From assembly GCF_000379625.1 (NCBI RefSeq), contig NZ_KB903245.1, forward strand, positions 215,124-279,123: 64,000 nucleotides of DNA, in the 5' to 3' direction. Below the pieces are notes generated by a model. The model made no database searches, had not been told where the DNA came from, and saw nothing but the letters and a program-made list of their open reading frames with translations. Positions 1 through 64,000 of this stretch are shown here, piece after piece; position 1 is the first letter of the stretch, and each line of letters begins with the position of its first letter. This stretch comes from Actinomycetospora chiangmaiensis DSM 45062 (GTDB lineage Bacteria; Actinomycetota; Actinomycetes; Mycobacteriales; Pseudonocardiaceae). Position numbers and translations under genes: made by a program.

Positions 1-2
1 CC

Positions 3-1022
3 TCCCTCGCCGCGATGGCGACCCGGTCGCTCGACACCTTCGAGCACGCCGAGGACGTCCTCGGGGTCGACGTCGGGTTCTTCGGCATCGGCTACGTGGT
101 CGGGGTCGGTCCGGAGAACGTGGCCGCGCTGCACGCCTCGATGGCCGACCAGCGGGCGGTCGGGGTGCGCACCGAGGACATCGACCACACCGAGGTCGCG
201 AAGCTCTGGCCGGTCGCCGACCTGGAGCCGTTCGGCGCGTTCGCGTGGGAGGAGCGCGGCGGCTACGGCGACGCCTACCGCACCGCCCAGGGCTTCGCGG
301 GCGCTGCGCGCCGGGCCGGGGCGCACCTGCGCCAGGGCACCCTGGTGACCGGGCTGGTCGTCGGGAATGGGCGGGTGACCGGCGTGCGGTGCTCGGACGG
401 CGAGGTGCTCGAGGCCGACGCGGTCGTCCTCGCGGCCGGCCCGTGGTCGGTGCCGCTGCTCGCCGAGCAGGGGGTGGAGCTGCCGCTGACGGTGCACCGG
501 GAGTCGCTCGTGCTCGTCGACCCCGGACAGGACCTCGGCGAGGTGCCCGTGTTCTCCGACCTCGTGTCGCTGCAGTACGTGCGGTACGAGCGGGTCTCCG
601 CGGAACTGCTCGTCGGCAACTCCGACCTCGGGACGCTCGAGCCCGCCGACCCCGACCGGTACTCCAACCAGGCGACGCCGGAGGCCCTCGACCGCGCCGT
701 CGAGAAGGTCGGGACCCGGTTCCCCGGGCTCGTCGACGCCTCGATCGCCTCCTCCTACGCCGGCTGCTACGACGTGACGCCCGACTTCAACCCGGTCATC
801 TCCCGCGTCGACGGCCTGGACGGGCTCGTCGTCGCCGCCGGGTTCTCCGGGCACGGGTTCAAGATCTCGCCGGAGGTCGGGCGGCTGGTGGCCGACCTCG
901 TCGTCGACGGTGAGAGCTCCGTTCCGGAGACGCCCGCGTCGGACTTCCGGCTGTCCCGCTTCGCCGACGGCGACCTGCTCACGAGCCCTCACCCCTACGT
1001 CGGCGCGGGGCAGATGCGGTGA
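3..1022 (+). CDS. FAD-dependent oxidoreductase, DAO family (5' end outside window)
   Basis: The frame is open to the left window edge, so the true start and the GxGxxG FAD-binding fold are missing. What remains is the substrate-binding and C-terminal part of a D-amino-acid/sarcosine/glycine oxidase-like flavoprotein. It shows a LAAMATRSL segment at the edge, the typical AAGPWS stretch after the internal beta-sheet, and the C-terminal FAD-contact motif AGFSGHGFKISP near the end. Such enzymes oxidise amino acids or secondary amines with FAD. The stop overlaps the GTG of the next gene by 4 bp (GTGA), so an XRE-cupin regulator is translationally coupled; that pairing is common for amine or polyamine catabolism. 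The exact substrate cannot be read from the sequence. Confidence 0.85.
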   Translation, partial: SLAAMATRSLDTFEHAEDVLGVDVGFFGIGYVVGVGPENVAALHASMADQRAVGVRTEDIDHTEVAKLWPVADLEPFGAFAWEERGGYGDAYRTAQGFAGAARRAGAHLRQGTLVTGLVVGNGRVTGVRCSDGEVLEADAVVLAAGPWSVPLLAEQGVELPLTVHRESLVLVDPGQDLGEVPVFSDLVSLQYVRYERVSAELLVGNSDLGTLEPADPDRYSNQATPEALDRAVEKVGTRFPGLVDASIASSYAGCYDVTPDFNPVISRVDGLDGLVVAAGFSGHGFKISPEVGRLVADLVVDGESSVPETPASDFRLSRFADGDLLTSPHPYVGAGQMR

Positions 1023-1759
1023 CGCCGGAGCAGGGAGACGCAGCGCAGCGGAGCTCGACCATCGAGGCGGGAGACGCAGCGCAGCGGAGCTCGACCATCG
1101 AGGCGGGAGACGCAGCGCAGCGGAGCTCGACCATCGGGACGGGCCCGGCCGCTCGCGAGGTCGACGTTCCCGACGACGGGGAGGGTCGGCTCGAGCGCGC
1201 CATCGGCGCCCAGGTGCGGCGCATCCGGGCCGACGCCGGGTGGACGCTCGCCGAGATGGCGGCGCGGACCGGGCTGTCGAAGGCGATGCTGTCCAAGATC
1301 GAGAACGCGCAGATCTCGTGCTCGTTGACGACGCTGGCCCGGCTCGCCTCGGCCCTCGACGTGCCGGTCACCGCGCTGTTCCGGGACGCGGACGGGCCGC
1401 GGGAGGCCGTGTTCACCCCGGCGGGCGGCGGCGCGCGCATCGTCGCCCGCGGCACCCGGGTGGGTCACGACTACACGCTGCTCGGCGCCCTGCGCGGCCC
1501 CCACAAGCGCATGGAGGCCCACCTCGTCACGCTCACCGAGCGCAGCGAGGAGTTCCCGCTGTTCCAGCACCCCGGCACGGAGCTGCTGTTCGTGCTGGAG
1601 GGCGCGATGGTCTACGGCCACGGCGACGCCTCGTACACGATGCGCCCGGGCGACGCGCTGCAGCTCGACGGCGAGGGTGCGCACGGGCCGCGCGAGCTGG
1701 TGGAGCTGCCGATCCGGTTCCTGTCGGTGGTCGCCTATGGGGACGCCGCCACCGGCTGA
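1019..1759 (+). CDS. XRE-family transcriptional regulator with C-terminal cupin domain
   Basis: 246 aa from a GTG that overlaps the oxidoreductase stop by 4 bp. The N-terminal about 40 residues are three copies of a 12-residue repeat (GDAAQRSSTIEA) and look unstructured. A helix-turn-helix follows at about residues 60-115 (WTLAEMAARTGLSKAMLSKIEN), then a cupin barrel at about 165-245 (FQHPGTELLFVLEG...MRPGDALQLDGEGAHG). This PuuR/HipB-cupin arrangement usually represses a neighbouring amine or amino-acid catabolic gene by sensing a small ligand, here probably the substrate of the upstream oxidase (inference). The repeat may be a non-native N-terminal extension; no better downstream start is visible. 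Confidence 0.88.
   Translation: MTPEQGDAAQRSSTIEAGDAAQRSSTIEAGDAAQRSSTIGTGPAAREVDVPDDGEGRLERAIGAQVRRIRADAGWTLAEMAARTGLSKAMLSKIENAQISCSLTTLARLASALDVPVTALFRDADGPREAVFTPAGGGARIVARGTRVGHDYTLLGALRGPHKRMEAHLVTLTERSEEFPLFQHPGTELLFVLEGAMVYGHGDASYTMRPGDALQLDGEGAHGPRELVELPIRFLSVVAYGDAATG
1034..1141 (+). repeat. Three tandem 36-bp repeats inside the XRE gene
   Basis: Units start at 1034, 1070 and 1106. The first two are identical over 36 bp and the third differs only in its last few bases. The unit is a multiple of 3 and in frame, so it encodes three copies of a 12-residue peptide. The core (gcagcgcagcggagc) resembles the GC-rich mini-repeat seen elsewhere in the window. Confidence 0.95.
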
Positions 1760-1767
1760 GCCCGGAC

Positions 1768-1846
1768 CATGATCACGTCGAGGGGACGGTCAGTGCTGTT
1801 CCCGTGCTCCGGAACCAGCACTGGGGGTCCACTCGACGTGATCATG
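1768..1846. repeat. Dispersed palindromic element, copy 1
   Basis: Inverted repeat with about 30-bp arms. The outer 15 bp (catgatcacgtcgag) match perfectly and the inner part runs to an AGTGCT/AGCACT pair. It lies between the convergent XRE and DoxX genes and covers the last about 19 codons of the DoxX frame. A second copy is at 53165-53238. The position suggests a bidirectional terminator; two similar copies 51 kb apart suggest a mobile or REP-like repeat. Confidence 0.9.
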
Positions 1847-2251
1847 CGGCCGGGGCCGGACCCGCGGCCACACCCCGGTCGCCCACAGCGCCCAGAGGAT
1901 CAGCAGCGGCTGGAAGAACAGCCGCGTGAGCCGGGCCCCGTCGTCGTCGAGCCCGAACGCGGGCACGCCGTCGAGGTACTGCCACAGGTTGCCGGGGAAG
2001 ACCGCGACGAAGAAGAGCGCGACGACGACCCCGACCACCCGTCGTCGGGAACGGAGCACCAGCAGGGACAGGCCGAGCGCGATCTCGACGACGCCGGAGA
2101 CCAGCACGACGAGGTTCGCGTCGGCCGGGAACCACGACGGCACCTGCCCGCGGAACTCGAGCCGCAGCGGGCCGAGGTGGGTGACGCCGGCCGCCGTCAG
2201 GAAGAGGCCCAGCAGCAGGCGACCGACGAGGCGCAGGCGGGGCTCAGCCAC
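1790..2251 (-). CDS. DoxX-like membrane protein
   Basis: 153 aa starting at GTG, which overlaps the upstream zinc-finger gene by 8 bp. Four hydrophobic segments (about residues 8-25, 42-65, 70-90, 112-128) and the spacing LLGLFLTAAGVTHL...FFVAVFPGNLWQYLDG match the DoxX/DoxD-like family of small four-helix membrane proteins. Some members are linked to quinone or redox metabolism, but most have no known function. The C-terminal tail (HDHVEWTPSAGSGAREQH) is encoded by the palindromic repeat at 1768-1846, so the native stop has probably been replaced by repeat sequence. Confidence 0.75.
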   Translation of the reverse strand: MAEPRLRLVGRLLLGLFLTAAGVTHLGPLRLEFRGQVPSWFPADANLVVLVSGVVEIALGLSLLVLRSRRRVVGVVVALFFVAVFPGNLWQYLDGVPAFGLDDDGARLTRLFFQPLLILWALWATGVWPRVRPRPHDHVEWTPSAGSGAREQH

Positions 2252-2504
2252 GGGCCCAGCACGCCGAGTGCCAGTGCCGGCGTTCGTCGCCGCCCCCGAT
2301 CTCGTCGACCGGCCAGGTCACGACGTGGGCCGTGCCCGGGAAGATCTCCTGGTTGCAGCCCGGGCAGCGGTACACCTTCGTCGCCCCGGACCCCGCGACG
2401 CGCCGGACCGCCCACCGGCGTCCCCCGCGCTCGACGTTGGAGAGGGCGCCGCCGAACAGCGGACGGGGTTCCCCGCTCGCTGCCCGTCGGTTGCGTCTGG
2501 CCAT
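2244..2504 (-). CDS. Small zinc-finger-like protein (actinobacterial 'ATP/GTP-binding protein' family)
   Basis: 86 aa. The ATG at 2504 is chosen because the upstream in-frame codons fall in the inverted repeat at 2515-2560. The protein is basic at the N-terminus (MARRNRRAASGEPRP) and has a probable metal site: YRCPGCNQEI (CxxC, about residues 46-49) with a downstream HWHSAC. Similar short proteins are widespread in Actinobacteria and are often auto-annotated as ATP/GTP-binding, although no P-loop is present here. It is the first gene of a two-gene unit with the DoxX gene. Function unknown. Confidence 0.72.
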   Translation of the reverse strand: MARRNRRAASGEPRPLFGGALSNVERGGRRWAVRRVAGSGATKVYRCPGCNQEIFPGTAHVVTWPVDEIGGGDERRHWHSACWARG

Positions 2505-2514
2505 GTGGCTTCGC

Positions 2515-2560
2515 CTCGTGAGCACTACAGGGGGCTATAGCCCCGGTCAGTGCTCACGAG
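2515..2560. terminator. Inverted repeat downstream of the 3-hydroxyacyl-CoA dehydrogenase gene
   Basis: Outer arms CTCGTGAGCACT/AGTGCTCACGAG are perfect (12 bp). Nested inside is the perfect 14-bp palindrome ggggctatagcccc. It begins 9 bp after the dehydrogenase stop, so termination is the likely role, but it also abuts the next gene's start. The GTGAGCACT arm recurs in the palindrome at 12167-12212. Confidence 0.75.
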
Positions 2561-2568
2561 ACCGGAGG

Positions 2569-4347
2569 TCACCTGTAGTCCCGGAACCCGTGACCGGTCT
2601 TGCGGCCGAGCCGGCCCGCCGTCACGAGGTGCTCCAGCAGCGGCGCCGGGGCGAAGCCGGGGACGCGGAACTCCTGGTAGAGCGAGCGCTCGATCGCGAG
2701 CGAGACGTCCAGGCCCACCACGTCGAGCAGGGCGAACGGCCCCATCGGCAGGCCACAGCCGTTCTTCATGGCCGAGTCGATGTCGTCGACGGTCGCGTAG
2801 TGCGCCTCGAGCATCGCCACCGAGTCGTTGAGGTACGGGAAGAGCAGCGCGTTGACGATGAAGCCCGCGCGGTCCCCGCAGAGCACCGGCGCCTTCTTGA
2901 TCTTCGCGCAGAGGTCGCGCACGGTCGCGGTGACGTCGGGCGCGGTGGTGATCGGCGAGACGATCTCCACCAGCTTCATCACGGCGGCCGGGTTGAAGAA
3001 GTGCATGCCGATCACGTCGTCGGGACGCGAGGTCGCGGCGGCGCACTCGACGACGGGCAGCGACGACGTCGTCGTCGCGAGGATCGTGCCGGGCTTGCAC
3101 ACCTCGTCGAGCGCGGAGAACGCCGCCTGCTTGACCTCGAGGTCCTCGGCGATCGCCTCGACGACGATGTCGCACTCGGCCAGGCCCGAGAAGTCGACCG
3201 TCGTGGAGATGCGCCCGAGGGTCTCGTCCCGGGCCTCCTCGGTGAGCTTGCCCTTGACGACGGCCTTCTCCAGCGACTTGCGCACCGCGGCGACGGCGCC
3301 CTCGCCCTTGGACTCCGAACGGCCACGCACGACGACGTCGTAGCCGGCCTTCGCGAAGACCTCGGCGATGCCGGTGGCCATCGTGCCGGTGCCGACCACG
3401 CCGACGCGCGAGATCGGGCGCAGGTCGGCGGCGTCGGCCCCGGGCGGGGGCGGCGTGAGGGCGTCGGGGACGACGGTGCCCGAACCGGGCTCGGCGTAGG
3501 TGTAGAAGCCGCGCCCGGTCTTCCGGCCGAGCAGGCCCGCCGTGATCATCTGCTTGAGGACCGGCGCCGGCGCGTGGCGCTGGTTGCGCGACTGCCGGTA
3601 CATCTCCTCGAGGATCTCGTAGGCCGTGTCGAGACCGATGAGGTCCATGAGGGCCAGCGGGCCCATCGGGTAGCCGCAGCCGAACTTCATGGCCGCGTCG
3701 AGGTCCTCGCGGCCCGCGTAGTGCGACTCGAACATGCCCACGGCCTGGTTCAGGTACGTGAACAGCAGCTGGTTGGCGATGAAGCCGGCGCGGTCGCCGC
3801 ACACCACCGGGGACTTGCCGAGGCGCTCGGCGAGCGCCCGGACGTCGTCCACGACGTCGGGCTCGGTGACGACGGTCCGCACCAGCTCGACGAGCGGCTG
3901 CACCGGCGCCGGGTTGAAGAAGTGCATCCCGACGACCTTGCTCGGCCGCTGCGTGCGCACCGACAGCTCGGTGATCGAGAGCGACGAGGTGTTCGAGGCG
4001 AAGATCGTGTCGGCCGCGCAGACCTTGTCCAGTGCGGCGAACACCTCGCTCTTGAGCTCGAGACGCTCCGGCACCGCCTCGACGACGAGCGCGACGTCCG
4101 CGAGGTCGGCCATGTCGGTCGTGACCCGCACCCGCTCGAGCAGGGCGGCGCGGTCGTCCTCGGCGAGCTTCCCGCGGGACACGGCACGCGCGGTGGAGGA
4201 CTCGATGTGGTCCTGACCGTGGGCGGCGGCGGCCTCGTTCACCTCGACCGCGACCACCTCGATGCCCGCTCGCGCGAACACCTCGACGATGCCAGCCCCC
4301 ATCGTGCCGAGACCGACCACACCCACCCGGGCGAACTCGCGCGCCAC
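2569..4347 (-). CDS. Tandem-domain 3-hydroxyacyl-CoA dehydrogenase
   Basis: 592 aa from the GTG at 4347, which has a GGGACG ribosome-binding site about 6 nt upstream; ATG codons further upstream are possible but lack one. The protein is two complete 3-hydroxyacyl-CoA dehydrogenase modules in a row (about 1-285 and 300-592). Each has an NAD-binding GxGxxG-type motif (GLGTMG and GTGTMATG), the catalytic GMHFFNP His segment and a KTGxGF ending. It oxidises (S)-3-hydroxyacyl-CoA to 3-ketoacyl-CoA with NAD+, as in beta-oxidation or 3-hydroxybutyryl-CoA metabolism. Both active sites look intact. The two copies differ enough to suggest different chain-length preferences (inference). Confidence 0.92.
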   Translation of the reverse strand: MAREFARVGVVGLGTMGAGIVEVFARAGIEVVAVEVNEAAAAHGQDHIESSTARAVSRGKLAEDDRAALLERVRVTTDMADLADVALVVEAVPERLELKSEVFAALDKVCAADTIFASNTSSLSITELSVRTQRPSKVVGMHFFNPAPVQPLVELVRTVVTEPDVVDDVRALAERLGKSPVVCGDRAGFIANQLLFTYLNQAVGMFESHYAGREDLDAAMKFGCGYPMGPLALMDLIGLDTAYEILEEMYRQSRNQRHAPAPVLKQMITAGLLGRKTGRGFYTYAEPGSGTVVPDALTPPPPGADAADLRPISRVGVVGTGTMATGIAEVFAKAGYDVVVRGRSESKGEGAVAAVRKSLEKAVVKGKLTEEARDETLGRISTTVDFSGLAECDIVVEAIAEDLEVKQAAFSALDEVCKPGTILATTTSSLPVVECAAATSRPDDVIGMHFFNPAAVMKLVEIVSPITTAPDVTATVRDLCAKIKKAPVLCGDRAGFIVNALLFPYLNDSVAMLEAHYATVDDIDSAMKNGCGLPMGPFALLDVVGLDVSLAIERSLYQEFRVPGFAPAPLLEHLVTAGRLGRKTGHGFRDYR

Positions 4348-4452
4348 TACTCGTCCCTTCGTCGGCGACATTGCTGATTGCGGCGATCGTGGCACGCGCG
4401 GGACGTGGGCCCTACCCCTCCGCCCCGCACGTGACGCACCCCTCCGCGCGCT

Positions 4453-5985
4453 TTACCGGTTCCGTCGGTAGATGACGCCCGCCAGCACGGACAGCAGCTT
4501 GACCACCCAGCCTGGCCGGTCGAACGTCATGACGTTGATGCTCTTGAAGCGGCGCTCGGAGACCGCCAGCGCCCGCGTGAACTCCCGCAGCCCGTCGCGG
4601 CCGTGGATGCGCCCGAAGCCCGAGTCGCCCACCCCGCCGAACGGCAGTGACGGCATCGCCGCGAACGCGATGACCCCGTTCACCGACACCATGCCGACCC
4701 GCAGCTTCCGCGCGATCTCGTAGCCGCGCTTCTTCGCGAACACCGAGCCGCCCAGCCCGTACTTCGAGGCGTTGGCGCGCTCGACGGCCTCGTCGATGTC
4801 GCGGACGCGGTTGACCACGACGGTCGGGCCGAACGTCTCCTCGGTGACCGCCGTCGAGTCCTCCGGCACGTCGGCGAGCACCACGGGGTCCACGTAGGGC
4901 GCCCGCACCGACTCGCGGCCGCCGAGGACGGCCCGGCCGCCCTTGGACAGCGCGTCGTCGATCTGCCCGGAGATGACGTCGAGCTGGCTCGGCATCGTGA
5001 TCGGGCCGTAGACCGAGCGGGGCTCGCCTCCCGGGTGCAGCTTCGCCGCCCGCTGGGCCACCTTGTCGAGGAACTCCTCGGCCACCGACTCGACGACGTA
5101 CACCCGCTCCACGCCGATGCAGGTCTGCCCGGCGTTCGACATCGCGCCCCACACCGCGGCGGCCGCGGCGTCGTCGAGGTCGGCGTCGTGGTCGACGAGC
5201 AGGGCGTCCTTGCCGCCGCACTCGACGAGGATCGGCGTCAGCGTCTCCGCGCAGGTCGCCATGACCTTCTTCGCGGTCGCCGTCGAGCCGGTGAACGCCA
5301 CCTTGTCGACGCCGGCCCGGCAGAGCGCCGCACCCGTCTCCCCCTCCCCCGTGACGAGGGAGAACAGGCCCTCGCCGTAGCCGTCGGTGCGGTGCAGCAC
5401 CTCGGCGAAGGAGTCGACGAGCCACTTCCCGACGGTCGGCGTCAGCTCACTGGGCTTGAAGACGACGGCGTTGCCGGCCGCCAGCGCGTAGCCGATCGAG
5501 CCCATCGGCGTGAAGACCGGGTAGTTCCACGGCCCGAGCACGCCGATGACGCCGAGCGGGCGGTACTCGATCGTCGCCCGGTGGTTGACCATCAGCGCGC
5601 CGGCCTCGAACCGCTTGCGGCCCAGCGCCGCCTTCGCGTGCTTGCCGGCCCAGTGCAGGTGGTCGATGACGAGGACGACCTCGAGCCGCGAGTCGTCGAG
5701 CGGCTTCCCGGTCTCGCGGCTCACCAGCTCCGCGAGCTCGTCGGTGCGCTCGATCAGCAGCTTGCGCCACGCGCCGAGCCGGTCGCGGCGGCCGTCGAAG
5801 CCCAGGTCGGCCCACCACTGCGCCGCGCGGCGGGCGCGGTCGACCACGGCCTTGACCTCGTCGGGGCCCTGGACCGGGTGGGTCGCGATGACCGAGCCGT
5901 CCCGCGGGTCGAGGGAGTCGAAGGTCGTCCCCGAGGTCGACGCTGGTCCGGTGTCGTTCGAGGGCCGCGCTGCCGTGCTCGTCAT
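4453..5985 (-). CDS. Aldehyde dehydrogenase (class-3/fatty-aldehyde or succinate-semialdehyde type)
   Basis: 510 aa, ATG start 7 nt after a TAACGT hexamer (likely leaderless). NAD(P)+-dependent oxidation of an aldehyde to the acid. The sequence shows the N-terminal ALDH fold, PWNYPVFTPMG, FTGSTATAKK, the general-base Glu in VECGGKD and the nucleophilic Cys in NAGQTCIGVERVYV, then EETFGP and PFGGVGDSGFGR. The C-terminal end (PGWVVKLLSVLAGVIYRRNR) is hydrophobic followed by basic, suggesting membrane contact as in class-3 fatty-aldehyde dehydrogenases. It neighbours the acyl-CoA dehydrogenase gene, which fits lipid or alkanal oxidation. The substrate is not determined. Confidence 0.9.
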   Translation of the reverse strand: MTSTAARPSNDTGPASTSGTTFDSLDPRDGSVIATHPVQGPDEVKAVVDRARRAAQWWADLGFDGRRDRLGAWRKLLIERTDELAELVSRETGKPLDDSRLEVVLVIDHLHWAGKHAKAALGRKRFEAGALMVNHRATIEYRPLGVIGVLGPWNYPVFTPMGSIGYALAAGNAVVFKPSELTPTVGKWLVDSFAEVLHRTDGYGEGLFSLVTGEGETGAALCRAGVDKVAFTGSTATAKKVMATCAETLTPILVECGGKDALLVDHDADLDDAAAAAVWGAMSNAGQTCIGVERVYVVESVAEEFLDKVAQRAAKLHPGGEPRSVYGPITMPSQLDVISGQIDDALSKGGRAVLGGRESVRAPYVDPVVLADVPEDSTAVTEETFGPTVVVNRVRDIDEAVERANASKYGLGGSVFAKKRGYEIARKLRVGMVSVNGVIAFAAMPSLPFGGVGDSGFGRIHGRDGLREFTRALAVSERRFKSINVMTFDRPGWVVKLLSVLAGVIYRRNR

Positions 5986-5992
5986 GTGCCGG

Positions 5993-5998
5993 ACGTTA
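5993..5998 (-). promoter_or_regulatory. -10 hexamer (TAACGT) for leaderless aldehyde dehydrogenase mRNA
   Basis: Matches TANNNT and ends 7 nt before the ATG. No ribosome-binding site is present. Confidence 0.6.
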
Positions 5999-6014
5999 CT
6001 CGTCGGTACACCGT

Positions 6015-6485
6015 TCAGGCGAGTGCGTCACGAAGACGGGCGGCCGTGACGTCCAGCGCGGGCCGCTCGGCGGGACGGGCGGCGTCGAGGTGCAGCACGC
6101 TGCCCGGCGCCCGCGGCAGAACGTGCAGGTGGACGTGCCACACCTCCTGCCCCGCCGTCGCGCCGTCGGCGAGGAAGAGGTTCACGCCGTCGGCGAGGCC
6201 GGCACGGCGGGCCGCGGCCGCCACCCGACGGCCGAGCTCCCACATCGCCGCGCCCTCCTCCGGGGTGAGCCCGGCCAGGTCGGGGACGTGCCGCCGCGGG
6301 ACGACGAGCGTGTGGCCCTCGACCGCGGGCTGCAGGTCGAGGAACGCGACCGGTCCCACCCCGTCGTCGTCAACGGGGCTGCTCTCCGCCCGCCCGGCGA
6401 CGATCGCGCAGAAGACGCACTCGCCGCCCACCTCGGCGGGCAGGACCTGCCGCTTCGGCGTGCGGCGGATGGGCGGGAGGCGCAC
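6015..6485 (-). CDS. HIT-family hydrolase
   Basis: About 156 aa. The core runs from CVFCAIVAGRAESSPV to the histidine triad EVWHVHLHVLPR, the signature of HIT nucleotide hydrolases/transferases (Ap4A or AMP-lysine type). The two leading Cys (CVFC) are typical of zinc-binding HIT members. The start is uncertain: family members usually begin just before CVFC, so the GTG near 6431 is an alternative to 6485. The 6485 start lies next to a GC-rich mini-repeat that may have lengthened the frame. The gene sits between nucS and the aldehyde dehydrogenase on the same strand. Confidence 0.85.
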   Translation of the reverse strand: MRLPPIRRTPKRQVLPAEVGGECVFCAIVAGRAESSPVDDDGVGPVAFLDLQPAVEGHTLVVPRRHVPDLAGLTPEEGAAMWELGRRVAAAARRAGLADGVNLFLADGATAGQEVWHVHLHVLPRAPGSVLHLDAARPAERPALDVTAARLRDALA

Positions 6486-6500
6486 CGGTTCAGCATCCTC

Positions 6501-6522
6501 TCCCCGTCGCTCCGCTCGCCCT
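6501..6522. repeat. GC-rich mini-repeat (tccccgtcgctccgctcgcc), copy at nucS 3' end
   Basis: Near-identical to the copy at 7008-7032 within nucS. Variants occur at 14136-14157, 39073-39105 and 53562-53584. Confidence 0.8.
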
Positions 6523-7211
6523 CAGAACAGCCGGAACTCGTCGGACTCGATGCCGCGCAGGGCGTCGTAGTCCAGGGTGACGCAGCGGATGCCGCGGTCG
6601 GTGGCGAGCACGCGTGCCTGCGGCTTGATCTGCTGCGCGGCGAAGATGCCCTGCACCGGGGCGAGCAGCGGGTCGCGGTTGAGCAGCTCGAGGTAGCGGG
6701 TGAGCTGCTCGACGCCGTCGATCTCACCGCGACGCTTGATCTCCACCGCCACCGACCCGCCGTCATGGTCGCGGCAGAGGAGGTCGACGGGGCCGATCGC
6801 GGTGGGGAACTCGCGGCGGACGAGCGTCCACCCGTCGCCGAGGGTGTGGACGTGCTCGGCCAGCAGCTCCTGCAGATGGGCCTCGACGCCGTCCTTGACC
6901 AGGCCGGGGTCGACGCCGAGCTCGTGGGTCGAGTCGTGCTGGATCTCCTCGAGGGTGATCGTCAGCGTCTCGTCCGCCTTGTTCCGGACGATCCACGTGC
7001 CCGAGCGCTCCCCCGTCGCTCCGCTCGCCCCGTACTCCTCGGTGAGCCAACAGGGCGGGCTCATCCAGTTCAGCGGCTTGTAGGCCCGGTCGTCGGCGTG
7101 GATGCTCACCGACCCGTCGGCCTTCACGAGCAGGAGCCGGGTCGCGCTGGGCAGGTGCGCGGTGAGCCGGCCCGCGTAGTCGACCGTGCAGCGGGCGATG
7201 ACGAGACGCAC
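6522..7211 (-). CDS. nucS: Mismatch-specific endonuclease NucS (EndoMS)
   Basis: 229 aa from GTG at 7211 ([20 protein letters not shown] is the usual N-terminus). NucS cuts double-stranded DNA at mismatches and provides mismatch repair in Actinobacteria, which lack MutS/MutL. The N-terminal DNA-binding domain carries [12 protein letters not shown]. The C-terminal RecB-like nuclease shows GPVDLLCRD and [13 protein letters not shown] (Asp, Glu and Lys of the metal site), and the protein ends DEFRLF, a likely clamp-interaction tail. Between TEE and WIVRN it has about 10 extra residues ([11 protein letters not shown]) encoded by a GC-rich mini-repeat. A divergent NUDIX gene starts 43 bp away. Confidence 0.95.
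7008..7032. repeat. GC-rich mini-repeat inside nucS
   Basis: ctcccccgtcgctccgctcg and following bases lie in frame in nucS and encode the loop insertion ASGATGERS. The same sequence follows the nucS stop at 6501-6522. Confidence 0.85.
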
Positions 7212-7254
7212 GGACCCGAGGGTTCCAGACGCCGTTCGTGGATCATCGCGGGGT

Positions 7255-7782
7255 GTGGAGACCACCAGCTCGCGCGAGATCTACACGAACCCGTGGATGA
7301 CGATCCGGGAGGACACGTTCGTCCGTCCGGACGGCTCGCCGGGCGTCTACGGCGTCGTCGACAAGCCGCACTACGCGCTGGTGATCGCCCTCGAGGGCGA
7401 CGCGATGATGCTGGTCGAACAGTTCCGGTACCCGATCGGGCTGCGCCGCTGGGAGTTCCCGCAGGGCACGGCCCCCGACCGCGCCGAGATGGACCCGGCC
7501 GAGCTCGCCGTCCGTGAGCTGCAGGAGGAGACGGGCCTGACCGCGCGGACGTGGCAGCCGCTGGGCCTGCTCGACGTCGCGCCCGGGCTCTCCTCGCAGC
7601 GCGGCCGGGCGTTCCTCGCCACCGACCTCGTCCCCGGCGAGCCCGACCGCGAGGAGACCGAGGCCGACATGCGCGCCGCCTGGGTCCGGCGCGGCGAGTT
7701 CGAGGACATGGTCCGGACCGGCGAGATCACCGACGCCCAGTCGATCGCGGCGTACGCGCTCCTGTTGTTGTCGGGTCGCTGA
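7255..7782 (+). CDS. NUDIX hydrolase, ADP-ribose pyrophosphatase-like
   Basis: 175 aa from GTG at 7255. The NUDIX box is clear: a Gly-x5-Glu start ([13 protein letters not shown]) into [12 protein letters not shown] (REx2EExGx). The flanks [19 protein letters not shown] and the later [11 protein letters not shown] match the ADP-ribose/nucleoside-diphosphate-sugar branch. It likely hydrolyses a nucleotide-sugar pyrophosphate bond with Mg2+. It is divergent from nucS; linkage to DNA or nucleotide hygiene is only positional. Confidence 0.88.
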
Positions 7783-7784
7783 TC

Positions 7785-7836
7785 GTGCCGGGTGGCAGGA
7801 AAGCGTCGTTGCCGGCGTCCAGTGGCAGGAACGCCG
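7785..7836 (-). repeat. Dispersed repeat (gccactggacgccggca type), copy A
   Basis: On the minus strand the 17-bp core gccactggacgccggca (7810-7826) matches a copy at 33022-33038 exactly, with further similarity on both sides (gacgct and a CACC block). The motif gtggcaggaa occurs twice within the element. It occupies the short gap after the NUDIX gene. Confidence 0.75.
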
Positions 7837-7885
7837 CGTCGTGGCGTCCGCGGAATCGGTACCGCCGGTCCCTGATCACACGGGG

Positions 7886-7891
7886 AACACT
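7886..7891 (+). promoter_or_regulatory. Possible -10 hexamer (AACACT)
   Basis: Ends exactly 6 nt before the ATG of the repeat protein, the spacing seen at other leaderless starts, but it departs from TANNNT at the first base. Confidence 0.35.
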
Positions 7892-7897
7892 GTGGTC

Positions 7898-8872
7898 ATG
7901 CCGCTCGTGCGCCTCGGTCCGTTGGCCGTGCCCACCCCGTCCGAGGCGCTCTCCTTCACCGCGGAGGTCGCCGCCGTGGGCGCCCGGCTGCCGGAGCAGG
8001 TCGGCGCGCTGCTCGGCGAGGTGACCCGGCTCGTCGGCCGGCTGGACGGGATCGCGACCCGGGTCGACGGCCTGCTCGACCGCGCCGAGGGCATCGTCGG
8101 CGAGATCGAGGGGGTCATCGGCGAGGCCCGCACCATCACCTCGGGCGCCCAGGAGGTGGTCGGGTCGGCCCGGGAGATCACGACCGGGGCGACCGAGGTC
8201 GTCGACCAGGCGCGGTCGATCACCGGCGGGGCCAACGAGGTGGTCGGGTCGGCCCGGGAGATCACGGCCGGCGCTCACGAGGTCGTCGACCAGGCACGCA
8301 CCATCACCTCGGGCGCCTCGTCGGTGGTCGACCAGGCGCGGTCGATCACCTCCGGAGCGAACGAGGTCGTCGACTCCGCCCGCGAGATCACCTCCGGCGC
8401 CTCCTCGGTGGTCGACGACGCGCGGTCGATCACCGTCGGCGCGAAGGAGGTCGTCGGCTCGGCGCGCGAGATCACCTCCGGGGCGAACGAGGTGGTCGGC
8501 TCGGCACGCGAGATCACGGCGGGCGCGGAGGAGGTGCTGACGACGGCCGGGAACGCCAGCCGCAGCGCCCAGGAGCTGATCGACCTCTACCGCCCGATGT
8601 TGGAGAGGGCCGCGCCGCTGGCGCAGAAGTTCGTCGACGACCTCGCCCCCGAGGAGATCGACGCGGCCATCGCGCTGGTCGACGAGCTGCCCGCCCTCGC
8701 CCACCACCTCACCACCGACATCCTCCCGATCCTGGAGACCCTCGATCGCGTCGGCCCGGACCTCAACGAGCTGCTCGAGGTGACGAAGGACCTCCGCAAC
8801 GCCATCGACGGCATCCCGGGCTTCTCGTTCCTCAAGCGCCGCGGCGAGAACAAGGACGACGACGGCGGCTGA
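7898..8872 (+). CDS. Protein with ten 14-residue helical repeats; conserved actinobacterial unknown
   Basis: 324 aa. The N-terminus (MPLVRLGPLAVPTPSEAL) is followed by a helical region rich in LLxRxE. Residues 77-216 are ten consecutive 14-residue repeats with consensus ARxITxGAxEVVxx. The C-terminal about 105 residues (IDLYRPMLERAAPLAQKFVDDLAPEEID...VDELPALAHH...PILETLDRVGPDLNELLEV...GIPGFSFLKRR) are conserved-looking and non-repetitive. The 14-residue period (two heptads) predicts a long amphipathic helix or coiled coil, possibly lying on a membrane or a polymer surface. There is no signal peptide or membrane segment. Similar C-termini occur in mycobacterial proteins sometimes misannotated as RuBisCO-like (recollection, not checked). 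Function unknown. Confidence 0.85.
   Translation: MPLVRLGPLAVPTPSEALSFTAEVAAVGARLPEQVGALLGEVTRLVGRLDGIATRVDGLLDRAEGIVGEIEGVIGEARTITSGAQEVVGSAREITTGATEVVDQARSITGGANEVVGSAREITAGAHEVVDQARTITSGASSVVDQARSITSGANEVVDSAREITSGASSVVDDARSITVGAKEVVGSAREITSGANEVVGSAREITAGAEEVLTTAGNASRSAQELIDLYRPMLERAAPLAQKFVDDLAPEEIDAAIALVDELPALAHHLTTDILPILETLDRVGPDLNELLEVTKDLRNAIDGIPGFSFLKRRGENKDDDGG
8126..8545 (+). repeat. Ten 42-bp tandem repeats encoding 14-residue units
   Basis: Ten in-frame units without gaps, all starting with an Ala codon. Several units are near-identical in DNA (for example gcccgggagatcac at 8168 and 8252), pointing to recent unit duplication. Confidence 0.93.
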
Positions 8873-9084
8873 CGCCACCCTCGACACGTCGCTCGTCGGG
8901 CTCCCGGCCGACCGGAAGGCCCCGTCCCGACGGCGAGCGGACCCGCAGCGGGCTTTGGACACCCCGTCCGGCCCCCTGAGGGTCCTCTCGCGCCCACGGG
9001 CGTCGAGCTGACCGCACCCGCCGTCGGGAAACGGCTTGGACGAAACGGCCACCACGACGACGGGCCGCCGGTCACGATCTCGGC
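8873..9084. other. Gene-free gap
   Basis: 212 bp, GC-rich with loosely matching arms around 8895 and 8930 (cgtcgctcgtcggg and cccgacggcgagcg) that could form a weak hairpin after the repeat protein. No reading frame or other clear signal apart from the -10-like CACGAT at its end. Confidence 0.4.
9073..9078 (+). promoter_or_regulatory. Possible -10 hexamer (CACGAT) for the lipoprotein gene
   Basis: Ends 6 nt before the ATG. The same CACGAT-N6-start arrangement precedes the gene at 11880. Confidence 0.45.
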
Positions 9085-9684
9085 ATGCGCCGCCTGCTGC
9101 TCGTCCTCGCCGCCGTCCTCGCCGCGGCGGGCTGCTCCACGGCCGCGCCGACCGCCGTCCCGCCGACGAGCAGCGCCGCGACCCCCGACCCCACGGACAC
9201 CCGGGTGCTCACGCCCGCACGGGGGCTGTTCACCGTCGAGGTGCCGGCGCGGTTCGTCGACGTGCCCGTCACCGCCCCCGAGGCCCTCGCGGTCCCGGCG
9301 CTCGGCGAGGCCCTGCAGCGCGGCGTCGGGGTCCTCGCCATCGACCGCCGCCAGGGCTACTCCCCGACCGCCGGCGGGTACTGCACCCTCGTCCCGGCGC
9401 AGGACCTGGACCAGCTCGCGGCCGAGGCACGGGAGGCGGTCGAGCGCAGCGTCGGTCCGGTCGGCGCCCCCGACTTCGGCGTCCTGCCCGCCACCGGCCC
9501 GGCGGGTCCCCGCGTGGCGGGGACCTACCGCACCGTGTCGAACGGCCGCGTGCTCACCGTGCAGCAGGTGTCCGCGCTCGCGGGCCCGGGCCGCGCGTGC
9601 ATCGTCACGGCCTCGACCGACGACCCGCTGCGCGACGCCGCCTTCCTGACGACGGCCCGGGACACCTTCCGCCTGGCCGGTTAG
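9085..9684 (+). CDS. Putative secreted lipoprotein
   Basis: 199 aa. Signal peptide MRRLLLVLAAVLAAAGC has a lipobox (AAGC, Cys17), so the mature protein should be diacylglyceryl-anchored on the outer face of the cell membrane. A Thr/Pro-rich linker (about 18-42) precedes a globular domain with no motif I recognise; two further Cys (near CTLVPA and ACIVTA) could form a disulfide. The size and pattern resemble small actinobacterial lipoproteins of the LpqN/DUF type (weak inference). Its stop overlaps the stop of the convergent mutase gene by 4 bp, leaving no room for a terminator between them. Confidence 0.75.
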   Translation: MRRLLLVLAAVLAAAGCSTAAPTAVPPTSSAATPDPTDTRVLTPARGLFTVEVPARFVDVPVTAPEALAVPALGEALQRGVGVLAIDRRQGYSPTAGGYCTLVPAQDLDQLAAEAREAVERSVGPVGAPDFGVLPATGPAGPRVAGTYRTVSNGRVLTVQQVSALAGPGRACIVTASTDDPLRDAAFLTTARDTFRLAG

Positions 9685-11780
9685 GCCTGGGCGGTCTGGC
9701 CGACGGCCGCCCCGTCGCTGTGCTCGCCCCGGTCCAACCCGTGCACCTCACGGATCACGTCCACGAACTCGCCCATGATCCCCGTGAGCGAGTACGTCTT
9801 GGGCGTCACCACGCGGTGCACCCCGAGGCGCTGCAGCTGCTCGGCGTCCTTCGGCGGGATGATGCCGCCCGCGACCACCGGGATGTCCGCCGCGTCCGCG
9901 CGGGCCAGCCCGTCGAGCACCGCCGGGATCACCTCGAGGTGCGAGCCGGAGAGGATCGAGAGCCCCACGACGTGCACGCCCTCCTGCACGGCCGCGGCGA
10001 CGATCTCGGCCGGCGTCAGGCGGATGCCCTGGTAGATGACCTCGAAGCCGGCGTCGCGTGCGCGCACCGCGATCTGCTCGGCGCCGTTGGAGTGCCCGTC
10101 GAGCCCGGGCTTGCCGACCAGCATGCGCAGCGCGGACACCCCGAGGTCGGCGGCGGTCTGCCGGACCCGCTCGCGGACCTGCTCGAGCTCGGTCGGCTCG
10201 CCGTCGGCGGTCTCCGAGCCCGGCGCGGCCGATCCCGACGACGAGGCCGCGGTCACCCCGGTCGGGGCGCGGTACGAGCCGTAGACCGAGCGCAACGCCC
10301 CGGCCCACTCCCCCGTCGTCACGCCGACCTTGGCGCAGGCGAGCGTGGCGTCCATGAGGTTGTCCGTGCCGCCCGCGGCCGTCGTGAGCTGCTCCAGGGC
10401 GGCCCGTACGGCCTCCTCGTCGCGGTCGGCCCGCCACGCGGCGACGGCCTCCCGGGCCTGGGCCTCGACCTCCTTGTCGACCACGAAGATCGCGTCGGCG
10501 CCCTCGGCCTGCAGCGGGCTGGGCTCGGTGGAGGTGAACTTGTTGACGCCGACGACGGTGTCCTCGCCGGACTCCAGCCGCATCCGGCGCGCCGCGAGCG
10601 AGCTGACGAGCTGCGACTTCATGTAGCCGGAGTCGACGGCGGCGACCGCGCCGCCCATCTCGGCGACCTTCGCGATCTCGGCGCGGGCACCCTCGATGAT
10701 CGACGCCGTCTTCGTCTCGATGACGTGGGAGCCGGCGAAGATGTCGTCGTAGTCGAGCAGGTCGGTCTCGTAGGCGAGCACCTGCTGCATGCGCAGCGCC
10801 CACTGCTGGTCCCAGGGCCGGGGCAGGCCGAGCGCCTCGTTCCAGGCCGGGAGCTGCACGGCGCGGGCGCGGGCGTCCTTGGACAGCGTCACCGCGAGCA
10901 TCTCGAGCACGATGCGCTGGACGTTGTTCTCCGGCTGCGCCTCGGTGAGCCCGAGCGAGTTGACCTGCACGCCGTAGCGGAAGCGGCGCATCTTCTCGTC
11001 GGTGACGCCGTAGCGCTCGCGGCAGAGCTCGTCCCAGAGCTGCGCGAAGGCCCGGAGCTTGCAGATCTCCTCGATGACGTGCAGCCCGGCGTTGACGAAG
11101 AACGAGATCCGGCCGACGACGCGGCCGAAGTCGGCCTCGGGCACCTGCCCCGAGTCGCGCACGGCGTCGAGCACCGCGATCGCGGTGGAGATCGTGTAGG
11201 CGACCTCCTGCGTCGGCGTCGCCCCGGCCTCCTGCAGGTGGTAGCTGCAGATGTTGATCGGGTTCCACTTCGGGACGTTCGAGACCGTCCACGCGATCAT
11301 GTCGGTGATCAGCCGGACGCTCGGCCCGGGTGGGAACGCGTACGTCCCGCGCGAGAGGTACTCCTTGACGATGTCGTTCTGGGTGGTGCCCGCCAGCTTG
11401 GCCCGCTCCGCCTGCGGGTCCCGCCCGTCGGCGACCGCCTGCTCGTCGGCCACCGAGACGTAGAGCGCGAGCAGCCACATCGCCGTCGCGTTGATCGTCA
11501 TCGAGGTGTTCGCCTCGTGCAGCGGGATCCGGTCGAACAGCGCCCGCATGTCCCCGATGTGCGACACCGGGACCCCGACCTTGCCGACCTCGCCGCGGGC
11601 GAGCTCGTTGTCGGGGTCGTACCCGGTCTGCGTGGGCAGGTCGAAGGCGACCGACAGGCCCGTCTGTCCCTTGGACAGGTTGCGTCGGTACAGCTCGTTC
11701 GACGCCTTGGCGGACGAGTGCCCGGCGTAGGTCCGCATGACCCACGGGCGGTCACGCGAGTCGTCGGTCGGGTACGGCAT
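9681..11780 (-). CDS. meaA: Ethylmalonyl-CoA mutase (MeaA/Ecm-like, adenosylcobalamin-dependent)
   Basis: 699 aa, ATG with GGAGG 7 nt upstream. Single-chain mutase: a catalytic TIM-barrel part (MRTYAGHSSAKASNELYRRN, QTGLSVAFDLPTQTGYDPDN, NTSMTINATAMWLLALY) and a C-terminal B12-binding domain at about 555-685 with the His ligand motif LDGHSNG. The layout and the start RPWVMRTYAGHS match MeaA/ethylmalonyl-CoA mutase, which converts ethylmalonyl-CoA to methylsuccinyl-CoA in the ethylmalonyl-CoA pathway, rather than the heterodimeric methylmalonyl-CoA mutase. A Ser/Gly-rich linker (near TAASSSGSAAPGSETADG) separates the domains. The cobalamin adenosyltransferase gene at 13564 could supply its cofactor. 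No crotonyl-CoA carboxylase gene is in the window. Confidence 0.88.
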   Translation of the reverse strand: MPYPTDDSRDRPWVMRTYAGHSSAKASNELYRRNLSKGQTGLSVAFDLPTQTGYDPDNELARGEVGKVGVPVSHIGDMRALFDRIPLHEANTSMTINATAMWLLALYVSVADEQAVADGRDPQAERAKLAGTTQNDIVKEYLSRGTYAFPPGPSVRLITDMIAWTVSNVPKWNPINICSYHLQEAGATPTQEVAYTISTAIAVLDAVRDSGQVPEADFGRVVGRISFFVNAGLHVIEEICKLRAFAQLWDELCRERYGVTDEKMRRFRYGVQVNSLGLTEAQPENNVQRIVLEMLAVTLSKDARARAVQLPAWNEALGLPRPWDQQWALRMQQVLAYETDLLDYDDIFAGSHVIETKTASIIEGARAEIAKVAEMGGAVAAVDSGYMKSQLVSSLAARRMRLESGEDTVVGVNKFTSTEPSPLQAEGADAIFVVDKEVEAQAREAVAAWRADRDEEAVRAALEQLTTAAGGTDNLMDATLACAKVGVTTGEWAGALRSVYGSYRAPTGVTAASSSGSAAPGSETADGEPTELEQVRERVRQTAADLGVSALRMLVGKPGLDGHSNGAEQIAVRARDAGFEVIYQGIRLTPAEIVAAAVQEGVHVVGLSILSGSHLEVIPAVLDGLARADAADIPVVAGGIIPPKDAEQLQRLGVHRVVTPKTYSLTGIMGEFVDVIREVHGLDRGEHSDGAAVGQTAQA

Positions 11781-11804
11781 GGGTGAACCTCCGAGCAGGG
11801 ACCG

Positions 11805-11829
11805 GACCCGCCGAGGTTACCGGCGGGTC
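11805..11829. promoter_or_regulatory. Hairpin in the meaA leader
   Basis: Perfect 9-bp arms gacccgccg/cggcgggtc with a 7-nt loop, 25-49 bp upstream of the meaA start and between divergent genes. It could be a 5'-UTR structure or an operator. It is too small and lacks the B12-box for a cobalamin riboswitch. Confidence 0.45.
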
Positions 11830-11867
11830 GCGTCGGCGCTGCACATGCTGCTTTTCACAGGATCGGT

Positions 11868-11873
11868 CACGAT
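11868..11873 (+). promoter_or_regulatory. Possible -10 hexamer (CACGAT)
   Basis: Ends 6 nt before the GTG at 11880, identical in sequence and spacing to the one before the lipoprotein gene at 9085. Confidence 0.45.
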
Positions 11874-11879
11874 GGACCC

Positions 11880-12173
11880 GTGGTGGGTTCCATCGGCGAG
11901 ATCCTGACGGCGATCGCGGCCGTCATCCTGCTGGCGGGCTTCCTGCGCTACACCTTCGGCTCCGGCCCGTCGGGGGCGCTGCCCAGCCGGGGTGGCGACG
12001 TCGGGCTGCTCGAGACGGTCGCGACGGTGCCGACCCGCGAGGCCGCCGAGGTGCTCGCGGCCCGGCTGGCCCGCGAGAAGGTGCGCGCGACCATCGCGCA
12101 GGGCGAGGAGGGCTGGAACCTGCTCGTCTTCCCCGGCGACGCCGACGACGCGCGGGTGGTGCTGCGCATGTGA
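11880..12173 (+). CDS. Small membrane-anchored protein with DUF2007-like domain
   Basis: 97 aa from GTG. One N-terminal hydrophobic segment (about residues 6-22, GEILTAIAAVILLAGFLRY) is followed by a soluble domain of alternating beta and alpha segments (ETVATVPTREAAEVLAARLAREKVRATI...GWNLLVFPGDADDARVVL) that resembles DUF2007 'signal-transducing' domains. The domain would face the cytoplasm or the periplasm depending on orientation; the short N-terminus does not decide this. Nothing in the neighbourhood assigns a role. The stop lies inside the palindrome at 12167. Confidence 0.65.
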   Translation: MVGSIGEILTAIAAVILLAGFLRYTFGSGPSGALPSRGGDVGLLETVATVPTREAAEVLAARLAREKVRATIAQGEEGWNLLVFPGDADDARVVLRM

Positions 12174-12212
12174 GCACTTTCCGTGGCGCCAGCCACGGAA
12201 AGTGCTCACATG
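12167..12212. terminator. Perfect 21-bp inverted repeat between convergent genes
   Basis: Arms gtgagcactttccgtggc plus three flanking bases on each side match perfectly around a 4-nt loop. The element overlaps the stop of the + gene and ends 4 bp from the murA stop, so it probably terminates both transcripts. Its GTGAGCACT arm is shared with 2515-2560. Confidence 0.85.
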
Positions 12213-12216
12213 CGCG

Positions 12217-13491
12217 TCAGCGCACCGGCGGCGCGTTCACCCGCTCCACGTCGCCGCCGAGGGCCCGGAGGTTCTCGACGAACAGCGGGTAGCCGCGGTC
12301 GATGTGCGCGACGTCCCAGACCTCGGTCTCGCCGTCCGCCACGAGGCCGGCGAGCACGAGGCCGGCGCCGGCCCGGATGTCGGAGGCCCACACCGGGGCG
12401 CTGGAGAGCCGCGGCACCCCGCGCACCACGGCGTGGTGGCCGTCGGTGCGGGCGTCCGCCCCGAGCCGCACCATCTCCTCGACGAAGCGGAAGCGCCCCT
12501 CGAAGATGTTCTCGGTGATCATCGACGTGCCCTCGGAGACGGCGGACACGGCGATCGCCATCGGCTGCAGGTCGGTCGCGAACCCCGGGTAGGGCAGCGT
12601 CACCCAGTCCACCGAGCGCGGCCGGTCGTCGACCCGCACCCGGAAGCCCTCCGGCACGATCTCGGTGGTCGCGCCGGCCTGGCTCAGCTTGTCGAGCACC
12701 AGGTCGAGGTGGTGCGGGTCGACGCCGCGCACGGTGACGTCGCCGCCGGTCATCACGGCCGCGAACGCCCAGGTGGCGCCGACGATGCGGTCCCCGATGA
12801 CGCGGTGGGTGGTGGGGGTGAGATCGGCGCCGCCCTGCACGGTGAGCGTCGACGTGCCCCCACCGGAGATCTTCGCGCCCATCTCCTGCAGCATCCGCAC
12901 CAGGTCGACGATCTCCGGCTCCCGCGCGGCGTTGTCGATCACGGTGGTGCCCTCGGCGAACACCGCGGCCATGAGGATGTTCTCGGTGGCCCCGACCGAC
13001 GGGAAGTCCAGCCAGATCTGGGCGCCGCGCAGTGTCTCGCCGCCGGCCTCCGCGATCACGCAGCCGTGCGAGATCTCCGACCGGGCCCCGAGCAGCCGCA
13101 GGCCCGCCTGGTGCATGTCCAGCGGGCGGGACCCGATCGCGTCGCCCCCGGGCAGCGGCACCACCGCGCGCCGGCACCGGCCGACCAGCGGGCCGAGGAC
13201 GCAGACCGACGCCCGCAGCCGCGACACCGACCGGTAGTCGGCCTCCGGGTTCAGCTCGGCGGGGACGTCGATGACGACCGTGTCGCCGTCGATCACGACC
13301 TCGCACCCGAGGCTGCGCAGCACGTCGCCCATCAGCGGGACGTCGAGGATCTGCGGACAGTTCGTGATCGTCGTCCGGCCCTCGGCGAGCAGCGCCGCGG
13401 CCATCAGCTTGAGCACGCTGTTCTTGGCGCCGACCACGTCCACCGTCCCCGAGAGGGAGTCGGCCGGGCGGACGACGAAGTGCTCGTTCAC
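12217..13491 (-). CDS. murA: UDP-N-acetylglucosamine 1-carboxyvinyltransferase (Asp-type MurA)
   Basis: 424 aa from GTG at 13491 (MNEHFVVRP), which follows a TAGCGT hexamer by 8 nt. MurA transfers enolpyruvate from PEP to UDP-GlcNAc, the first committed step of peptidoglycan synthesis, in the cytoplasm. Visible are the N-terminal [12 protein letters not shown] substrate loop and the active-site loop [17 protein letters not shown]. The residue normally Cys (E. coli Cys115) is Asp117 here, as in Mycobacterium tuberculosis. That replacement removes the target of fosfomycin and predicts intrinsic resistance. It is divergent from the adenosyltransferase gene. Confidence 0.96.
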
Positions 13492-13499
13492 GTCCCGCG

Positions 13500-13505
13500 A
13501 CGCTA
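13500..13505 (-). promoter_or_regulatory. -10 hexamer (TAGCGT) for murA
   Basis: TANNNT match ending 8 nt before the murA GTG; it faces away from the -10 of the adenosyltransferase gene. Confidence 0.55.
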
Positions 13506-13551
13506 CCGGCCGGGCCCGGACGCACGACGCCGGGGCGGGGCCCGGGCCGCC

Positions 13552-13557
13552 TAGACT
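13552..13557 (+). promoter_or_regulatory. -10 hexamer (TAGACT) for leaderless cobalamin adenosyltransferase mRNA
   Basis: CCTAGACTC ends its hexamer 6 nt before the ATG. The same CCTAGACTC string precedes argS and the DUF3105 gene. Confidence 0.65.
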
Positions 13558-13563
13558 CCGCGC

Positions 13564-14163
13564 ATGGCCGTCCACCTCACCCGCATCTACACGCGCACCG
13601 GCGACGACGGGACGACCGGCCTGTCCGACTTCTCCCGGGTCCCCAAGACGCACCCCCGGCTGGGCGCCTACGCCGACTCCGAGGAGACCAACGCGGCCAT
13701 CGGCGTCGCGCTCGCCGTCGGGGACCTGCCCGAGCGGGTCGCGGGGCCGCTGCGCCAGGTCCAGAACGACCTGTTCGACGTCGGGGCGGACCTCGCCACC
13801 CCCGTCGTCGAGAACCCCGAGTACCCCCCGCTGCGCGTCACCGAGGCGCAGATCGAGCGGCTCGAGGGCTGGTGCGACGAGTTCAACGAGGAGCTGGGGA
13901 AGCTCGACTCGTTCATCCTGCCGGGCGGCACGCCCGGGGCCGCCTACCTGCACGTGGCCCGCGTCGTCTGCCGCCGCGCCGAGCGCAGCACCTGGGCGGT
14001 GCTCGAGGCCGACCCGGAGCGCACCGGCCCGCTGCCGGCGCGCTACCTCAACCGGTTGTCGGACCTGCTGTTCATCCTCGGGCGGGTCGCGAACCCCGAC
14101 GGGGACGTCCTGTGGGTGCCGGGCGGGCCGGAAGCGGGCGAGCGCAGCGACGGGGGAAGCTGA
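13564..14163 (+). CDS. Cob(I)alamin adenosyltransferase, PduO/MMAB type
   Basis: 199 aa. Makes adenosylcobalamin from cob(I)alamin and ATP. The N-terminal ATP-binding motif [29 protein letters not shown], and the C-terminal signature [12 protein letters not shown]...[19 protein letters not shown] are all present, giving a normal full-length trimeric PduO-type enzyme. It probably supplies the cofactor for the nearby ethylmalonyl-CoA mutase. In mycobacteria a homologue also sits between the atp operon and murA. The last residues ([11 protein letters not shown]) are encoded by a GC-rich mini-repeat and look like an acquired tail. Confidence 0.93.
14136..14157. repeat. GC-rich mini-repeat at the 3' end of the adenosyltransferase gene
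   Basis: gggcgagcgcagcgacgggg: reverse-complement variant of the nucS repeat, encoding the last residues before the stop. Confidence 0.7.
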
Positions 14164-14198
14164 AGCGCAGCAGGACGAGCCCGTCCGACGGCTCCCCG

Positions 14199-14253
14199 GG
14201 AACGAGCGAACGGCACGTCCGCAGCATCGATACGCGACAGTGCCGCTCGTTCC
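14199..14253. terminator. Inverted repeat between convergent adenosyltransferase and DUF2550 genes
   Basis: Arms ggaacgagc...ggcac and gtgcc-gctcgttcc pair, with four extra bases (gaac) in the left arm. It lies 36 bp after one stop and 9 bp before the other, fitting a bidirectional terminator. Confidence 0.7.
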
Positions 14254-14261
14254 GGAGCGGG

Positions 14262-14726
14262 TTACGACGCCTGGCGGTAGCCGGTCGACCGGCCGGGAGG
14301 CGTCGACTCCAGCCAGGACGAGAACCCGGTGACGACGTCGGCGCCCATCGCGAGTTCGAAGGTGCCCTCCCCGGTGCGGCAGCGCAGCACCGTCGAGCCG
14401 GGGGCGTGCAGCTCGGTCGGTCGCGGTGCGCGCCGGTCGACGATCTCGACCTCGAACCGGTCGAGCACCACGTTGGGGCCGGACCGGAGCCCGCTCACGC
14501 GGTACCAGCGGAACTGGTCCCCGCGGTAGCGGGCGATCCCGGAGTGCCAGCCGCGCTGGTCGTCGGCCGCGGACACCGCGTCGACCGGCAGGGCCCGGCG
14601 CAGGGCCACGTCGACCCCGCCGCGGCGCAGCGACTGGAGGCGACGCAGCGCGACGAGGGCCAGCAGGAGCAGGACCGCCGCCACGACGACGAGCGCGATC
14701 TCGACCGTCATCCCCCCGGTCGTCAT
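14262..14726 (-). CDS. DUF2550 membrane-anchored protein
   Basis: 154 aa (ATG at 14711 is an equally good start). One N-terminal transmembrane helix ([22 protein letters not shown]) and a soluble domain with [25 protein letters not shown] and a C-terminal [14 protein letters not shown]. This matches the DUF2550 protein encoded directly after atpC in mycobacteria (Rv1312 position). It is probably cotranscribed with the atp operon, starting about 40-60 bp after atpC. Function unknown; a membrane-linked role with the ATP synthase is only suggested by conserved position. Confidence 0.82.
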
Positions 14727-14768
14727 ACGCCGTCGTCCCGTGTGCGGTCCTGCACCCTCCGTGCGCCC

Positions 14769-15173
14769 CTACTGCTCCACCGACTCCCCGGCGGCCTGGA
14801 GGCGGGCGCGGGCCCGGTCGCGCGCCACGCGCCACTCCTGGTCGTCGGAGTCGCCGATGTAGTGCTCGGCCTCGCGGAGATCGTCCTTGGCCTGGGCCAC
14901 GTCGATCTCGGAGGCCAGTTCCGCGAGCTCCGCCAGCACGGTGACCGACTCCGCGGTCACCGAGAGGAAGCCGCCGAACGCGGCCACGTGGAAGGGCTCG
15001 CCGTCGGTCGGGTCCACCCGGACCACGCCCGCCTCGCGCAGCTGCGCGATGAGCGGCTCGTGGCCGGGGAGGATTCCGATCGACCCCTCGACCGTGCGGG
15101 CGGAGACGAAGCCGGCCGTCCCGGACCAGATCTTCTTCTCCACGCCGACGACGTCGACCTGCATCTCGGCCAC
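14769..15173 (-). CDS. atpC: ATP synthase epsilon subunit
   Basis: 134 aa from GTG two bases after the atpD stop. The central-stalk subunit couples gamma rotation to the c-ring. The N-terminal beta-sandwich ([54 protein letters not shown]) is followed by a short helical C-terminus ending [15 protein letters not shown]. Last of the eight core atp genes. Confidence 0.95.
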
Positions 15174-15175
15174 GA

Positions 15176-17675
<2,500 letters not shown>

Positions 17676-17679
17676 GCGA

Positions 17680-19317
<1,638 letters not shown>

Positions 19318-19381
19318 GGTTCCCGCTCTCGCTTGATGTCCTAGAACGTGGTGCTAGTGGAAGGCTTCTGTTCGGTACCGA

Positions 19382-20236
19382 CTACCCGAGCCGGCGGTTC
19401 AGGTCGTCGAGGTGTCCCGCGGCGCTGCCGTCGATGACCTCGTCGCCGACCTGGATCACCAGGCCGCCGAGCAGCTGCGGGTCGACCTCGAGGTGCACGG
19501 TGATGTCACGCCCGTAGATGCGCGCGAGCACACCGGCGAGCCGCTCCTGCTGCTCGGCCGACAGCTCGACCGCGGAGCGCACGGTGGCGACGGACCGCTG
19601 GCGCCGGTCGGCGGCCAGCTCGGCGAGCCGCTCCAGCCCCGTGGAGATGTGGTGGGTCAGGGGGTGGGCGACGAGCTGCGAGGCCAGCCGACGGGTGATC
19701 GGCTCCGCCTTGTTCTCCAGCAGGTCGTCGAGCACCTTCTGCTTGCCCGTCGGGTCGGCGGACGGGCTGCCGAGCAGCCGCTCGAGGTCGGGCTGCCCGC
19801 CGACGATCCGGCCGAGGCGGAAGAGCTCGTCCTCCACCGCGTCCAGGCGGCCGTCGGCCTCGGCGGCCGCCAGCAGCGCCTCCCGCCCGACGACGCGCAG
19901 CGCCTGGACGAGGTCCGCGGGCTTCGACCAGGAGGCCTTCGCCGCCGCCTTCACGACGTCGGCGACCGGGCGGCCGACCTGGTTGTCGAACACGCGCCCG
20001 GCGAGCCCCTCGCGGGCCTCCGGGTCCGTCGACGAGTCCGCGAGCGTGCGGCGCAGCACGGCCTCGCGGTCGAGGAGGTCGGCCACGGCGTCGAGCTGCT
20101 CGCCGGTGGTCACCAGGTCGTCGGAGGAGGCGTCGCGGGTGACCTCGTCGAAGCGGCGGCGGACGCCCTGCAACGACTCCCGGCTGGTGGCGCGGAAGTC
20201 CGCGACCAGCGCGGCCGTACCCGTCGCCGCGGTCAT
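19382..20236 (-). CDS. atpH: ATP synthase delta subunit
   Basis: 284 aa, the long actinobacterial form (about 180 in E. coli). It connects F1 to the b-subunit stator. The C-terminal third (SVATVRSAVELSAEQQERLAGVLARIYG...VDPQLLGGLVIQVGDEVIDGSAAGHLDDL) is the conserved OSCP/delta signature. ATG overlaps the atpF stop (ATGA). Unlike mycobacteria, delta is not fused to a second b-type subunit. Confidence 0.95.
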   Translation of the reverse strand: MTAATGTAALVADFRATSRESLQGVRRRFDEVTRDASSDDLVTTGEQLDAVADLLDREAVLRRTLADSSTDPEAREGLAGRVFDNQVGRPVADVVKAAAKASWSKPADLVQALRVVGREALLAAAEADGRLDAVEDELFRLGRIVGGQPDLERLLGSPSADPTGKQKVLDDLLENKAEPITRRLASQLVAHPLTHHISTGLERLAELAADRRQRSVATVRSAVELSAEQQERLAGVLARIYGRDITVHLEVDPQLLGGLVIQVGDEVIDGSAAGHLDDLNRRLG

Positions 20237-20823
20237 GCGCCTACTCCGTTCCCCGTGTTCGTACTCGCTGCCGATCCGTTCGACCGGCTCGACATCGACT
20301 CCAGGTTGTCGAGGAACGAGTCGACCGACCGGGACTTCGCGGTGTCGTCGGACAGCGACGCGGCGACGATGCGCCGCGCCAGTTCGACGGAGCCCGCGCC
20401 GACCTCGGAGCGCAGCTCGGAGACCGTGCGCGCCCGGGAGGCGTCCACGCTCTGCCGGCCCTGCGCCTTGATCCGCTCGGCCTCCTCGGCCGCGTTCTCC
20501 GCGAGATCGGTCTTGATGCGTTCCGCGTCGGCCCGGGCGTCGTCCCGGATCCGCGCGGCCTCGTTGTCGACCTCGCCCAGCCGGGCGCGCGAACGCTCGA
20601 GCTGCGCCTGGGCGTCGTCGTACTCGGACTTCGCCCGCTCCATCCCGTCGCGCAACCGCGTCACGTCCTGGTCGTGGGACCGGACGAGGCTCGGCCATGC
20701 GTACCTGCCGATGATGAAGACGAGCACGGCGAACGCGATGAAGCCGACGACGATCTCGGCCAGGTGCGGCAGCGCGGCACCGGGCTCGCCGGCCTCCTGC
20801 GCCACCACCACGATGACGTTCAT
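20233..20823 (-). CDS. atpF: ATP synthase b subunit
   Basis: 196 aa. One transmembrane helix (about 22-42, LAEIVVGFIAFAVLVFIIGR) followed by a long charged coiled coil (about 50-165) that forms the peripheral stalk. The Ser/Asn-rich last 25 residues are low-complexity. The stop overlaps the atpH start by 4 bp. Confidence 0.95.
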   Translation of the reverse strand: MNVIVVVAQEAGEPGAALPHLAEIVVGFIAFAVLVFIIGRYAWPSLVRSHDQDVTRLRDGMERAKSEYDDAQAQLERSRARLGEVDNEAARIRDDARADAERIKTDLAENAAEEAERIKAQGRQSVDASRARTVSELRSEVGAGSVELARRIVAASLSDDTAKSRSVDSFLDNLESMSSRSNGSAASTNTGNGVGA

Positions 20824-20873
20824 GTGCTTCCTCCGCCTGTCAGGGAGTCAGCCCGCGATGCGCGGGGGTCGGC

Positions 20874-21083
20874 TCACTGGAGGGCGAAGGCGAGGACCAG
20901 GCCCAGGATGGCGAGGGCCTCGGAGAGGGCGAAGCCGATGAAGGCGATCGACTGCAGCTGGCCACGGGCCTCGGGCTGGCGGGCGACGCCGTTGATGAAG
21001 GCGGCGAAGACGATGCCGACGCCGATACCCGGGCCGATGGCCGAGAGACCGTAACCGACGACGTTGAGGTTTCCGGAGAGCAT
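20874..21083 (-). CDS. atpE: ATP synthase c subunit
   Basis: 69 aa hairpin of two helices. The glycine-rich first helix ([29 protein letters not shown]) and the second helix with the proton-binding Glu in [19 protein letters not shown] are clear. It forms the proton-driven ring, the target of bedaquiline in mycobacteria. SD-like GGACG precedes the ATG. Confidence 0.97.
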
Positions 21084-21134
21084 TCCAGCGTCCTTTCGCG
21101 GTGCGGGAGGAGGTTCGGTGGTGTGACCGGCGAG

Positions 21135-21956
21135 CTAGTGCTCGTCGGCCAGGGAGGCGCCGATGTAGGACGCCGTGAGGATCGTGAAGATGTAGGCCTG
21201 CACGAGCTGGATGAACGCCTCGAACCCGGTGAAGACCAGCGCCATCGCGAACGAGCCGACGGAGAGCACCTTCAGCAGCACCGAGTCGGCGATGAGCAGC
21301 ATGTACTCGGCGCCGAAGACGAACAGCAGCAGCACGAGGTGACCCGCGAACATGTTCCCGAACAACCGGAACGCGAGGGTCACCGGACGCAGCAGGATGT
21401 TCGAGAGGAATTCGATCGGGGTGAGGATGATGCGGACCCAGCCCGGCACGCCGGGGGGCCACGTCATGAGCCTGATGTAGCCGCCGAACCCCTGCTTGCG
21501 GATGCCGACGATGTTGTAGATCAACCACGTCAGGATCGCCATCGCGTAGGCCATGCCCGGGTGGGAGAACGTGGGGAACTGGATCAGCGGGATGATCCCG
21601 AAGAGGTTGTTCACCACGAGGAACGCGAAGAGCGCCACCAGGTAGGGCACGAACTTGCGGAACTCGGGCCCGATGTTGTCGCGGGCGATCGAGTCCCGCA
21701 CCAACACGTGGAACTTCTCGGCGAGCCACTGCGTCCGTCCCGGCAACAGTTGCGCGGAACGCGTGGCGATCGCGAAGAAGCCGAGGATCAGCACCACGCT
21801 GAAGATCAGCTGGATGACGGGCTTGTCGACGTACTCGAGGACCGGCACCCCCTGGAACATCGGGGGGATGTTGAAGTCCTCGCCGCTCGGGGCCTTGAAG
21901 CCGGGGGCCGGCGGCTGAGGCGCCTGCGACAGCCACGTCGGCAACGACGAGATCAC
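21135..21956 (-). CDS. atpB: ATP synthase a subunit
   Basis: 273 aa integral membrane protein with five to six helices. The essential Arg lies in LRPVTLAFRLFGNMFAGHL, and NLFGIIPLIQFPTFSHPG is typical. It provides the proton half-channels next to the c-ring. The start overlaps the upstream small membrane-protein gene by 4 bp. Confidence 0.96.
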   Translation of the reverse strand: MISSLPTWLSQAPQPPAPGFKAPSGEDFNIPPMFQGVPVLEYVDKPVIQLIFSVVLILGFFAIATRSAQLLPGRTQWLAEKFHVLVRDSIARDNIGPEFRKFVPYLVALFAFLVVNNLFGIIPLIQFPTFSHPGMAYAMAILTWLIYNIVGIRKQGFGGYIRLMTWPPGVPGWVRIILTPIEFLSNILLRPVTLAFRLFGNMFAGHLVLLLFVFGAEYMLLIADSVLLKVLSVGSFAMALVFTGFEAFIQLVQAYIFTILTASYIGASLADEH

Positions 21957-22270
21957 CCGGGCTCCTTCCGGTCCTGCTGCCCGGTCTGTTCACCGGAACG
22001 CGAGGGTGATTGGGCCGGACGGGTGTCCGGCGGAACGTAAAGGTAGCGGATGTAGATCAGCGCGAAGGACGCCGCCCCGCCGAGCAACAGCCCGACGAGG
22101 AGCACCCAGCGTGTACCCAACAGAAGGTCGATCCCCCACCCGATACCACCGAAGAGGAGGAAACCGGCGAGGAGGTGCGACAGGACGGTCCAACCTTCGG
22201 CCACCGGAGGGTGTGCGGCAGCACCCTGAGGGGTGCGACCCGCATCACCGCGGAGGCTGTCCTGCGCCAT
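21953..22270 (-). CDS. AtpZ-like small membrane protein (F0F1 ATPase-associated)
   Basis: 105 aa from ATG at 22270, which lies 7 nt after a TATGGT hexamer; a GTG at 22375 would give 140 aa but adds unlikely sequence. Two transmembrane helices (WTVLSHLLAGFLLFGGIGWGIDLLL and VLLVGLLLGGAASFALIYIRYLY) match the ATPase_gene1/AtpZ family, found upstream of atpB and proposed to act in Mg2+/Ca2+ supply or assembly. Coupled to atpB by an ATGA overlap. Confidence 0.8.
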   Translation of the reverse strand: MAQDSLRGDAGRTPQGAAAHPPVAEGWTVLSHLLAGFLLFGGIGWGIDLLLGTRWVLLVGLLLGGAASFALIYIRYLYVPPDTRPAQSPSRSGEQTGQQDRKEPG

Positions 22271-22277
22271 CGCGCGC

Positions 22278-22283
22278 ACCATA
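22278..22283 (-). promoter_or_regulatory. -10 hexamer (TATGGT), likely atp operon promoter
   Basis: Ends 7 nt before the AtpZ-like ATG, within the 101-bp gap after the AtpI-like gene, so it could drive the whole atp operon as a leaderless mRNA. Confidence 0.5.
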
Positions 22284-22371
22284 TCAGGGCGATCACGACA
22301 GTCGACTACGGACTGTCGGAGGTCACACGCCCCACCATCGGGTGACCAACCGGATGAAGCGGACGGACCGG

Positions 22372-22833
22372 TCACGTGGCGATGGTGGGAATCTTGGCCC
22401 GCGCGAACGCCACGGTCTCGCCGAGCACGAAGACGAGCGCCACCGGCCCGAGGGCCAGCGCGAAGATCCGGGTGTCGACGAGCGCGAGCCGGTCGAGCAC
22501 GATCAGCAGCACCGCGAGCACCGCCAGCTTCGTCACGAGGCTGATCATGGCGATGCCCATGACGACGACGGGGGCGGAGCTCGCCGTCCAGCGCATCACC
22601 AGCGGCCCGAGGGCGCAGACGACGAGGGCGACGACGGCCCCGAACACCGCGGTGCCCAGCCCGGCTCCACCGGCGAGGACGCCCGCCAGGACCACGACCA
22701 CGACGGCCACGACGACGGCGGGGATCAGACCGCCGCGCAGCATGGCGCCGCTGACCTGCTGGACCTGGACGCCGACGGCGGCGGCGAGCCGGTCCTCCGC
22801 ACCGGGCTCGACGCCGGCGCTCGGTTCGTTCAT
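22372..22833 (-). CDS. AtpI-like ATP synthase protein I
   Basis: 153 aa. Four hydrophobic helices after a polar N-terminus (VSGAMLRGGLIPAVVVAVVVVVLAGVL..., AVFGAVVALVVCALGPLVM, VVMGIAMISLVTKLAVLAVLLIVL, ALALGPVALVFVLGETVAFARA). This arrangement and the position between wecA and atpB match the Rv1303-type ATP synthase I protein, an assembly factor for the c-ring in other bacteria. The start is 19 bp from the wecA stop. Confidence 0.8.
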   Translation of the reverse strand: MNEPSAGVEPGAEDRLAAAVGVQVQQVSGAMLRGGLIPAVVVAVVVVVLAGVLAGGAGLGTAVFGAVVALVVCALGPLVMRWTASSAPVVVMGIAMISLVTKLAVLAVLLIVLDRLALVDTRIFALALGPVALVFVLGETVAFARAKIPTIAT

Positions 22834-22852
22834 CGGTGACTCTCCGGGAGGA

Positions 22853-24007
22853 TCAGGGACGGGCGGTCCGGCGCAGGCGCGGCACCGCCGAGGCGAGCAG
22901 GGCCACCAGCAGCCCGAGGGCGACCAGCCAGACCACGAGGAAGACGTCGGTGATGAGGGCCAGGGCGACTGCGCCGAACGCGAACACCCCGGCCCACAGG
23001 TAGATCAGCAGCACGGCCCGCCGTTGCGAGTGCCCGAACTCGAGCAGGCGGTGGTGCAGGTGCATCTTGTCCGGGGCGAACGGGCTGCGCCCGGCCCGCG
23101 TCCGGCGTACCACGGCGAGCAGCAGGTCGACCAGCGGCACCAGGACCACGGCGGCGACCACCACGATCGGCGCGAGCAGGGCGACCGCGTTGCGCGGTGC
23201 GGAGTCGGAGTAGGTGATCCGGCCCGACGCCGTGGTGGTGGCCGCGGCCAGCATCAGGCCGATCAGCATCGAGCCGGAGTCGCCCATGAAGATGCGGGCG
23301 GGCTGGAAGTTGTGCGGCAGGAACCCCGCGCACGCCCCCGCCAGGACGGCGGCGATGAGCGCGGGCGGGTAGGCGGTGACGTCCCCGTCGCGCTGGCCGA
23401 GCAGCCCGAGCGAGTACGCGAGGACCGCCAGGGCGGCGATCAGGCCGATGCCCGCGGCCAGCCCGTCGAGGCCGTCGACGAAGTTGATCGCGTTCACCAG
23501 CACCACGGTGAGGAAGACCGTGAGGATGACGCCCTGGTCGGGACCGAGGATGAGCAACGTGCCCGACCCGCCGTCGGGAACGGGCAGGATGAGCCACTGC
23601 ACCCCGAGCAGGACCATGACGCCCGCCGACGTGGCCTGCCCGGCGAGCTTGGTGAGGGCGTCGACGCCGAAGCGGTCGTCCAGCGCGCCGACCAGGCAGA
23701 TCAGTCCCCCGGCGACGATGACCGCCCGGGTCTCCGACGAGTAGTCGAAGGCGCGCCGCAGCACCGGCAGCTGCGAGGCCACGAACACCCCGGCGAGGAC
23801 GCCGATGTACATGGCGACGCCGCCGAGGCGCGGGACCGGCACGGTGTGGACGTCGCGCCCGCGCGGGACCGCGATGGCCCCGGCGCGGATGGCGAGCCGC
23901 CGGACGACGCCGGTGACCAGGAACGTCACCACCGCCGCGCAGAGCGCCACCAGGAGGTACTCCCGGATCGGCAGGCCCTGCGGGGCGAACGGTGGCGACG
24001 GGTCCAC
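22853..24007 (-). CDS. wecA: Polyprenyl-phosphate GlcNAc-1-phosphate transferase (WecA-like)
   Basis: 384 aa, about eleven transmembrane helices. It transfers a sugar-1-phosphate from a UDP-sugar to decaprenyl/undecaprenyl phosphate on the inner membrane, starting arabinogalactan-linker or other glycan synthesis. Family motifs are present: [51 protein letters not shown] and the [13 protein letters not shown] histidine region. GTG start lies 7 nt after TAGTCT. It matches the Rv1302 position in mycobacteria, where this enzyme makes decaprenyl-P-P-GlcNAc. Confidence 0.93.
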
Positions 24008-24014
24008 GACCGTC

Positions 24015-24020
24015 AGACTA
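24015..24020 (-). promoter_or_regulatory. -10 hexamer (TAGTCT) for leaderless wecA mRNA
   Basis: Sits in the 15-bp gap after the glyA stop and ends 7 nt before the wecA GTG. It would separate wecA transcription from glyA. Confidence 0.55.
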
Positions 24021-24022
24021 GG

Positions 24023-25309
24023 TCAGCCCCGGGGGTAGGCCGGGAAGCGCCCCACCAGGGCCGACACGGCGTCCCGGGTGTCGGCGAGCGTGCGCTTGCC
24101 GTCCTCGGTGGTCTCGTCGGCGGTGACGGCCGCCGCGATGAGGCGCGCGACCTCCGGCATCTCGGCCGGCGTCATCCCCTGCGTCGTGATCGACGGGGAG
24201 CCGACGCGGATGCCCGAGGCCACCATCGGGGGCTGCGTGTCGTACGGGATCGCGTTCTTGTTCAGCGTGATGGCGGCGAGCCCGCTGCGGGCCTCGGCCT
24301 CCTTGCCGGTGACCCCGAGCGGCGACAGGTCGAGCAGCGACAGGTGGGTGTCGGTGCCGCCGGAGATGGCGCGCATCCCGTGCTCCACCAGCCCCGCGGT
24401 GAGGGCCTGCGCGTTCTCGATGACCGTCCGGGCGTACTGCTGGTACTCCGGGGTCGCGGCCTCGGCGAGGGCGACGGCCTTGCCGGCGACGGCGTGCATG
24501 AGCGGCCCGCCCTGCAGGAACGGGAAGACTGCCTTGTCCAGGGCCTTCGCGTGCTCGGCCTTCGAGACGAGCATGCCGCCGCGCGGGCCGCGCAGGACCT
24601 TGTGGGTGGTGAAGGTGACGACGTCGGCGTAGGGCACCGGGCTGGGGATCGCCTGGCCGGCGACGAGCCCGATGAAGTGGGCCGCGTCGACCCAGAGGAT
24701 CGCGCCGATCTCGTCGGCGATCTCGCGGAACCGCGCGAAGTCGATGAGGCGGGGGTACGCCGTGGCGCCCGCGACGATCATCTTCGGCCGGTGCTCGAGC
24801 GCGAGGTCGCGCACCTGGTCGTAGTCGATGAGGTGGTCGTCCTCGCGCACCGTGTAGGGCACGGGCTCGAACCACTTGCCCGAGAAGCTCACCTTCGCGC
24901 CGTGCGTGAGGTGGCCGCCGTGCGGCAGCGACATGGCGAGCACCTTGTCGCCCGGCTGGCAGAACGCGGCGTACACCGCGAGGTTCGCGTTCGCGCCGGA
25001 GTGCGGCTGCAGGTTCGCGTGCTCGGCGCCGAAGAGGGCCTTGGCCCGCTCGATGCCGATCTCCTCGGCGCGGTCGACGACCTCGCAGCCGCCGTAGTAG
25101 CGGCGGCCGGGGTAGCCCTCGGCGTACTTGTTCGACAGCGTCGACCCGAGCGCCGCGAGGACCGCGGGGCTGGTCAGGTTCTCGCTCGCGATGAGCTGGA
25201 GTCCGCCGCGGAGCCGACCGAGTTCGTCGTCGAGGACCTGCGCGATCTCGGGGTCGACGGCGGAGAGGGACCCGAAGTCCGGGCCCCAGAAGTGGTCGGT
25301 GCTTGCCAC
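24023..25309 (-). CDS. glyA: Serine hydroxymethyltransferase
   Basis: 428 aa from GTG at 25309 ([12 protein letters not shown]); an upstream start at 25324 adds only five residues. PLP enzyme interconverting serine and glycine with tetrahydrofolate, the main one-carbon source. [46 protein letters not shown], and the PLP-lysine segment [16 protein letters not shown] are intact. It is not part of the mycobacterial version of this gene cluster, so it marks a local rearrangement. No glycine riboswitch is visible in the 99 bp upstream. Confidence 0.96.
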
Positions 25310-25408
25310 GGTGCAGTACCTCACTCAGGTCGGGATGTCGGCGTCGATCGACGGTACCCGCCGTTCGGCGGACGGACCGGGTGCTTTGTGCGCCCTGTCA
25401 CCGCCTCG

Positions 25409-26419
25409 TCACCAGTCGGCGATCGTCAGCGACGTGCTCGGTCGCGGGCGTTCCTGCAGGCCACGGGCCCGGTAGTCCCAGGCCGCGAGCCCGATCATCG
25501 CGCCGTTGTCGGTGGACCAGCGCAGGGGCGGCAGGCACAGCTCGACGCCGGTCCCGCTGCACAGCGCCGCCGCCCGCTCGCGCAGCTGCGGGCTCGCCGC
25601 CACCCCGCCCACGACGACGAGGCACCGGCTCGGGTACCGCTCCAGCGCCTTGCGGCACTTCGACAGCAGCACGTCGAGGCACGCCTCCACGAAGCTCGCC
25701 GCGACGTCGGCCGGCGGGTGGTCCGGGTTCGCCGCGAGGAACCGCGACACCGCGGACTTCAGCCCGGAGAAGGAGAAGTCCAGCTCCAGGTCCCTGCCCG
25801 GGCGGGGAAGGTCGACGTCGGGGGTCCCGGTCTTCGCGAGCCGGTCGATCGCCGGGCCGCCGGGGTAGCCGAGGCCGAGCATGCGGGCGACCTTGTCGTA
25901 GGCCTCCCCCACCGAGTCGTCGCGCGTGGACCCGACGAGGGCGACGTCCCCGTTCTCCTGCACGTGCGCGAGCAGCGTGTGGCCGCCGGACACGAGCAGC
26001 ACCATCGCCGGGTACGTCACGCGCTGCTCGTCGAGGTCGGCCGAACGTAGGTGCCCGCGCAGGTGGTTCACGCCGTACACCGGCAGGCCCCACCCGTCGC
26101 CCAGCCCGACCGCGGAGTTCGTCCCGACGACGAGGCTGCCGATCAGCCCCGGACCGCGCGTCACCCCGATCGCGGTGAGGTCGGCCGGGGTGAGCCCGGC
26201 GTCGTCGAGCACCTTGCGGACGGTCGGCAGGATCGCGTCGACGTGCGCGCGGCTCGCCATCTCGGGGTAGACGCCGCCGTAGCGGTCGTGCAGCTCGACC
26301 TGACTCGCGACCGCCGACGCGACGACCGTGCCGTCGGGCCGGACGATCGCGACACCGGTGTCGTCGCACGAGGTCTCGATGCCCAGCATGAGTTCGTCCG
26401 GGGCGATCGGGTCAGCCAT
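25409..26419 (-). CDS. tsaD: tRNA N6-adenosine threonylcarbamoyltransferase TsaD
   Basis: 336 aa. ASKHA-fold protein that transfers threonylcarbamoyl to A37 of ANN-decoding tRNAs (t6A). Visible: LGIETSCDDTGVAIV at the N-terminus, the metal-binding VNHLRGHLRS (HxxxH), LLVSGGHTLL, FSFSGLKSAV, VVVGGVAASPQLR and CLPPLRWSTDNGAMI. It overlaps the upstream TsaB-Sua5 gene by 8 bp, so the t6A enzymes are made together. Confidence 0.96.
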   Translation of the reverse strand: MADPIAPDELMLGIETSCDDTGVAIVRPDGTVVASAVASQVELHDRYGGVYPEMASRAHVDAILPTVRKVLDDAGLTPADLTAIGVTRGPGLIGSLVVGTNSAVGLGDGWGLPVYGVNHLRGHLRSADLDEQRVTYPAMVLLVSGGHTLLAHVQENGDVALVGSTRDDSVGEAYDKVARMLGLGYPGGPAIDRLAKTGTPDVDLPRPGRDLELDFSFSGLKSAVSRFLAANPDHPPADVAASFVEACLDVLLSKCRKALERYPSRCLVVVGGVAASPQLRERAAALCSGTGVELCLPPLRWSTDNGAMIGLAAWDYRARGLQERPRPSTSLTIADW

Positions 26420-27722
26420 GGGTCAGCACCCTCTCGATCTCCGCCGCCGGGATCGCGCCCTCGCGCTCGATGCGCGGCGTCTCCAGGTGGCAGTTGACGA
26501 CCGTCGACGGCACCCCCGAGCGCTCCCCGCCGTCGACGACGGCGTCGGGGCGGCCGGCGAGCTGGGCGAGGATGGGGCCGGTCGCCTGGGCGGTCGGTTC
26601 GCCGTGCGCGTTCGCGCTGGTCACGAGCAGGGCGCCGACGTCGGAGAGCAGGGCGCGCAGGTCGGGGTCGGCCGGCACGCGCACGCCGACCTCGGCGCGC
26701 CCGGCCAGCCACGCGGGCGCCGTGTCGTCGATGCCGAGCGCCACGGTGATCGGTCCCGGGGAGAAGGCGCCGAGCAGCCGCCGCGCGGTGTCGGGCACCT
26801 CGACGCCGAGGCTCGGCAGTTCGTCGGGGGTGGCCACCATGATCGGCAGCTCCCGGGTCCGCGGTCGCGCCTTGAGCGCGAACAGCGTGTCGATCGCCTC
26901 CCGACGGCGCGGGTGGACGGCCAGCCCGTACACCGTGTCGGTCGGCAGCAGGGCGACGCCGCCCGCGAGCAGCGCCTCCCGCGCGGCGGCCCAGGCGTCG
27001 CCGCGGAACCGCACGCTCGACTCGGTGAGCGGCGCGGCGCTGACCACGGGCGGCTCGTGGTCACCGCACCGCAGCGCGGCGACGAGGTCGTCGATCTCGG
27101 GCGCGTCGATCCCGGCGTCGGTCGCCTCGACCCCGAGATCGGCGAGCAGGGCCAGTGCCTGCGGTCGCTTGGCCCCGGCGACGCGGAGGCCGACGCCCGG
27201 ATTCGGACGAACGGCCCGTTCGTCACCCTCTTCCGTGACGAACGGGCCGTTCGTGGCAGCGGAGGTGCCCGAGGTGACCGCGCCCGGCGTCGGGAAGAGG
27301 TCCTTCAGGACGACCGCGAGGTCGCCGTGGCGGGTCGCGACGGTGCCGTCGGCGCGGGTCAGGGCCGCATAGACGGCGGTACCACCGGCCATCCGCAGGG
27401 CGAGCGTGGGCCCGCCCCGGCTCAGCAGGGCGAGCGCGTCGAGGCCGATGACCGGGATCTCCCGGGCGAACGCGACGGCGTTGACGTAGGCGATCCCGGC
27501 GCGCACCGAGGCGAGATTGCCGGGGCCGACGTCGACGGCGAGTCGGTCGAGGTCGGCCACCGTGCGTCCGCCCTCGGCGATGACGGAGCTCGCGAGCACG
27601 CCGACGTCGACGAAGCCGGGGTCGGAGCGGTCGGCGCTCGCCCGGGCGAGCACCTCGTCGTCGTCGAGCAGGGCGACGCCGTAGACGCGGGAGGAGGTCT
27701 CGACGGCGAGGGTGAGGGTCAC
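26412..27722 (-). CDS. TsaB-Sua5/TsaC fusion protein (t6A synthesis)
   Basis: 436 aa from GTG at 27722, overlapping the tsaE stop (GTGA). Residues about 1-145 are a TsaB-like ASKHA domain (LTLAVETSSRVYGVALLDDD, LAVDVGPGNLASVRAGIAYVNA, PVIGLDALALL). Residues about 235-436 are a complete Sua5/YrdC domain (GGVALLPTDTVYGLAVHP, LFALKARPRTRELPIMV, GPITVALG, VTSANAHGEPT, PSTVVNCHL). Sua5 makes threonylcarbamoyl-AMP from Thr, bicarbonate and ATP; TsaB is the scaffold for TsaD. The usual TsaB partner in fusions is RimI, which is absent here. The linker (about 150-235) contains an inverted-repeat insertion (about residues 157-172). A second stand-alone Sua5 gene lies at 28236. Confidence 0.9.
   Translation of the reverse strand: MTLTLAVETSSRVYGVALLDDDEVLARASADRSDPGFVDVGVLASSVIAEGGRTVADLDRLAVDVGPGNLASVRAGIAYVNAVAFAREIPVIGLDALALLSRGGPTLALRMAGGTAVYAALTRADGTVATRHGDLAVVLKDLFPTPGAVTSGTSAATNGPFVTEEGDERAVRPNPGVGLRVAGAKRPQALALLADLGVEATDAGIDAPEIDDLVAALRCGDHEPPVVSAAPLTESSVRFRGDAWAAAREALLAGGVALLPTDTVYGLAVHPRRREAIDTLFALKARPRTRELPIMVATPDELPSLGVEVPDTARRLLGAFSPGPITVALGIDDTAPAWLAGRAEVGVRVPADPDLRALLSDVGALLVTSANAHGEPTAQATGPILAQLAGRPDAVVDGGERSGVPSTVVNCHLETPRIEREGAIPAAEIERVLTHG
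27207..27254. repeat. Inverted repeat within the TsaB-Sua5 linker
   Basis: Perfect 20-bp arms (acgaacggcccgttcgtcac and complement) around an 8-nt loop; each arm is itself nearly palindromic. It is in frame and encodes roughly TNGPFVTEEGDERAV in the interdomain linker. Confidence 0.93.
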
Positions 27723-28180
27723 GCGTGCACCGCCACCGCGTTCAGGACCGCGTCCCACCGGCCGGCGCCGGTCAGCGTGATCGTCCGCCCCGTGTCGCCG
27801 TGCTTCGCGAAGGTCAGGTTCAGCGGCTCGGGGAACTCCGAGGCGACGAGGCCGGCCCACTCGATCACCGCGATCACCTCGTCGAGGTACTCGTCGAGCC
27901 CGAGGTCGCGGAACTCGGCGACGTCGTCGAGCCGGTAGGTGTCGACGTGCAGCACCCGCGGCCCCGGGGTGTCGTAGAAGTTGGCCAGGGAGAACGTCGG
28001 GCTGGTCACCGCCGCGTCGGAACCCAGCGCGGCCACCAGCGCGCGCGTGAAGGTCGTCTTGCCGGCCGCCAGGTCCCCGGTCAGCAGCAGGGCGTCGCCC
28101 GCGCGCAGGTGGGGGGCGATGGCCGCCGCGACGCGCGCCGTGTCGTCCGGTCCGCCGCTGGAGAAGGTCACCTCGTTCAT
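27719..28180 (-). CDS. tsaE: tRNA threonylcarbamoyladenosine biosynthesis ATPase TsaE
   Basis: 153 aa. P-loop ATPase of the t6A complex: Walker A LLTGDLAAGKTTFTRALV, SPTFSLANFYDT, LHVDTYRLDDVAEFRDLGLDEYL and VIEWAG are the TsaE pattern. ATG at 28180 is preceded 9 nt upstream by TATCAT and also has GGAG close by. First gene of the tsaE-tsaB/sua5-tsaD operon. Confidence 0.94.
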   Translation of the reverse strand: MNEVTFSSGGPDDTARVAAAIAPHLRAGDALLLTGDLAAGKTTFTRALVAALGSDAAVTSPTFSLANFYDTPGPRVLHVDTYRLDDVAEFRDLGLDEYLDEVIAVIEWAGLVASEFPEPLNLTFAKHGDTGRTITLTGAGRWDAVLNAVAVHA

Positions 28181-28189
28181 CGCGACTCC

Positions 28190-28195
28190 ATGATA
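28190..28195 (-). promoter_or_regulatory. -10 hexamer (TATCAT) for the t6A operon
   Basis: Close to the TATAAT consensus, 9 nt before the tsaE ATG in the 55-bp gap after the sua5 gene. Confidence 0.5.
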
Positions 28196-28235
28196 GGAGC
28201 CCACGCCGACCGTCCGACGGCGTGCCCTCGGACCC

Positions 28236-28880
28236 TCAGGCGACGACGGGCTGCCGCCCCAGCACCTCGGCGATCTGCGCGAGGCTCACGGCGCCCTCGC
28301 GCCGCACCACGGGGTCGGTGCCGGTGAGGTCGACGATCGTCGACCCCGCGTCCGTGGCCATCGGCCCGCCGTCGAGGTAGACCTCCACCAGGTCCCCCAG
28401 CTGCGAGTACGCGTCGGCGCACGTGTGCGGCACCGCTCCCCCGGCGGCGTTCGCGCCGGTGATCGCCATGGGCCCGCACTCGCGCAGCAGCTCCAGCGCC
28501 ACCGGGTGCAGCGGCATGCGCAGCACCACGGTGCCCCGGGTGCGCCCGAGGTCCCAGGCCAACGACGGGGCGTGCGGCAGGACGAGGCTCAGGCCGCCGG
28601 GCCAGAACGCCTCGATGAGGTCGCGGGCGGTGCTCGGCACCACCGACACGAGCCCGTCGATCGTCGACCAGCTCCCGACGAGCACCGGCACCGGCGTCTC
28701 CGGCCCACGCCGCTTGGCCACGAGCAGCTCGCGCACGGCGTTCTGGTCGAAGGCGTCCGCGCCGACGCCGTAGGAGGTGTCGGTGGGCACGACGACGAGC
28801 CGCCCGGCCCGGACCGCCGACTGCGCCGCCGCGAGCCCGGCCGCACGGGTGTCGGGGATGCGGCAGTCGAACGTCGTCAC
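28236..28880 (-). CDS. Stand-alone Sua5/YrdC protein (threonylcarbamoyl-AMP synthase)
   Basis: 214 aa from GTG at 28880, 7 nt after TAGGGT. Sua5/YrdC fold: AGRLVVVPTDTSYGVGADAF, ELLVAKRRGPETPVPVLVGSW, FWPGGLSLVLP, GPMAITGANAAGGAVPHT and DAGSTIVDLTGTDPVVRREGA. It lies directly after prmC, the conserved position of sua5 (Rv1301) in Actinobacteria. The organism therefore has two YrdC-type domains within 2.5 kb; which one makes threonylcarbamoyl-AMP is unresolved. Confidence 0.92.
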   Translation of the reverse strand: MTTFDCRIPDTRAAGLAAAQSAVRAGRLVVVPTDTSYGVGADAFDQNAVRELLVAKRRGPETPVPVLVGSWSTIDGLVSVVPSTARDLIEAFWPGGLSLVLPHAPSLAWDLGRTRGTVVLRMPLHPVALELLRECGPMAITGANAAGGAVPHTCADAYSQLGDLVEVYLDGGPMATDAGSTIVDLTGTDPVVRREGAVSLAQIAEVLGRQPVVA

Positions 28881-28887
28881 GGGGCCG

Positions 28888-28893
28888 ACCCTA
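28888..28893 (-). promoter_or_regulatory. -10 hexamer (TAGGGT) for the stand-alone sua5 gene
   Basis: TANNNT match 7 nt before the GTG, in the 67-bp gap after prmC. Confidence 0.5.
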
Positions 28894-28947
28894 GCGATCG
28901 CGGGCGCGTGGATGGCGGCCCGACCGGTGATCATGGCCGGGGACCGC

Positions 28948-29799
28948 TCAGGCCCGCGTGCCCACGGCCACCCGCGGCCGTCCGGTCAGGTCGAGGCGGG
29001 TGCCCAGGGCGGTGAAGCCCGCGGCGCGGAGGACCGCCAGCACGTCGTCGGCGTGCGACTCGTCGTGCTCCACGGCCACGCGGCCCCCGGGCCGCAGCAG
29101 CCGGGCCGCCGTCAGGGCGAGCGGTCGGATCACGTCGAGCCCGTCGGCCCCGCCGAACACGGCCCGGGCGGGGTCGTGGCCGACCTCGGGCGAGACCGGG
29201 GTGCCGGCGGGCACGTAGGGCGGGTTGGCCACCAGGAGGTCCACCGTGCCGTCCAGGTCCGCCAGCGTGTCCGGGGCGGTCACGTCGCCCTCGACGAGGG
29301 TCGCGCCCGACCCGGCGAGGTTGCGGTCCGCCCAGGTGAGCGCGGCCGGGTCGGCCTCGACGGCCCACACCGCGGCGTCGGGACGGGCGACGGCCAGCGC
29401 GAGGGCCAGCGCGCCGGAGCCCGTGCAGAGGTCGACGACGACGGGGGTCGCGGTGCCCCGCAGGCTCGCGACGCCCTCGGTGAGCAGCACCTCCGTCTCG
29501 GGCCGCGGGACGAACACCCCGGGACCCACCGCCACCGACACCGGTCCGAGCACCGCCGACCCCACGACGTGCTGCAGCGGCTCCCGCGCCGCCCGCCGCG
29601 CGACCAGCTCGTCGAGGCGGCGGGAGGCCTCGTCGTCGAGATCGGGGGCCAGCACCAGCCGGGTGCGGGGGATGCCGAGCACGTGGGCGGCGAGGAGTTC
29701 GGCGTCGACGCGGGGGCTGTCGAGCCCGGCCGCCGCGAGGCGCGCCGCCGCGGCCGCGACGCGCGTCCGGGTCGGGTGGGTCCCCGTCGACGAGGTCAC
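28948..29799 (-). CDS. prmC: Peptide chain release factor N5-glutamine methyltransferase
   Basis: 283 aa. Methylates the Gln of the GGQ motif in release factors using SAM. Motif [17 protein letters not shown], the substrate-binding NPPYVPAGT, and RPETEVLL are present. The start overlaps the prfA stop by 4 bp, so substrate and modifying enzyme are translated together. Confidence 0.95.
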
Positions 29800-30893
29800 C
29801 CCCGCGCCTCCTCGCTCGCGGCCGTCGCGAGCCGCTCGGCCCGGTCCGCGGCGCGCAGCGCGTCGAGGACCCCGCCCAGCTCGCCGTCGAGCACCCGGTC
29901 GAGGTCGTGGGACTTGTAGCCGATGCGGTGGTCGGAGATGCGGTTCTCCGGGAAGTTGTAGGTCCGCACCCGCTCGGAGCGGTCGACCGTGCGGACCTGG
30001 CTGCGGCGGTCGGCGGACGCCGCCTCGGCCTGCTTCTCGTCGGCGATCGCCTGCAGCCGGGACCGCAGCACGTCCATCGCGCGGGCCTTGTTCTGCAGCT
30101 GCGACCGCTCGTTCTGGCAGCTCACGACGACGCCGGTCGGCAGGTGGGTGATCCGGACGGCGGAGTCCGTGGTGTTGACGCCCTGCCCGCCCTTGCCCGA
30201 CGAGCGGAACACGTCGATGCGCAGGTCCTTCTCGTCGATCTCGACGTCGGGGGCCTCCTCGGCCTCCGGGTACACCAGGACGCCGGCCGCGGAGGTGTGG
30301 ATGCGGCCCTGCGACTCGGTGACGGGCACCCGCTGCACGCGGTGCACGCCGCCCTCGTACTTGAACCAGGCCCAGACCCCGTCGGGGTCGTTGCCCGGGG
30401 CGGTGACGGTGACCGTGACGTCCTTGAACCCGCCGAGGTCGGACTCCGTCGCGGAGAGCACCGCGACCTTCCAGCCCCGTCGCTCGGCGTAGCGCGAGTA
30501 CATCCGCAGCAGGTCGCCCGCGAACAGGGCGGACTCCTCGCCGCCCTCGCCGGACTTCACCTCGACGACCACGTCGTGCGAGTCCGCGGGGTCGCGCGGG
30601 ACGAGCAGCTCGGAGAGGCGGTCGCGCAGCGTCTCGACGGTCCCGTGCAACGCGTCGGCCTCGGCCGCGAACGCCGGGTCCTCCCCGGCGAGCTCCCGGG
30701 CGTCGGCGAGGTCGGCCTCGGCGCGCTCGAGCTCGCCGGCGGTGCTGACGATCGGCGCGAGCTCGGCGTAGCGGCGCCCCAGCCGACGGGCCAGGGCCTG
30801 GTCGGCGTGCACGTCGGGGTCAGCCAGGCGTGCCTCCAGCCCGGCGTGCTCCTCGACGAGCGCCCGGACCGAGTTGTCGGCCACCGATGTCAT
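29796..30893 (-). CDS. prfA: Peptide chain release factor 1
   Basis: 365 aa. Recognises UAA/UAG stop codons. The domain containing the GGQ motif ([19 protein letters not shown]), [21 protein letters not shown] and the C-terminal [20 protein letters not shown] are intact. A typical AGGAGAAG ribosome-binding site precedes ATG at 30893. Confidence 0.97.
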
Positions 30894-30935
30894 GGTCTTC
30901 TCCTGCTCCCCCGCGGGTGTCCTGTGAACGCACGA

Positions 30936-30978
30936 ACGCCCGCCGCCGCCCGCCCGGAGGCGGGACGACGACGGGCGT
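30936..30978. terminator. GC-rich hairpin between rpmE and prfA
   Basis: Arms acgcccg.../...cgggcgt with an inner cccgcc/ggcggg pairing, starting 9 bp after the rpmE stop. Probably an rpmE terminator or attenuator. Confidence 0.65.
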
Positions 30979-30986
30979 CGAGGGAG

Positions 30987-31199
30987 CTACTTGGAGCGCT
31001 TGCCGTACCGCGCCTCGAAGCGGGCGATGCGGCCGCCGGTGTCCAGGATGCGCTGCTTGCCGGTGTAGAACGGGTGGCACGCCGAGCAGGTCTCGACGGT
31101 GATGTTGCCGCCCGCCTTGGTGCTGCGCGTGGTGAACGAGCTCCCGCAGCTGCAGAGCACCGTGGTGTCGACGTACTCGGGGTGGATCCCGGACTTCAT
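30987..31199 (-). CDS. rpmE: 50S ribosomal protein L31 (zinc-binding form)
   Basis: 70 aa from ATG at 31199 ([16 protein letters not shown]). The four zinc-ligand cysteines are in LCSCGSSF and [12 protein letters not shown], so this is the C+ form rather than the zinc-independent paralogue made under Zur control. The AGAGGACC leader contains a ribosome-binding site. It lies between rho and prfA as in mycobacteria, apart from the inserted sortase pair. Confidence 0.97.
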
Positions 31200-31481
31200 G
31201 TGGCTGGTCCTCTCATCATGGGCCGCCGGGTCCCCAGGGAGCGCGTGAGTGCTCGTGGGGTGAACCGGAGGCAACTGTGCCACCGGGCATTCTCTCAGGA
31301 CTGCCCGCTGGTCCCTGTAACCGGCCCGCCCCCGGCGTTGTTCCCGGGCGCGCCTTCGCTCCCGGCCCCGGTCCGGTTCGCGATTTGTGACGGTTTACCT
31401 GACCCGAACAGGTCAGGGCGCTGGGCCGGAAGTAGGGGCGACACCCGGCGCCGACGCCGGGACCGACTCAGGGAGCACGAC
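31200..31481. promoter_or_regulatory. Divergent control region between rpmE and the secreted-protein gene
   Basis: About 280 bp with no reading frame. It contains a perfect 7-bp inverted repeat, CCTGACC-6 nt-GGTCAGG, at 31398-31417, the best operator candidate, about 65 bp upstream of the + gene. A GC-rich purine tract and GGGAG ribosome-binding site immediately precede the ATG at 31482. Confidence 0.5.
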
Positions 31482-32291
31482 ATGTCCTTGCGGACCACCG
31501 CCGTCGCCACGCTGGCCGCCCTGGCCCTCACCGGGCTCGCCGCCACCCCGGCGCTCGCCCAGACCCCGCCGCCGGTCGCGACCATCCCCAGCCTCACCGG
31601 ACAGAGCACCTCGGTGAAGCTCGACTCCGGCTTCACCGGCGCCCTGTCCTCGCTCGGCGTCACCCCCGCACCGACCGGCAACGCGACCGTCAAGGACGGC
31701 GTCGCCTCGTTCCCGATCACCGGCGGCAACGTCACCGTCTACAAGCCGGGCGAGGTCACCCCCTACGTCCAGGGGATGATCATGCACGACGGTTCGGGCC
31801 TGTCCCTGACCAAGGGCGACACCAAGGTCACCCTCGAGAACTTCGTGATCGACCCGGGTCAGCCGGCCACCCTCAAGGGCAAGGTCCTTGCGAACGGCCA
31901 GACCGTGGCCGACTCGGTCACCCTGTTCGACCTCGACGGCTCGACCCTCAAGCCGATCACCACCGACGCCTCGGCCGGCACCGCCACGCTGACCGGCACC
32001 ACCGTGCGCCTGTCGAACGACGCCGCCGCCGCGCTGGGCAAGGCCTTCTCCACCGACGCGATCAAGGGCGGGCTCACCGTCGGCATCGCGACCATCGTCG
32101 TGAACCTGCCGGGCTCGAAGGGCGGCTCGGGCATGCCCGGTGCCATGCCGCAGGGCGGCGCCGAGACCGGTGGCGGCAGCACGGCCACCGGCGGCATCGA
32201 CCCCGCGCTGCTCGCGGGCGGCGTGCTCACCCTCACGGTGGTCGGCGGGGCGCTCGTGGTCGTCCGGCGCCGTGCCGGCGCCCGCGGCTGA
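31482..32291 (+). CDS. Secreted, C-terminally anchored surface protein next to a class F sortase
   Basis: 269 aa. Signal peptide MSLRTTAVATLAALALTGLAATPALA (cleavage after ALA, about residue 26), a beta-rich extracellular region (residues 30-210, repeated TVKDGVASFPITGG and ATLKGKVLANGQTV style), a Gly/Met/Pro-rich linker with GAETGGG, then a transmembrane helix (LLAGGVLTLTVVGGALVVV) and a basic RRRAGARG tail. This is the layout of a sortase substrate, but there is no canonical LPXTG; GAETG resembles the LAXTG-type motif only loosely. Its gene is followed by a hairpin and then a class F sortase. Function of the surface domain unknown. Confidence 0.8.
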   Translation: MSLRTTAVATLAALALTGLAATPALAQTPPPVATIPSLTGQSTSVKLDSGFTGALSSLGVTPAPTGNATVKDGVASFPITGGNVTVYKPGEVTPYVQGMIMHDGSGLSLTKGDTKVTLENFVIDPGQPATLKGKVLANGQTVADSVTLFDLDGSTLKPITTDASAGTATLTGTTVRLSNDAAAALGKAFSTDAIKGGLTVGIATIVVNLPGSKGGSGMPGAMPQGGAETGGGSTATGGIDPALLAGGVLTLTVVGGALVVVRRRAGARG

Positions 32292-32305
32292 TCGAGTCCC
32301 TTCCT

Positions 32306-32339
32306 GACGACGGGTGTCCCGGCCGGGGCACCCGTCGTC
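32306..32339. terminator. Hairpin after the surface-protein gene
   Basis: Perfect arms gacgacgggtgtcccgg (complement ends ...cgtcgtc) directly followed by a pyrimidine-rich stretch. It lies 14 bp after the stop and before the sortase gene, so it may uncouple the two genes or only attenuate. Confidence 0.7.
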
Positions 32340-32361
32340 CGTTTCTCCCTGGAGCACCCCG

Positions 32362-32997
32362 ATGACCGTCCGCAGCCGCATCGTGATCGCGCTGCTCGCC
32401 GTGGTGGGCATGGTCGGTGTGGTCCTCGTGGTCCTCGGCCTGACGGCGGGTCCGCGCAGCGCCGCCCCGGTGGCGACCGCGGAGACCCGCGCGCCGGTCA
32501 CGGTGTCGGCCACCCCGCCTCCCGCCCCGGTACGGCTGCCGGCATCACCGCCGACGCGGATCGCCATCCCGGCGATCGGCGTCGACTCCGTGGTCAACCC
32601 GAGCGGGCTGAACCCGGACGGGACGCTCCAGGTGCCGGCGCCGGGCCCGCGTTACGACCAGGCGGCCTGGTACACCGGCTCCGCCTCCCCCGGCCAGGAC
32701 GGCCCCTCGGTGATCCTCGGACACATCGACTCCGCGAAGAACGGGCCGTCGGTGTTCTACCGGCTCGCGCAGCTGCGCCCGCTCGACGAGTTCACGGTGA
32801 CCCGGGCCGACGGCGTGGTGCTGGTGTTCCGGGTCAACTCGGTGCAGCAGTACCCGAAGGACGCCTTCCCGAGCCAGGAGGTCTACGGACCCACCCCGCG
32901 GCCCGAGATGCGGCTCATCACCTGCGGTGGGGCGTTCGACGACAGCACCCGGTCCTACCGGGACAACACGGTGGTCTACGCGAGCCGGATCGCCTGA
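32362..32997 (+). CDS. Class F sortase
   Basis: 211 aa from ATG with a GGAG site. One N-terminal membrane anchor (VIALLAVVGMVGVVLVVLGLTAG), a Pro/Thr-rich linker (about 35-65), then a sortase beta-barrel with catalytic His (VILGHIDSAKNGPSVFYRL), Cys (MRLITCGGAFD) and Arg (STRSYRDNTVVYAS). This catalytic spacing and the ending are those of actinobacterial class F sortases, which attach or process proteins on the cell exterior. The neighbouring surface protein is the obvious candidate substrate. Confidence 0.9.
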   Translation: MTVRSRIVIALLAVVGMVGVVLVVLGLTAGPRSAAPVATAETRAPVTVSATPPPAPVRLPASPPTRIAIPAIGVDSVVNPSGLNPDGTLQVPAPGPRYDQAAWYTGSASPGQDGPSVILGHIDSAKNGPSVFYRLAQLRPLDEFTVTRADGVVLVFRVNSVQQYPKDAFPSQEVYGPTPRPEMRLITCGGAFDDSTRSYRDNTVVYASRIA

Positions 32998-33009
32998 GCG
33001 CCGCCCCGA

Positions 33010-33059
33010 TGTGGCTTACCCGCCACTGGACGCCGGCATTGACGCTCCGCTGTCACCGG
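33010..33059 (+). repeat. Dispersed repeat (gccactggacgccggca type), copy B
   Basis: Shares the 17-bp core (33022-33038) and surrounding bases with the copy at 7785-7836 on the opposite strand. It occupies the gap right after the sortase gene. Confidence 0.75.
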
Positions 33060-33069
33060 GGAGTACCCG

Positions 33070-33115
33070 CACGACGACGGGCCCTGCCGCAGCTGCGGCA
33101 GGGCCCGTCGTCGTG
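33070..33115. terminator. Perfect 46-bp palindrome between sortase and rho genes
   Basis: 23-bp arms with no loop (cacgacgacgggccctgccg...). It lies between convergent genes, 12 bp from the rho stop. Likely a bidirectional terminator. Confidence 0.85.
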
Positions 33116-33126
33116 GGAGGGACGGA

Positions 33127-35379
33127 CTACTCGTCGTCCTTCGTCGGCATCGTCTTCGCGACCGACATGAGGAACTCGATGTTGGTCCGCGTCTTGCGCA
33201 GCCGGTCGAGGATCAGCTCGATGGCCTGCTGCGAGTCGAGCGCGGCCAGCACCCGGCGCAGCTTGTGGGTCACGGCCCGCTCGTCGGGCGAGAGGAGGAG
33301 CTCCTCCTTGCGCGTGGACGAGGCGTCCGGGTCGATCGCCGGGAAGATGCGCTTGTCGGCGAGCTTCCGGTCGAGCTTGAGCTCGGCGTTGCCGGTGCCC
33401 TTGAACTCCTCGAAGATCACCGTGTCCATCGTCGAGCCGGTCTCGACCAGCGCCGTCGCGAAGATGGTCAGCGAGCCGCCGTCCTCGATGTTGCGCGCCG
33501 CCCCGAGGAACCGCTTCGGCGGGTAGAGCGCGGTCGAGTCGACACCGCCGGACAGGATGCGGCCCGACGCCGGCGCGGCCAGGTTGTAGGCCCGGCCGAG
33601 GCGGGTGATCGAGTCGAGCAGCACGACGACGTCGTGGCCCTGCTCGACCAGGCGCTTCGCCCGCTCGATCGACAGCTCCGCGACCGAGGTGTGGTCCGAC
33701 GGCGGCCGGTCGAAGGTCGAGGCGATGACCTCGCCCTTCACCGTCCGCTGCATGTCGGTGACCTCCTCCGGGCGCTCGTCGACGAGCACGACCATGAGGT
33801 GGACCTCGGGGTTGTTCGTGGTGATCGCGTTGGCGATCGCCTGCAGCACCATCGTCTTGCCGGCCTTCGGCGGCGAGACGATCAGGGCGCGCTGCCCCTT
33901 GCCGACCGGCATGACCAGGTCGATCACGCGGGTGGACAGCAGGTGCGGCTCGGTCTCGAGGCGCAGCCGCTCGTTGGGGTAGAGCGGCGTGAGCTTGGTG
34001 AACTCGGGACGGCGCTTCGCCTGCTCCGGGTCCAGCCCGTTGATCGAGTCGACGCGGACCAGCGGGTTGAACTTCTGCCGGTTCTGCTCGTTCTCACGCT
34101 GCTGGCGGACCTGACCGGTGACGGCGTCGCCGCGGCGCAGCCCGTACTTGCGCACGAGCGAGAGCGAGACGTAGACGTCGTTCGGGCCGGCCATGTAGCC
34201 CGACGTGCGGACGAACGCGTAGTTGTCCAGCACGTCGAGGATGCCCGCGACCGGAATGAGGACGTCGTCGTCGCGGACCTCGGGCTCGCGGGTGTCCTGC
34301 GGGCCGTCCTGCCCGCCCCCGCGCTCGTTGCGGTTGCGGCGACGGTCGCGGAAGCGCCGACCGCGCCGACGGCCACCGCCGTCCTCGTCCTCGTCGTCGT
34401 CCACGCGCTGCTGGCCCTGCTGGTCGCGACCCTGCTGGTCGCGACCCTGCTGGTCCCGGTTCTGCTGGTCCCGGCCCTGCTGGTCCCGCTGCTGCTGGTC
34501 GCGGTTCTGCTGGCGGTCGCCGCGGCCCTGGCCGTTGCGGCGCCGGCCGCCGCGGTCGCCGTCGTCGTCCCCGTCGGCGTCGCGGTCGGGCCCCTGGTCG
34601 CGGTCCTGGCCCTGCTGATCACGGCCCTGCTGCTGGTCGCGGCCCTGCTGGTCGCGGCCCTGGCCGCGGTCGCCGCGGCCCTGCTGGCGGTCGCGGCCGC
34701 TCCGGTCGCCCCGGTCCTGCTCCGTCGCACGACGGTCCTGGCGGCCCTCGTCCTCGCGCGGCGCCTGCTCCGGCGCCTCGGCCGGTGCCGCGACGGCGCT
34801 CACCTCGGGCTCGGCCCCTGCCGGGGCGGCGTCCTCGGACCCGGCCGCGGGCCCCGCGTCGCGTCGTGCGCTGCGCCGACGGCGCGACGGCTTGTCGGAC
34901 GGCGCGTCCTCGGCGGTCGCGTCGGCAGCGACCGGCTCGGCAGCGGCGGGCTCGGCCGCCGGCTGCCCGAGCGCCGCGTCGGCGTCCGCGGCGGGCGCGT
35001 CGGTGGCGGCGGTGACCGCGTCCGCGGTGCTCAGCGCCTCGGCGGGCTGCTCCGGCTCGGCGTCCGGGGTCACGGCCCGGCGCCGGCTCGCGCGGCGGCG
35101 GGCGGGCTTCTCCTCGGCCGGGGCCGCCTCGGCCGGAGCCTCCTCGGCGGCGGCCTGCTCGACGGGGCCCTCCCCGAGCGGGAGCTGGGCGGCGCCGGCC
35201 TGCCGCTTCTTGATCTCCTCGATGAGGTCACCCCGGCGCATGCCGGTGGTGTCGGTGACGCCGAGCGTCCCGGCGAGCTCGCGCAGCTCGGCGAGCACCA
35301 TCCCGGATACACCTCCACGGCGGCGACGTTCGGTGCCGGCGGGGGCGGCGTCGGGGGTGATGACGTCGGTTTCGGTCAC
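33127..35379 (-). CDS. rho: Transcription termination factor Rho with large disordered insertion
   Basis: 750 aa from GTG at 35379 (AAGGA site upstream), versus about 420 in E. coli. After an N-terminal SAP-like helix region ([13 protein letters not shown]...[12 protein letters not shown], about 28-60) there are about 300 residues of disordered sequence: Ala/Glu/Pro-rich, then Arg/Asp/Gln/Gly-rich (about 240-326, many RDQQG units). The RNA-binding domain starts near [16 protein letters not shown] (about 375). The ATPase has Walker [13 protein letters not shown] (about 500) and [36 protein letters not shown]. Ends ...[10 protein letters not shown]. Hexameric RNA helicase that ends transcription; such insertions occur in high-GC Rho proteins. 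Confidence 0.97.
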
Positions 35380-35704
35380 GCAGGTCCTTCCTGGACCGGC
35401 CGGGGACTCCTCATCCCGGGCCAGCGGACGTGTCCGCACGCATTCGGGCGCGCGAATCCACTGCAACGCCGCGTCGAGGGAGCAGAACGAGGTGGATCGG
35501 CGTCCCCGGAGCAGGCACGTTGCGGAACTTCTGAGAGGCAACGACCGTGCACGACCCGTCCGAGAAGCGGAGCGGGGAAGACCGTCCCGGGATCCCCGGG
35601 ACGTGGCACCGGCGCGGATCACGCTGGTCGCTGTCGGTGCTCACACTAGCCCCAGCGACACAGGTGGGCAACAACCGGGTCGCACGAGGGGGATCGGGTC
35701 CCGA
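35380..35704. promoter_or_regulatory. rho leader / thrB-rho intergenic region
   Basis: 325 bp without a gene. It contains a strong hairpin at 35584-35602 (gtcccggg/cccgggac, 3-nt loop) and a weaker one around 35628-35660 (gtcgctg/cagcgac). On the minus strand these follow thrB and precede rho by 200 bp or more, so they may terminate thrB or belong to an autoregulated rho leader. No short leader peptide was identified. Confidence 0.5.
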
Positions 35705-36619
35705 TCAGTCGGTGACGACCGCACCGGCGGTGTCGATCGGGAGCCGGACCGTCTCGAACCCGCTGGTGGGGAGGTCGTCCGGGAGCGGTTCGCCCGTGGT
35801 GAGCGCGAGCACCGTCGGCCCGGCGCCCGAGACCGCGGCCGGGACGCCCGCCGCGCGCAGGGCGTCCACCAGGTCGGCGGTGGCCGGGTAGGCCGGCCGG
35901 CGGTAGGGCTGGTGCAGCCGGTCCTCCGTGGCCGGGAGCAACAGGTGCGGCGCGCGAGTGAGCGCGTGCACCACGAGGGCGGACCGCGAGGCGGTGAACG
36001 CCGCGTCGCCGTGCGGCACCCGGTCGGGCAGCAGGCCACGCGTGGCCTCGGTGGAGCTGGAGTGCTCGGAGACGAACGCGACCGGCACCACGTCGGGGTG
36101 CGGCTCGAGGTGCGCCGCGCGGTACGACCCGGCCGTGCACCACGTGACGACCAGCCCGCCGTACAGACACGCCGCCACGTTGTCGGCGTGGCCGTCGAAG
36201 CGTGCCGCCAGGTCGAGCACGGCCTCGTCGTCGGGAGCCTTGCCGGGGCCGAGCAGCGCGCAGGCCGCGACGATGCCGGCCACCGCGGCGGACGCCGAGG
36301 AGCCCAGCCCGCGGCTGTGCGGGATGACGTTGTGGCAGGTCAGGTGCAGGGGCGGCCGGTCGACCCCGGCGAGGTCGTAGGTCGCGCAGGCCGCCTTGAG
36401 CACGAGGTGCCGCTCGTCGCGGGGCACCCGGCCGGCGCCCTCGCCGTGCACCTCGACGGTGCTCGGGCCCGCGTCGAGCTCGGCCAGCTCGATCTCGTCG
36501 TGCAGCCCCAGCGCGAGGCCGAGCGAGTCGAAGCCCGGCCCGAGGTTGGCCGACGTGGCCGGCACCCGGACCCTGACCCTCCCCGCACCCACGCCGGTCG
36601 CTGCGCCCGCCGCGATCAC
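35705..36619 (-). CDS. thrB: Homoserine kinase
   Basis: 304 aa from GTG immediately after the thrC stop. GHMP kinase that phosphorylates homoserine in threonine synthesis. PATSANLGPGFDSLGLAL and the ATP-binding HSRGLGSSASAAVAG loop are intact; GAGPTVLAL lies near the C-terminus. Third gene of the hom-thrC-thrB operon. Confidence 0.95.
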   Translation of the reverse strand: MIAAGAATGVGAGRVRVRVPATSANLGPGFDSLGLALGLHDEIELAELDAGPSTVEVHGEGAGRVPRDERHLVLKAACATYDLAGVDRPPLHLTCHNVIPHSRGLGSSASAAVAGIVAACALLGPGKAPDDEAVLDLAARFDGHADNVAACLYGGLVVTWCTAGSYRAAHLEPHPDVVPVAFVSEHSSSTEATRGLLPDRVPHGDAAFTASRSALVVHALTRAPHLLLPATEDRLHQPYRRPAYPATADLVDALRAAGVPAAVSGAGPTVLALTTGEPLPDDLPTSGFETVRLPIDTAGAVVTD

Positions 36620-37696
36620 TCAGCCCAGCCCGAGCGCGTCGGCCACCGCGTCGACCCGCTCCGGGACGACGACGGGCTCGGGCACGTCGGCCAGGGCGGT
36701 CCCCGGGTCCTTCAGGCCGTGCCCGGTGACGGTGCAGACCACCAGCCGGCCCGGGCTCAGCTCGCCGGCCGCGGAGCGCGCGAGCAGGCCCGCCACCGAC
36801 GCGGCCGAGGCGGGCTCCACGAAGACGCCCTCCCGGGCGGCCAGCAGCCGATAGGCGGCGAGGATCGCGTCGTCGTCCACCGCGGTGATGCGCCCGCCGG
36901 ACTCGTCGCGGGCGGCGATCGCCCCGTGCCAGGAGGCGGGCGACCCGATGCGGATCGCGGTCGCGATCGTCTCCGGGTGCTTCACGGGCGCCCCCGAGAC
37001 CAGCGGCGAGGCGCCCTCGGCCTGCACCCCGTGCATCTCGGGGGTGGCCTCGACGACACCGTCGCGGTGGTACTCGGTGTAGCCGCGCCAGTAGGCGGTG
37101 ATGTTGCCGGCGTTGCCGACCGGGAGGACGTGCAGGTCGGGCGCACGGCCGAGCTGGTCGCAGATCTCGAACGACGCCGTCTTCTGGCCCTCGATGCGCG
37201 CGGGGTTCACGGAGTTCACCAGCGCGATCGGGTACTCCTCGGCCGCCTTGCGGGCGAGTTCCAGGCACGCGTCGAAGTTGCCCTCGAGCTGCAGGATGCG
37301 GGCGCCGTGGGCGGTGGCCTGGGCGAGCTTGCCCAGCGCGATCTTGCCCTGCGGAACGAGCACCGCGCAGGTCATGTCGGTGCGGGCGGAGTAGGCGGCC
37401 GCCGACGCGGACGTGTTGCCGGTGGAGGCGCAGATGACCGCCTTCGCCCCGCTCGCGGCCGCCTCGGTCATCGCGACCGTCATGCCCCGGTCCTTGAACG
37501 ACCCGGTCGGATTCGCGCCCTCGATCTTGAGGTGGACCTCGCAGCCGGTCAGGGCCGACAGGTGCGGCGCGGGGAGCAGCGGCGTGCCGCCCTCGCGCAG
37601 CGTGACGACGTCCCAGCCGTCCTTCACGTGCGGCATGCGGTCCCGGTAGGCCCGGATGATGCCGGGCCACTCGACGTGGGTACCGAGCAGACTCAC
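36620..37696 (-). CDS. thrC: Threonine synthase
   Basis: 358 aa from GTG overlapping the hom stop (GTGA). PLP enzyme converting O-phosphohomoserine to threonine. The PLP lysine is in [32 protein letters not shown] and the glycine-rich [13 protein letters not shown] phosphate loop are present. Short (type II-like) form usual in Actinobacteria. Confidence 0.96.
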
Positions 37697-39108
37697 TGGG
37701 GTCCTCCGAGGGCGCTGACGGGACGGCCGAGGTCCTCCACGCGCAGGATGCTGGCGACACCGCGGACCGACTCCAGGCCCGACAGGGCCTCCACGGTGGC
37801 CCGCAGGGCCGCGTCGGGGGCCTCGTGGGTCACGACGACCAGTGTGGCGGGCGTGTCCTCCTCGCCGCCATGACCTGGGTCGCGCCGTCCGCCCTCCTGC
37901 TTGACGGTCGCGATCGAGACGTCGTGGTCGGAGAACACCCCGGCGACCGCCGCGAGCACGCCGGCACGGTCGTGCACGTCGAGGTTGACGTGGTAGCGGG
38001 TGCGGACGTCGCCCATCGGCTGCACGGGCAGGTGGGCGTAGGCGGAGTCGCGGGGGCCACGACCGCCGATCACCTTGTTGCGGGCCGCCGCGACGAGGTC
38101 GCCGAGCACGGCGCTCGCCGTCTGCGGGCCGCCCGCCCCCTGGCCGTAGAACATCAGCGGGCCGGCGGCGTCCGCCTCGACGAACACCGCGTTGAAGGCG
38201 CCCGACACGGAGGCCAGCGGGTGCGACCGCGGGATCATGGCCGGGTACACGCGGGCCGAGACGGCGGGGCCGTCGGCGGTGTCGACCTGCTCGCAGATCG
38301 CCAGCAGCTTCACGGTGCACCCGAGGGCGCGGGCCGAGGCGATGTCGGCGGCCGTGACGTCGCGGATGCCCTCGCGGTGCACGTCGGCGGCGGTCACCCG
38401 GGTGTGGAACGCGAGGCTCGCGAGGATGGCCGCCTTGGACGCGGCGTCGTAGCCGTCGACGTCCGCGGTCGGGTCGGCCTCGGCGTAGCCCAGCCGGCCG
38501 GCCTCCTCCAGCGCGTCGGCGTAGCCCGCGCCCGTGGACTCCATCGCCGAGAGGATGAAGTTGGTGGTGCCGTTGACGATGCCCGCGACCCGGCGGATGC
38601 GGTCGCCCGCCAGGGACTGCTGGATCGGGCGCAGCAGCGGGATCGCGCCCGCGACCGAGGCCTCGTAGTAGAGGTCGGCCCCGGACTCGCGGGCGGCCGC
38701 GGCCAGCGCCTCGCCCTCCTCCGCGAGCAGGGCCTTGTTCGCGCTGACCACCGAGCGGCCGTTCTTCAACGCGTCCAGCAGCAGGTCGCGGGCGGGCTCG
38801 ATGCCGCCCATGAGCTCCACGACGACGTCGACGTCGGGCCGCGAGACCAGGCTCGCCGGGTCCGTCGTCAGGAGCTCGGACGGGACCTCGGGGTGACGCT
38901 GGGGACGGCGGACCGCGATCCCCGCGAGCTCGACCGGGGCGCCGACCCGGGCGGCGAGCTCCTCGGCCTGCTCGTCGAGCAGCCGCACGACCTGCGAGCC
39001 GACCACCCCGCAGCCGAGCAGGGCGACCTTGACCGCCCCGATCTCACCGGTCCGGCTCCGCTCCGCTGCGACGCTGCCCGTCGCTGCGCTCGCCTCGCTG
39101 CGTCCCAT
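37693..39108 (-). CDS. hom: Homoserine dehydrogenase with ACT domain
   Basis: 471 aa from ATG at 39108; a GTG at 39117 that overlaps the lysA stop is an alternative. NAD(P)-dependent reduction of aspartate semialdehyde. [14 protein letters not shown] (dinucleotide fold), [40 protein letters not shown] and the catalytic Lys region are intact; a C-terminal ACT domain (about 385-455) should mediate threonine feedback. The N-terminal about 25 residues ([20 protein letters not shown]) are poorly conserved and coincide with GC-rich mini-repeat sequence. Confidence 0.95.
39073..39105. repeat. GC-rich mini-repeat variant at the hom N-terminus
   Basis: gcccgtcgctgcgctcgcct followed by cgctgcgtccc; a degenerate match to the nucS mini-repeat, in the 5' codons of hom. 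Confidence 0.5.
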
Positions 39109-39113
39109 CCCGC

Positions 39114-40571
39114 TCACAGCACCTCCAGGCGCGCCAGGTCGTCGAGGGTCTCGCGGCGCAGCATCGTCCGGTCCGCCCCGTCGCGGACCGCGACGACGGG
39201 CGGCCGCGGGACCTTGTTGTACGCGCTCGCCATCGCGTAGCAGTACGCCCCGGTCGCGCCGACGGCCAGCAGGTCGCCGGGCGCGAGGTCGGCGGGCAGC
39301 CAGCAGTCGCGGACCACGACGTCGCCGGACTCGCAGTGCTTCCCGACCACCCGGCAGAGCACGGGGGTGTCCCCGCCCGGATTCGCAGCGCCGGGCTCCG
39401 CCGTCACCGCGGACCGTGACACCAGCCGACAGTCGTAGGCGGCGTCGTAGAGGGCGGTGCGGATGTTGTCGCTCATCCCGCCGTCGACCGAGACGTAGCG
39501 GCGGCGCGCTCCTCCGCCCAGCTCGACGTCCTTGAGGGTGCCGACGGTGTAGAGCGTGACCGTCCCCGGTCCCGCGATGGCCCGGCCCGGCTCGACCGCG
39601 ATCCGCGGCACCGGGATGCCCGCCCGCTCGCACTCGCGCCCGACGATCGCGTGCAGCTCGCCGGCCAGCCACGACGCCGTCCGGGGCTGGTCGGCGGTGG
39701 TGTAGGCGATGCCCATCCCGCCGCCGAGGTCGATCAGCGCGCTCGCGGTGTCGGCGAGGTCCCCGTGCTCGGCCCGGATCTCGGCCAGCAGCCCGACCAC
39801 GCGCCGTGCGGCGAGCTCGAAGCCGCCGGCGTCGAAGATCTGCGACCCGATGTGCGAGTGCAGCCCCACCAGGCGCAGCCCGCGCGACTTCAGCACGCGG
39901 CGCGCCGCCTCGGCGGCGTCCCCACCCGCGAGCGAGAAGCCGAACTTCTGGTCCTCGTGCGCGGTCGCGATGAACTCGTGGGTGTGGGCCTCGACGCCCA
40001 CCGTCACGCGCACCATCACGTCCGCGGTGACGTCCCGACGACGGGCGAGGTCGTCCAGGCGGGCGATCTCGGCGAACGAGTCGACGACGATCTTGCCGAC
40101 GCCGGCCGCCAGGGCGGCGTCGAGCTCGGCGACCGACTTGTTGTTGCCGTGCATCGCGATCCGCTCGGGCGGGAAGTCGGCCCGCAGCGCCGTCGCGAGC
40201 TCGCCCTCGCTGCAGACGTCGAGGCCCAGACCCTCGTCGGCCACCCAGCGGGCGACCTCGGTGCACAGGAATGCCTTCGAGGCGTAGTGCACGAGCGCGG
40301 GGTCGCCGTAGGCCTCGGCGTGGTCGCGACAGCGGGAGCGGAAGTCGGCCTCGTCGACGACGAACAGCGGCGTGCCGTGGCGTTCGGCGAGGTCCCGGAC
40401 GTCGACGCCGGCGAGCCGCACGACCCCGTCGTCGTGCCGGGCCGCGTGCCGGGGCCACACGACCTCAGGCATGAGGTCGAGGTCGGCGCCGGTGCGCGGG
40501 ACCGGGCCGGGGATGTCGTGGGCCGGCAGGACGTCGGCGTGCCGGGGCCCGGCGGGGTGGGCGCGGGTCAT
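39114..40571 (-). CDS. lysA: Diaminopimelate decarboxylase
   Basis: 485 aa from ATG at 40571, 4 bp after the argS stop. PLP-dependent last step of lysine synthesis. Motifs: PLP-lysine [51 protein letters not shown] and [12 protein letters not shown]. The about 40-residue N-terminal lead ([18 protein letters not shown]...) before the barrel is longer than usual. Confidence 0.96.
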
Positions 40572-40575
40572 GCGG

Positions 40576-42228
40576 TCACATCCGTTCCGGGGCGGAGACA
40601 CCGAGCAGGCCGAGCCCGGACGCGAGCACCGTCCGGGCCGCCTCGCAGAGGGCCAGGCGGGCCGTGTGCAGCGGGCCGGGCTCCTCGTCGCCCTGCGGCA
40701 GCACGCGGCAGGTGTCGTAGAAGCGGTGGTAGGCGCCGGCGAGCTCCTCGAGGAAGCGCGCGACCCGGTGCGGCTCGCGCAGCGCGGCGGCCGAGGCCAG
40801 CACCCGGGGGAACTCGCCCAGGGTGCGGATGAGGTCGCCCTCGCGGGGCTCGACGAGCAGCGCGAGGTCGGGGTCCTCGCGGCCCACCCCCAGGTCGGCG
40901 GCGTTGCGGGCCAGGGCGGAGAGCCGGGCGTGCGCGTACTGCACGTAGAACACCGGGTTCTCGTTCGTGCGCCGACTGATGAGGTCGAGGTCGATGTCGA
41001 GCACCTGGTCGACGCTGGAGCGGGTCAGCGTGTAGCGGGCGGCGTCGACGCCGACCGCGTCGACCAGGTCCTCGAGCGTGATGATCGTGCCCGCCCGCTT
41101 CGACATCTTCACCGGCTCGCCGTCCCGCAGCAGGTTCACCAGCTGCCCGATGAGCACCTCGACCCGCGCCGGGTCGTCGCCGAACGCGGCGGCCACGGCC
41201 TTGAGGCGGTGGATGTAGCCGTGGTGGTCGGCGCCGAGCATGTAGATGGCGAGGTCGGCGCCGCGCGCCCGCTTGTCGCGGTAATAGGCGATGTCACCCG
41301 CGATGTAGGCGGGCCGGCCGTCGGACTTGATGACGACGCGGTCCTTGTCGTCGCCGTGCTCGGTGGAGCGCAGCCACCAGGCGCCGTCGGCGAAGTAGAG
41401 GGCGTCGTCGTCCTTGAGCTTCTGCACCGAGTCCTCGACCGCGCCGGAGGCGTGCAGCGCCAGTTCGGACGACCAGACGTCGAAGTGGGTGCCGAAGGAC
41501 TCCAGCGACGTGCGCATCTCGTCGAGCATCACCGCGACGCCGAGCCGCTTGAACGCCTGGAGCTGCTGGTCCTCGGGCTGCTCGAGGATCCCGGGCTCGG
41601 TCTCGACGACCCGGGCCGCGACCTCGGCGACGTAGGCGCCGCCGTAGCCGTTCTCCGGCACCGGACGACCCTGGGCGGCGGCGATGAGCGACTCGGCGAA
41701 CCGGTCGATCTGCGCTCCCGCGTCGTTGACGTAGTACTCCCGTGTCACGGCCGCGCCCTGGGCCTCGAGCACGCGTCCCAGGGCGTCGCCGACCGCCGCC
41801 CACCGGGTGCCGCCGAGGTGGATCGGGCCGGTGGGGTTCGCGGAGACGAACTCGAGGTTGATCGCCTGCCCGGTCAGCGCGTCGCCGTGGCCGTAGCCCT
41901 CGCCCTGGTCGAGGATCTCCGCGACGATCCCGGCCTGGGCGTCGGCGGCGAGCCGCAGGTTGAGGAAGCCGGGGCCGGCGACCTCCGCGGCGGCGACCCC
42001 GTCGGTGGACTCGAGCCGCTCGGCGAGCCATCCGGCGAGGTCGGCGGGCTTCACGCCGGCCTTCTTCGCGCTGCGCAGGGCGAGGTTGGTGGCGTAGTCG
42101 CCGTGCTCGGGGTTGCGCGGGCGTTCGACGGTCACCTCGTCGGGCAGCGCCCCCGTGTCCAGCCCGCGCTCGGTCAGCACGTCGACGGCGACGGCGTGCA
42201 GGAGATCGGCGAGCGCAGCGGGTGTCAC
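40576..42228 (-). CDS. argS: Arginyl-tRNA synthetase
   Basis: 550 aa. GTG at 42228 ([14 protein letters not shown], matching the mycobacterial MTPADLAELL start) is preferred over GTG at 42234, because the TAGACT hexamer ends 8 nt before it and only 2 nt before the other. Class I synthetase: [12 protein letters not shown] (HIGH-equivalent), the add-1-like N-terminal domain [26 protein letters not shown] and the C-terminal DALR helix bundle ending VSAPERM. A tRNA-Arg gene lies 1.7 kb away. Head of the argS-lysA-hom-thrC-thrB run. Confidence 0.96.
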
Positions 42229-42236
42229 GTCCACCG

Positions 42237-42242
42237 AGTCTA
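42237..42242 (-). promoter_or_regulatory. -10 hexamer (TAGACT) for leaderless argS mRNA
   Basis: Part of CCTAGACTCGG, the same string that precedes the divergent DUF3105 gene. 8 nt to GTG 42228. Confidence 0.65.
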
Positions 42243-42317
42243 GGGAGCGCCTGCCAGCGGGTACGCCGGTGGCCGCCGATCACCCCGGGTAGGGGGAACT
42301 CACGCTCAGCTCATCCC

Positions 42318-42323
42318 TAGACT
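42318..42323 (+). promoter_or_regulatory. -10 hexamer (TAGACT) for the DUF3105 gene
   Basis: CCTAGACTCGG again; ends 8 nt before the ATG at 42332. Faces away from the argS promoter, 75 bp apart. Confidence 0.6.
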
Positions 42324-42331
42324 CGGGAGAC

Positions 42332-43162
42332 ATGGCGAGTGGACGCTCCACGGGGACCCCGCAGCGTGGCAAGGGTGGTCGTCCACCGCAACGTGGCAAG
42401 AACCCCGTCGCGGGGGCGCGGCGGCGGACCTCCTCGGCCGGGCGGGCGGCGCCGAAGAACCGGCAGGTGCCCTGGCTGCTGATCGGCGCGATCGTGGTCG
42501 TCCTCGCCCTCATCGGCGGCATCGGGTTCTTCCTCTTCGACCGGTCCGCGCAGATCAGCCCCTGGCGCCCGAGCAGCGACAACAAGGACCCGTCGCTGGC
42601 CATTCCCGGGATCGTCACGCAGTCCTACCAGGGCCAGCACCACGTGACGCCGCAGCAGCGGGTCGCCTACGACCGGCTGCCCCCGTTCGGCGGCCCGCAC
42701 GACGGGTACTGGGCGGCCTGCAACGGGCAGGTCTACTCGCAGCCGGTGCGCAACGAGAACATGGTGCACTCCCTGGAGCACGGCGCGGTGTGGATCGCCT
42801 ACGACCCGACGCGGGTCAGCGGCGCCGCGCTCGACACCCTGACCGCCAAGGTGCAGGGCCAGAACCAGATGATGATGTCGCCCTACCCCGGCCTCGACCA
42901 GCCGATCTCGCTGCAGTCGTGGGGCCACCAGCTCAAGGTCACCGACGCGAACGACCCGCGGATCGACCAGTTCATCACGTCGCTGAAGGGCAACCCCAAC
43001 GGCGTGTACCCCGAGGTCGGCGCCAGCTGCGACGCCCTCGGCCCGGGCTACTTCGACCCGGCGAACCCGCCCGCATTCGACCCGCCGCCCTACCCGCGGA
43101 ACGCGCTGCCGATGAACTACCAGGGCACCTCCGGCGCCGGCGGGATGGGAGGCACCGGATGA
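42332..43162 (+). CDS. DUF3105 membrane-anchored protein
   Basis: 276 aa. A basic, Gly/Arg-rich N-terminus (about 1-45), one transmembrane helix (PWLLIGAIVVVLALIGGIGFFLF, about 47-69), then an extracytoplasmic domain with the DUF3105 hallmark HDGYWAACNGQVYSQPVRNENMVHSLEHGAVWIAYDP. Its His/Cys pattern (YWAACNGQVY, HSLEHG, ASCDALGPG) suggests metal or disulfide chemistry. Translationally coupled to a DUF305 gene by ATGA, a partnership seen widely in Actinobacteria. Function unknown. Confidence 0.85.
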   Translation: MASGRSTGTPQRGKGGRPPQRGKNPVAGARRRTSSAGRAAPKNRQVPWLLIGAIVVVLALIGGIGFFLFDRSAQISPWRPSSDNKDPSLAIPGIVTQSYQGQHHVTPQQRVAYDRLPPFGGPHDGYWAACNGQVYSQPVRNENMVHSLEHGAVWIAYDPTRVSGAALDTLTAKVQGQNQMMMSPYPGLDQPISLQSWGHQLKVTDANDPRIDQFITSLKGNPNGVYPEVGASCDALGPGYFDPANPPAFDPPPYPRNALPMNYQGTSGAGGMGGTG

Positions 43163-43863
43163 CGGCCTCGTCCGTGAGCTCCCCGCCCGAGCCGCCCGTC
43201 GTCGACGACGAGTTCGACGAGGGCGACGGCGGCGGCTGGTGGTCGAACTCGCCGGGCTGGGCCAAGGGCGTGCTCGCCGCCGGTGTGGTGCTGATCCTGC
43301 TGCTGGCCGGCGGTCTCGCAGGGGCGGTGATCGGGCAGCGCACCGCCCCGACCTACGGCCCGGCGGCGGGCTCGATCGACGTCGGCTTCCTGCAGGACAT
43401 GAGCGTCCACCACCGCCAGGCGATCCAGATGGCGGTGTGGGAGCGGTCCAACACGACCGACCCGGCGCTGCGGCAGCTCGCCTTCGACATCGAGTCCTCG
43501 CAGACCCAGCAGCTGGGCATGATGCAGGGCTGGTTGCAGTTGTGGGCGCAGCCGACCGAGTCGGCGCCCGGGAACTACATGGGTTGGATGGGCATGCCCG
43601 TGCCGTCCATGCCGGGCATGGCCTCCGAGGCGGACCTGCAGCGCTTCCGGGCGGCCACGGGGTCGCAGCTCGACGTCGCGTTCCTGCAGCTGATGCTGCG
43701 CCACCACCGGGGCGGGCTGTCGATGATGCAGGCCGCGGCGGCCGGGGCGTCGGTCCCCGCGGTCCAGGCGCTGTCGTCCTCGATGGTCGCGTCGCAGACC
43801 GCGGAGGCGACGACGATGACGCAGCTGCTCGCGCAGCGGGGTGCTGCACCCCTGCCGATGTGA
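43159..43863 (+). CDS. DUF305 family protein
   Basis: 234 aa. Acidic N-terminus, one transmembrane helix (GVLAAGVVLILLLAGGLAGAVIG, about 37-59) and a four-helix extracytoplasmic DUF305 domain with two His-His motifs (FLQDMSVHHRQAIQMA and QLMLRHHRGGLSMMQA) and Met-rich segments (MGWMGMPVPSMPGM). The His/Met pattern resembles CopM-type DUF305 proteins that bind copper. With the DUF3105 partner, an envelope metal-binding role is plausible (inference). Confidence 0.87.
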   Translation: MTASSVSSPPEPPVVDDEFDEGDGGGWWSNSPGWAKGVLAAGVVLILLLAGGLAGAVIGQRTAPTYGPAAGSIDVGFLQDMSVHHRQAIQMAVWERSNTTDPALRQLAFDIESSQTQQLGMMQGWLQLWAQPTESAPGNYMGWMGMPVPSMPGMASEADLQRFRAATGSQLDVAFLQLMLRHHRGGLSMMQAAAAGASVPAVQALSSSMVASQTAEATTMTQLLAQRGAAPLPM

Positions 43864-43905
43864 TCGGCCCGGGCCCCACCCGCGTGATCACCGGAGCCGA
43901 TGCAG

Positions 43906-43911
43906 TACTGT
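43906..43911 (+). promoter_or_regulatory. -10 hexamer (TACTGT) for tRNA-Arg
   Basis: Ends 13 nt before the mature 5' end of the tRNA. No convincing -35. Confidence 0.5.
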
Positions 43912-43924
43912 CGACGCCGGTACC

Positions 43925-43996
43925 GCCCCCGTAGCTCAGGGGATAGAGCACCGCCCTCCGGAGGCGGGAGCGCAGGTTCGAATCCTGCCGGGGGCA
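43925..43996 (+). tRNA. tRNA-Arg (anticodon CCG)
   Basis: 72 nt cloverleaf: acceptor GCCCCCG/CGGGGGC, D-arm GCTC-AGGGGAT-AGAGC, anticodon stem CCGCC/GGCGG with loop CTCCGGA (anticodon CCG, reading the CGG codon common in this genome), T-arm CAGG-TTCGAAT-CCTG. Discriminator A. The CCA end is not encoded (the DNA continues CCCA). Confidence 0.95.
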
Positions 43997-44013
43997 CCCA
44001 CACCGCAGTTCTC

Positions 44014-44019
44014 TACGAT
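44014..44019 (+). promoter_or_regulatory. -10 hexamer (TACGAT) for the glycosyltransferase gene
   Basis: Ends 6 nt before ATG 44026, only 18 nt after the tRNA, so the glycosyltransferase mRNA should be leaderless. Confidence 0.6.
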
Positions 44020-44025
44020 CGCCGC

Positions 44026-45330
44026 ATGGGCGACCGGTTGATCTTCCAGCTCGGCACCAACAACTGGCAGCGCGGCGGCGAGTTCGCGCCCGGGTCGGGA
44101 ATTCTCCACGAGGCGCACCACCGCGCCTACAACGAGATCGACGGCGTCCGCGCCTACTCGATGTACCCCTCGCGCGTGCAGCGGTTCCGCGAGGAGGACG
44201 TCCGCGTCTTCGAACTCGACCACGACATCCCGATCTGCGAGTCGGTCTCCCCCGTCTCGAGCTACCGCTGGCACGGGATGGGCCCGGACGAGGTCGACGC
44301 CTACCGCGCGCGCCTGACCCGCGAGGTCACGGCGTTCATGGACGAGGTCGAGGCGTCGACCGGCGACGAGTTCACCCTCGCGATCGCCCACCACGCCTTC
44401 ATGAACCCCGTCGTCATGCGGGACGTCATCGCCGCGCGCGTCGAGGCGGGCAAGCCTCGCATCCCGCTCGTGTGCTTCGTGCACGGCACCGAGCTGAAGA
44501 TGTTCCACAAGGAGCAGGCCGGACAGGAACCCGAGGAGTTCCCGCTGCGGTTCCTGCCGTTCATGCAGCAGGAACACATCTTCCCCGGCGGCGTGGACGT
44601 CGTCGCGTCGATCTCGTCCGAACAGATCGACGCCTTCGCCGACGTGTTCCCGGACTTCCCGCGCGACCGCATCGTGCTCTCGCACAACGGCTACAACGAC
44701 CGCGTCTTCCGCGAGTCCGACACCGATCCCGCGCAGGCGCTCGCCCAGCTCGCCGACGACGTGCCGGACTTCGAGGCCGTCGTGGCCTTCTGCGGCAAGT
44801 TCGCCGACTGGAAGCGTCTGGACGCCCTGCTGCGCGCCGCGGCACAGTACGAGCAGGAGGACCGCCGCATCGTCACGGTGGTCGCCGGCGGCGGGCCGGA
44901 GGAGCAGCAGCGCGCCATGCGCGACCTCGTCGCCGAGCTCGACCTGCAGCGCGTCGTGTTCCTCGGGCCACGCCAGCAGGAGGACCTCGCGACCATGTTC
45001 GCCGCCGCCGACGTCGGGGTGTTCCCCTCCTACCGCGAGCCGTTCGGCCTCGTGTTCCTGGAGTGCATGGCGTGCGGCACCCCGGTGATCGGCGCGGACT
45101 CCGGCGGCCCGCGGGACTTCGTCACCCCCGAGGTCGGTGTCCTCGTCCCCGAGACCGACGACCGGCAGGCCCTCGCCGACTCCCTCGTCGCCGCGATCGA
45201 CCGCGCGCTCGACGAGGACTGGAAGCACACGAAGGGCCCGGGGGCCGCGGCCTACGCCCGGGAGAAGTTCAGCGTCGTCCGGCAGGTCTCGGACCTGCTC
45301 ACCGAGGTGGACCGGCTCACCGGAGGCTGA
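44026..45330 (+). CDS. GT4-family glycosyltransferase
   Basis: 434 aa from ATG. GT-B fold: N-terminal acceptor domain (MGDRLIFQLGTNNWQRGGEFAPGSG, ...VHGTELKMF) and C-terminal nucleotide-sugar domain with CGKFADWKRLDALLRA, VVAGGGPEEQQRA and the EX7E motif EPFGLVFLECMACGTPVIG. It transfers a sugar from an activated donor (usually UDP/GDP-sugar) to an unknown acceptor; retaining mechanism. The N-terminus reads 'FQLGTNNWQRGGEFAPGSGILHEAHH', which I do not match to a characterised subfamily. It stands alone, with no other glycan genes beside it. Confidence 0.87.
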   Translation: MGDRLIFQLGTNNWQRGGEFAPGSGILHEAHHRAYNEIDGVRAYSMYPSRVQRFREEDVRVFELDHDIPICESVSPVSSYRWHGMGPDEVDAYRARLTREVTAFMDEVEASTGDEFTLAIAHHAFMNPVVMRDVIAARVEAGKPRIPLVCFVHGTELKMFHKEQAGQEPEEFPLRFLPFMQQEHIFPGGVDVVASISSEQIDAFADVFPDFPRDRIVLSHNGYNDRVFRESDTDPAQALAQLADDVPDFEAVVAFCGKFADWKRLDALLRAAAQYEQEDRRIVTVVAGGGPEEQQRAMRDLVAELDLQRVVFLGPRQQEDLATMFAAADVGVFPSYREPFGLVFLECMACGTPVIGADSGGPRDFVTPEVGVLVPETDDRQALADSLVAAIDRALDEDWKHTKGPGAAAYAREKFSVVRQVSDLLTEVDRLTGG

Positions 45331-45347
45331 ACCGGCGCGGCCCGAAT

Positions 45348-45396
45348 CGTGAGGGGAGGATCCGAGCGCTCTTGTGGCGCGAGGGTTCCCCTCACG
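45348..45396. terminator. Inverted repeat after the glycosyltransferase gene
   Basis: Arms cgtgagggga/tcccctcacg with inner cgctct/cgcgag partial pairing; 18 bp after the stop and 24 bp before the antiporter operon start. Confidence 0.7.
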
Positions 45397-45419
45397 CCGG
45401 AGTGGGCAAGTCCGCGCCC

Positions 45420-45887
45420 ATGCTGAGGACCGGCGCCGGCGTGGTCACGGGGACGGCGCTGCTCGTGGTGCTGTGGGTCTCCACCCTCACCACCGTCAAC
45501 GTCGTCGAGCTGGTCGCCGGAACGGTCTGCGCCCTCGTGTGCGCGGGCGTCGGGCTGGCCACGCGGCGGACGCTCGGCATCGCGCAACGACCGCGGTGGG
45601 CGTGGCTCGGGTGGCTGCGGTACCTGCCGGGAGCCGTCGTCGGGGACCTGGGGCGGCTCGTCGTCGGGATCGTCCGGGCCCGGCGCGACGGGACGCCGCT
45701 GGGGACGACGCGCACGCTCACGCTGCCCGAGGAGCACCACGCGCGGGCCGACGCCCGGCGGGCGCTCGGCACGATCGCGATCGGCGCGACGCCCGGCAGC
45801 TACGTGCAGGAGAACGAGAAGGGCAGCCTCGAGCTGCACGCGCTGGGCGACGAGCCCACCGCGCTGGAGCGGGCGGTCGCCCGGTGA
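45420..45887 (+). CDS. Mrp/Mbh antiporter subunit E (MnhE)
   Basis: 155 aa, first of seven overlapping genes for a cation/proton antiporter in the cell membrane. Hydrophobic N-terminus (VVTGTALLVVLWVSTLTTVNVVELVAG) and the MnhE ending with YLPGAVVGDLGRLVVGIVRARR and LTLPEEHHARADARRALGTIAIGATPGSYV. Ends in GTGA overlap with the next gene. Confidence 0.85.
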   Translation: MLRTGAGVVTGTALLVVLWVSTLTTVNVVELVAGTVCALVCAGVGLATRRTLGIAQRPRWAWLGWLRYLPGAVVGDLGRLVVGIVRARRDGTPLGTTRTLTLPEEHHARADARRALGTIAIGATPGSYVQENEKGSLELHALGDEPTALERAVAR

Positions 45888-46138
45888 GCCCCTTCGAGGT
45901 CGCGGCCGGGGTCCTGCTGCTCGCCCTCGTCGGCCCCGCCCTGCTGCTGAGCGCGCGCGGCACCGCCGCCCAGCGGCTCGTCGGGCTCCAGCTCGCGACG
46001 GCGCTGACGGTCCTGCTGCTCACGGTGCTGTCCGTCGCCTTCGGCCAGACGAGCATGCTCATCGTCCCGCTCGTCCTGGTGCTCCTCGCGTTCGCCGGGA
46101 CGCTCGTGTTCACCCGCCTGCTCCGGCGCCGCTCGTGA
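45884..46138 (+). CDS. Antiporter subunit F (MnhF)
   Basis: 84 aa, three helices (VAAGVLLLALVGPALLLSARG, LVGLQLATALTVLLLTVLSVAFG, SMLIVPLVLVLLAFAGTLVFTRLL). MnhF-like; small third component of the antiporter. Confidence 0.82.
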   Translation: MSPFEVAAGVLLLALVGPALLLSARGTAAQRLVGLQLATALTVLLLTVLSVAFGQTSMLIVPLVLVLLAFAGTLVFTRLLRRRS

Positions 46139-46404
46139 CCGTCGTGATCTGGGTGCTCGTCGCCCTCGCCTGCCTGGTGGTGATCGGCGTCTGCGTCGGT
46201 GCGTTTCTCGTGTCCACGACCGCCGAGCGCCTGCACGTGGTCACCCCGCTGACCACGGTGGCCGGACCGCTGCTCGGCCTCGCCTGCGTGCTCAGCCTCG
46301 GGGTGTCGACGTCCTCGCTCGGCGTGCTCGTCATCGTCGTGCTGCTCGCGGTCGCCGCTCCCGTGCTGCAGGTCGCGCTCGCGCGGACGGATCCGCCGTC
46401 GTGA
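46135..46404 (+). CDS. Antiporter subunit G (MnhG)
   Basis: 89 aa, three helices; MnhG pattern with HVVTPLTTVAGPLLGLA in the middle. GTGA overlaps on both sides keep the stoichiometry linked to F and the next subunit. Confidence 0.82.
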   Translation: MTVVIWVLVALACLVVIGVCVGAFLVSTTAERLHVVTPLTTVAGPLLGLACVLSLGVSTSSLGVLVIVVLLAVAAPVLQVALARTDPPS

Positions 46405-46643
46405 GCCCGGTCCTGCTGCTGGTCGCCCTGCTCGGCGTCGCGGTCGCGGGCGGCGTGGTCGCCCTGACCCGGGACCCCGAGAAGCAGGCCGTGACGCTCT
46501 CGGCGTTCGGGCTCCTGCTCGGCGTCACGTTCGTGCTGTTCGACGCGCCCGACGTCGCCCTCTCGCAGCTCGCGATCGGCGCCGCCATCGTGCCGCTGCT
46601 GGTGATGCTGACCGTCCGCACCGTGCGCCGGCGGCAGCGATGA
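46401..46643 (+). CDS. MbhD-like antiporter subunit (DUF4040; MrpA C-terminal equivalent)
   Basis: 80 aa, three helices: LLLVALLGVAVAGGVVALTRDPEKQAVTLSAFGLLLGVTFVLFDAPDVALSQLAIGAA. The APDVALSQLAIGAA signature is the DUF4040/MbhD domain that forms the C-terminus of MrpA in other antiporters. Here it is a separate gene. Confidence 0.8.
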   Translation: MSPVLLLVALLGVAVAGGVVALTRDPEKQAVTLSAFGLLLGVTFVLFDAPDVALSQLAIGAAIVPLLVMLTVRTVRRRQR

Positions 46644-47371
46644 GCCCGCGGGTCCGGCTCGTGCTGTTCCTCCTCGGCGCCGCCGGGTTCCTGACGACGG
46701 GGGTGCTCGCGGTGCTCGGCGCCCCGCCGGTCGGCACCGACGTCCACCCCTACCGCGACGCGGCCGTCGCGGGGGCGCTCGCCCACGCGACCGCGAACGT
46801 CGTCTCCACCGTGAACTACGACCAGCGCGCCCTCGACACCCTCGGCGAGGAGACGATCCTGCTCGCCTCGGTGACCGCCGCCGTCGCCCTGCTCCGCCCC
46901 GCCGACGACGAGCGGGTCGACGTGCCCCCACCCGACGTCGTCCGGTCCCGCTCCCCCGCGACCCGACTCGCCGGCTGGCTCCTGCTCCCGGCGACCCTGC
47001 TCGTCGGCCTCGACGTCGTGCTCCACGGCCACCTGACGCCCGGCGGGGGGTTCCAGGGCGGCGTCGTGCTCGCCACGGCGGTGCACCTGCTCTACCTCGC
47101 GGGCAGCTTCGCCGCGCTGGAACGGCTCCGGCCGCGACGGTGGGCACCGGTCGCCGAGCCCGTCGGGGCGCTGGGCTTCGTCGGGCTCGGCGTCGCGGGC
47201 TCGGTCGCGGGCGTCGGGTTCCTCGGCGGGGTGCTGCCGTTCGGCACGCTCGGCGACCCGCTGTCGAGCCCGACCGTGATCCTGCTCAACGTCGCGGTGG
47301 GGATCGGCGTCGGCTTCGGGCTCGTGGTGCTGGTCGCCCAGTTCCTGCGCCAGGAGGTGCTGGTCCGGTGA
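46640..47371 (+). CDS. MbhE-MnhB fused antiporter subunit
   Basis: 243 aa. Residues about 1-90 resemble MbhE (ATANVVSTVNYDQRALDTLGEETILLASVTAAVALL, the DTLGEE motif). Residues about 105-243 are MnhB (LLPATLLVGLDVVLHGHLTPGGGFQGGVVLATAVHLLYLAG, the HLTPGGGFQGG motif). MrpB provides the ion-conducting Na+ side in models of the complex. Confidence 0.8.
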   Translation: MSPRVRLVLFLLGAAGFLTTGVLAVLGAPPVGTDVHPYRDAAVAGALAHATANVVSTVNYDQRALDTLGEETILLASVTAAVALLRPADDERVDVPPPDVVRSRSPATRLAGWLLLPATLLVGLDVVLHGHLTPGGGFQGGVVLATAVHLLYLAGSFAALERLRPRRWAPVAEPVGALGFVGLGVAGSVAGVGFLGGVLPFGTLGDPLSSPTVILLNVAVGIGVGFGLVVLVAQFLRQEVLVR

Positions 47372-47727
47372 CGACGCTGCTCACGGTCGTCGCGTTCGGC
47401 ACGGCGTTCTGGCTGGTGGTGGTGGGTGCGTACGGCATCCTGCGCAGCGACGACCTGGTGCACGCGGTGGTGTCGCTGTCGGTCGCGCAGTCCGGCACGT
47501 ACATCCTGCTGCTGGCCGTCGGCTACCAGCGCGACGCGACGATCCCGATCCTCGGCGCGGGCGGCGCCGGCAGCACGCCGATCGTCGACCCCGTGGTGCA
47601 GGCGATGACCCTCACCGACGTCGTCGTCTCCGCGACCGTCACCGCGCTCCTGCTCGCCCTCACCGTGCAGATCGCGAAGCGGCACGGCACCGTCGACCCG
47701 GACGCGCTGCGCGAGCTGCGGGGATGA
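47368..47727 (+). CDS. Antiporter subunit C (MnhC, NuoK-like)
   Basis: 119 aa, three helices homologous to NuoK: YGILRSDDLVHAVVSLSVAQSGTYILLLAVGYQ...ILGAGG...PVVQAMTLTDVVVSATVTALLLALTVQIAKR. Typical MnhC length and motif DPVVQAMTLTDVVVS. Confidence 0.85.
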   Translation: MTTLLTVVAFGTAFWLVVVGAYGILRSDDLVHAVVSLSVAQSGTYILLLAVGYQRDATIPILGAGGAGSTPIVDPVVQAMTLTDVVVSATVTALLLALTVQIAKRHGTVDPDALRELRG

Positions 47728-49466
47728 CCACGCTCTCGCCGGTGGGCGTCGTCGCCGGCCCCATCGTCGTCGCGGCCCTCCTGCTGGTGTGCGGGCGGTG
47801 GCTGCCCCGCCCCGTCGTCGACGGGGTCGCGATCCTCACCACGGCCGCCGTCGGGGTCTCCGGCGCCTTCCTGACGCCGGGTGCGGTCACCGCGGGCGGC
47901 TGGCCGGCGGGGGTCGGCATCCCGCTCGTCGTCGACGGCGCCTCCCGCGTGCTCGTCACCCTCGTCGGGACGCTCGCGACCGTCGCCCTGCTCTTCTCGT
48001 GGCGCTACTTCTCCGACGTCGAGGCCCACTTCCAGGGGCTCGTCCTGCTGTTCGTCGCGGGGCTCGGCGGCTTCGCCCTCTCCGGCGACCTCTTCGACAT
48101 GCTCGTGTTCTTCGAGCTCATGGGCGCCTGCGGGTTCGCATTGGCGGCGTACAAGATCGAGGAGGCGCGCTCGCTGCAGGGCGGGCTGACGTTCGGGATC
48201 GTCAACTCCCTCGGCGCGTACCTGACGCTCTGCGGCATCGGCCTGCTCTACGCCCGCACCGGCACGCTCGGGCTCGCCCCGCTCGGCGCGGCGCACCTGC
48301 CGGCCGACACCGCGACCGTGGCCGCCTTCGTCCTGGTGTCGACGGGGTGGCTGGTCAAGGCCGCGGTCGTCCCGTTCCACTTCTGGCTCGCCGACGCCCA
48401 CGCCGTCGCCCCCACCCCGGTGTGCGTGCTCTTCTCGGGCGTGATGGCGCCGCTGGGCGTGTACGGCCTCGCCCGCGTGCACGCGGTGGTGTTCGGCGCG
48501 CTCGACGTGACGGTGGCGCTCACCGTGCTCGGCCTCGTCACCGCGGTGCTCGGCGCCGTGATGTGCGTGCTCCAGCGCAACGTGAAGCGGCTGCTCGCCT
48601 ACTCGACGATCGCGCACATCGGCACGTTCGTCGTGGCCGTCGCCGTCTCGTCCCCGGAGGCGTCGGCGGGCTGGCTGACCGACGTGGTGGGCCACGCCGG
48701 CGTCAAGGGCGCCCTGTTCCTGCTGGTGGGGGTCCTGCTGGCCCGGCACGGCAGCGTCGACGAGATCGAGCTCGGCGGGTCGTGCCGTCGGTCCCGCGGC
48801 ATCGCCGCGCTCATGGCCCTGGGTGGGCTGGCCCTGGCCGGACTCCCGCCCTTCGGGTCGGCGCTCGGCAAGGGCCTGATCGAGCAGGCCGTCCCCGTGC
48901 CGGTCGCCGTGGTCCTCACGCTCGTCGCGGTCCTCACCGGCGCGGCGGTGCTACGGGTGGCGCTGCGCCTCGTCGGGATCGGCCCGCTCCCTGCCGACCG
49001 CGCCGACGACGTACGCACGACCGGTGAGGGCGAGGAGCGCGAGACCCGCCGGCTGGAGCGCCTCCCGGTGACGATGCTCGCCGGGCCGGTGCTGCTGCTC
49101 GGCGGCTCGCTCGCCGTCGGGCTCCTGACGCCGGGTGTGCTCGGCGCCGCCGGCACGGCGCTCGTCGACGGCGCCGGGTACCGGGACCTCGTGCTCGGCG
49201 GCGTCCCCCCGACGACGCCGCCGGCCGAGGTCGCGTGGTCGGCGTCGGGACTCGTGGTCGGGACCGCCGCGGCCGTCGTCGCCGTGCTCCTCGCCCTCGG
49301 CGCCGTGTACGCCGGGCGGCTGCCGACGGTCCTGCGACGCCGGGTGCCCCGGCAGAACCGCGCGGTGCTCGGGCTCGAGCGCCTGCACTCGGGGCACGTC
49401 GGGGACTACGTCGCCTGGGTGTTCGTCGGGATCACCGCGCTCGGCGCGCTCGTGCTGCTGGGGTGA
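47724..49466 (+). CDS. Antiporter subunit D (NuoL/M/N-like proton pump)
   Basis: 580 aa, about 14-16 helices. The proton-translocating subunit: FELMGACGFALAAYKIEE, STGWLVKAAVVPFHFWLADAHAVAPTPVCVLFSGVMAPLGVYGLARV, LQRNVKRLLAYSTIAHIGTFV, HAGVKGALFLLVG and GGLALAGLPPFGSALGKGLIE carry the conserved Glu, Lys and His channel residues. It is the only NuoL-type subunit here; conventional Mrp systems have both MrpA and MrpD. Its stop is one base from the convergent PPOX gene. Confidence 0.9.
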   Translation: MTTLSPVGVVAGPIVVAALLLVCGRWLPRPVVDGVAILTTAAVGVSGAFLTPGAVTAGGWPAGVGIPLVVDGASRVLVTLVGTLATVALLFSWRYFSDVEAHFQGLVLLFVAGLGGFALSGDLFDMLVFFELMGACGFALAAYKIEEARSLQGGLTFGIVNSLGAYLTLCGIGLLYARTGTLGLAPLGAAHLPADTATVAAFVLVSTGWLVKAAVVPFHFWLADAHAVAPTPVCVLFSGVMAPLGVYGLARVHAVVFGALDVTVALTVLGLVTAVLGAVMCVLQRNVKRLLAYSTIAHIGTFVVAVAVSSPEASAGWLTDVVGHAGVKGALFLLVGVLLARHGSVDEIELGGSCRRSRGIAALMALGGLALAGLPPFGSALGKGLIEQAVPVPVAVVLTLVAVLTGAAVLRVALRLVGIGPLPADRADDVRTTGEGEERETRRLERLPVTMLAGPVLLLGGSLAVGLLTPGVLGAAGTALVDGAGYRDLVLGGVPPTTPPAEVAWSASGLVVGTAAAVVAVLLALGAVYAGRLPTVLRRRVPRQNRAVLGLERLHSGHVGDYVAWVFVGITALGALVLLG

Positions 49467-49901
49467 TCAGTCGCTGGTGTCGACGTTCTGGTCGATGATC
49501 GTCTGGCGGTGCGGGGTGATCCAGAGGATGACGCGCTCGGACTTGATGGCCTCCGGCGGGTAGTCCTTGCCGAAGTACTTGCGGGCCACCTCGTCGATGT
49601 GCTTGCGGGCCTCGTCGCCGGTGGTGAACTCGGTGACCTCGCCGCGCACCTCGGCGTAGCGGTAGGGGTCCTTCTCGTCCCGGATGAGCACCGTGATCCG
49701 CGGGTCGCGCTGCAGGTTCTGGTAGCGCTTCCGGTGGGTCTCGGTGTTGAGGACGAGGCGGCCGTCCTTGATCGCGACCCACAGGATCTGCGACTGGATC
49801 AGGCCGCTGGGCAGGATCGTGGAGACCGCGGCGAAGTTCGCGCCGGACGCGAGCTCCTTGGTCATGGGGTGCAGGTCGGGACCGTTGCGGGTGTCAGCCA
49901 T
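49467..49901 (-). CDS. PPOX-class F420/flavin-dependent oxidoreductase
   Basis: 144 aa split-barrel protein: FAAVSTILPSGLIQSQILWVAIKDGRLVLNTETHRKRYQNLQRDPRITVLI and YRYAEVRGEVTEFTTGDEARKHIDEVARKYFGKDYPP. This N-terminal pattern is that of actinobacterial PPOX/F420-dependent reductases rather than true pyridoxamine phosphate oxidase. The substrate is not known. Abuts the antiporter operon stop. Confidence 0.82.
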   Translation of the reverse strand: MADTRNGPDLHPMTKELASGANFAAVSTILPSGLIQSQILWVAIKDGRLVLNTETHRKRYQNLQRDPRITVLIRDEKDPYRYAEVRGEVTEFTTGDEARKHIDEVARKYFGKDYPPEAIKSERVILWITPHRQTIIDQNVDTSD

Positions 49902-49931
49902 GCGGCCCGGGTGCCCACCCGACCCGTCCGC

Positions 49932-50897
49932 TCACCCGAGCCGATCGAGCAGCGGTGTGACGGCCGCCTGGAAGCGGTCGGGCTCCCCGAGCAGGGCGAG
50001 ATGGCGGGCGTCGGGCAGTTCGGTCACCAGGGTCGTGTGCACCCGGTCCGCCATCGCCGCCGCGTTCCCGCGGTCGAAGCTCGTGTCCAGGGACGAGAAC
50101 ACGATCGCGACCGGGACGCGGACCTGCCGCTCCTGGTCGTCGGTCAGCCCGATGAGCGGTTGGCGCGCGATCGCGAGCAGTGCGGAGACCCCGCCCGGCG
50201 TCAGGAAGGGTGCGCGCCAGCGGTCGATCGCCGCGTCGTCGACGGGGCACCCCGACCCGCACTGGTTCTCGACGAGGCTCCGGACCGGGCCGCGGTGCCG
50301 CACGATCGCGGTGACGACCGCGGGTCCCACCGGCGGCAGGGTCAGGGCCGTGCGCAGGCCCCCGCCGCCCGGGCTGCTGCGGTCGGTGCCGAAGTACGGC
50401 GTGCCGTCGCCGTTGGCCGCGACGACCCCTCCCAGTGCCGTCGGGTTCCGCAGTGCGAGCGAGAGGGCGATGGCGGCGCCGAGGGAGTGACCCAGGACGA
50501 CGGGCCGGGTCAGGTGCAGGGCGCCGATCAGCCCGGCGAGCTGGTCGGTGTCGGAGGCGAGCGTGTAGGGCCCGACGTGGGCGGTGAAGCCGTAGCCGCG
50601 GACGTCGTAGGCGTAGACGTCTCGGTCGGCGGCGAGGCGCGGGCCCAGCCGGGAGAACACGTAGGTCGACTCCGCGAAGCCCGGCACCAGGACGAGGGGG
50701 GCCTTGCCGGAGGGGTGCAGCGCCGGCCAGTGCTCGACGTGGGTGGGCACGCCGGCCGCGTCGACCGTGGCGCCGGGGACGTCGACCGCCACCCGCACGG
50801 GGGCGAGGTCGTCCCACGCGAGGTAGAGCCCGGACGCCGCGAGGAGCACGATCACGACCGTCAGCAGCGTGATCCCGATCCGTCGCAGCCAGCGCAC
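49932..50897 (-). CDS. Membrane-anchored alpha/beta hydrolase
   Basis: 321 aa from GTG at 50897, chosen because the N-terminus is then an anchor (VRWLRRIGITLLTVVIVLLAASGLYLAW). The hydrolase domain has VLVPGFAESTYVF, the nucleophile elbow GHSLGAAI, a VFSSLDTSF acid region and a C-terminal ARHLALLGEPDRF His segment. It resembles secreted or membrane-tethered esterases/lipases; the substrate is not predicted. Divergent from the methyltransferase gene. Confidence 0.78.
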   Translation of the reverse strand: MRWLRRIGITLLTVVIVLLAASGLYLAWDDLAPVRVAVDVPGATVDAAGVPTHVEHWPALHPSGKAPLVLVPGFAESTYVFSRLGPRLAADRDVYAYDVRGYGFTAHVGPYTLASDTDQLAGLIGALHLTRPVVLGHSLGAAIALSLALRNPTALGGVVAANGDGTPYFGTDRSSPGGGGLRTALTLPPVGPAVVTAIVRHRGPVRSLVENQCGSGCPVDDAAIDRWRAPFLTPGGVSALLAIARQPLIGLTDDQERQVRVPVAIVFSSLDTSFDRGNAAAMADRVHTTLVTELPDARHLALLGEPDRFQAAVTPLLDRLG

Positions 50898-50958
50898 CGG
50901 CCCACCCTGCCAGTCCGGGAGATTGTTAGGCTGCACAAGTACCGGGTATCCCGCGATC

Positions 50959-51861
50959 ATGCGGACCGCGGACGACCGGTGGGACATCGTCTCGAGCGTG
51001 GGCTGGACCGCGCTCATGGTGGCGGCGGGGCGGGCCGTCGAGAGCCACCGCCCCGACCCCCTGGTCGAGGACCCCTACGCCGAGCTCTTCGTGGCGCGGG
51101 CGGACACCCCGCAGCCGGTGCCCACGCGGCCCGACCAGCCGTGGCCGGACCCCGAGCGCGTGGGCGACGAGACGACGGGGGTCGACGAGTTCTGGGCCCT
51201 GATGTCGACCTACCAGGGCGTGCGCAGCCGCTTCTTCGACCGTGCCCTGCTCGACGCCGGGGTCGACCAGGTCGTCCTGCTCGCCGCCGGTCTCGACGCC
51301 CGGGCCTACCGCGTCGACTGGCCCGCCGGGACGACCGTGTTCGAGATCGACCAGGACCAGGTCCTCGCCTTCAAGGACGAGGTCCTGACGACGGCGGGGG
51401 CGCAGGAGCGCTGCCGGCGCGTGGCGGTGCCCGTCGACCTGCGCGACGACTGGGTCGGCGCCCTGCGCGCGGCGGGCTTCGACGACACCCGTTCGTCCGC
51501 GTTCCTCGCCGAGGGCCTGCTGCCGTTCCTGCCGGCGGCGGCCGAGTCCGACCTGCTGCACCGCGTCGGGACCCTGACCGCGCCCGGGAGCACCGTGGTC
51601 GTCGAGAACTTCGCGAGTGCGTTCGCCCAGCTCCGGCACGACCCGGTGCTGCCGCGCTTCGGGCGCCCGTTCGGCGTCGAGATGGTCGGGCTCGTCGACA
51701 TGACCGAGCCGCGGCCGCACCCGGCGGACGAGCTGCGCCGCGACGGCTGGGACACGAAGGTCACGCCGGCGGTCGACGTGGCCGCGCAGTGGGGCCGGCC
51801 GCTGCCGACGATGGCGACGGGGACGACGCTGGACAGCGAGTTCGTGGTGGCCCGCCGCTGA
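50959..51861 (+). CDS. Class I SAM-dependent methyltransferase (LCMT/TIGR00027 type)
   Basis: 300 aa from ATG. SAM-binding: VVLLAAGLDARAYRVDWP and VFEIDQDQVLAFK; the N-terminus SSVGWTALMVAAGRAVES and the FFDRALLDAG segment are those of the mycobacterial/streptomycete family of putative O-methyltransferases (leucine carboxyl methyltransferase fold). Many copies occur in actinobacterial genomes, with few assigned substrates. Confidence 0.85.
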   Translation: MRTADDRWDIVSSVGWTALMVAAGRAVESHRPDPLVEDPYAELFVARADTPQPVPTRPDQPWPDPERVGDETTGVDEFWALMSTYQGVRSRFFDRALLDAGVDQVVLLAAGLDARAYRVDWPAGTTVFEIDQDQVLAFKDEVLTTAGAQERCRRVAVPVDLRDDWVGALRAAGFDDTRSSAFLAEGLLPFLPAAAESDLLHRVGTLTAPGSTVVVENFASAFAQLRHDPVLPRFGRPFGVEMVGLVDMTEPRPHPADELRRDGWDTKVTPAVDVAAQWGRPLPTMATGTTLDSEFVVARR

Positions 51862-51885
51862 GGCCGACCCGTCGTCGGGTCAGCC
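51862..51885. terminator. Short hairpin between convergent genes
   Basis: ggc-cgacccg/tcgt/cgggtca-gcc, overlapping the stops of the methyltransferase and the 67-aa gene. Confidence 0.6.
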
Positions 51886-52083
51886 CGCCGCGACCTGCGG
51901 CCCGGGCTCCTGGAGGGCGACGAGCCGGTCCACCGACTCGCGGACGGCCCGCAGCTCGGTGACCACGGCCTCCAGCTGCGTCACGTTGGTGACCTTCAGC
52001 TCCGCGAGCACCCGCTCGAGCAGGGCGTTGGTGATGATGAGCGCGTCCTTGACGGGGCCGATCCCGGCCAGGTCTCCGAGCAC
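51880..52083 (-). CDS. Small predicted coiled-coil protein
   Basis: 67 aa from GTG with a strong GAGGAGG ribosome-binding site 3 nt upstream. LERVLAELKVTNVTQLEAVVTELRAVRESVDRLVALQ has heptad-spaced Leu/Val and predicts a coiled coil. Unlike most nearby genes it is leadered. Function unknown; same strand as the polymerase gene downstream, which may share its transcript. Confidence 0.6.
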   Translation of the reverse strand: MLGDLAGIGPVKDALIITNALLERVLAELKVTNVTQLEAVVTELRAVRESVDRLVALQEPGPQVAAG

Positions 52084-52143
52084 GGTTCCTCCTCGGTACG
52101 ACGGTGTAGTCGATACCGAAGGTACCTGATACTCGGGGTTCCG

Positions 52144-53136
52144 TCAGCTGTCACCCCGCTCGGCCGCCCGCTTGCGGCGCTTCCCCTCGTGCATCGCCGC
52201 AACGCGGGCGACGGGGATGGTGTGCCCCTCGTCGATCAGGTCCTGCGGGATCGGCCGGGCGTCCCCGAGCCGCTCGGTCCAGGTCGGGCCCTCGAGGAAC
52301 CGCTCCGGGGTGCGCACCGTGATCTCCCGCGGGATCACGGTGTCGAGGTCGTCCCAGTCCACCGGGCAGCTCACGGGCAGGCCGGGCCGGACCCGCGGGC
52401 TGTAGGCGGCGACGACCGTCGCCCCGCCCGCCCGTGTGGCGTCGAGGAACACCTTGCCGCCGCGGTCGGCCCGGATGAACGCGGTGGTCGTGGTGTCGGG
52501 CTCGAGCTTCTCGGCCCGCGCGGCGACCGCCCGCGTGGCCGCGTGCACGTCCTCCATGGCCGCGGGCCGGATCGGCGTCACCACGTGCAGCCCCTTCGCG
52601 CCGGAGGTCTTGACGGCGGGCTCGAACCCGGCCTGCTGCAGCACGCTCCGCACCGCGCGGGCGGCCGCGACGACCGGCGCGAGGTCGGCACCCTCGGGCG
52701 GGTCGAGGTCGATCACGAGGTGGGTCGGCGTGCCCGGCTCGTCGGCCGTGGTCAGCGGGACGTGGTACTCGATCGCCCGCTGGTTGGCGAACCACAGCAG
52801 CGTCGCCCGGTCCCCGGCGAGCGCGTAGTGGACGTCGCGCTGCGAGCTCTCGGACCAGAACGTGACGGAGCGGATCCAGTCGGGCGCGCCCTTGGGCAGG
52901 TTCTTCTGCATGAACCGCTGGTCGCCGCGGGCGCGCACCACCGACAGGGGGCGGTTGCCGAGCAGCGGGAGCATGCGGTCGGCCACGGCGTCGAGGTGGT
53001 CGACGAGCTGCCGCTTCGTCACCGTGTCGTCCGCCAGCAGCGCCTGGTCGAGATGGGTCAGCCCGACGCCGTCGCGCGTCTCGTCCGGTTCGCTCGCCAC
53101 CTCGGAGACGGTGGACGGCGGGGCGGAGCCGGTCAA
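52144..53136 (-). CDS. LigD-type archaeo-eukaryotic primase polymerase (stand-alone)
   Basis: 330 aa from TTG at 53136 with a GAGGGA site (GTG at 53100 is an alternative). The polymerase domain of NHEJ LigD: DxD motif THLVIDLDPPEGAD, SGAKGLHVVTPI (SxxGxH) and the third Asp in VFLDATRAGGATVVAAYSPR; start LADDTVTKRQLVDHLDAVADRMLPLLGNRPL is typical. Such polymerases add nucleotides or fill gaps at double-strand breaks with Ku. No ligase or nuclease domain is fused and no Ku gene lies in the window. The primase-type product is inferred. Confidence 0.85.
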   Translation of the reverse strand: MTGSAPPSTVSEVASEPDETRDGVGLTHLDQALLADDTVTKRQLVDHLDAVADRMLPLLGNRPLSVVRARGDQRFMQKNLPKGAPDWIRSVTFWSESSQRDVHYALAGDRATLLWFANQRAIEYHVPLTTADEPGTPTHLVIDLDPPEGADLAPVVAAARAVRSVLQQAGFEPAVKTSGAKGLHVVTPIRPAAMEDVHAATRAVAARAEKLEPDTTTTAFIRADRGGKVFLDATRAGGATVVAAYSPRVRPGLPVSCPVDWDDLDTVIPREITVRTPERFLEGPTWTERLGDARPIPQDLIDEGHTIPVARVAAMHEGKRRKRAAERGDS

Positions 53137-53164
53137 GCCGGGGTCCCTCGGGGTGCCGCGGCCG

Positions 53165-53238
53165 TGATCACGTCGAGTGGACCGTCGGTGCTGTCGCGGC
53201 GAGCGACGTCAGCACTGACCGTCCACTCGACGTGATCA
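53165..53238. repeat. Dispersed palindromic element, copy 2
   Basis: tgatcacgtcgagtggaccg ... with its inverted arm, matching 1768-1846 over both arms including the AGTGCT/AGCACT inner part. Located between two minus-strand genes (LigD polymerase and G3E GTPase). Confidence 0.9.
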
Positions 53239-53305
53239 TGGCGGGTTCCGGAGGACGGGGGCGTTTCCGGCGGGCGGCTCGGTCCGCCCCTGCGGCCGGC
53301 GTGGG

Positions 53306-54358
53306 TCAGGCCGAGGTCAGGTCGATCCGGTAGCGGGTCAGGGCCAGGGCCGCGTGTTCGGAGGGCGCCGGCTCGTCCTCGCGCACCACGCACGCCTCGA
53401 GGGACGCCCGGAGCGCGGGCTCGTCCAGGTCGGTGCCGATGAACACGAGACGCGCGCCGCGGGTGGTCAGGCGTCCGGGCGCCGGGCGGACCCGGATCGC
53501 GGTGCCGACCGTCTGCACCTCCCAGACGTCCGGGGTCTCCGACAGGACGCCACCCCCGCGCTCCTCCTCCCCCGTCGCTCCGTTGGGAAGCCGCACGATC
53601 CCCTTGCTGCGCACCACACCGGCCGGACCGGACTCGAGGAGCGCGGCGAGCCGACCGGCGTCGAGCGGACGCTCCGCGGCGAACGACACGCTGGAGGCGG
53701 CCATGTGCGGGTGCTCGCCGTCGGCCTCGCGGAGCAGGACGTCGAGGGTCAGCTGCGCGGGCTGCGGGCGGCGCACCGGGTCGACGAACAGGGCCGGGTC
53801 GAGCGCCCCGTGCGAGGTCCCGACGACGGCGCCCGGCGCCACGGCGCGGACGGCCTCGACGGCGCCCGAGGACCCGGGCCGGTCCAACCCGTTCACGACG
53901 GCGAGGTCGGCGAGGCGGGCGTGGTCGAGGTCCGGTGCGCACGCGTCGAGCACGGCGACGAGGCCGCCGTACACGGCGTGCGGGTCGGGCGAGGCGAGCA
54001 GCAGCCGCACCAGTTCGCGCGGCTCGGCGAGACCGCTGGCCTCCACGACGACGAGGTCGAGCCCGGTCTCGGGCGCGACGAGGTCGGCGAGCACCCCGGA
54101 GAGCCCGTCCGCGTCGGTCACGCAGCACAGGCAGCCGTTGGACAGCGCGGTCACCGACGAGGCCTGCCCGGCGACGAGCATCGCGTCGATCCCGAGGGCG
54201 CCGAAGTCGTTCACCACCACGCCGATCCGTGTCCCGTCGGCGTGGCGCAGCAGGTGGTTGACCAGCGAGGACTTCCCGACCCCGAGGTGGCCCGCGACGA
54301 GGACCACGGGGACGGACCGGACGCCCAGCGCAACGGAGCCGGACCCTCGGTGCTGCAT
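53306..54358 (-). CDS. G3E-family GTPase (CobW/COG0523 metal chaperone)
   Basis: 350 aa from ATG 54358, 6 nt after TATGCT. P-loop VVLVAGHLGVGKSSLVNHLL, the metal-binding CxCC motif ALSNGCLCCVTDADG, EASGLAEPRELV and a C-terminal CobW domain from about 250. Such proteins deliver Zn, Co or Ni to targets using GTP. A loop at about residue 260 (GATGEEERGGG) matches a GC-rich mini-repeat. The metal is not determinable; no Zur box is obvious. Divergent from the CaiB gene. Confidence 0.87.
   Translation of the reverse strand: MQHRGSGSVALGVRSVPVVLVAGHLGVGKSSLVNHLLRHADGTRIGVVVNDFGALGIDAMLVAGQASSVTALSNGCLCCVTDADGLSGVLADLVAPETGLDLVVVEASGLAEPRELVRLLLASPDPHAVYGGLVAVLDACAPDLDHARLADLAVVNGLDRPGSSGAVEAVRAVAPGAVVGTSHGALDPALFVDPVRRPQPAQLTLDVLLREADGEHPHMAASSVSFAAERPLDAGRLAALLESGPAGVVRSKGIVRLPNGATGEEERGGGVLSETPDVWEVQTVGTAIRVRPAPGRLTTRGARLVFIGTDLDEPALRASLEACVVREDEPAPSEHAALALTRYRIDLTSA
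53562..53584. repeat. GC-rich mini-repeat inside the G3E GTPase gene
   Basis: ctcctcctcccccgtcgctc, a variant of the nucS repeat, encodes the loop NGATGEEERGGG in frame. Confidence 0.7.
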
Positions 54359-54364
54359 GCATCG

Positions 54365-54370
54365 AGCATA
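54365..54370 (-). promoter_or_regulatory. -10 hexamer (TATGCT) for the G3E GTPase
   Basis: 6 nt before the start. It overlaps the TAGGGT hexamer (54369-54374) of the divergent CaiB gene. Confidence 0.6.
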
Positions 54371-54374
54371 GGGT
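54369..54374 (+). promoter_or_regulatory. -10 hexamer (TAGGGT) for the CaiB-family gene
   Basis: Ends 8 nt before GTG 54383. Divergent promoters overlap by two bases, so both genes may compete for polymerase. Confidence 0.55.
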
Positions 54375-54382
54375 CGGTGATC

Positions 54383-55567
54383 GTGCGTCCTCTGGAAGGC
54401 ATCCGTGTCCTGGACCTGTCGAGGGTGCTGGCGGGCCCCTTCGCCACGCAGTGGCTGGGCGAGATGGGCGCCGACGTCATCAAGGTCGAGCCCCCGGACG
54501 GCGACGACACCCGCGGGTGGGGTCCGCCGTTCCTCGGCGACGACGAGCACCGGCTGTCGCTCTACTACCTGTCCACCAACCGCAACAAGCGCGGCATCGT
54601 GCTCGACCTGTCCACCGAGCACGGGCAGGACGCCGCGCGACGGCTCGCCGACCGCGCCGACGTCCTCGTCGAGAACTTCCGCCCCGGCACCCTGGAGCGA
54701 TGGGGGCTGGACTACGACACCCTCACCGCGCGCAACGAGCGGCTGATCCACCTCGCGATCTCGGGGTTCGGGCAGACCGGGCCGTACCGCGACAAGCCCG
54801 GCTACGACGTCCTCGCCCAGGCCATGGGCGGGATCATGAGCGTCACCGGGGAGCCCGACGGTCCGCCGACGAAGATCGGGCTGCCCGTCGCGGACCTCAA
54901 CGCCGGCACGTGGGCGATCGTCGGGGTCCTCATGGCCCTGCACGCCCGGCACACCACGGGACGCGGCCAGTACCTCGACGTGTCCCTGCTCGACGCGCAG
55001 ACCGTGTGGCACACGTGGGCCGCGCAGAACGTCTTCCACGACGCCCCGCGGGCGCGGCGGCTCGGCGCGGCGCACCCGACGGTGGTGCCCTACCAGCCGA
55101 TGGCGTGCGCCGACGGCACGCTGGTGGTGGCCGTGGGCAGCGAGCGGCTGTGGCGGCGGTTCTGCGGGGTGCTCGCGCTCGATGAACTGGTCGACGACCC
55201 GCGCTTCGCCACCAACGCCGACCGTGCCGGGCGGCGCGAGGAGCTGATGGCCGTCGTCGAGAAGGTCATGACGCAGCAGCCCGTCGCGCACTGGGCGGAG
55301 CGCTTCGAGGCGGCCGGGGTGCCGTCCGGCCCGATCAACACCCTCGACGACCTCTACGCCGACCCGTGGTCGCAGGAGCGCGGCCACCACGTGACGCTGG
55401 AGCAGCCCGGGATCGGCACGTACGTCGGGACCGGCTTCCCCGTCCACGTCTCCGGCGAGGCCGCCACCCCGCCGGCGCCGTCCGGGCCGCCGCCGACGAT
55501 GGGGCAGCACACGTCCGAGGTACTCCGTGAGCTCGGCTACACCGACGACGAGATCGCGCGCTTCTGA
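54383..55567 (+). CDS. CaiB/BaiF family CoA-transferase
   Basis: 394 aa; GTG 54383 (VRPLEGIRVLDLSRVLAGP) preferred over 54377 because of the -10 spacing. Type III CoA transferase: LEGIRVLDLSRVLAGPFATQWLGEMGADVIKVEPP, NKRGIVLDLSTEHG, LVENFRPGTLERWGLDY, the active-site region SGFGQTGPYRDKPGYDVLAQAMGGIM and the Asp in GLPVADLNAGTWA. It moves CoA between carboxylic acids. It sits near the amidohydrolase and IclR genes, which suggests a carboxylate-degradation cluster. Confidence 0.9.
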   Translation: MRPLEGIRVLDLSRVLAGPFATQWLGEMGADVIKVEPPDGDDTRGWGPPFLGDDEHRLSLYYLSTNRNKRGIVLDLSTEHGQDAARRLADRADVLVENFRPGTLERWGLDYDTLTARNERLIHLAISGFGQTGPYRDKPGYDVLAQAMGGIMSVTGEPDGPPTKIGLPVADLNAGTWAIVGVLMALHARHTTGRGQYLDVSLLDAQTVWHTWAAQNVFHDAPRARRLGAAHPTVVPYQPMACADGTLVVAVGSERLWRRFCGVLALDELVDDPRFATNADRAGRREELMAVVEKVMTQQPVAHWAERFEAAGVPSGPINTLDDLYADPWSQERGHHVTLEQPGIGTYVGTGFPVHVSGEAATPPAPSGPPPTMGQHTSEVLRELGYTDDEIARF

Positions 55568-55571
55568 GGTC

Positions 55572-56444
55572 TCACAGTCTCAGCAGCCGGCGGGCGTTGT
55601 CCTTGAGGATGCGCGGGCGGACCTCGTCGGGGAGGTCGAGCGTGGCGAAGTCGCGCCGCCAACGGTCGGGCGTGAGCACCGGGTAGTCGGATCCGAACAG
55701 GACCTTGTCGGCCAACCAGCGTCCGGCCGCGCGGACGAGCTGCGGCGGGAAGTACGTCGGCGACCACCCGGAGAGGTCGATGAACACGTTGGCCTTGTGC
55801 GTGGCGATCGAGATGGCGGCGTCCTGCCACGGCACGCTCGGATGGGCCATGACGATCGTCAGCTCGGCGAAGTCGGCCGCGACGTCGTCGAGCAGCATCG
55901 GGTCGGAGTAGCGCAGCTTGATGCCGCGCCCGCCCGGCAGGCCCGCACCGATCCCCGTCTGACCGGTGTGGAAGACGACCGGGACGCCGAGTTCGGTGAT
56001 CGCGTCGTAGAGCGGGTAGTACCGGCGGTCGTGCGGCTCGAAGCCCTGCAGGCTCGGGTGGAACTTGAAGCCCCGCACACCGTGGTCGGCGACGAGCGTG
56101 CGGATGCGCCGGACCGAGGCGGCCCCGCCGTGCGGGTCGACCGAGCCGAACGGGATCAGCACGTCGGCGTGGGCGGCGGCGCGGTCGGCGATCTCCTCGC
56201 TCGACAGGGCCGGGTGGCCGGTCGCGCTGCTCGCGTCGACGGTGAAGACGACGGCCGCGGTGTTCCGCTGGCGGTAGTACGCGGCGATGTCCTCGACGGT
56301 CGGGGTCCGGTTCTCCCCGGCCTTGAAGTAGCCGGCCGACGCGTCGAGCAGTTCCGGGTCGAGCGAGCAGTGACCGTGCGCGTCGGCCTCGACGTGCACG
56401 TGCACGTCGATCGCGTCCAGGGCATCGAGGGCGGAGCTGTCCAT
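55572..56444 (-). CDS. Metal-dependent amidohydrolase (COG2159)
   Basis: 290 aa. TIM-barrel amidohydrolase with the start DVHVHVEADAH (HxH), GVRGFKFHPSLQGFEPHD, PVVFHTGQTG, IVMAHPSVPW and VLFGSDYPVLTPDRW. This branch includes decarboxylases and lactone or ring-cleavage hydrolases (for example ACMS decarboxylase-like). Exact reaction unknown. Divergent from an IclR regulator. Confidence 0.86.
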   Translation of the reverse strand: MDSSALDALDAIDVHVHVEADAHGHCSLDPELLDASAGYFKAGENRTPTVEDIAAYYRQRNTAAVVFTVDASSATGHPALSSEEIADRAAAHADVLIPFGSVDPHGGAASVRRIRTLVADHGVRGFKFHPSLQGFEPHDRRYYPLYDAITELGVPVVFHTGQTGIGAGLPGGRGIKLRYSDPMLLDDVAADFAELTIVMAHPSVPWQDAAISIATHKANVFIDLSGWSPTYFPPQLVRAAGRWLADKVLFGSDYPVLTPDRWRRDFATLDLPDEVRPRILKDNARRLLRL

Positions 56445-56460
56445 GCGCCCACCACACCAT

Positions 56461-56472
56461 CAAGGAACCTTG
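56461..56472. promoter_or_regulatory. Possible IclR operator (CAAGGAACCTTG)
   Basis: Inverted repeat of 5-bp arms and a 2-nt centre, within the 30-bp gap between the divergent amidohydrolase and regulator genes. It overlaps an AAGGA ribosome-binding site for the regulator. Confidence 0.4.
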
Positions 56473-56474
56473 TG

Positions 56475-57323
56475 ATGCACCTCGCCGATGTGGTCACATC
56501 GCAGGCGATGCCCCACCGCACCGCCGCGAGCCGCGTCCTGGACGTCCTCGGCGCCTTCGGGCCCGAGCACCGCGCCCTGAGCCTCTCCGAGATCGGGCGC
56601 CGGGCCGGCCTGTCGCTGTCGACCACGCACCGCCTGGTCGGCGAGCTGTCCGCGTGGGGCGGGCTGGAGCGCGGCGAGGACGGCCGGTTCTCGATCGGCC
56701 TGCGCCTGCTCGAGCTCTCCGCCCTCGCCCCGCGTGGTCTCGGGCTCCGCGAGATCGCGTTCCCGCACCTCGACGACCTGCACCGGGCGACGGTCGGGAA
56801 CGTCCACCTCGGCGTGCGCGACGGGCACGAGGTGGTCTACGTCGAGACCCTGCGCTCGCGGCGCAGCGCCCCCGTGACCAGCCGCGTCGGCGACCGCTGG
56901 CCGCTGCACGCGACCGGGACGGGCACGGTCCTGCTCGCCCACGCCGACCCCGCCGACGTCGACGAGGTCCTCGCCCGTCCGCTCGCCCGCTACACGGCGC
57001 GCACGCTGGTCGACCCGCACCTGCTGCGGACCCGCCTCGCCCGCGTCCGCCGCGACGGCGTCGCCGTACTGCGCGGGGAACTCACCGACGGTGCCCTCGC
57101 GGTCGCCGTGCCCGTCCACGACCAACGGGGCGACGTCACCGCCGCCCTGAGCCTCGTCGTGCACGACGACGAGACCGCACCGGGCGAGCTGCCCGCCGTC
57201 CTGACCGCCGTGGCCGCGCGGATCCGGCGCGCCCTCGAGGCCGCGGGGCACGGGGAGCCGGCCACACCCGTCGTCGGGACGACCCCCGCACGACCGGTCG
57301 GGCGCCCGCTGCGGGTGGGCTGA
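56475..57323 (+). CDS. IclR-family transcriptional regulator
   Basis: 282 aa from ATG 56475 (ATG 56508 is possible). N-terminal winged helix (ASRVLDVLGAFGPEHRALSLSEIGRRAGLSLSTTHRLVGELSAWG, about 14-60) and a C-terminal effector domain (LHRATVGNVHLGVRDGHEVVYVETL, RWPLHATGTGTVLLAHA, DGVAVLRGELTDGALAVAVPVHD). Probably controls the divergent amidohydrolase and perhaps the CaiB gene, sensing an aromatic or aliphatic acid (inference). Confidence 0.9.
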   Translation: MHLADVVTSQAMPHRTAASRVLDVLGAFGPEHRALSLSEIGRRAGLSLSTTHRLVGELSAWGGLERGEDGRFSIGLRLLELSALAPRGLGLREIAFPHLDDLHRATVGNVHLGVRDGHEVVYVETLRSRRSAPVTSRVGDRWPLHATGTGTVLLAHADPADVDEVLARPLARYTARTLVDPHLLRTRLARVRRDGVAVLRGELTDGALAVAVPVHDQRGDVTAALSLVVHDDETAPGELPAVLTAVAARIRRALEAAGHGEPATPVVGTTPARPVGRPLRVG

Positions 57324-57327
57324 TCCG

Positions 57328-57471
57328 CTACCGCGGGACGTGGCGCAGGGCCTCCTCCGGGGCCTCGCGCGGCGAGGGGACGGGCGCGCGCCCGGCCGCC
57401 TCGACCCAGGCCGCCATCGCGGTGCGGTAGAACTCCCACCGCCGCTCGTCGTCCCTGGTCTCCATCGGCAT
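57328..57471 (-). CDS. Small hypothetical protein
   Basis: About 47 aa: PMETRDDERRWEFYRTAMAAWVEAAGRAPVPSPREAPEEALRHVPR. It has a GGAGGGGG tract about 14 nt upstream, and its composition (charged, helical, Pro-rich end) is protein-like. It ends 5 bp from the IclR stop. No family recognised; could be spurious. Confidence 0.4.
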   Translation of the reverse strand: MPMETRDDERRWEFYRTAMAAWVEAAGRAPVPSPREAPEEALRHVPR

Positions 57472-57608
57472 CGCGCCCACGACCCGCCCCCTCCGCACTC
57501 CCCCTCGGCAGCCCCCCGCCGTCGCAGAGCGTTCCACAGTCGCGCGCCCTACTGGTCGGTCGTCACTCGTTCAGCCCATCGCAATCAGACCTTCCGGCCA
57601 CGGAGCGT
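57472..57608. other. Gap between small ORF and ATPase gene
   Basis: No clear hairpin, -10 or reading frame of note. Confidence 0.4.
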
Positions 57609-59282
57609 CTATCGACGCAGGGCGTGCACCCGCAGCGACCGCAGCCGGTTCAGCGCCGCCGCGATCTCGTGGCGGCGCGGCAGGGCGAGGTCGGCCGGGT
57701 CCCGCGGGCCGTCCCGCAGCGCGTCGACCCCCTCGCGGGCGATCTGGGCGTCGACGAGGTCGAGCCCCTCGGCGAGCGTGATGTCGCCGTCGAGGACGTG
57801 GTCGCCCAGCAGTGCCATCGCGCGCCCGATGCCGGTCACCTGCGAGCGGTCGACGACCTGCTCCACGGCGGACAGGTCGACGTCGTCCTCGCCGAACGTC
57901 AGCGTGTCCACCCCACGGGCGGTGATGCGCCGCTTCCCCTGCCGCCCGGACGGGTCCAGCGAGCCCGGGTCGACCACCCGCGCGGCGACGGCCGGGAACC
58001 CGGAGTGCTCCTGCGTGCGGCCGGGGGTCGCGGCGGCGATCTCGTGCGCCCGCGCCGTCACCTCGCTCGCGGTGTACGACGACATCATGATCACGGTGTC
58101 GGCCACCCCGAGGTAGTCGCCCGACCCGCCCATCACCAGCACCGACGACACCCCGCGCTCGGCGTGCAGCGGACGGATGCGCTCCACGAACGGCACGAGC
58201 GGCTCGGTCGCGATGAGCTGCTGCATGCGGGCGTCGCGGATCATCATGTTGGTCGCGGACGTGTCCTCGTCGACGAGCAGCACGCCCGCCCCGGCCTCGA
58301 TCGCCTCCACCATCGACGCCGCCTGGCTCGTGGAGCCCGACGCGTTCGTCGTCGAGAAGTCGTCGGTCGGCTCCCCCGACGGCAGGTGCGAGACGAACGC
58401 GGACACGTCGCTGCGCACGACGCTGCGCCCGTCCTCCGCCCGCACCTTCACGGCGTCGACCCGCGCGACGACCTGCTCGCGCCCGTCGCCCGGCCCGTGG
58501 TCGTGCACGCCGGCCTCGATCGCGCGCAGCAGCGTCGACTTCCCGTGGTAGCCGCCGCCGACGATCAGCGTCACGCCCTCCGGGATCCCCATCCCGACGA
58601 CGGGTCCCGCGTTCGGCGTCGCCAGCGTCACCCGGAGGCCCTCGGGCGCCGCGATCGGAACCGCGCGCTCCAGGGGGCGGTCGTCGATGCCCGAGCGGCG
58701 GGGCAGCACGGCGCCGTCGGCGACGAACGCGACCAGTCCCCGGTCGGCCAGCGCGCCGCGGAGGGCGACCGCGTCCTCGACCGTGGCGGCGAACGCGCGA
58801 GCCGCACCGCGGTCGTCGTCGGGAAGGCCCTCCCAGCGCAGCGTGGCGACCGCGGCCGGCAACGTCTCCCCGAGCAGCGTCGCGGCCTCGCGGCCGAGGA
58901 TGCGCCGTCTCGGGCCGGGCAGGGGCGCGCCGAGTTCGACGACGACCGTGCCGTCGGGGTGCACGCGCCCGGCCGTCCGGTCGAGCACCTCCTGGCCGCC
59001 CGCGTCGAGCTGCAGGGGCGTCCCCCGGAGCTGCCGGTGGAGGCGGCGGAGCAGGAACGACGCGTGGGCGCGGCGCCGGTCGGCCGTGCTGGTCAGCTCG
59101 TCGGGGGCGGCGCCGGGGAGGGTGACCCGGACGCGTGACGGCGGGGCGAACGGGTCGGCCTGGGCGCGGAGGACCTCCAGGGTCCCGCCGTCGACGTCCC
59201 AGCTCCCGACCAGCGACCTGTACCGTCCGTAGCTCTGGCCGTCGAGGTCGCGGAGGGTGGCGGCGAGGTCACGTCGGGACAT
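57609..59282 (-). CDS. Predicted ATPase of the ABC class (COG3044)
   Basis: 557 aa, single-chain cytoplasmic protein. Residues about 230-400 form an ABC-like ATPase with Walker A LIVGGGYHGKSTLLRAIEAG, a conserved ERDGREQVVARVD stretch, the signature-like segment DFSTTNASGSTSQAASMVEAIEAG and Walker B GVLLVDEDTSATNMMIRDARMQQL, followed by SSVLVMGGSGDYLGVADTVIMMSSY. There are no membrane segments, and it is not a transporter. The family is conserved in bacteria, fungi and plants but its biochemical role is not established. Divergent from a small membrane-protein gene. Confidence 0.9.
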   Translation of the reverse strand: MSRRDLAATLRDLDGQSYGRYRSLVGSWDVDGGTLEVLRAQADPFAPPSRVRVTLPGAAPDELTSTADRRRAHASFLLRRLHRQLRGTPLQLDAGGQEVLDRTAGRVHPDGTVVVELGAPLPGPRRRILGREAATLLGETLPAAVATLRWEGLPDDDRGAARAFAATVEDAVALRGALADRGLVAFVADGAVLPRRSGIDDRPLERAVPIAAPEGLRVTLATPNAGPVVGMGIPEGVTLIVGGGYHGKSTLLRAIEAGVHDHGPGDGREQVVARVDAVKVRAEDGRSVVRSDVSAFVSHLPSGEPTDDFSTTNASGSTSQAASMVEAIEAGAGVLLVDEDTSATNMMIRDARMQQLIATEPLVPFVERIRPLHAERGVSSVLVMGGSGDYLGVADTVIMMSSYTASEVTARAHEIAAATPGRTQEHSGFPAVAARVVDPGSLDPSGRQGKRRITARGVDTLTFGEDDVDLSAVEQVVDRSQVTGIGRAMALLGDHVLDGDITLAEGLDLVDAQIAREGVDALRDGPRDPADLALPRRHEIAAALNRLRSLRVHALRR

Positions 59283-59313
59283 GGGCGCGAGAGTGCCCGA
59301 CGCCCGCGGCGGC

Positions 59314-59319
59314 CATACT
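59314..59319 (+). promoter_or_regulatory. Possible -10 hexamer (CATACT)
   Basis: 7 nt before the GTG of the first of three same-strand genes. Confidence 0.45.
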
Positions 59320-59326
59320 GGGGACC

Positions 59327-59698
59327 GTGATCGTTCTCCTCGCCTGGGTGCTCGGCGTGGCGGGCCTCGGCTGGGCGCTCTGGTGCGGGGTGTCGGCCCT
59401 GGTGGACCAGGCGCCGACGTACTACCACCGCCTCGCCCTCGTGGCCCTAGAGGTGCTCGCGCTGGCGCAGGTCGTGATCGCGGTCGTCCTGCTGGTGGTG
59501 GCGCCCGGACGGTCGGCCGGGGCGGTCGCGGAGATCGTCGGCTACCTCATCGCCCTGCTCGTGGTGCTGCCGATCGGCGCGGCCCTGGCCTACGGCGAGC
59601 GCAACCGGTACGGCTCGGTGGTGCTCGCGATCGCGGGCGTGACGTTCGCGGTGCTGGTGCTGCGGACCACGCAGGTGTGGGAGGTGACGGGTGTCTGA
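59327..59698 (+). CDS. Small four-helix membrane protein
   Basis: 123 aa from GTG. Four hydrophobic segments: IVLLAWVLGVAGLGWALWCGVSALV, RLALVALEVLALAQVVIAVVLLVV, AVAEIVGYLIALLVVLPIGAAL, SVVLAIAGVTFAVLVLRTTQVWEV. Likely in the cell membrane; no family recognised. Overlaps the next gene by 8 bp, implying a two-protein unit. Confidence 0.7.
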   Translation: MIVLLAWVLGVAGLGWALWCGVSALVDQAPTYYHRLALVALEVLALAQVVIAVVLLVVAPGRSAGAVAEIVGYLIALLVVLPIGAALAYGERNRYGSVVLAIAGVTFAVLVLRTTQVWEVTGV

Positions 59699-60089
59699 GG
59701 TGACGGAGCGCCGCCTCAACAGCGGGCCCGGGAAGGTCCTGCTGGCGGTCTACGTGCTGTTCGCGATCTCGGCGGGCGCCCGGGCGCTCTATCAGATCGC
59801 GACCCAGTTCTCGCTCGCCCCGCTCGCCTACCTGCTCTCCGCGTTCTCGGCCGCGGTCTACATCCTCGCCGCGGTGGCGATCGGGCGGCGACGGCGGCGG
59901 CTGGCCCTGGTCGCGGTGTGGATCGAGCTGGTCGGCGTGATCGGCATCGGGCTGTTCACGCTGCTCGCGCCGCAGGACTTCGCCGACGACACGGTCTGGA
60001 CCGACTTCGGGATCGGCTACGGCCTCTTCCCACTGATCCTGCCGGTGCTGGGCCTGCTCTGGTTGTTCCGGTCCACCGATCGGTCCTGA
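59691..60089 (+). CDS. Small membrane protein, partner of the upstream gene
   Basis: 132 aa from GTG. Four helices with a positively charged turn (IGRRRRRLALVAVWIELVGV) and the ending DFGIGYGLFPLILPVLGLLWLFRSTDRS. The two small proteins probably form one membrane complex. No family recognised. Confidence 0.7.
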   Translation: MSEVTERRLNSGPGKVLLAVYVLFAISAGARALYQIATQFSLAPLAYLLSAFSAAVYILAAVAIGRRRRRLALVAVWIELVGVIGIGLFTLLAPQDFADDTVWTDFGIGYGLFPLILPVLGLLWLFRSTDRS

Positions 60090-60095
60090 TACCGT
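60090..60095 (+). promoter_or_regulatory. -10 hexamer (TACCGT) for the alpha/beta hydrolase
   Basis: 6 nt before GTG 60102; overlaps nothing else. Would give a leaderless mRNA independent of the upstream pair. Confidence 0.55.
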
Positions 60096-60101
60096 ACCGA
60101 T

Positions 60102-60953
60102 GTGACCACGCACACGCTGTCGCTGCCCGGGGTGGAGCTCGTCCACGACGTGCTGGGCGCCGCCGACGGGCGGCCGCTGGTGATGATCGGCCAGCCGATG
60201 ACGGCGGAGGGCTTCCACGCCCTCGCCGGGCACCTGCCGGAGCGGCGCGTCGTGCTGTATGACCCCCGCGGGCTCGGCCGGTCGGTGCGCTCCGACGGGG
60301 ACGACACGTCGGTGCCGGAGGTCCAGGCCGAGGACCTGCACGGGCTGGTCGCGTCGTTGGATGCCGGCCCGGTCGACGTGCTCGCCTCCAGCGGCGGGGC
60401 GGTGACCGCCCTGGCGTGGGTGGCCGCCCACCCCGACGACGTCGCGACGCTCGTGGCCCACGAACCGCCGCTGCTCACCGTGCTCCCCGACGCCGAGGCC
60501 GCCGAGCGGGGCCACGACGCCGTCCGGCGCGCCTATGCCGAGCGCGGCTGGGGTGCGGGGATGGCGGCCTTCGTCGCGTACACGTCCTGGTCCGGCGAGT
60601 ACACCGAGGAGTACCTCTCGCGGCCCGCCCCCGACCCGGCGATGTTCGGCATGCCGAGCTCCGACGACGGGTCCCGCGACGACCCGCTGCTCAGCGACCG
60701 CGCCCTCGCGATCGTCCGGTACCGGCCGGACCTCGAGGCACTGGCGGCCGCGCCCACGCGCGTGATCCTCGCGGTCGGCGAGGAGACCGGCGACACCTTT
60801 ACCGGGCGCACCACCCGCGCCCTCGCCGACCAGCTCGGCCAGGACGTGGTCGTCTTCCCGGGCGGGCACGGCGGGTTCGCCGCCGAGGACGCGCCGTGGC
60901 CGGGACAGGCCAAGGCCTTCGCCGTGCGACTCCGCGAGGTCCTCGGGTCCTGA
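60102..60953 (+). CDS. Alpha/beta-fold hydrolase
   Basis: 283 aa from GTG. Catalytic Ser in the elbow DVLASSGGAVTALAWV (S-S-G-G variant of GxSxG), LYDPRGLGRS oxyanion loop, a VRYRPDLEALAAAPTRVILAVGEETGD acid region and VVVFPGGHGGFAAED with the His. A soluble esterase/epoxide-hydrolase-like enzyme of unknown substrate. The repeat array starts 12 bp after its stop. Confidence 0.85.
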   Translation: MTTHTLSLPGVELVHDVLGAADGRPLVMIGQPMTAEGFHALAGHLPERRVVLYDPRGLGRSVRSDGDDTSVPEVQAEDLHGLVASLDAGPVDVLASSGGAVTALAWVAAHPDDVATLVAHEPPLLTVLPDAEAAERGHDAVRRAYAERGWGAGMAAFVAYTSWSGEYTEEYLSRPAPDPAMFGMPSSDDGSRDDPLLSDRALAIVRYRPDLEALAAAPTRVILAVGEETGDTFTGRTTRALADQLGQDVVVFPGGHGGFAAEDAPWPGQAKAFAVRLREVLGS

Positions 60954-60964
60954 CGGCCGGTCGG

Positions 60965-61416
60965 TGCGCGTCGCGCACACACTCGGGCGTCCCGGACGAC
61001 CGACTCCGGCCACCCCTGCGCGTCGCGCACACAATTCGGCGGACCCGACGAGCGACCCCGTCGACTCCGACGCGTCGCGCACACAATCCGGCGCCCCGCA
61101 CGATCGACTCCAGCCACCCCGACGCGTCGCGGACACATGTCGCGGTCCGCCGCCGAGATGCCGAGGTCCACATCAGGCAGGCGCGCCGCCGCCGGGACCT
61201 GCCCCACGTCACCCTCAGTGTCAGGGTCGGTGGTGCTGCTGGTGCGGTGGTAGCTCGCGAACCCACCTGTCGCCGCCCGACCCGCCGCGCTGTATGCGTC
61301 ACGCGCAGGGGTCGCCAAGGTCGTTCGTCGAGACCGTCGGAATGTGTGCGCTACGCGTAGGAGTCGCCGGCTCTGGTCGGTCGACCCGCCGAACTGTGCG
61401 CGCCACGCGCAGGGGA
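60965..61416. repeat. 52-bp repeat array in two inverted blocks
   Basis: Block 1: units starting at 60965, 61017, 61069 and a degenerate unit at 61121, each 52 bp and led by tgcgcgtcgcgcacac-type sequence. Block 2, reverse orientation: units at 61291, 61343 and 61395, again exactly 52 bp apart (tgtgtgcgctacgcgtagg type). A divergent 170-bp stretch, perhaps with eroded units, lies between. The leading part contains the palindrome TGCGCG-T-CGCGCA. No gene is seen. Confidence 0.9.
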
Positions 61417-62202
61417 TCAGCCGAGCCCGGTGCCCTCCACCCCGCGGCGCCAGTAGCCATCGAGGTCGATCCACTCGGTGGGCAGCAGGTCACGGAGGCG
61501 CCGACGGACGGGCCGCAGCGCCGACGCCTCGGCGCCCATCCACACCAGGCCCTCCCCCTCGGGACGGGTCCAGGCCTGCACCGCGTCACCGAGCAGGGTC
61601 GTCGTCCCCGGCTCGGCGCCCTCCCGGTGCAGCCACTGCACCGTCATCCCCGCCGGGCCCGGCAGCGGCTGTTCCTCCGCGGCGTCCGCGACCTCGACGA
61701 ACACGGTGCCGACCGCGGACGCCGGCAACGACCGCAGCCACCGACCGAGGGCCGGCAACGCGGTCTCGTCGCCGCCGAGGAGGTACCAGTCGCGCGGGTC
61801 GTGGCGCAGGGACGACCGCGGCCCGTACAGCCAGAGCGCCCCGCCCGGGTCCTCCACCCACGAGCCCGCGAGCCCGTGTCCGTGCCGGACGAAGTCGACC
61901 TCGACGACCCCGTCGGCGACCGACCGCAGCGTGTACTCCCGGTACGGGCGGGGCCGACCCGGCAGCGGAGCCACCAGCCCCCGCGGGCCGATCTCGGGGC
62001 GGGAGGCCTCGGCACCCGACGTCGGGAAGAAGAGCTTGGCGTGGTCGGTGGGGCCGGAGACCGGCAGCCCGTCGACGTCGCCGGCGAACCGCACCCGGCG
62101 CATCCGCGGCGTCAGGTCGACCACGCCGACGACCTCGACCCGCACCGGCTCGACGTCGTCGTGGGCCTGCGGGGAGATCACGGGGGCGTTGCGGACGACC
62201 AT
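61417..62202 (-). CDS. Siderophore-interacting protein (ferric-siderophore reductase)
   Basis: 261 aa from ATG 62202, 8 nt after TACGGT. FAD-binding N-terminal domain with RPYREYTLRSV and EVDFVRHGHGLAGSWVEDPGG, then the SIP C-terminal domain with WYLLGGDETALPALGRWLRSLP and YWRRG near the end. Cytoplasmic release of iron from siderophores using NAD(P)H/FAD. No siderophore transporter is adjacent. The array ends right at its stop. Confidence 0.9.
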   Translation of the reverse strand: MVVRNAPVISPQAHDDVEPVRVEVVGVVDLTPRMRRVRFAGDVDGLPVSGPTDHAKLFFPTSGAEASRPEIGPRGLVAPLPGRPRPYREYTLRSVADGVVEVDFVRHGHGLAGSWVEDPGGALWLYGPRSSLRHDPRDWYLLGGDETALPALGRWLRSLPASAVGTVFVEVADAAEEQPLPGPAGMTVQWLHREGAEPGTTTLLGDAVQAWTRPEGEGLVWMGAEASALRPVRRRLRDLLPTEWIDLDGYWRRGVEGTGLG

Positions 62203-62210
62203 GTCGGGTC

Positions 62211-62216
62211 ACCGTA
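62211..62216 (-). promoter_or_regulatory. -10 hexamer (TACGGT) for the siderophore-interacting protein
   Basis: 8 nt before the ATG. No IdeR/DmdR iron box was recognised upstream. Confidence 0.5.
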
Positions 62217-62254
62217 ATCGGTGACTCCCCGCGCCGGTCGCAGCGGTGGTACGG

Positions 62255-62260
62255 CACGAT
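62255..62260 (+). promoter_or_regulatory. Possible -10 hexamer (CACGAT) for the GH15 gene
   Basis: 8 nt before ATG 62269; weak match. Confidence 0.35.
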
Positions 62261-62268
62261 CCCGCTCC

Positions 62269-64000
62269 ATGAGCGACGAGCGCACCGGGAGCCCGTTCCC
62301 GCCGATCGCCGACTACGGGTTCCTCTCCGACTGCGAGACCACCGCGCTGGTGGCGCCGAACGGTGCCGTCGAGTGGCTGTGCCTGCCGCGGATGGACTCG
62401 CCGAGCGTGTTCGGGGCGATCCTCGACCGCGACGCCGGAACCTTCCGCCTGCACCCCGACGGGGCCGACGTCCCCGCCGCCCGGCGCTACGTGCCCGGCA
62501 CGATGGTGCTGGAGACGACGTGGTGCACGCGGTCGGGCTGGCTGCAGGTCCTCGACGTGCTGCTGATGGGCCCGTGGCACCACGAGACGGAGCGGTCGGG
62601 CTCGCACCGCCGCGCGCCCACCGACTACGACGCCGACCACGTCCTGCTGCGGGTCGCCCGTTGCCTCTCGGGGCAGGTGCAGCTGCGGATGGAGTGCGCG
62701 CCGGTCTTCGACTACGGCCGCGAGCCCGCGCGGTGGAGCTATCCCGACGGCGGGTACCGCGCGGCGCGCGCGTCCGGCGGCGGCTCGGACCTGCTGCTGA
62801 CCACCGACACCAACATCGGGTTCGAGGGGACGCTCGCCACGTCGCGGACGCTGCTCAAGGAGGGCGAGTGGCGCTACGTCGCGCTCTCGTGGAGCGAACA
62901 CGCGCCGCCTGCGAACGTCGACGAGGCGCTCGAGCGGCTCACCTGGACCGAGCACCACTGGCGGCACTGGCTCGACCGCGGCGACTTCCCCGACCACCGC
63001 TGGCTGCCCTACCTGCAGCGCTCCGCCCTGACGCTCAAGGGCCTGACGTTCGCCCCGACGGGCGCGATCGCGGCCGCCGCGACGACGTCGCTGCCCGAGA
63101 CGCCGGGCGGCGAGCGGAACTGGGACTACCGGTACTCGTGGATCCGGGACTCTGCGCTCGCGCTCTGGGCGCTGTACGCCCTGGGCTTCGACTGGGAGGC
63201 CAACGACTTCTTCTACTTCGTCGCCGAGGCGGCCGAGGCGGCGGCCGGGCACCTGCAGATCATGTACGGCGTCGACGGGCGCTCGAAGCTCGACGAGGAG
63301 GTGCTCGCCCACCTCGACGGGTACGAGGGCGCCTACCCGGTGCGGATCGGCAACGGCGCCTACGACCAGGCCCAGCACGACGTCTGGGGTGCCGCGGTCG
63401 GCGCGATCTACCAGTACGTCCGGAGCCGGGACCGGCTCGACGACCGGCTGTGGTCGATCGTCGTGACGCAGGTCGAGGCGGCGCTGGAGAACTGGCGCGG
63501 ACCCGACCGCGGGCCGTGGGAGGTGCGCGGCGAGCCGCAGCACTTCACCACGTCGAAGATCGCCTGCTGGCTCGCCGCGGACCGTGGTGCCCGACTCGCC
63601 GCGCTGCGCGGGGACGAGAAGCGCGAGGACCGCTGGCGCCGGGCGGCCGAGGAGATCCGCGAGGACGTCCTCACGCACGCCGTCGACGACCGCGGCGTCC
63701 TCTGCCAGCACTACGCGACCACCGGGCTCGACGCGTCGCTGCTGCTCATGCCGATCGTCGGGTTCCTCTCCCCCGACGACCCGCGCTGCCGGGCGACCGT
63801 GCTCGCGATCGCCGACGAGCTCACCCAGGACGACCTGGTGCTGCGCTACCTCGTCGAGGACACCGACGACGGGCTCTCCGGCGAGGAGGGCACGTTCACG
63901 ATCTGCTCGTTCGCCCTGGTCTCGGCGCTGGCCGTGATCGGCGAGGTGGACCGGGCGACCGCGCTGTGCGAGAAGCTCCTCGGTGCTGCATCGTCGCTGC
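62269..64000 (+). CDS. GH15 glycoside hydrolase (trehalase/glucoamylase-like), 3' end outside window
   Basis: 577 codons to the window edge with no stop; full-length homologues are about 600-670 aa. N-terminal sandwich domain (PPIADYGFLSDCETTALVAPNGAVEWLCLPRMDSPSVFG) and an (alpha/alpha)6 catalytic barrel with the strongly conserved ETPGGERNWDYRYSWIRD, GAYDQAQHDVWGAA, a probable catalytic Glu in GPWEVRGEPQHFTTSK and another in SGEEGTFTICSFALVSAL. This is the bacterial GH15 type to which the mycobacterial trehalase (Rv2402) belongs. Trehalose or another alpha-glucoside is the likely substrate. Confidence 0.93.
   Translation, partial: MSDERTGSPFPPIADYGFLSDCETTALVAPNGAVEWLCLPRMDSPSVFGAILDRDAGTFRLHPDGADVPAARRYVPGTMVLETTWCTRSGWLQVLDVLLMGPWHHETERSGSHRRAPTDYDADHVLLRVARCLSGQVQLRMECAPVFDYGREPARWSYPDGGYRAARASGGGSDLLLTTDTNIGFEGTLATSRTLLKEGEWRYVALSWSEHAPPANVDEALERLTWTEHHWRHWLDRGDFPDHRWLPYLQRSALTLKGLTFAPTGAIAAAATTSLPETPGGERNWDYRYSWIRDSALALWALYALGFDWEANDFFYFVAEAAEAAAGHLQIMYGVDGRSKLDEEVLAHLDGYEGAYPVRIGNGAYDQAQHDVWGAAVGAIYQYVRSRDRLDDRLWSIVVTQVEAALENWRGPDRGPWEVRGEPQHFTTSKIACWLAADRGARLAALRGDEKREDRWRRAAEEIREDVLTHAVDDRGVLCQHYATTGLDASLLLMPIVGFLSPDDPRCRATVLAIADELTQDDLVLRYLVEDTDDGLSGEEGTFTICSFALVSALAVIGEVDRATALCEKLLGAASSL

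Follow-up and report, generated by a model that had tools for sequence, protein, structure and literature searches.

Why does a genome carry two YrdC proteins for t6A synthesis, one joined to TsaB within the operon of the transferase genes and the other encoded as a separate Sua5 beside it? This question is raised by a 64,000-nucleotide stretch of Actinomycetospora chiangmaiensis DSM 45062 (hereafter the window; positions are given within it). An earlier note on this DNA had proposed a single-chain TsaB–TsaC protein, flanked by tsaE and tsaD in overlapping frames, with a separate sua5 just upstream. We confirmed the fused frame on the minus strand, the overlaps with both neighbours and the presence of the separate sua5 gene (Table 1).

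Table 1 Features of the tsaE–tsaB::yrdC–tsaD cassette and its surroundings in the window
Feature	Position	Strand	Product	Remarks
prmC (name presumed)	28948..29799	-		Upstream neighbour of sua5; context
Resident stand-alone sua5	28236..28880	-	214 aa	From GTG, as in relatives; 232 aa with ATG at 28934
Cassette tsaE	27719..28180	-	153 aa	4 bp overlap with fusion
tsaB::yrdC fusion	26412..27722	-	436 aa	GTG start
TsaB domain within fusion	27018..27722	-	About aa 1–235	
Dispersed palindromic repeat	27207..27254	.		In frame within TsaB part (TNGPFVT...ERAVRP)
YrdC/TsaC domain within fusion	26412..27008	-	aa 239–436 and stop	Domain about aa 239–435
Cassette tsaD	25409..26419	-	336 aa	8 bp overlap with fusion
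glyA (name presumed)	24023..25324	-		First gene downstream of cassette

Domain searches bore out the assignment fully for one half of the fusion and partly for the other. The YrdC domain scored above the cut-offs of both TIGR00057 (129.5 bits against 123.2) and PF01300 (138.4 bits against 25.1), whereas the TsaB part reached 62.9 bits with NCBIfam TIGR03725, below the cut-off of 69.3, although its predicted structure matches the TsaB/YeaZ fold; the YrdC fold is also matched in the model. TIGR03725 is passed by three of the nine fused proteins, those of G015 (71.8), G016 (71.6) and G044 (82.2), and the TsaB of the window's fusion is thus a divergent one. In a list of 50 structural matches to the fusion model, TsaN was best over both halves (369 residues, r.m.s.d. 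6.9), and GdmN also covered both, loosely (318 residues, r.m.s.d. 21). The protein does not belong to the TsaN-like class, in which catalytic TsaD and TsaC share one chain, because its ASKHA part is TsaB and TsaD is a separate gene. The KxR...SxN tetrad, given as the catalytic motif in two papers (PMC9654439, PMC10321239), is complete in the fused YrdC domain (K284, R286, S369 and N371), and both parts of the motif are present in 14/14 cassette YrdCs read.

The TsaB part also houses a dispersed palindromic repeat, a perfect 20-nt inverted repeat (ACGAACGGCCCGTTCGTCAC) with an 8-nt loop, which falls in a segment (aa 148–175) predicted with a pLDDT below 50. The genome holds 42 forward and 45 reverse near-matches to the repeat core, while the control has 0; sites were counted on both strands. 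According to the gene caller, 22 of 25 repeat loci examined lie outside genes, and two of the other three are the TsaB site itself. In aligned DNA the element is present in G000 and G007, apparent remnants occur in G016 and G001, and there is none in G010 or G015.

We looked for the fusion in 61 related genomes, 18 of them from Actinomycetospora (own genome included). Close relatives do share it: both halves lie in one frame, hereafter type A, in 8 of the 18 Actinomycetospora genomes and, outside the genus, in G044 (9/61 in all). We reject a frameshift or assembly artefact behind the fusion, since the identical frame occurs in eight genomes, one of them a single-contig assembly. A tree of four proteins from the alr–groEL locus separates seven type A from seven type B genomes with a support of 100 for each group. 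The genes sua5 and glyA are adjacent in the eight type B genomes in which the sua5 region was compared, which places the type A cassette between these two genes. At a second locus, between a gene for an alpha/beta hydrolase (beside alr) and groES–groEL, all seven type B genomes compared carry tsaE–tsaB–rimI; the queries also included alanine racemase and an NAD(P)H-hydrate enzyme. All seven type A genomes compared (L134–L140) retain rimI there and lack tsaE and tsaB, the loss of tsaE being read at this native locus only. Neither a canonical TsaB nor a second TsaD was found in the eight type A genomes, in which the TsaB model matched only the cassette TsaB and TsaD; some genomes are incomplete, and absences carry little weight in G014 (59% complete). 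The cassette TsaDs are separated from the native TsaDs of the genus with a support of 100. Taken together, the position of the cassette, the missing native tsaE–tsaB, the single TsaD and its separate placement show, by gene order and trees, that the cassette is foreign and that in one Actinomycetospora clade it has replaced the transferase genes with xenologues.

As a separate observation, G018 (L088, L089) and G027 (L093, L094) each possess two TsaD genes, one in the tsaB–rimI locus and one elsewhere; the latter groups with type B Actinomycetospora TsaD (support 100).

The stand-alone Sua5 of the window (P0003) is a member of the TIGR00057 family, at 180.8 bits against a cut-off of 123.2. Its tetrad reads KRGN, with the SxN serine replaced by glycine (TGAN), and on this ground we do not class it as an active threonylcarbamoyl-AMP (TC-AMP) synthase. 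The Lys/Arg ATP-binding residues, which the earlier note had singled out for comparison, are present in both copies; the fused copy has the whole tetrad, and the stand-alone Sua5 keeps K, R and N but not the serine. The description of the fused YrdC as a ‘redundant, specialised or dead’ copy is probably inverted, since it is the stand-alone Sua5 that lacks the serine.

Loss of this serine is general among the actinobacterial carriers of the cassette. It is absent from the resident Sua5 in 15/15 of them; its place is taken by G in the eight Actinomycetospora and in G057, by A in G044 and in three g88 genomes, and by M in G404 and a Pseudonocardiales metagenome-assembled genome (the L110 MAG); the Sua5 of G057, split across two contig ends, was read partially. 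K, R and N are all retained in 13 of the 15, the other two being G404, with N changed to S, and the L110 MAG, with K changed to R. Controls came from 81 loci (80 of them KRSN) that represent 74 distinct genes, or 72 once the additional copies in G040 and in G050 are removed; the Sua5 of G008 was not found. The serine is kept in 71 of these 72 non-carriers. The exception is G050 (L178, L179), whose resident Sua5 lacks it and, when aligned pairwise, shows a gap in place of K and a G in place of R. The second YrdC of G050 reads KRSN in full, and every one of the 16 Ser-less Sua5s seen is accompanied by another tetrad-bearing YrdC in the same genome. As the serine is also missing from cassette-free G050 of f15, its loss in f15 may have another cause. 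G040 keeps an intact resident Sua5 beside a second KRSN YrdC, so loss of the serine is not an inevitable consequence of having two enzymes.

We built a Sua5 tree with 39 of the 72 single-copy controls, G050 being left out of this control set. The Ser-less copies do not form one clade; each falls with its own taxon, with supports of 90 for Actinomycetospora types A and B together, 99 for the MAG with G019, 100 for f9 and 100 for f15 with G050, and with a weak placement of G404 inside family f1 (34). These positions indicate losses in about five lineages, a count that depends on trees with a weak backbone, and they led us to reject Sua5 as a member of the transferred cassette. Of 61 columns conserved in at least 95% of the 39 non-carriers, 17 were changed in some carrier, and the serine column (39/39 in non-carriers) was the sole one lost in all five carrier lineages. 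When changes were placed at random, a column was hit in all five lineages in 0.00027 of trials, in a scheme that ignores differences in mutability between columns. A methionine near KxR in the sequence (residue 80 of P0003, Met in 38/39 non-carriers) is replaced by T or L in four of the five carrier lineages.

Both YrdC copies are under purifying selection. Among seven type A genomes (21 pairs, NG86), dN/dS was 0.152 for the Ser-less Sua5 and 0.157 for the fused YrdC part, compared with 0.374 (TsaB part), 0.188 (TsaD), 0.328 (TsaE), 0.248 (prmC) and 0.103 (glyA); the value for Sua5 of type B was 0.191 (28 pairs). In g88 the values were 0.066–0.107 for the Ser-less Sua5 and 0.182–0.402 for the cassette YrdC. 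The low dN/dS of the Ser-less Sua5 points to selection for another role or for residual activity and, being as conserved as the fused YrdC, this protein may still have some synthase activity.

The cassette also exists with its genes unfused. We read separate-gene tsaE–tsaB–yrdC–tsaD cassettes in G057, G404, the three g88 genomes, the L110 MAG and three Celeribacter, and in all the cassettes read yrdC was flanked by tsaB and tsaD. In G057, G404, the three g88 genomes and, from its read frames, the L110 MAG, tsaB and yrdC overlap by a short stretch. In the actinobacterial cassettes a P(L/I)xxx(S/T)xxF-like tail comes shortly before the end of TsaB; where the two proteins are fused, YrdC begins a few to about 20 residues past this tail. 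In the three Celeribacter the operon YrdC is the sole PF01300 match in the genome; across the Celeribacter family the YrdC half found matches with E < 1e-60 in 4/198 genomes, and genes were read in one of these. Even draws of genomes, with cut-offs of 1e-36 and 1e-44, returned carriers in 8/397 genomes of the order, 3 of them fused, and in 1/396 of the phylum, the own genome; the remaining 50 matching genomes of the order draw have ordinary Sua5 by score and span.

How often the fusion arose depends on trees with a weak backbone and, for its second case, on one metagenome-assembled genome, G044. In a tree of concatenated cassette proteins fused G044 and unfused G057 form one group (100) and the proteins of Actinomycetospora another (100); backbone supports are 46–51, with only 51 for placing Actinomycetospora apart from f9. 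Topology tests rejected a clade of fused proteins only (AU p 8e-5) and allowed Actinomycetospora as sister of f9 (p 0.365), and at that value we do not take the tree as proof of two fusions. With this sisterhood allowed, two fusions need no fewer steps, and no more, than a single fusion later re-split in G057. The fusion thus has either two origins or a single one, the latter with a re-split in G057.

Fusions of TsaC domains with catalytic ASKHA domains are already known. Like the present protein, TsaN is a single threonylcarbamoylation chain in which a TsaC domain comes after an ASKHA (TsaD-like) domain, and its solved structure aligned to both model domains. As described in PMC11077089, TsaN combines a catalytic TsaD with additional domains, SUA5 and TcdA, and its target of modification is ADP/ATP; here, by contrast, the TsaC domain is attached to the non-catalytic TsaB, and TsaD is made separately. 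TobZ and HypF likewise join a YrdC domain to an ASKHA domain, TobZ in the order Kae1 then YrdC as in the fusion, and PMC9654439 describes an internal channel through which they pass the intermediate. They differ in their pathways, which are nebramycin synthesis and hydrogenase maturation rather than t6A, and in having a catalytic partner domain where the fusion has TsaB. Compared with the canonical TsaC plus TsaD–TsaB–TsaE system, the same four activities are predicted and the modelled TsaB and YrdC folds match, but TsaC, normally free, here belongs to the TsaB chain, and the Sua5 that is free lacks the serine.

TsaB is fused with RimI in many Actinobacteria. That pairing likewise links TsaB to another protein of the t6A locus, whereas in type B tsaB and rimI are adjacent genes and type A has lost tsaB there and kept rimI. 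YciO, described as an inactive TsaC paralogue in PMC10321239, is a retained YrdC-fold paralogue that is not the synthase, a situation resembling the one proposed for the Ser-less Sua5; unlike YciO, the Ser-less Sua5 is the housekeeping Sua5 orthologue, lies beside prmC as in type B, and has lost the serine as the only conserved column changed in every carrier lineage. In the sua5/tsaC transfers covered by the same paper the endogenous gene was lost, whereas here the endogenous sua5 was kept with a broken motif. Among the matches listed in our literature search, which left subscription journals mostly outside, no title or beginning of an abstract describes TsaB fused to TsaC, or a Sua5 that lacks the serine beside a second YrdC.

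We propose, with a probability of roughly 0.74, that a cassette acquired horizontally displaced the native tsaE, tsaB and tsaD, that its fused YrdC domain is a working synthase that supplies TC-AMP, built from threonine, bicarbonate and ATP, and that the resident Sua5, freed from TC-AMP synthesis by the cassette, then lost its catalytic serine, would now make little or no TC-AMP and was retained for some other role. Because this reading, drawn from sequence comparison, rests on motif states and the replacement, the lower tree supports do not change our confidence in it. We infer the need for the SxN serine from its conservation in the family; no mutational data on it were found in the literature searched. 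The TC-AMP would probably be made beside the TsaD active site. In solved complexes the C-terminal tail of TsaB reaches onto TsaD (PMC9654439), and a YrdC domain joined after this tail should therefore sit near TsaD; channelling, which the earlier note had raised, is a sensible hypothesis suggested by analogy with TobZ, HypF and TsaN.

The opposite assignment, in which Sua5 is still the synthase and the fused YrdC a non-functional passenger, would fit a separate Sua5 that is present and conserved, but we regard it as very improbable. Intact motifs and a dN/dS of 0.157 led us to reject a dead fused domain, the broken motif belongs to Sua5, and the three Celeribacter have a relative of the fused YrdC as the only YrdC found. 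It is less far-fetched, though still unlikely, that both proteins make TC-AMP; this Sua5 subfamily could then do without the serine, and the fusion would add dosage or a second local pool. The family score of the Sua5, the K, R and N that most carriers retain and the purifying selection on it in type A and g88 favour such an account; the conservation of the serine in all tree-set non-carriers, its singular loss in all five lineages, the further loss of N in G404 and K in the L110 MAG, and the intact YrdC that accompanies each Ser-less Sua5 do not.

A stronger contender, at somewhat less than even odds, keeps the fused YrdC as a working synthase and regards the fusion as a neutral accident of overlapping genes through which nothing is channelled. 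It differs from the preferred reading, a cassette that took over TC-AMP supply, in channelling only, and the odds of the two overlap. Fusion of overlapping genes can come from one indel, and channelling need not follow. Overlapping yet unfused cassettes in G057, G404, the three g88 genomes and the L110 MAG fit such an accident, as does the loss of the serine beside unfused cassettes, which means that the takeover does not need the fusion. Against it stand the fused frame kept in eight genomes of the genus, the second fused case in G044 and the constant position of yrdC between tsaB and tsaD.

Whether TsaC hands the unstable TC-AMP directly to TsaD is a question for t6A, one of the few universal tRNA modifications, and the naturally occurring TsaB–TsaC protein opens this handover to a direct test in which the unfused sister cassettes serve as matched controls. 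The repeated loss of a single serine in a Sua5 that is still conserved is a natural experiment and suggests a function besides TC-AMP synthesis. More tentatively, and in our judgement rather doubtfully, a tethered, perhaps channelling t6A machine may have evolved, possibly twice, and takeover by the cassette in Actinobacteria may repeatedly turn Sua5 into a conserved non-synthase with another, possibly older function, with selection acting against free TC-AMP production while preserving the protein. If true, this would mean that the universal Sua5/TsaC family has a second role.
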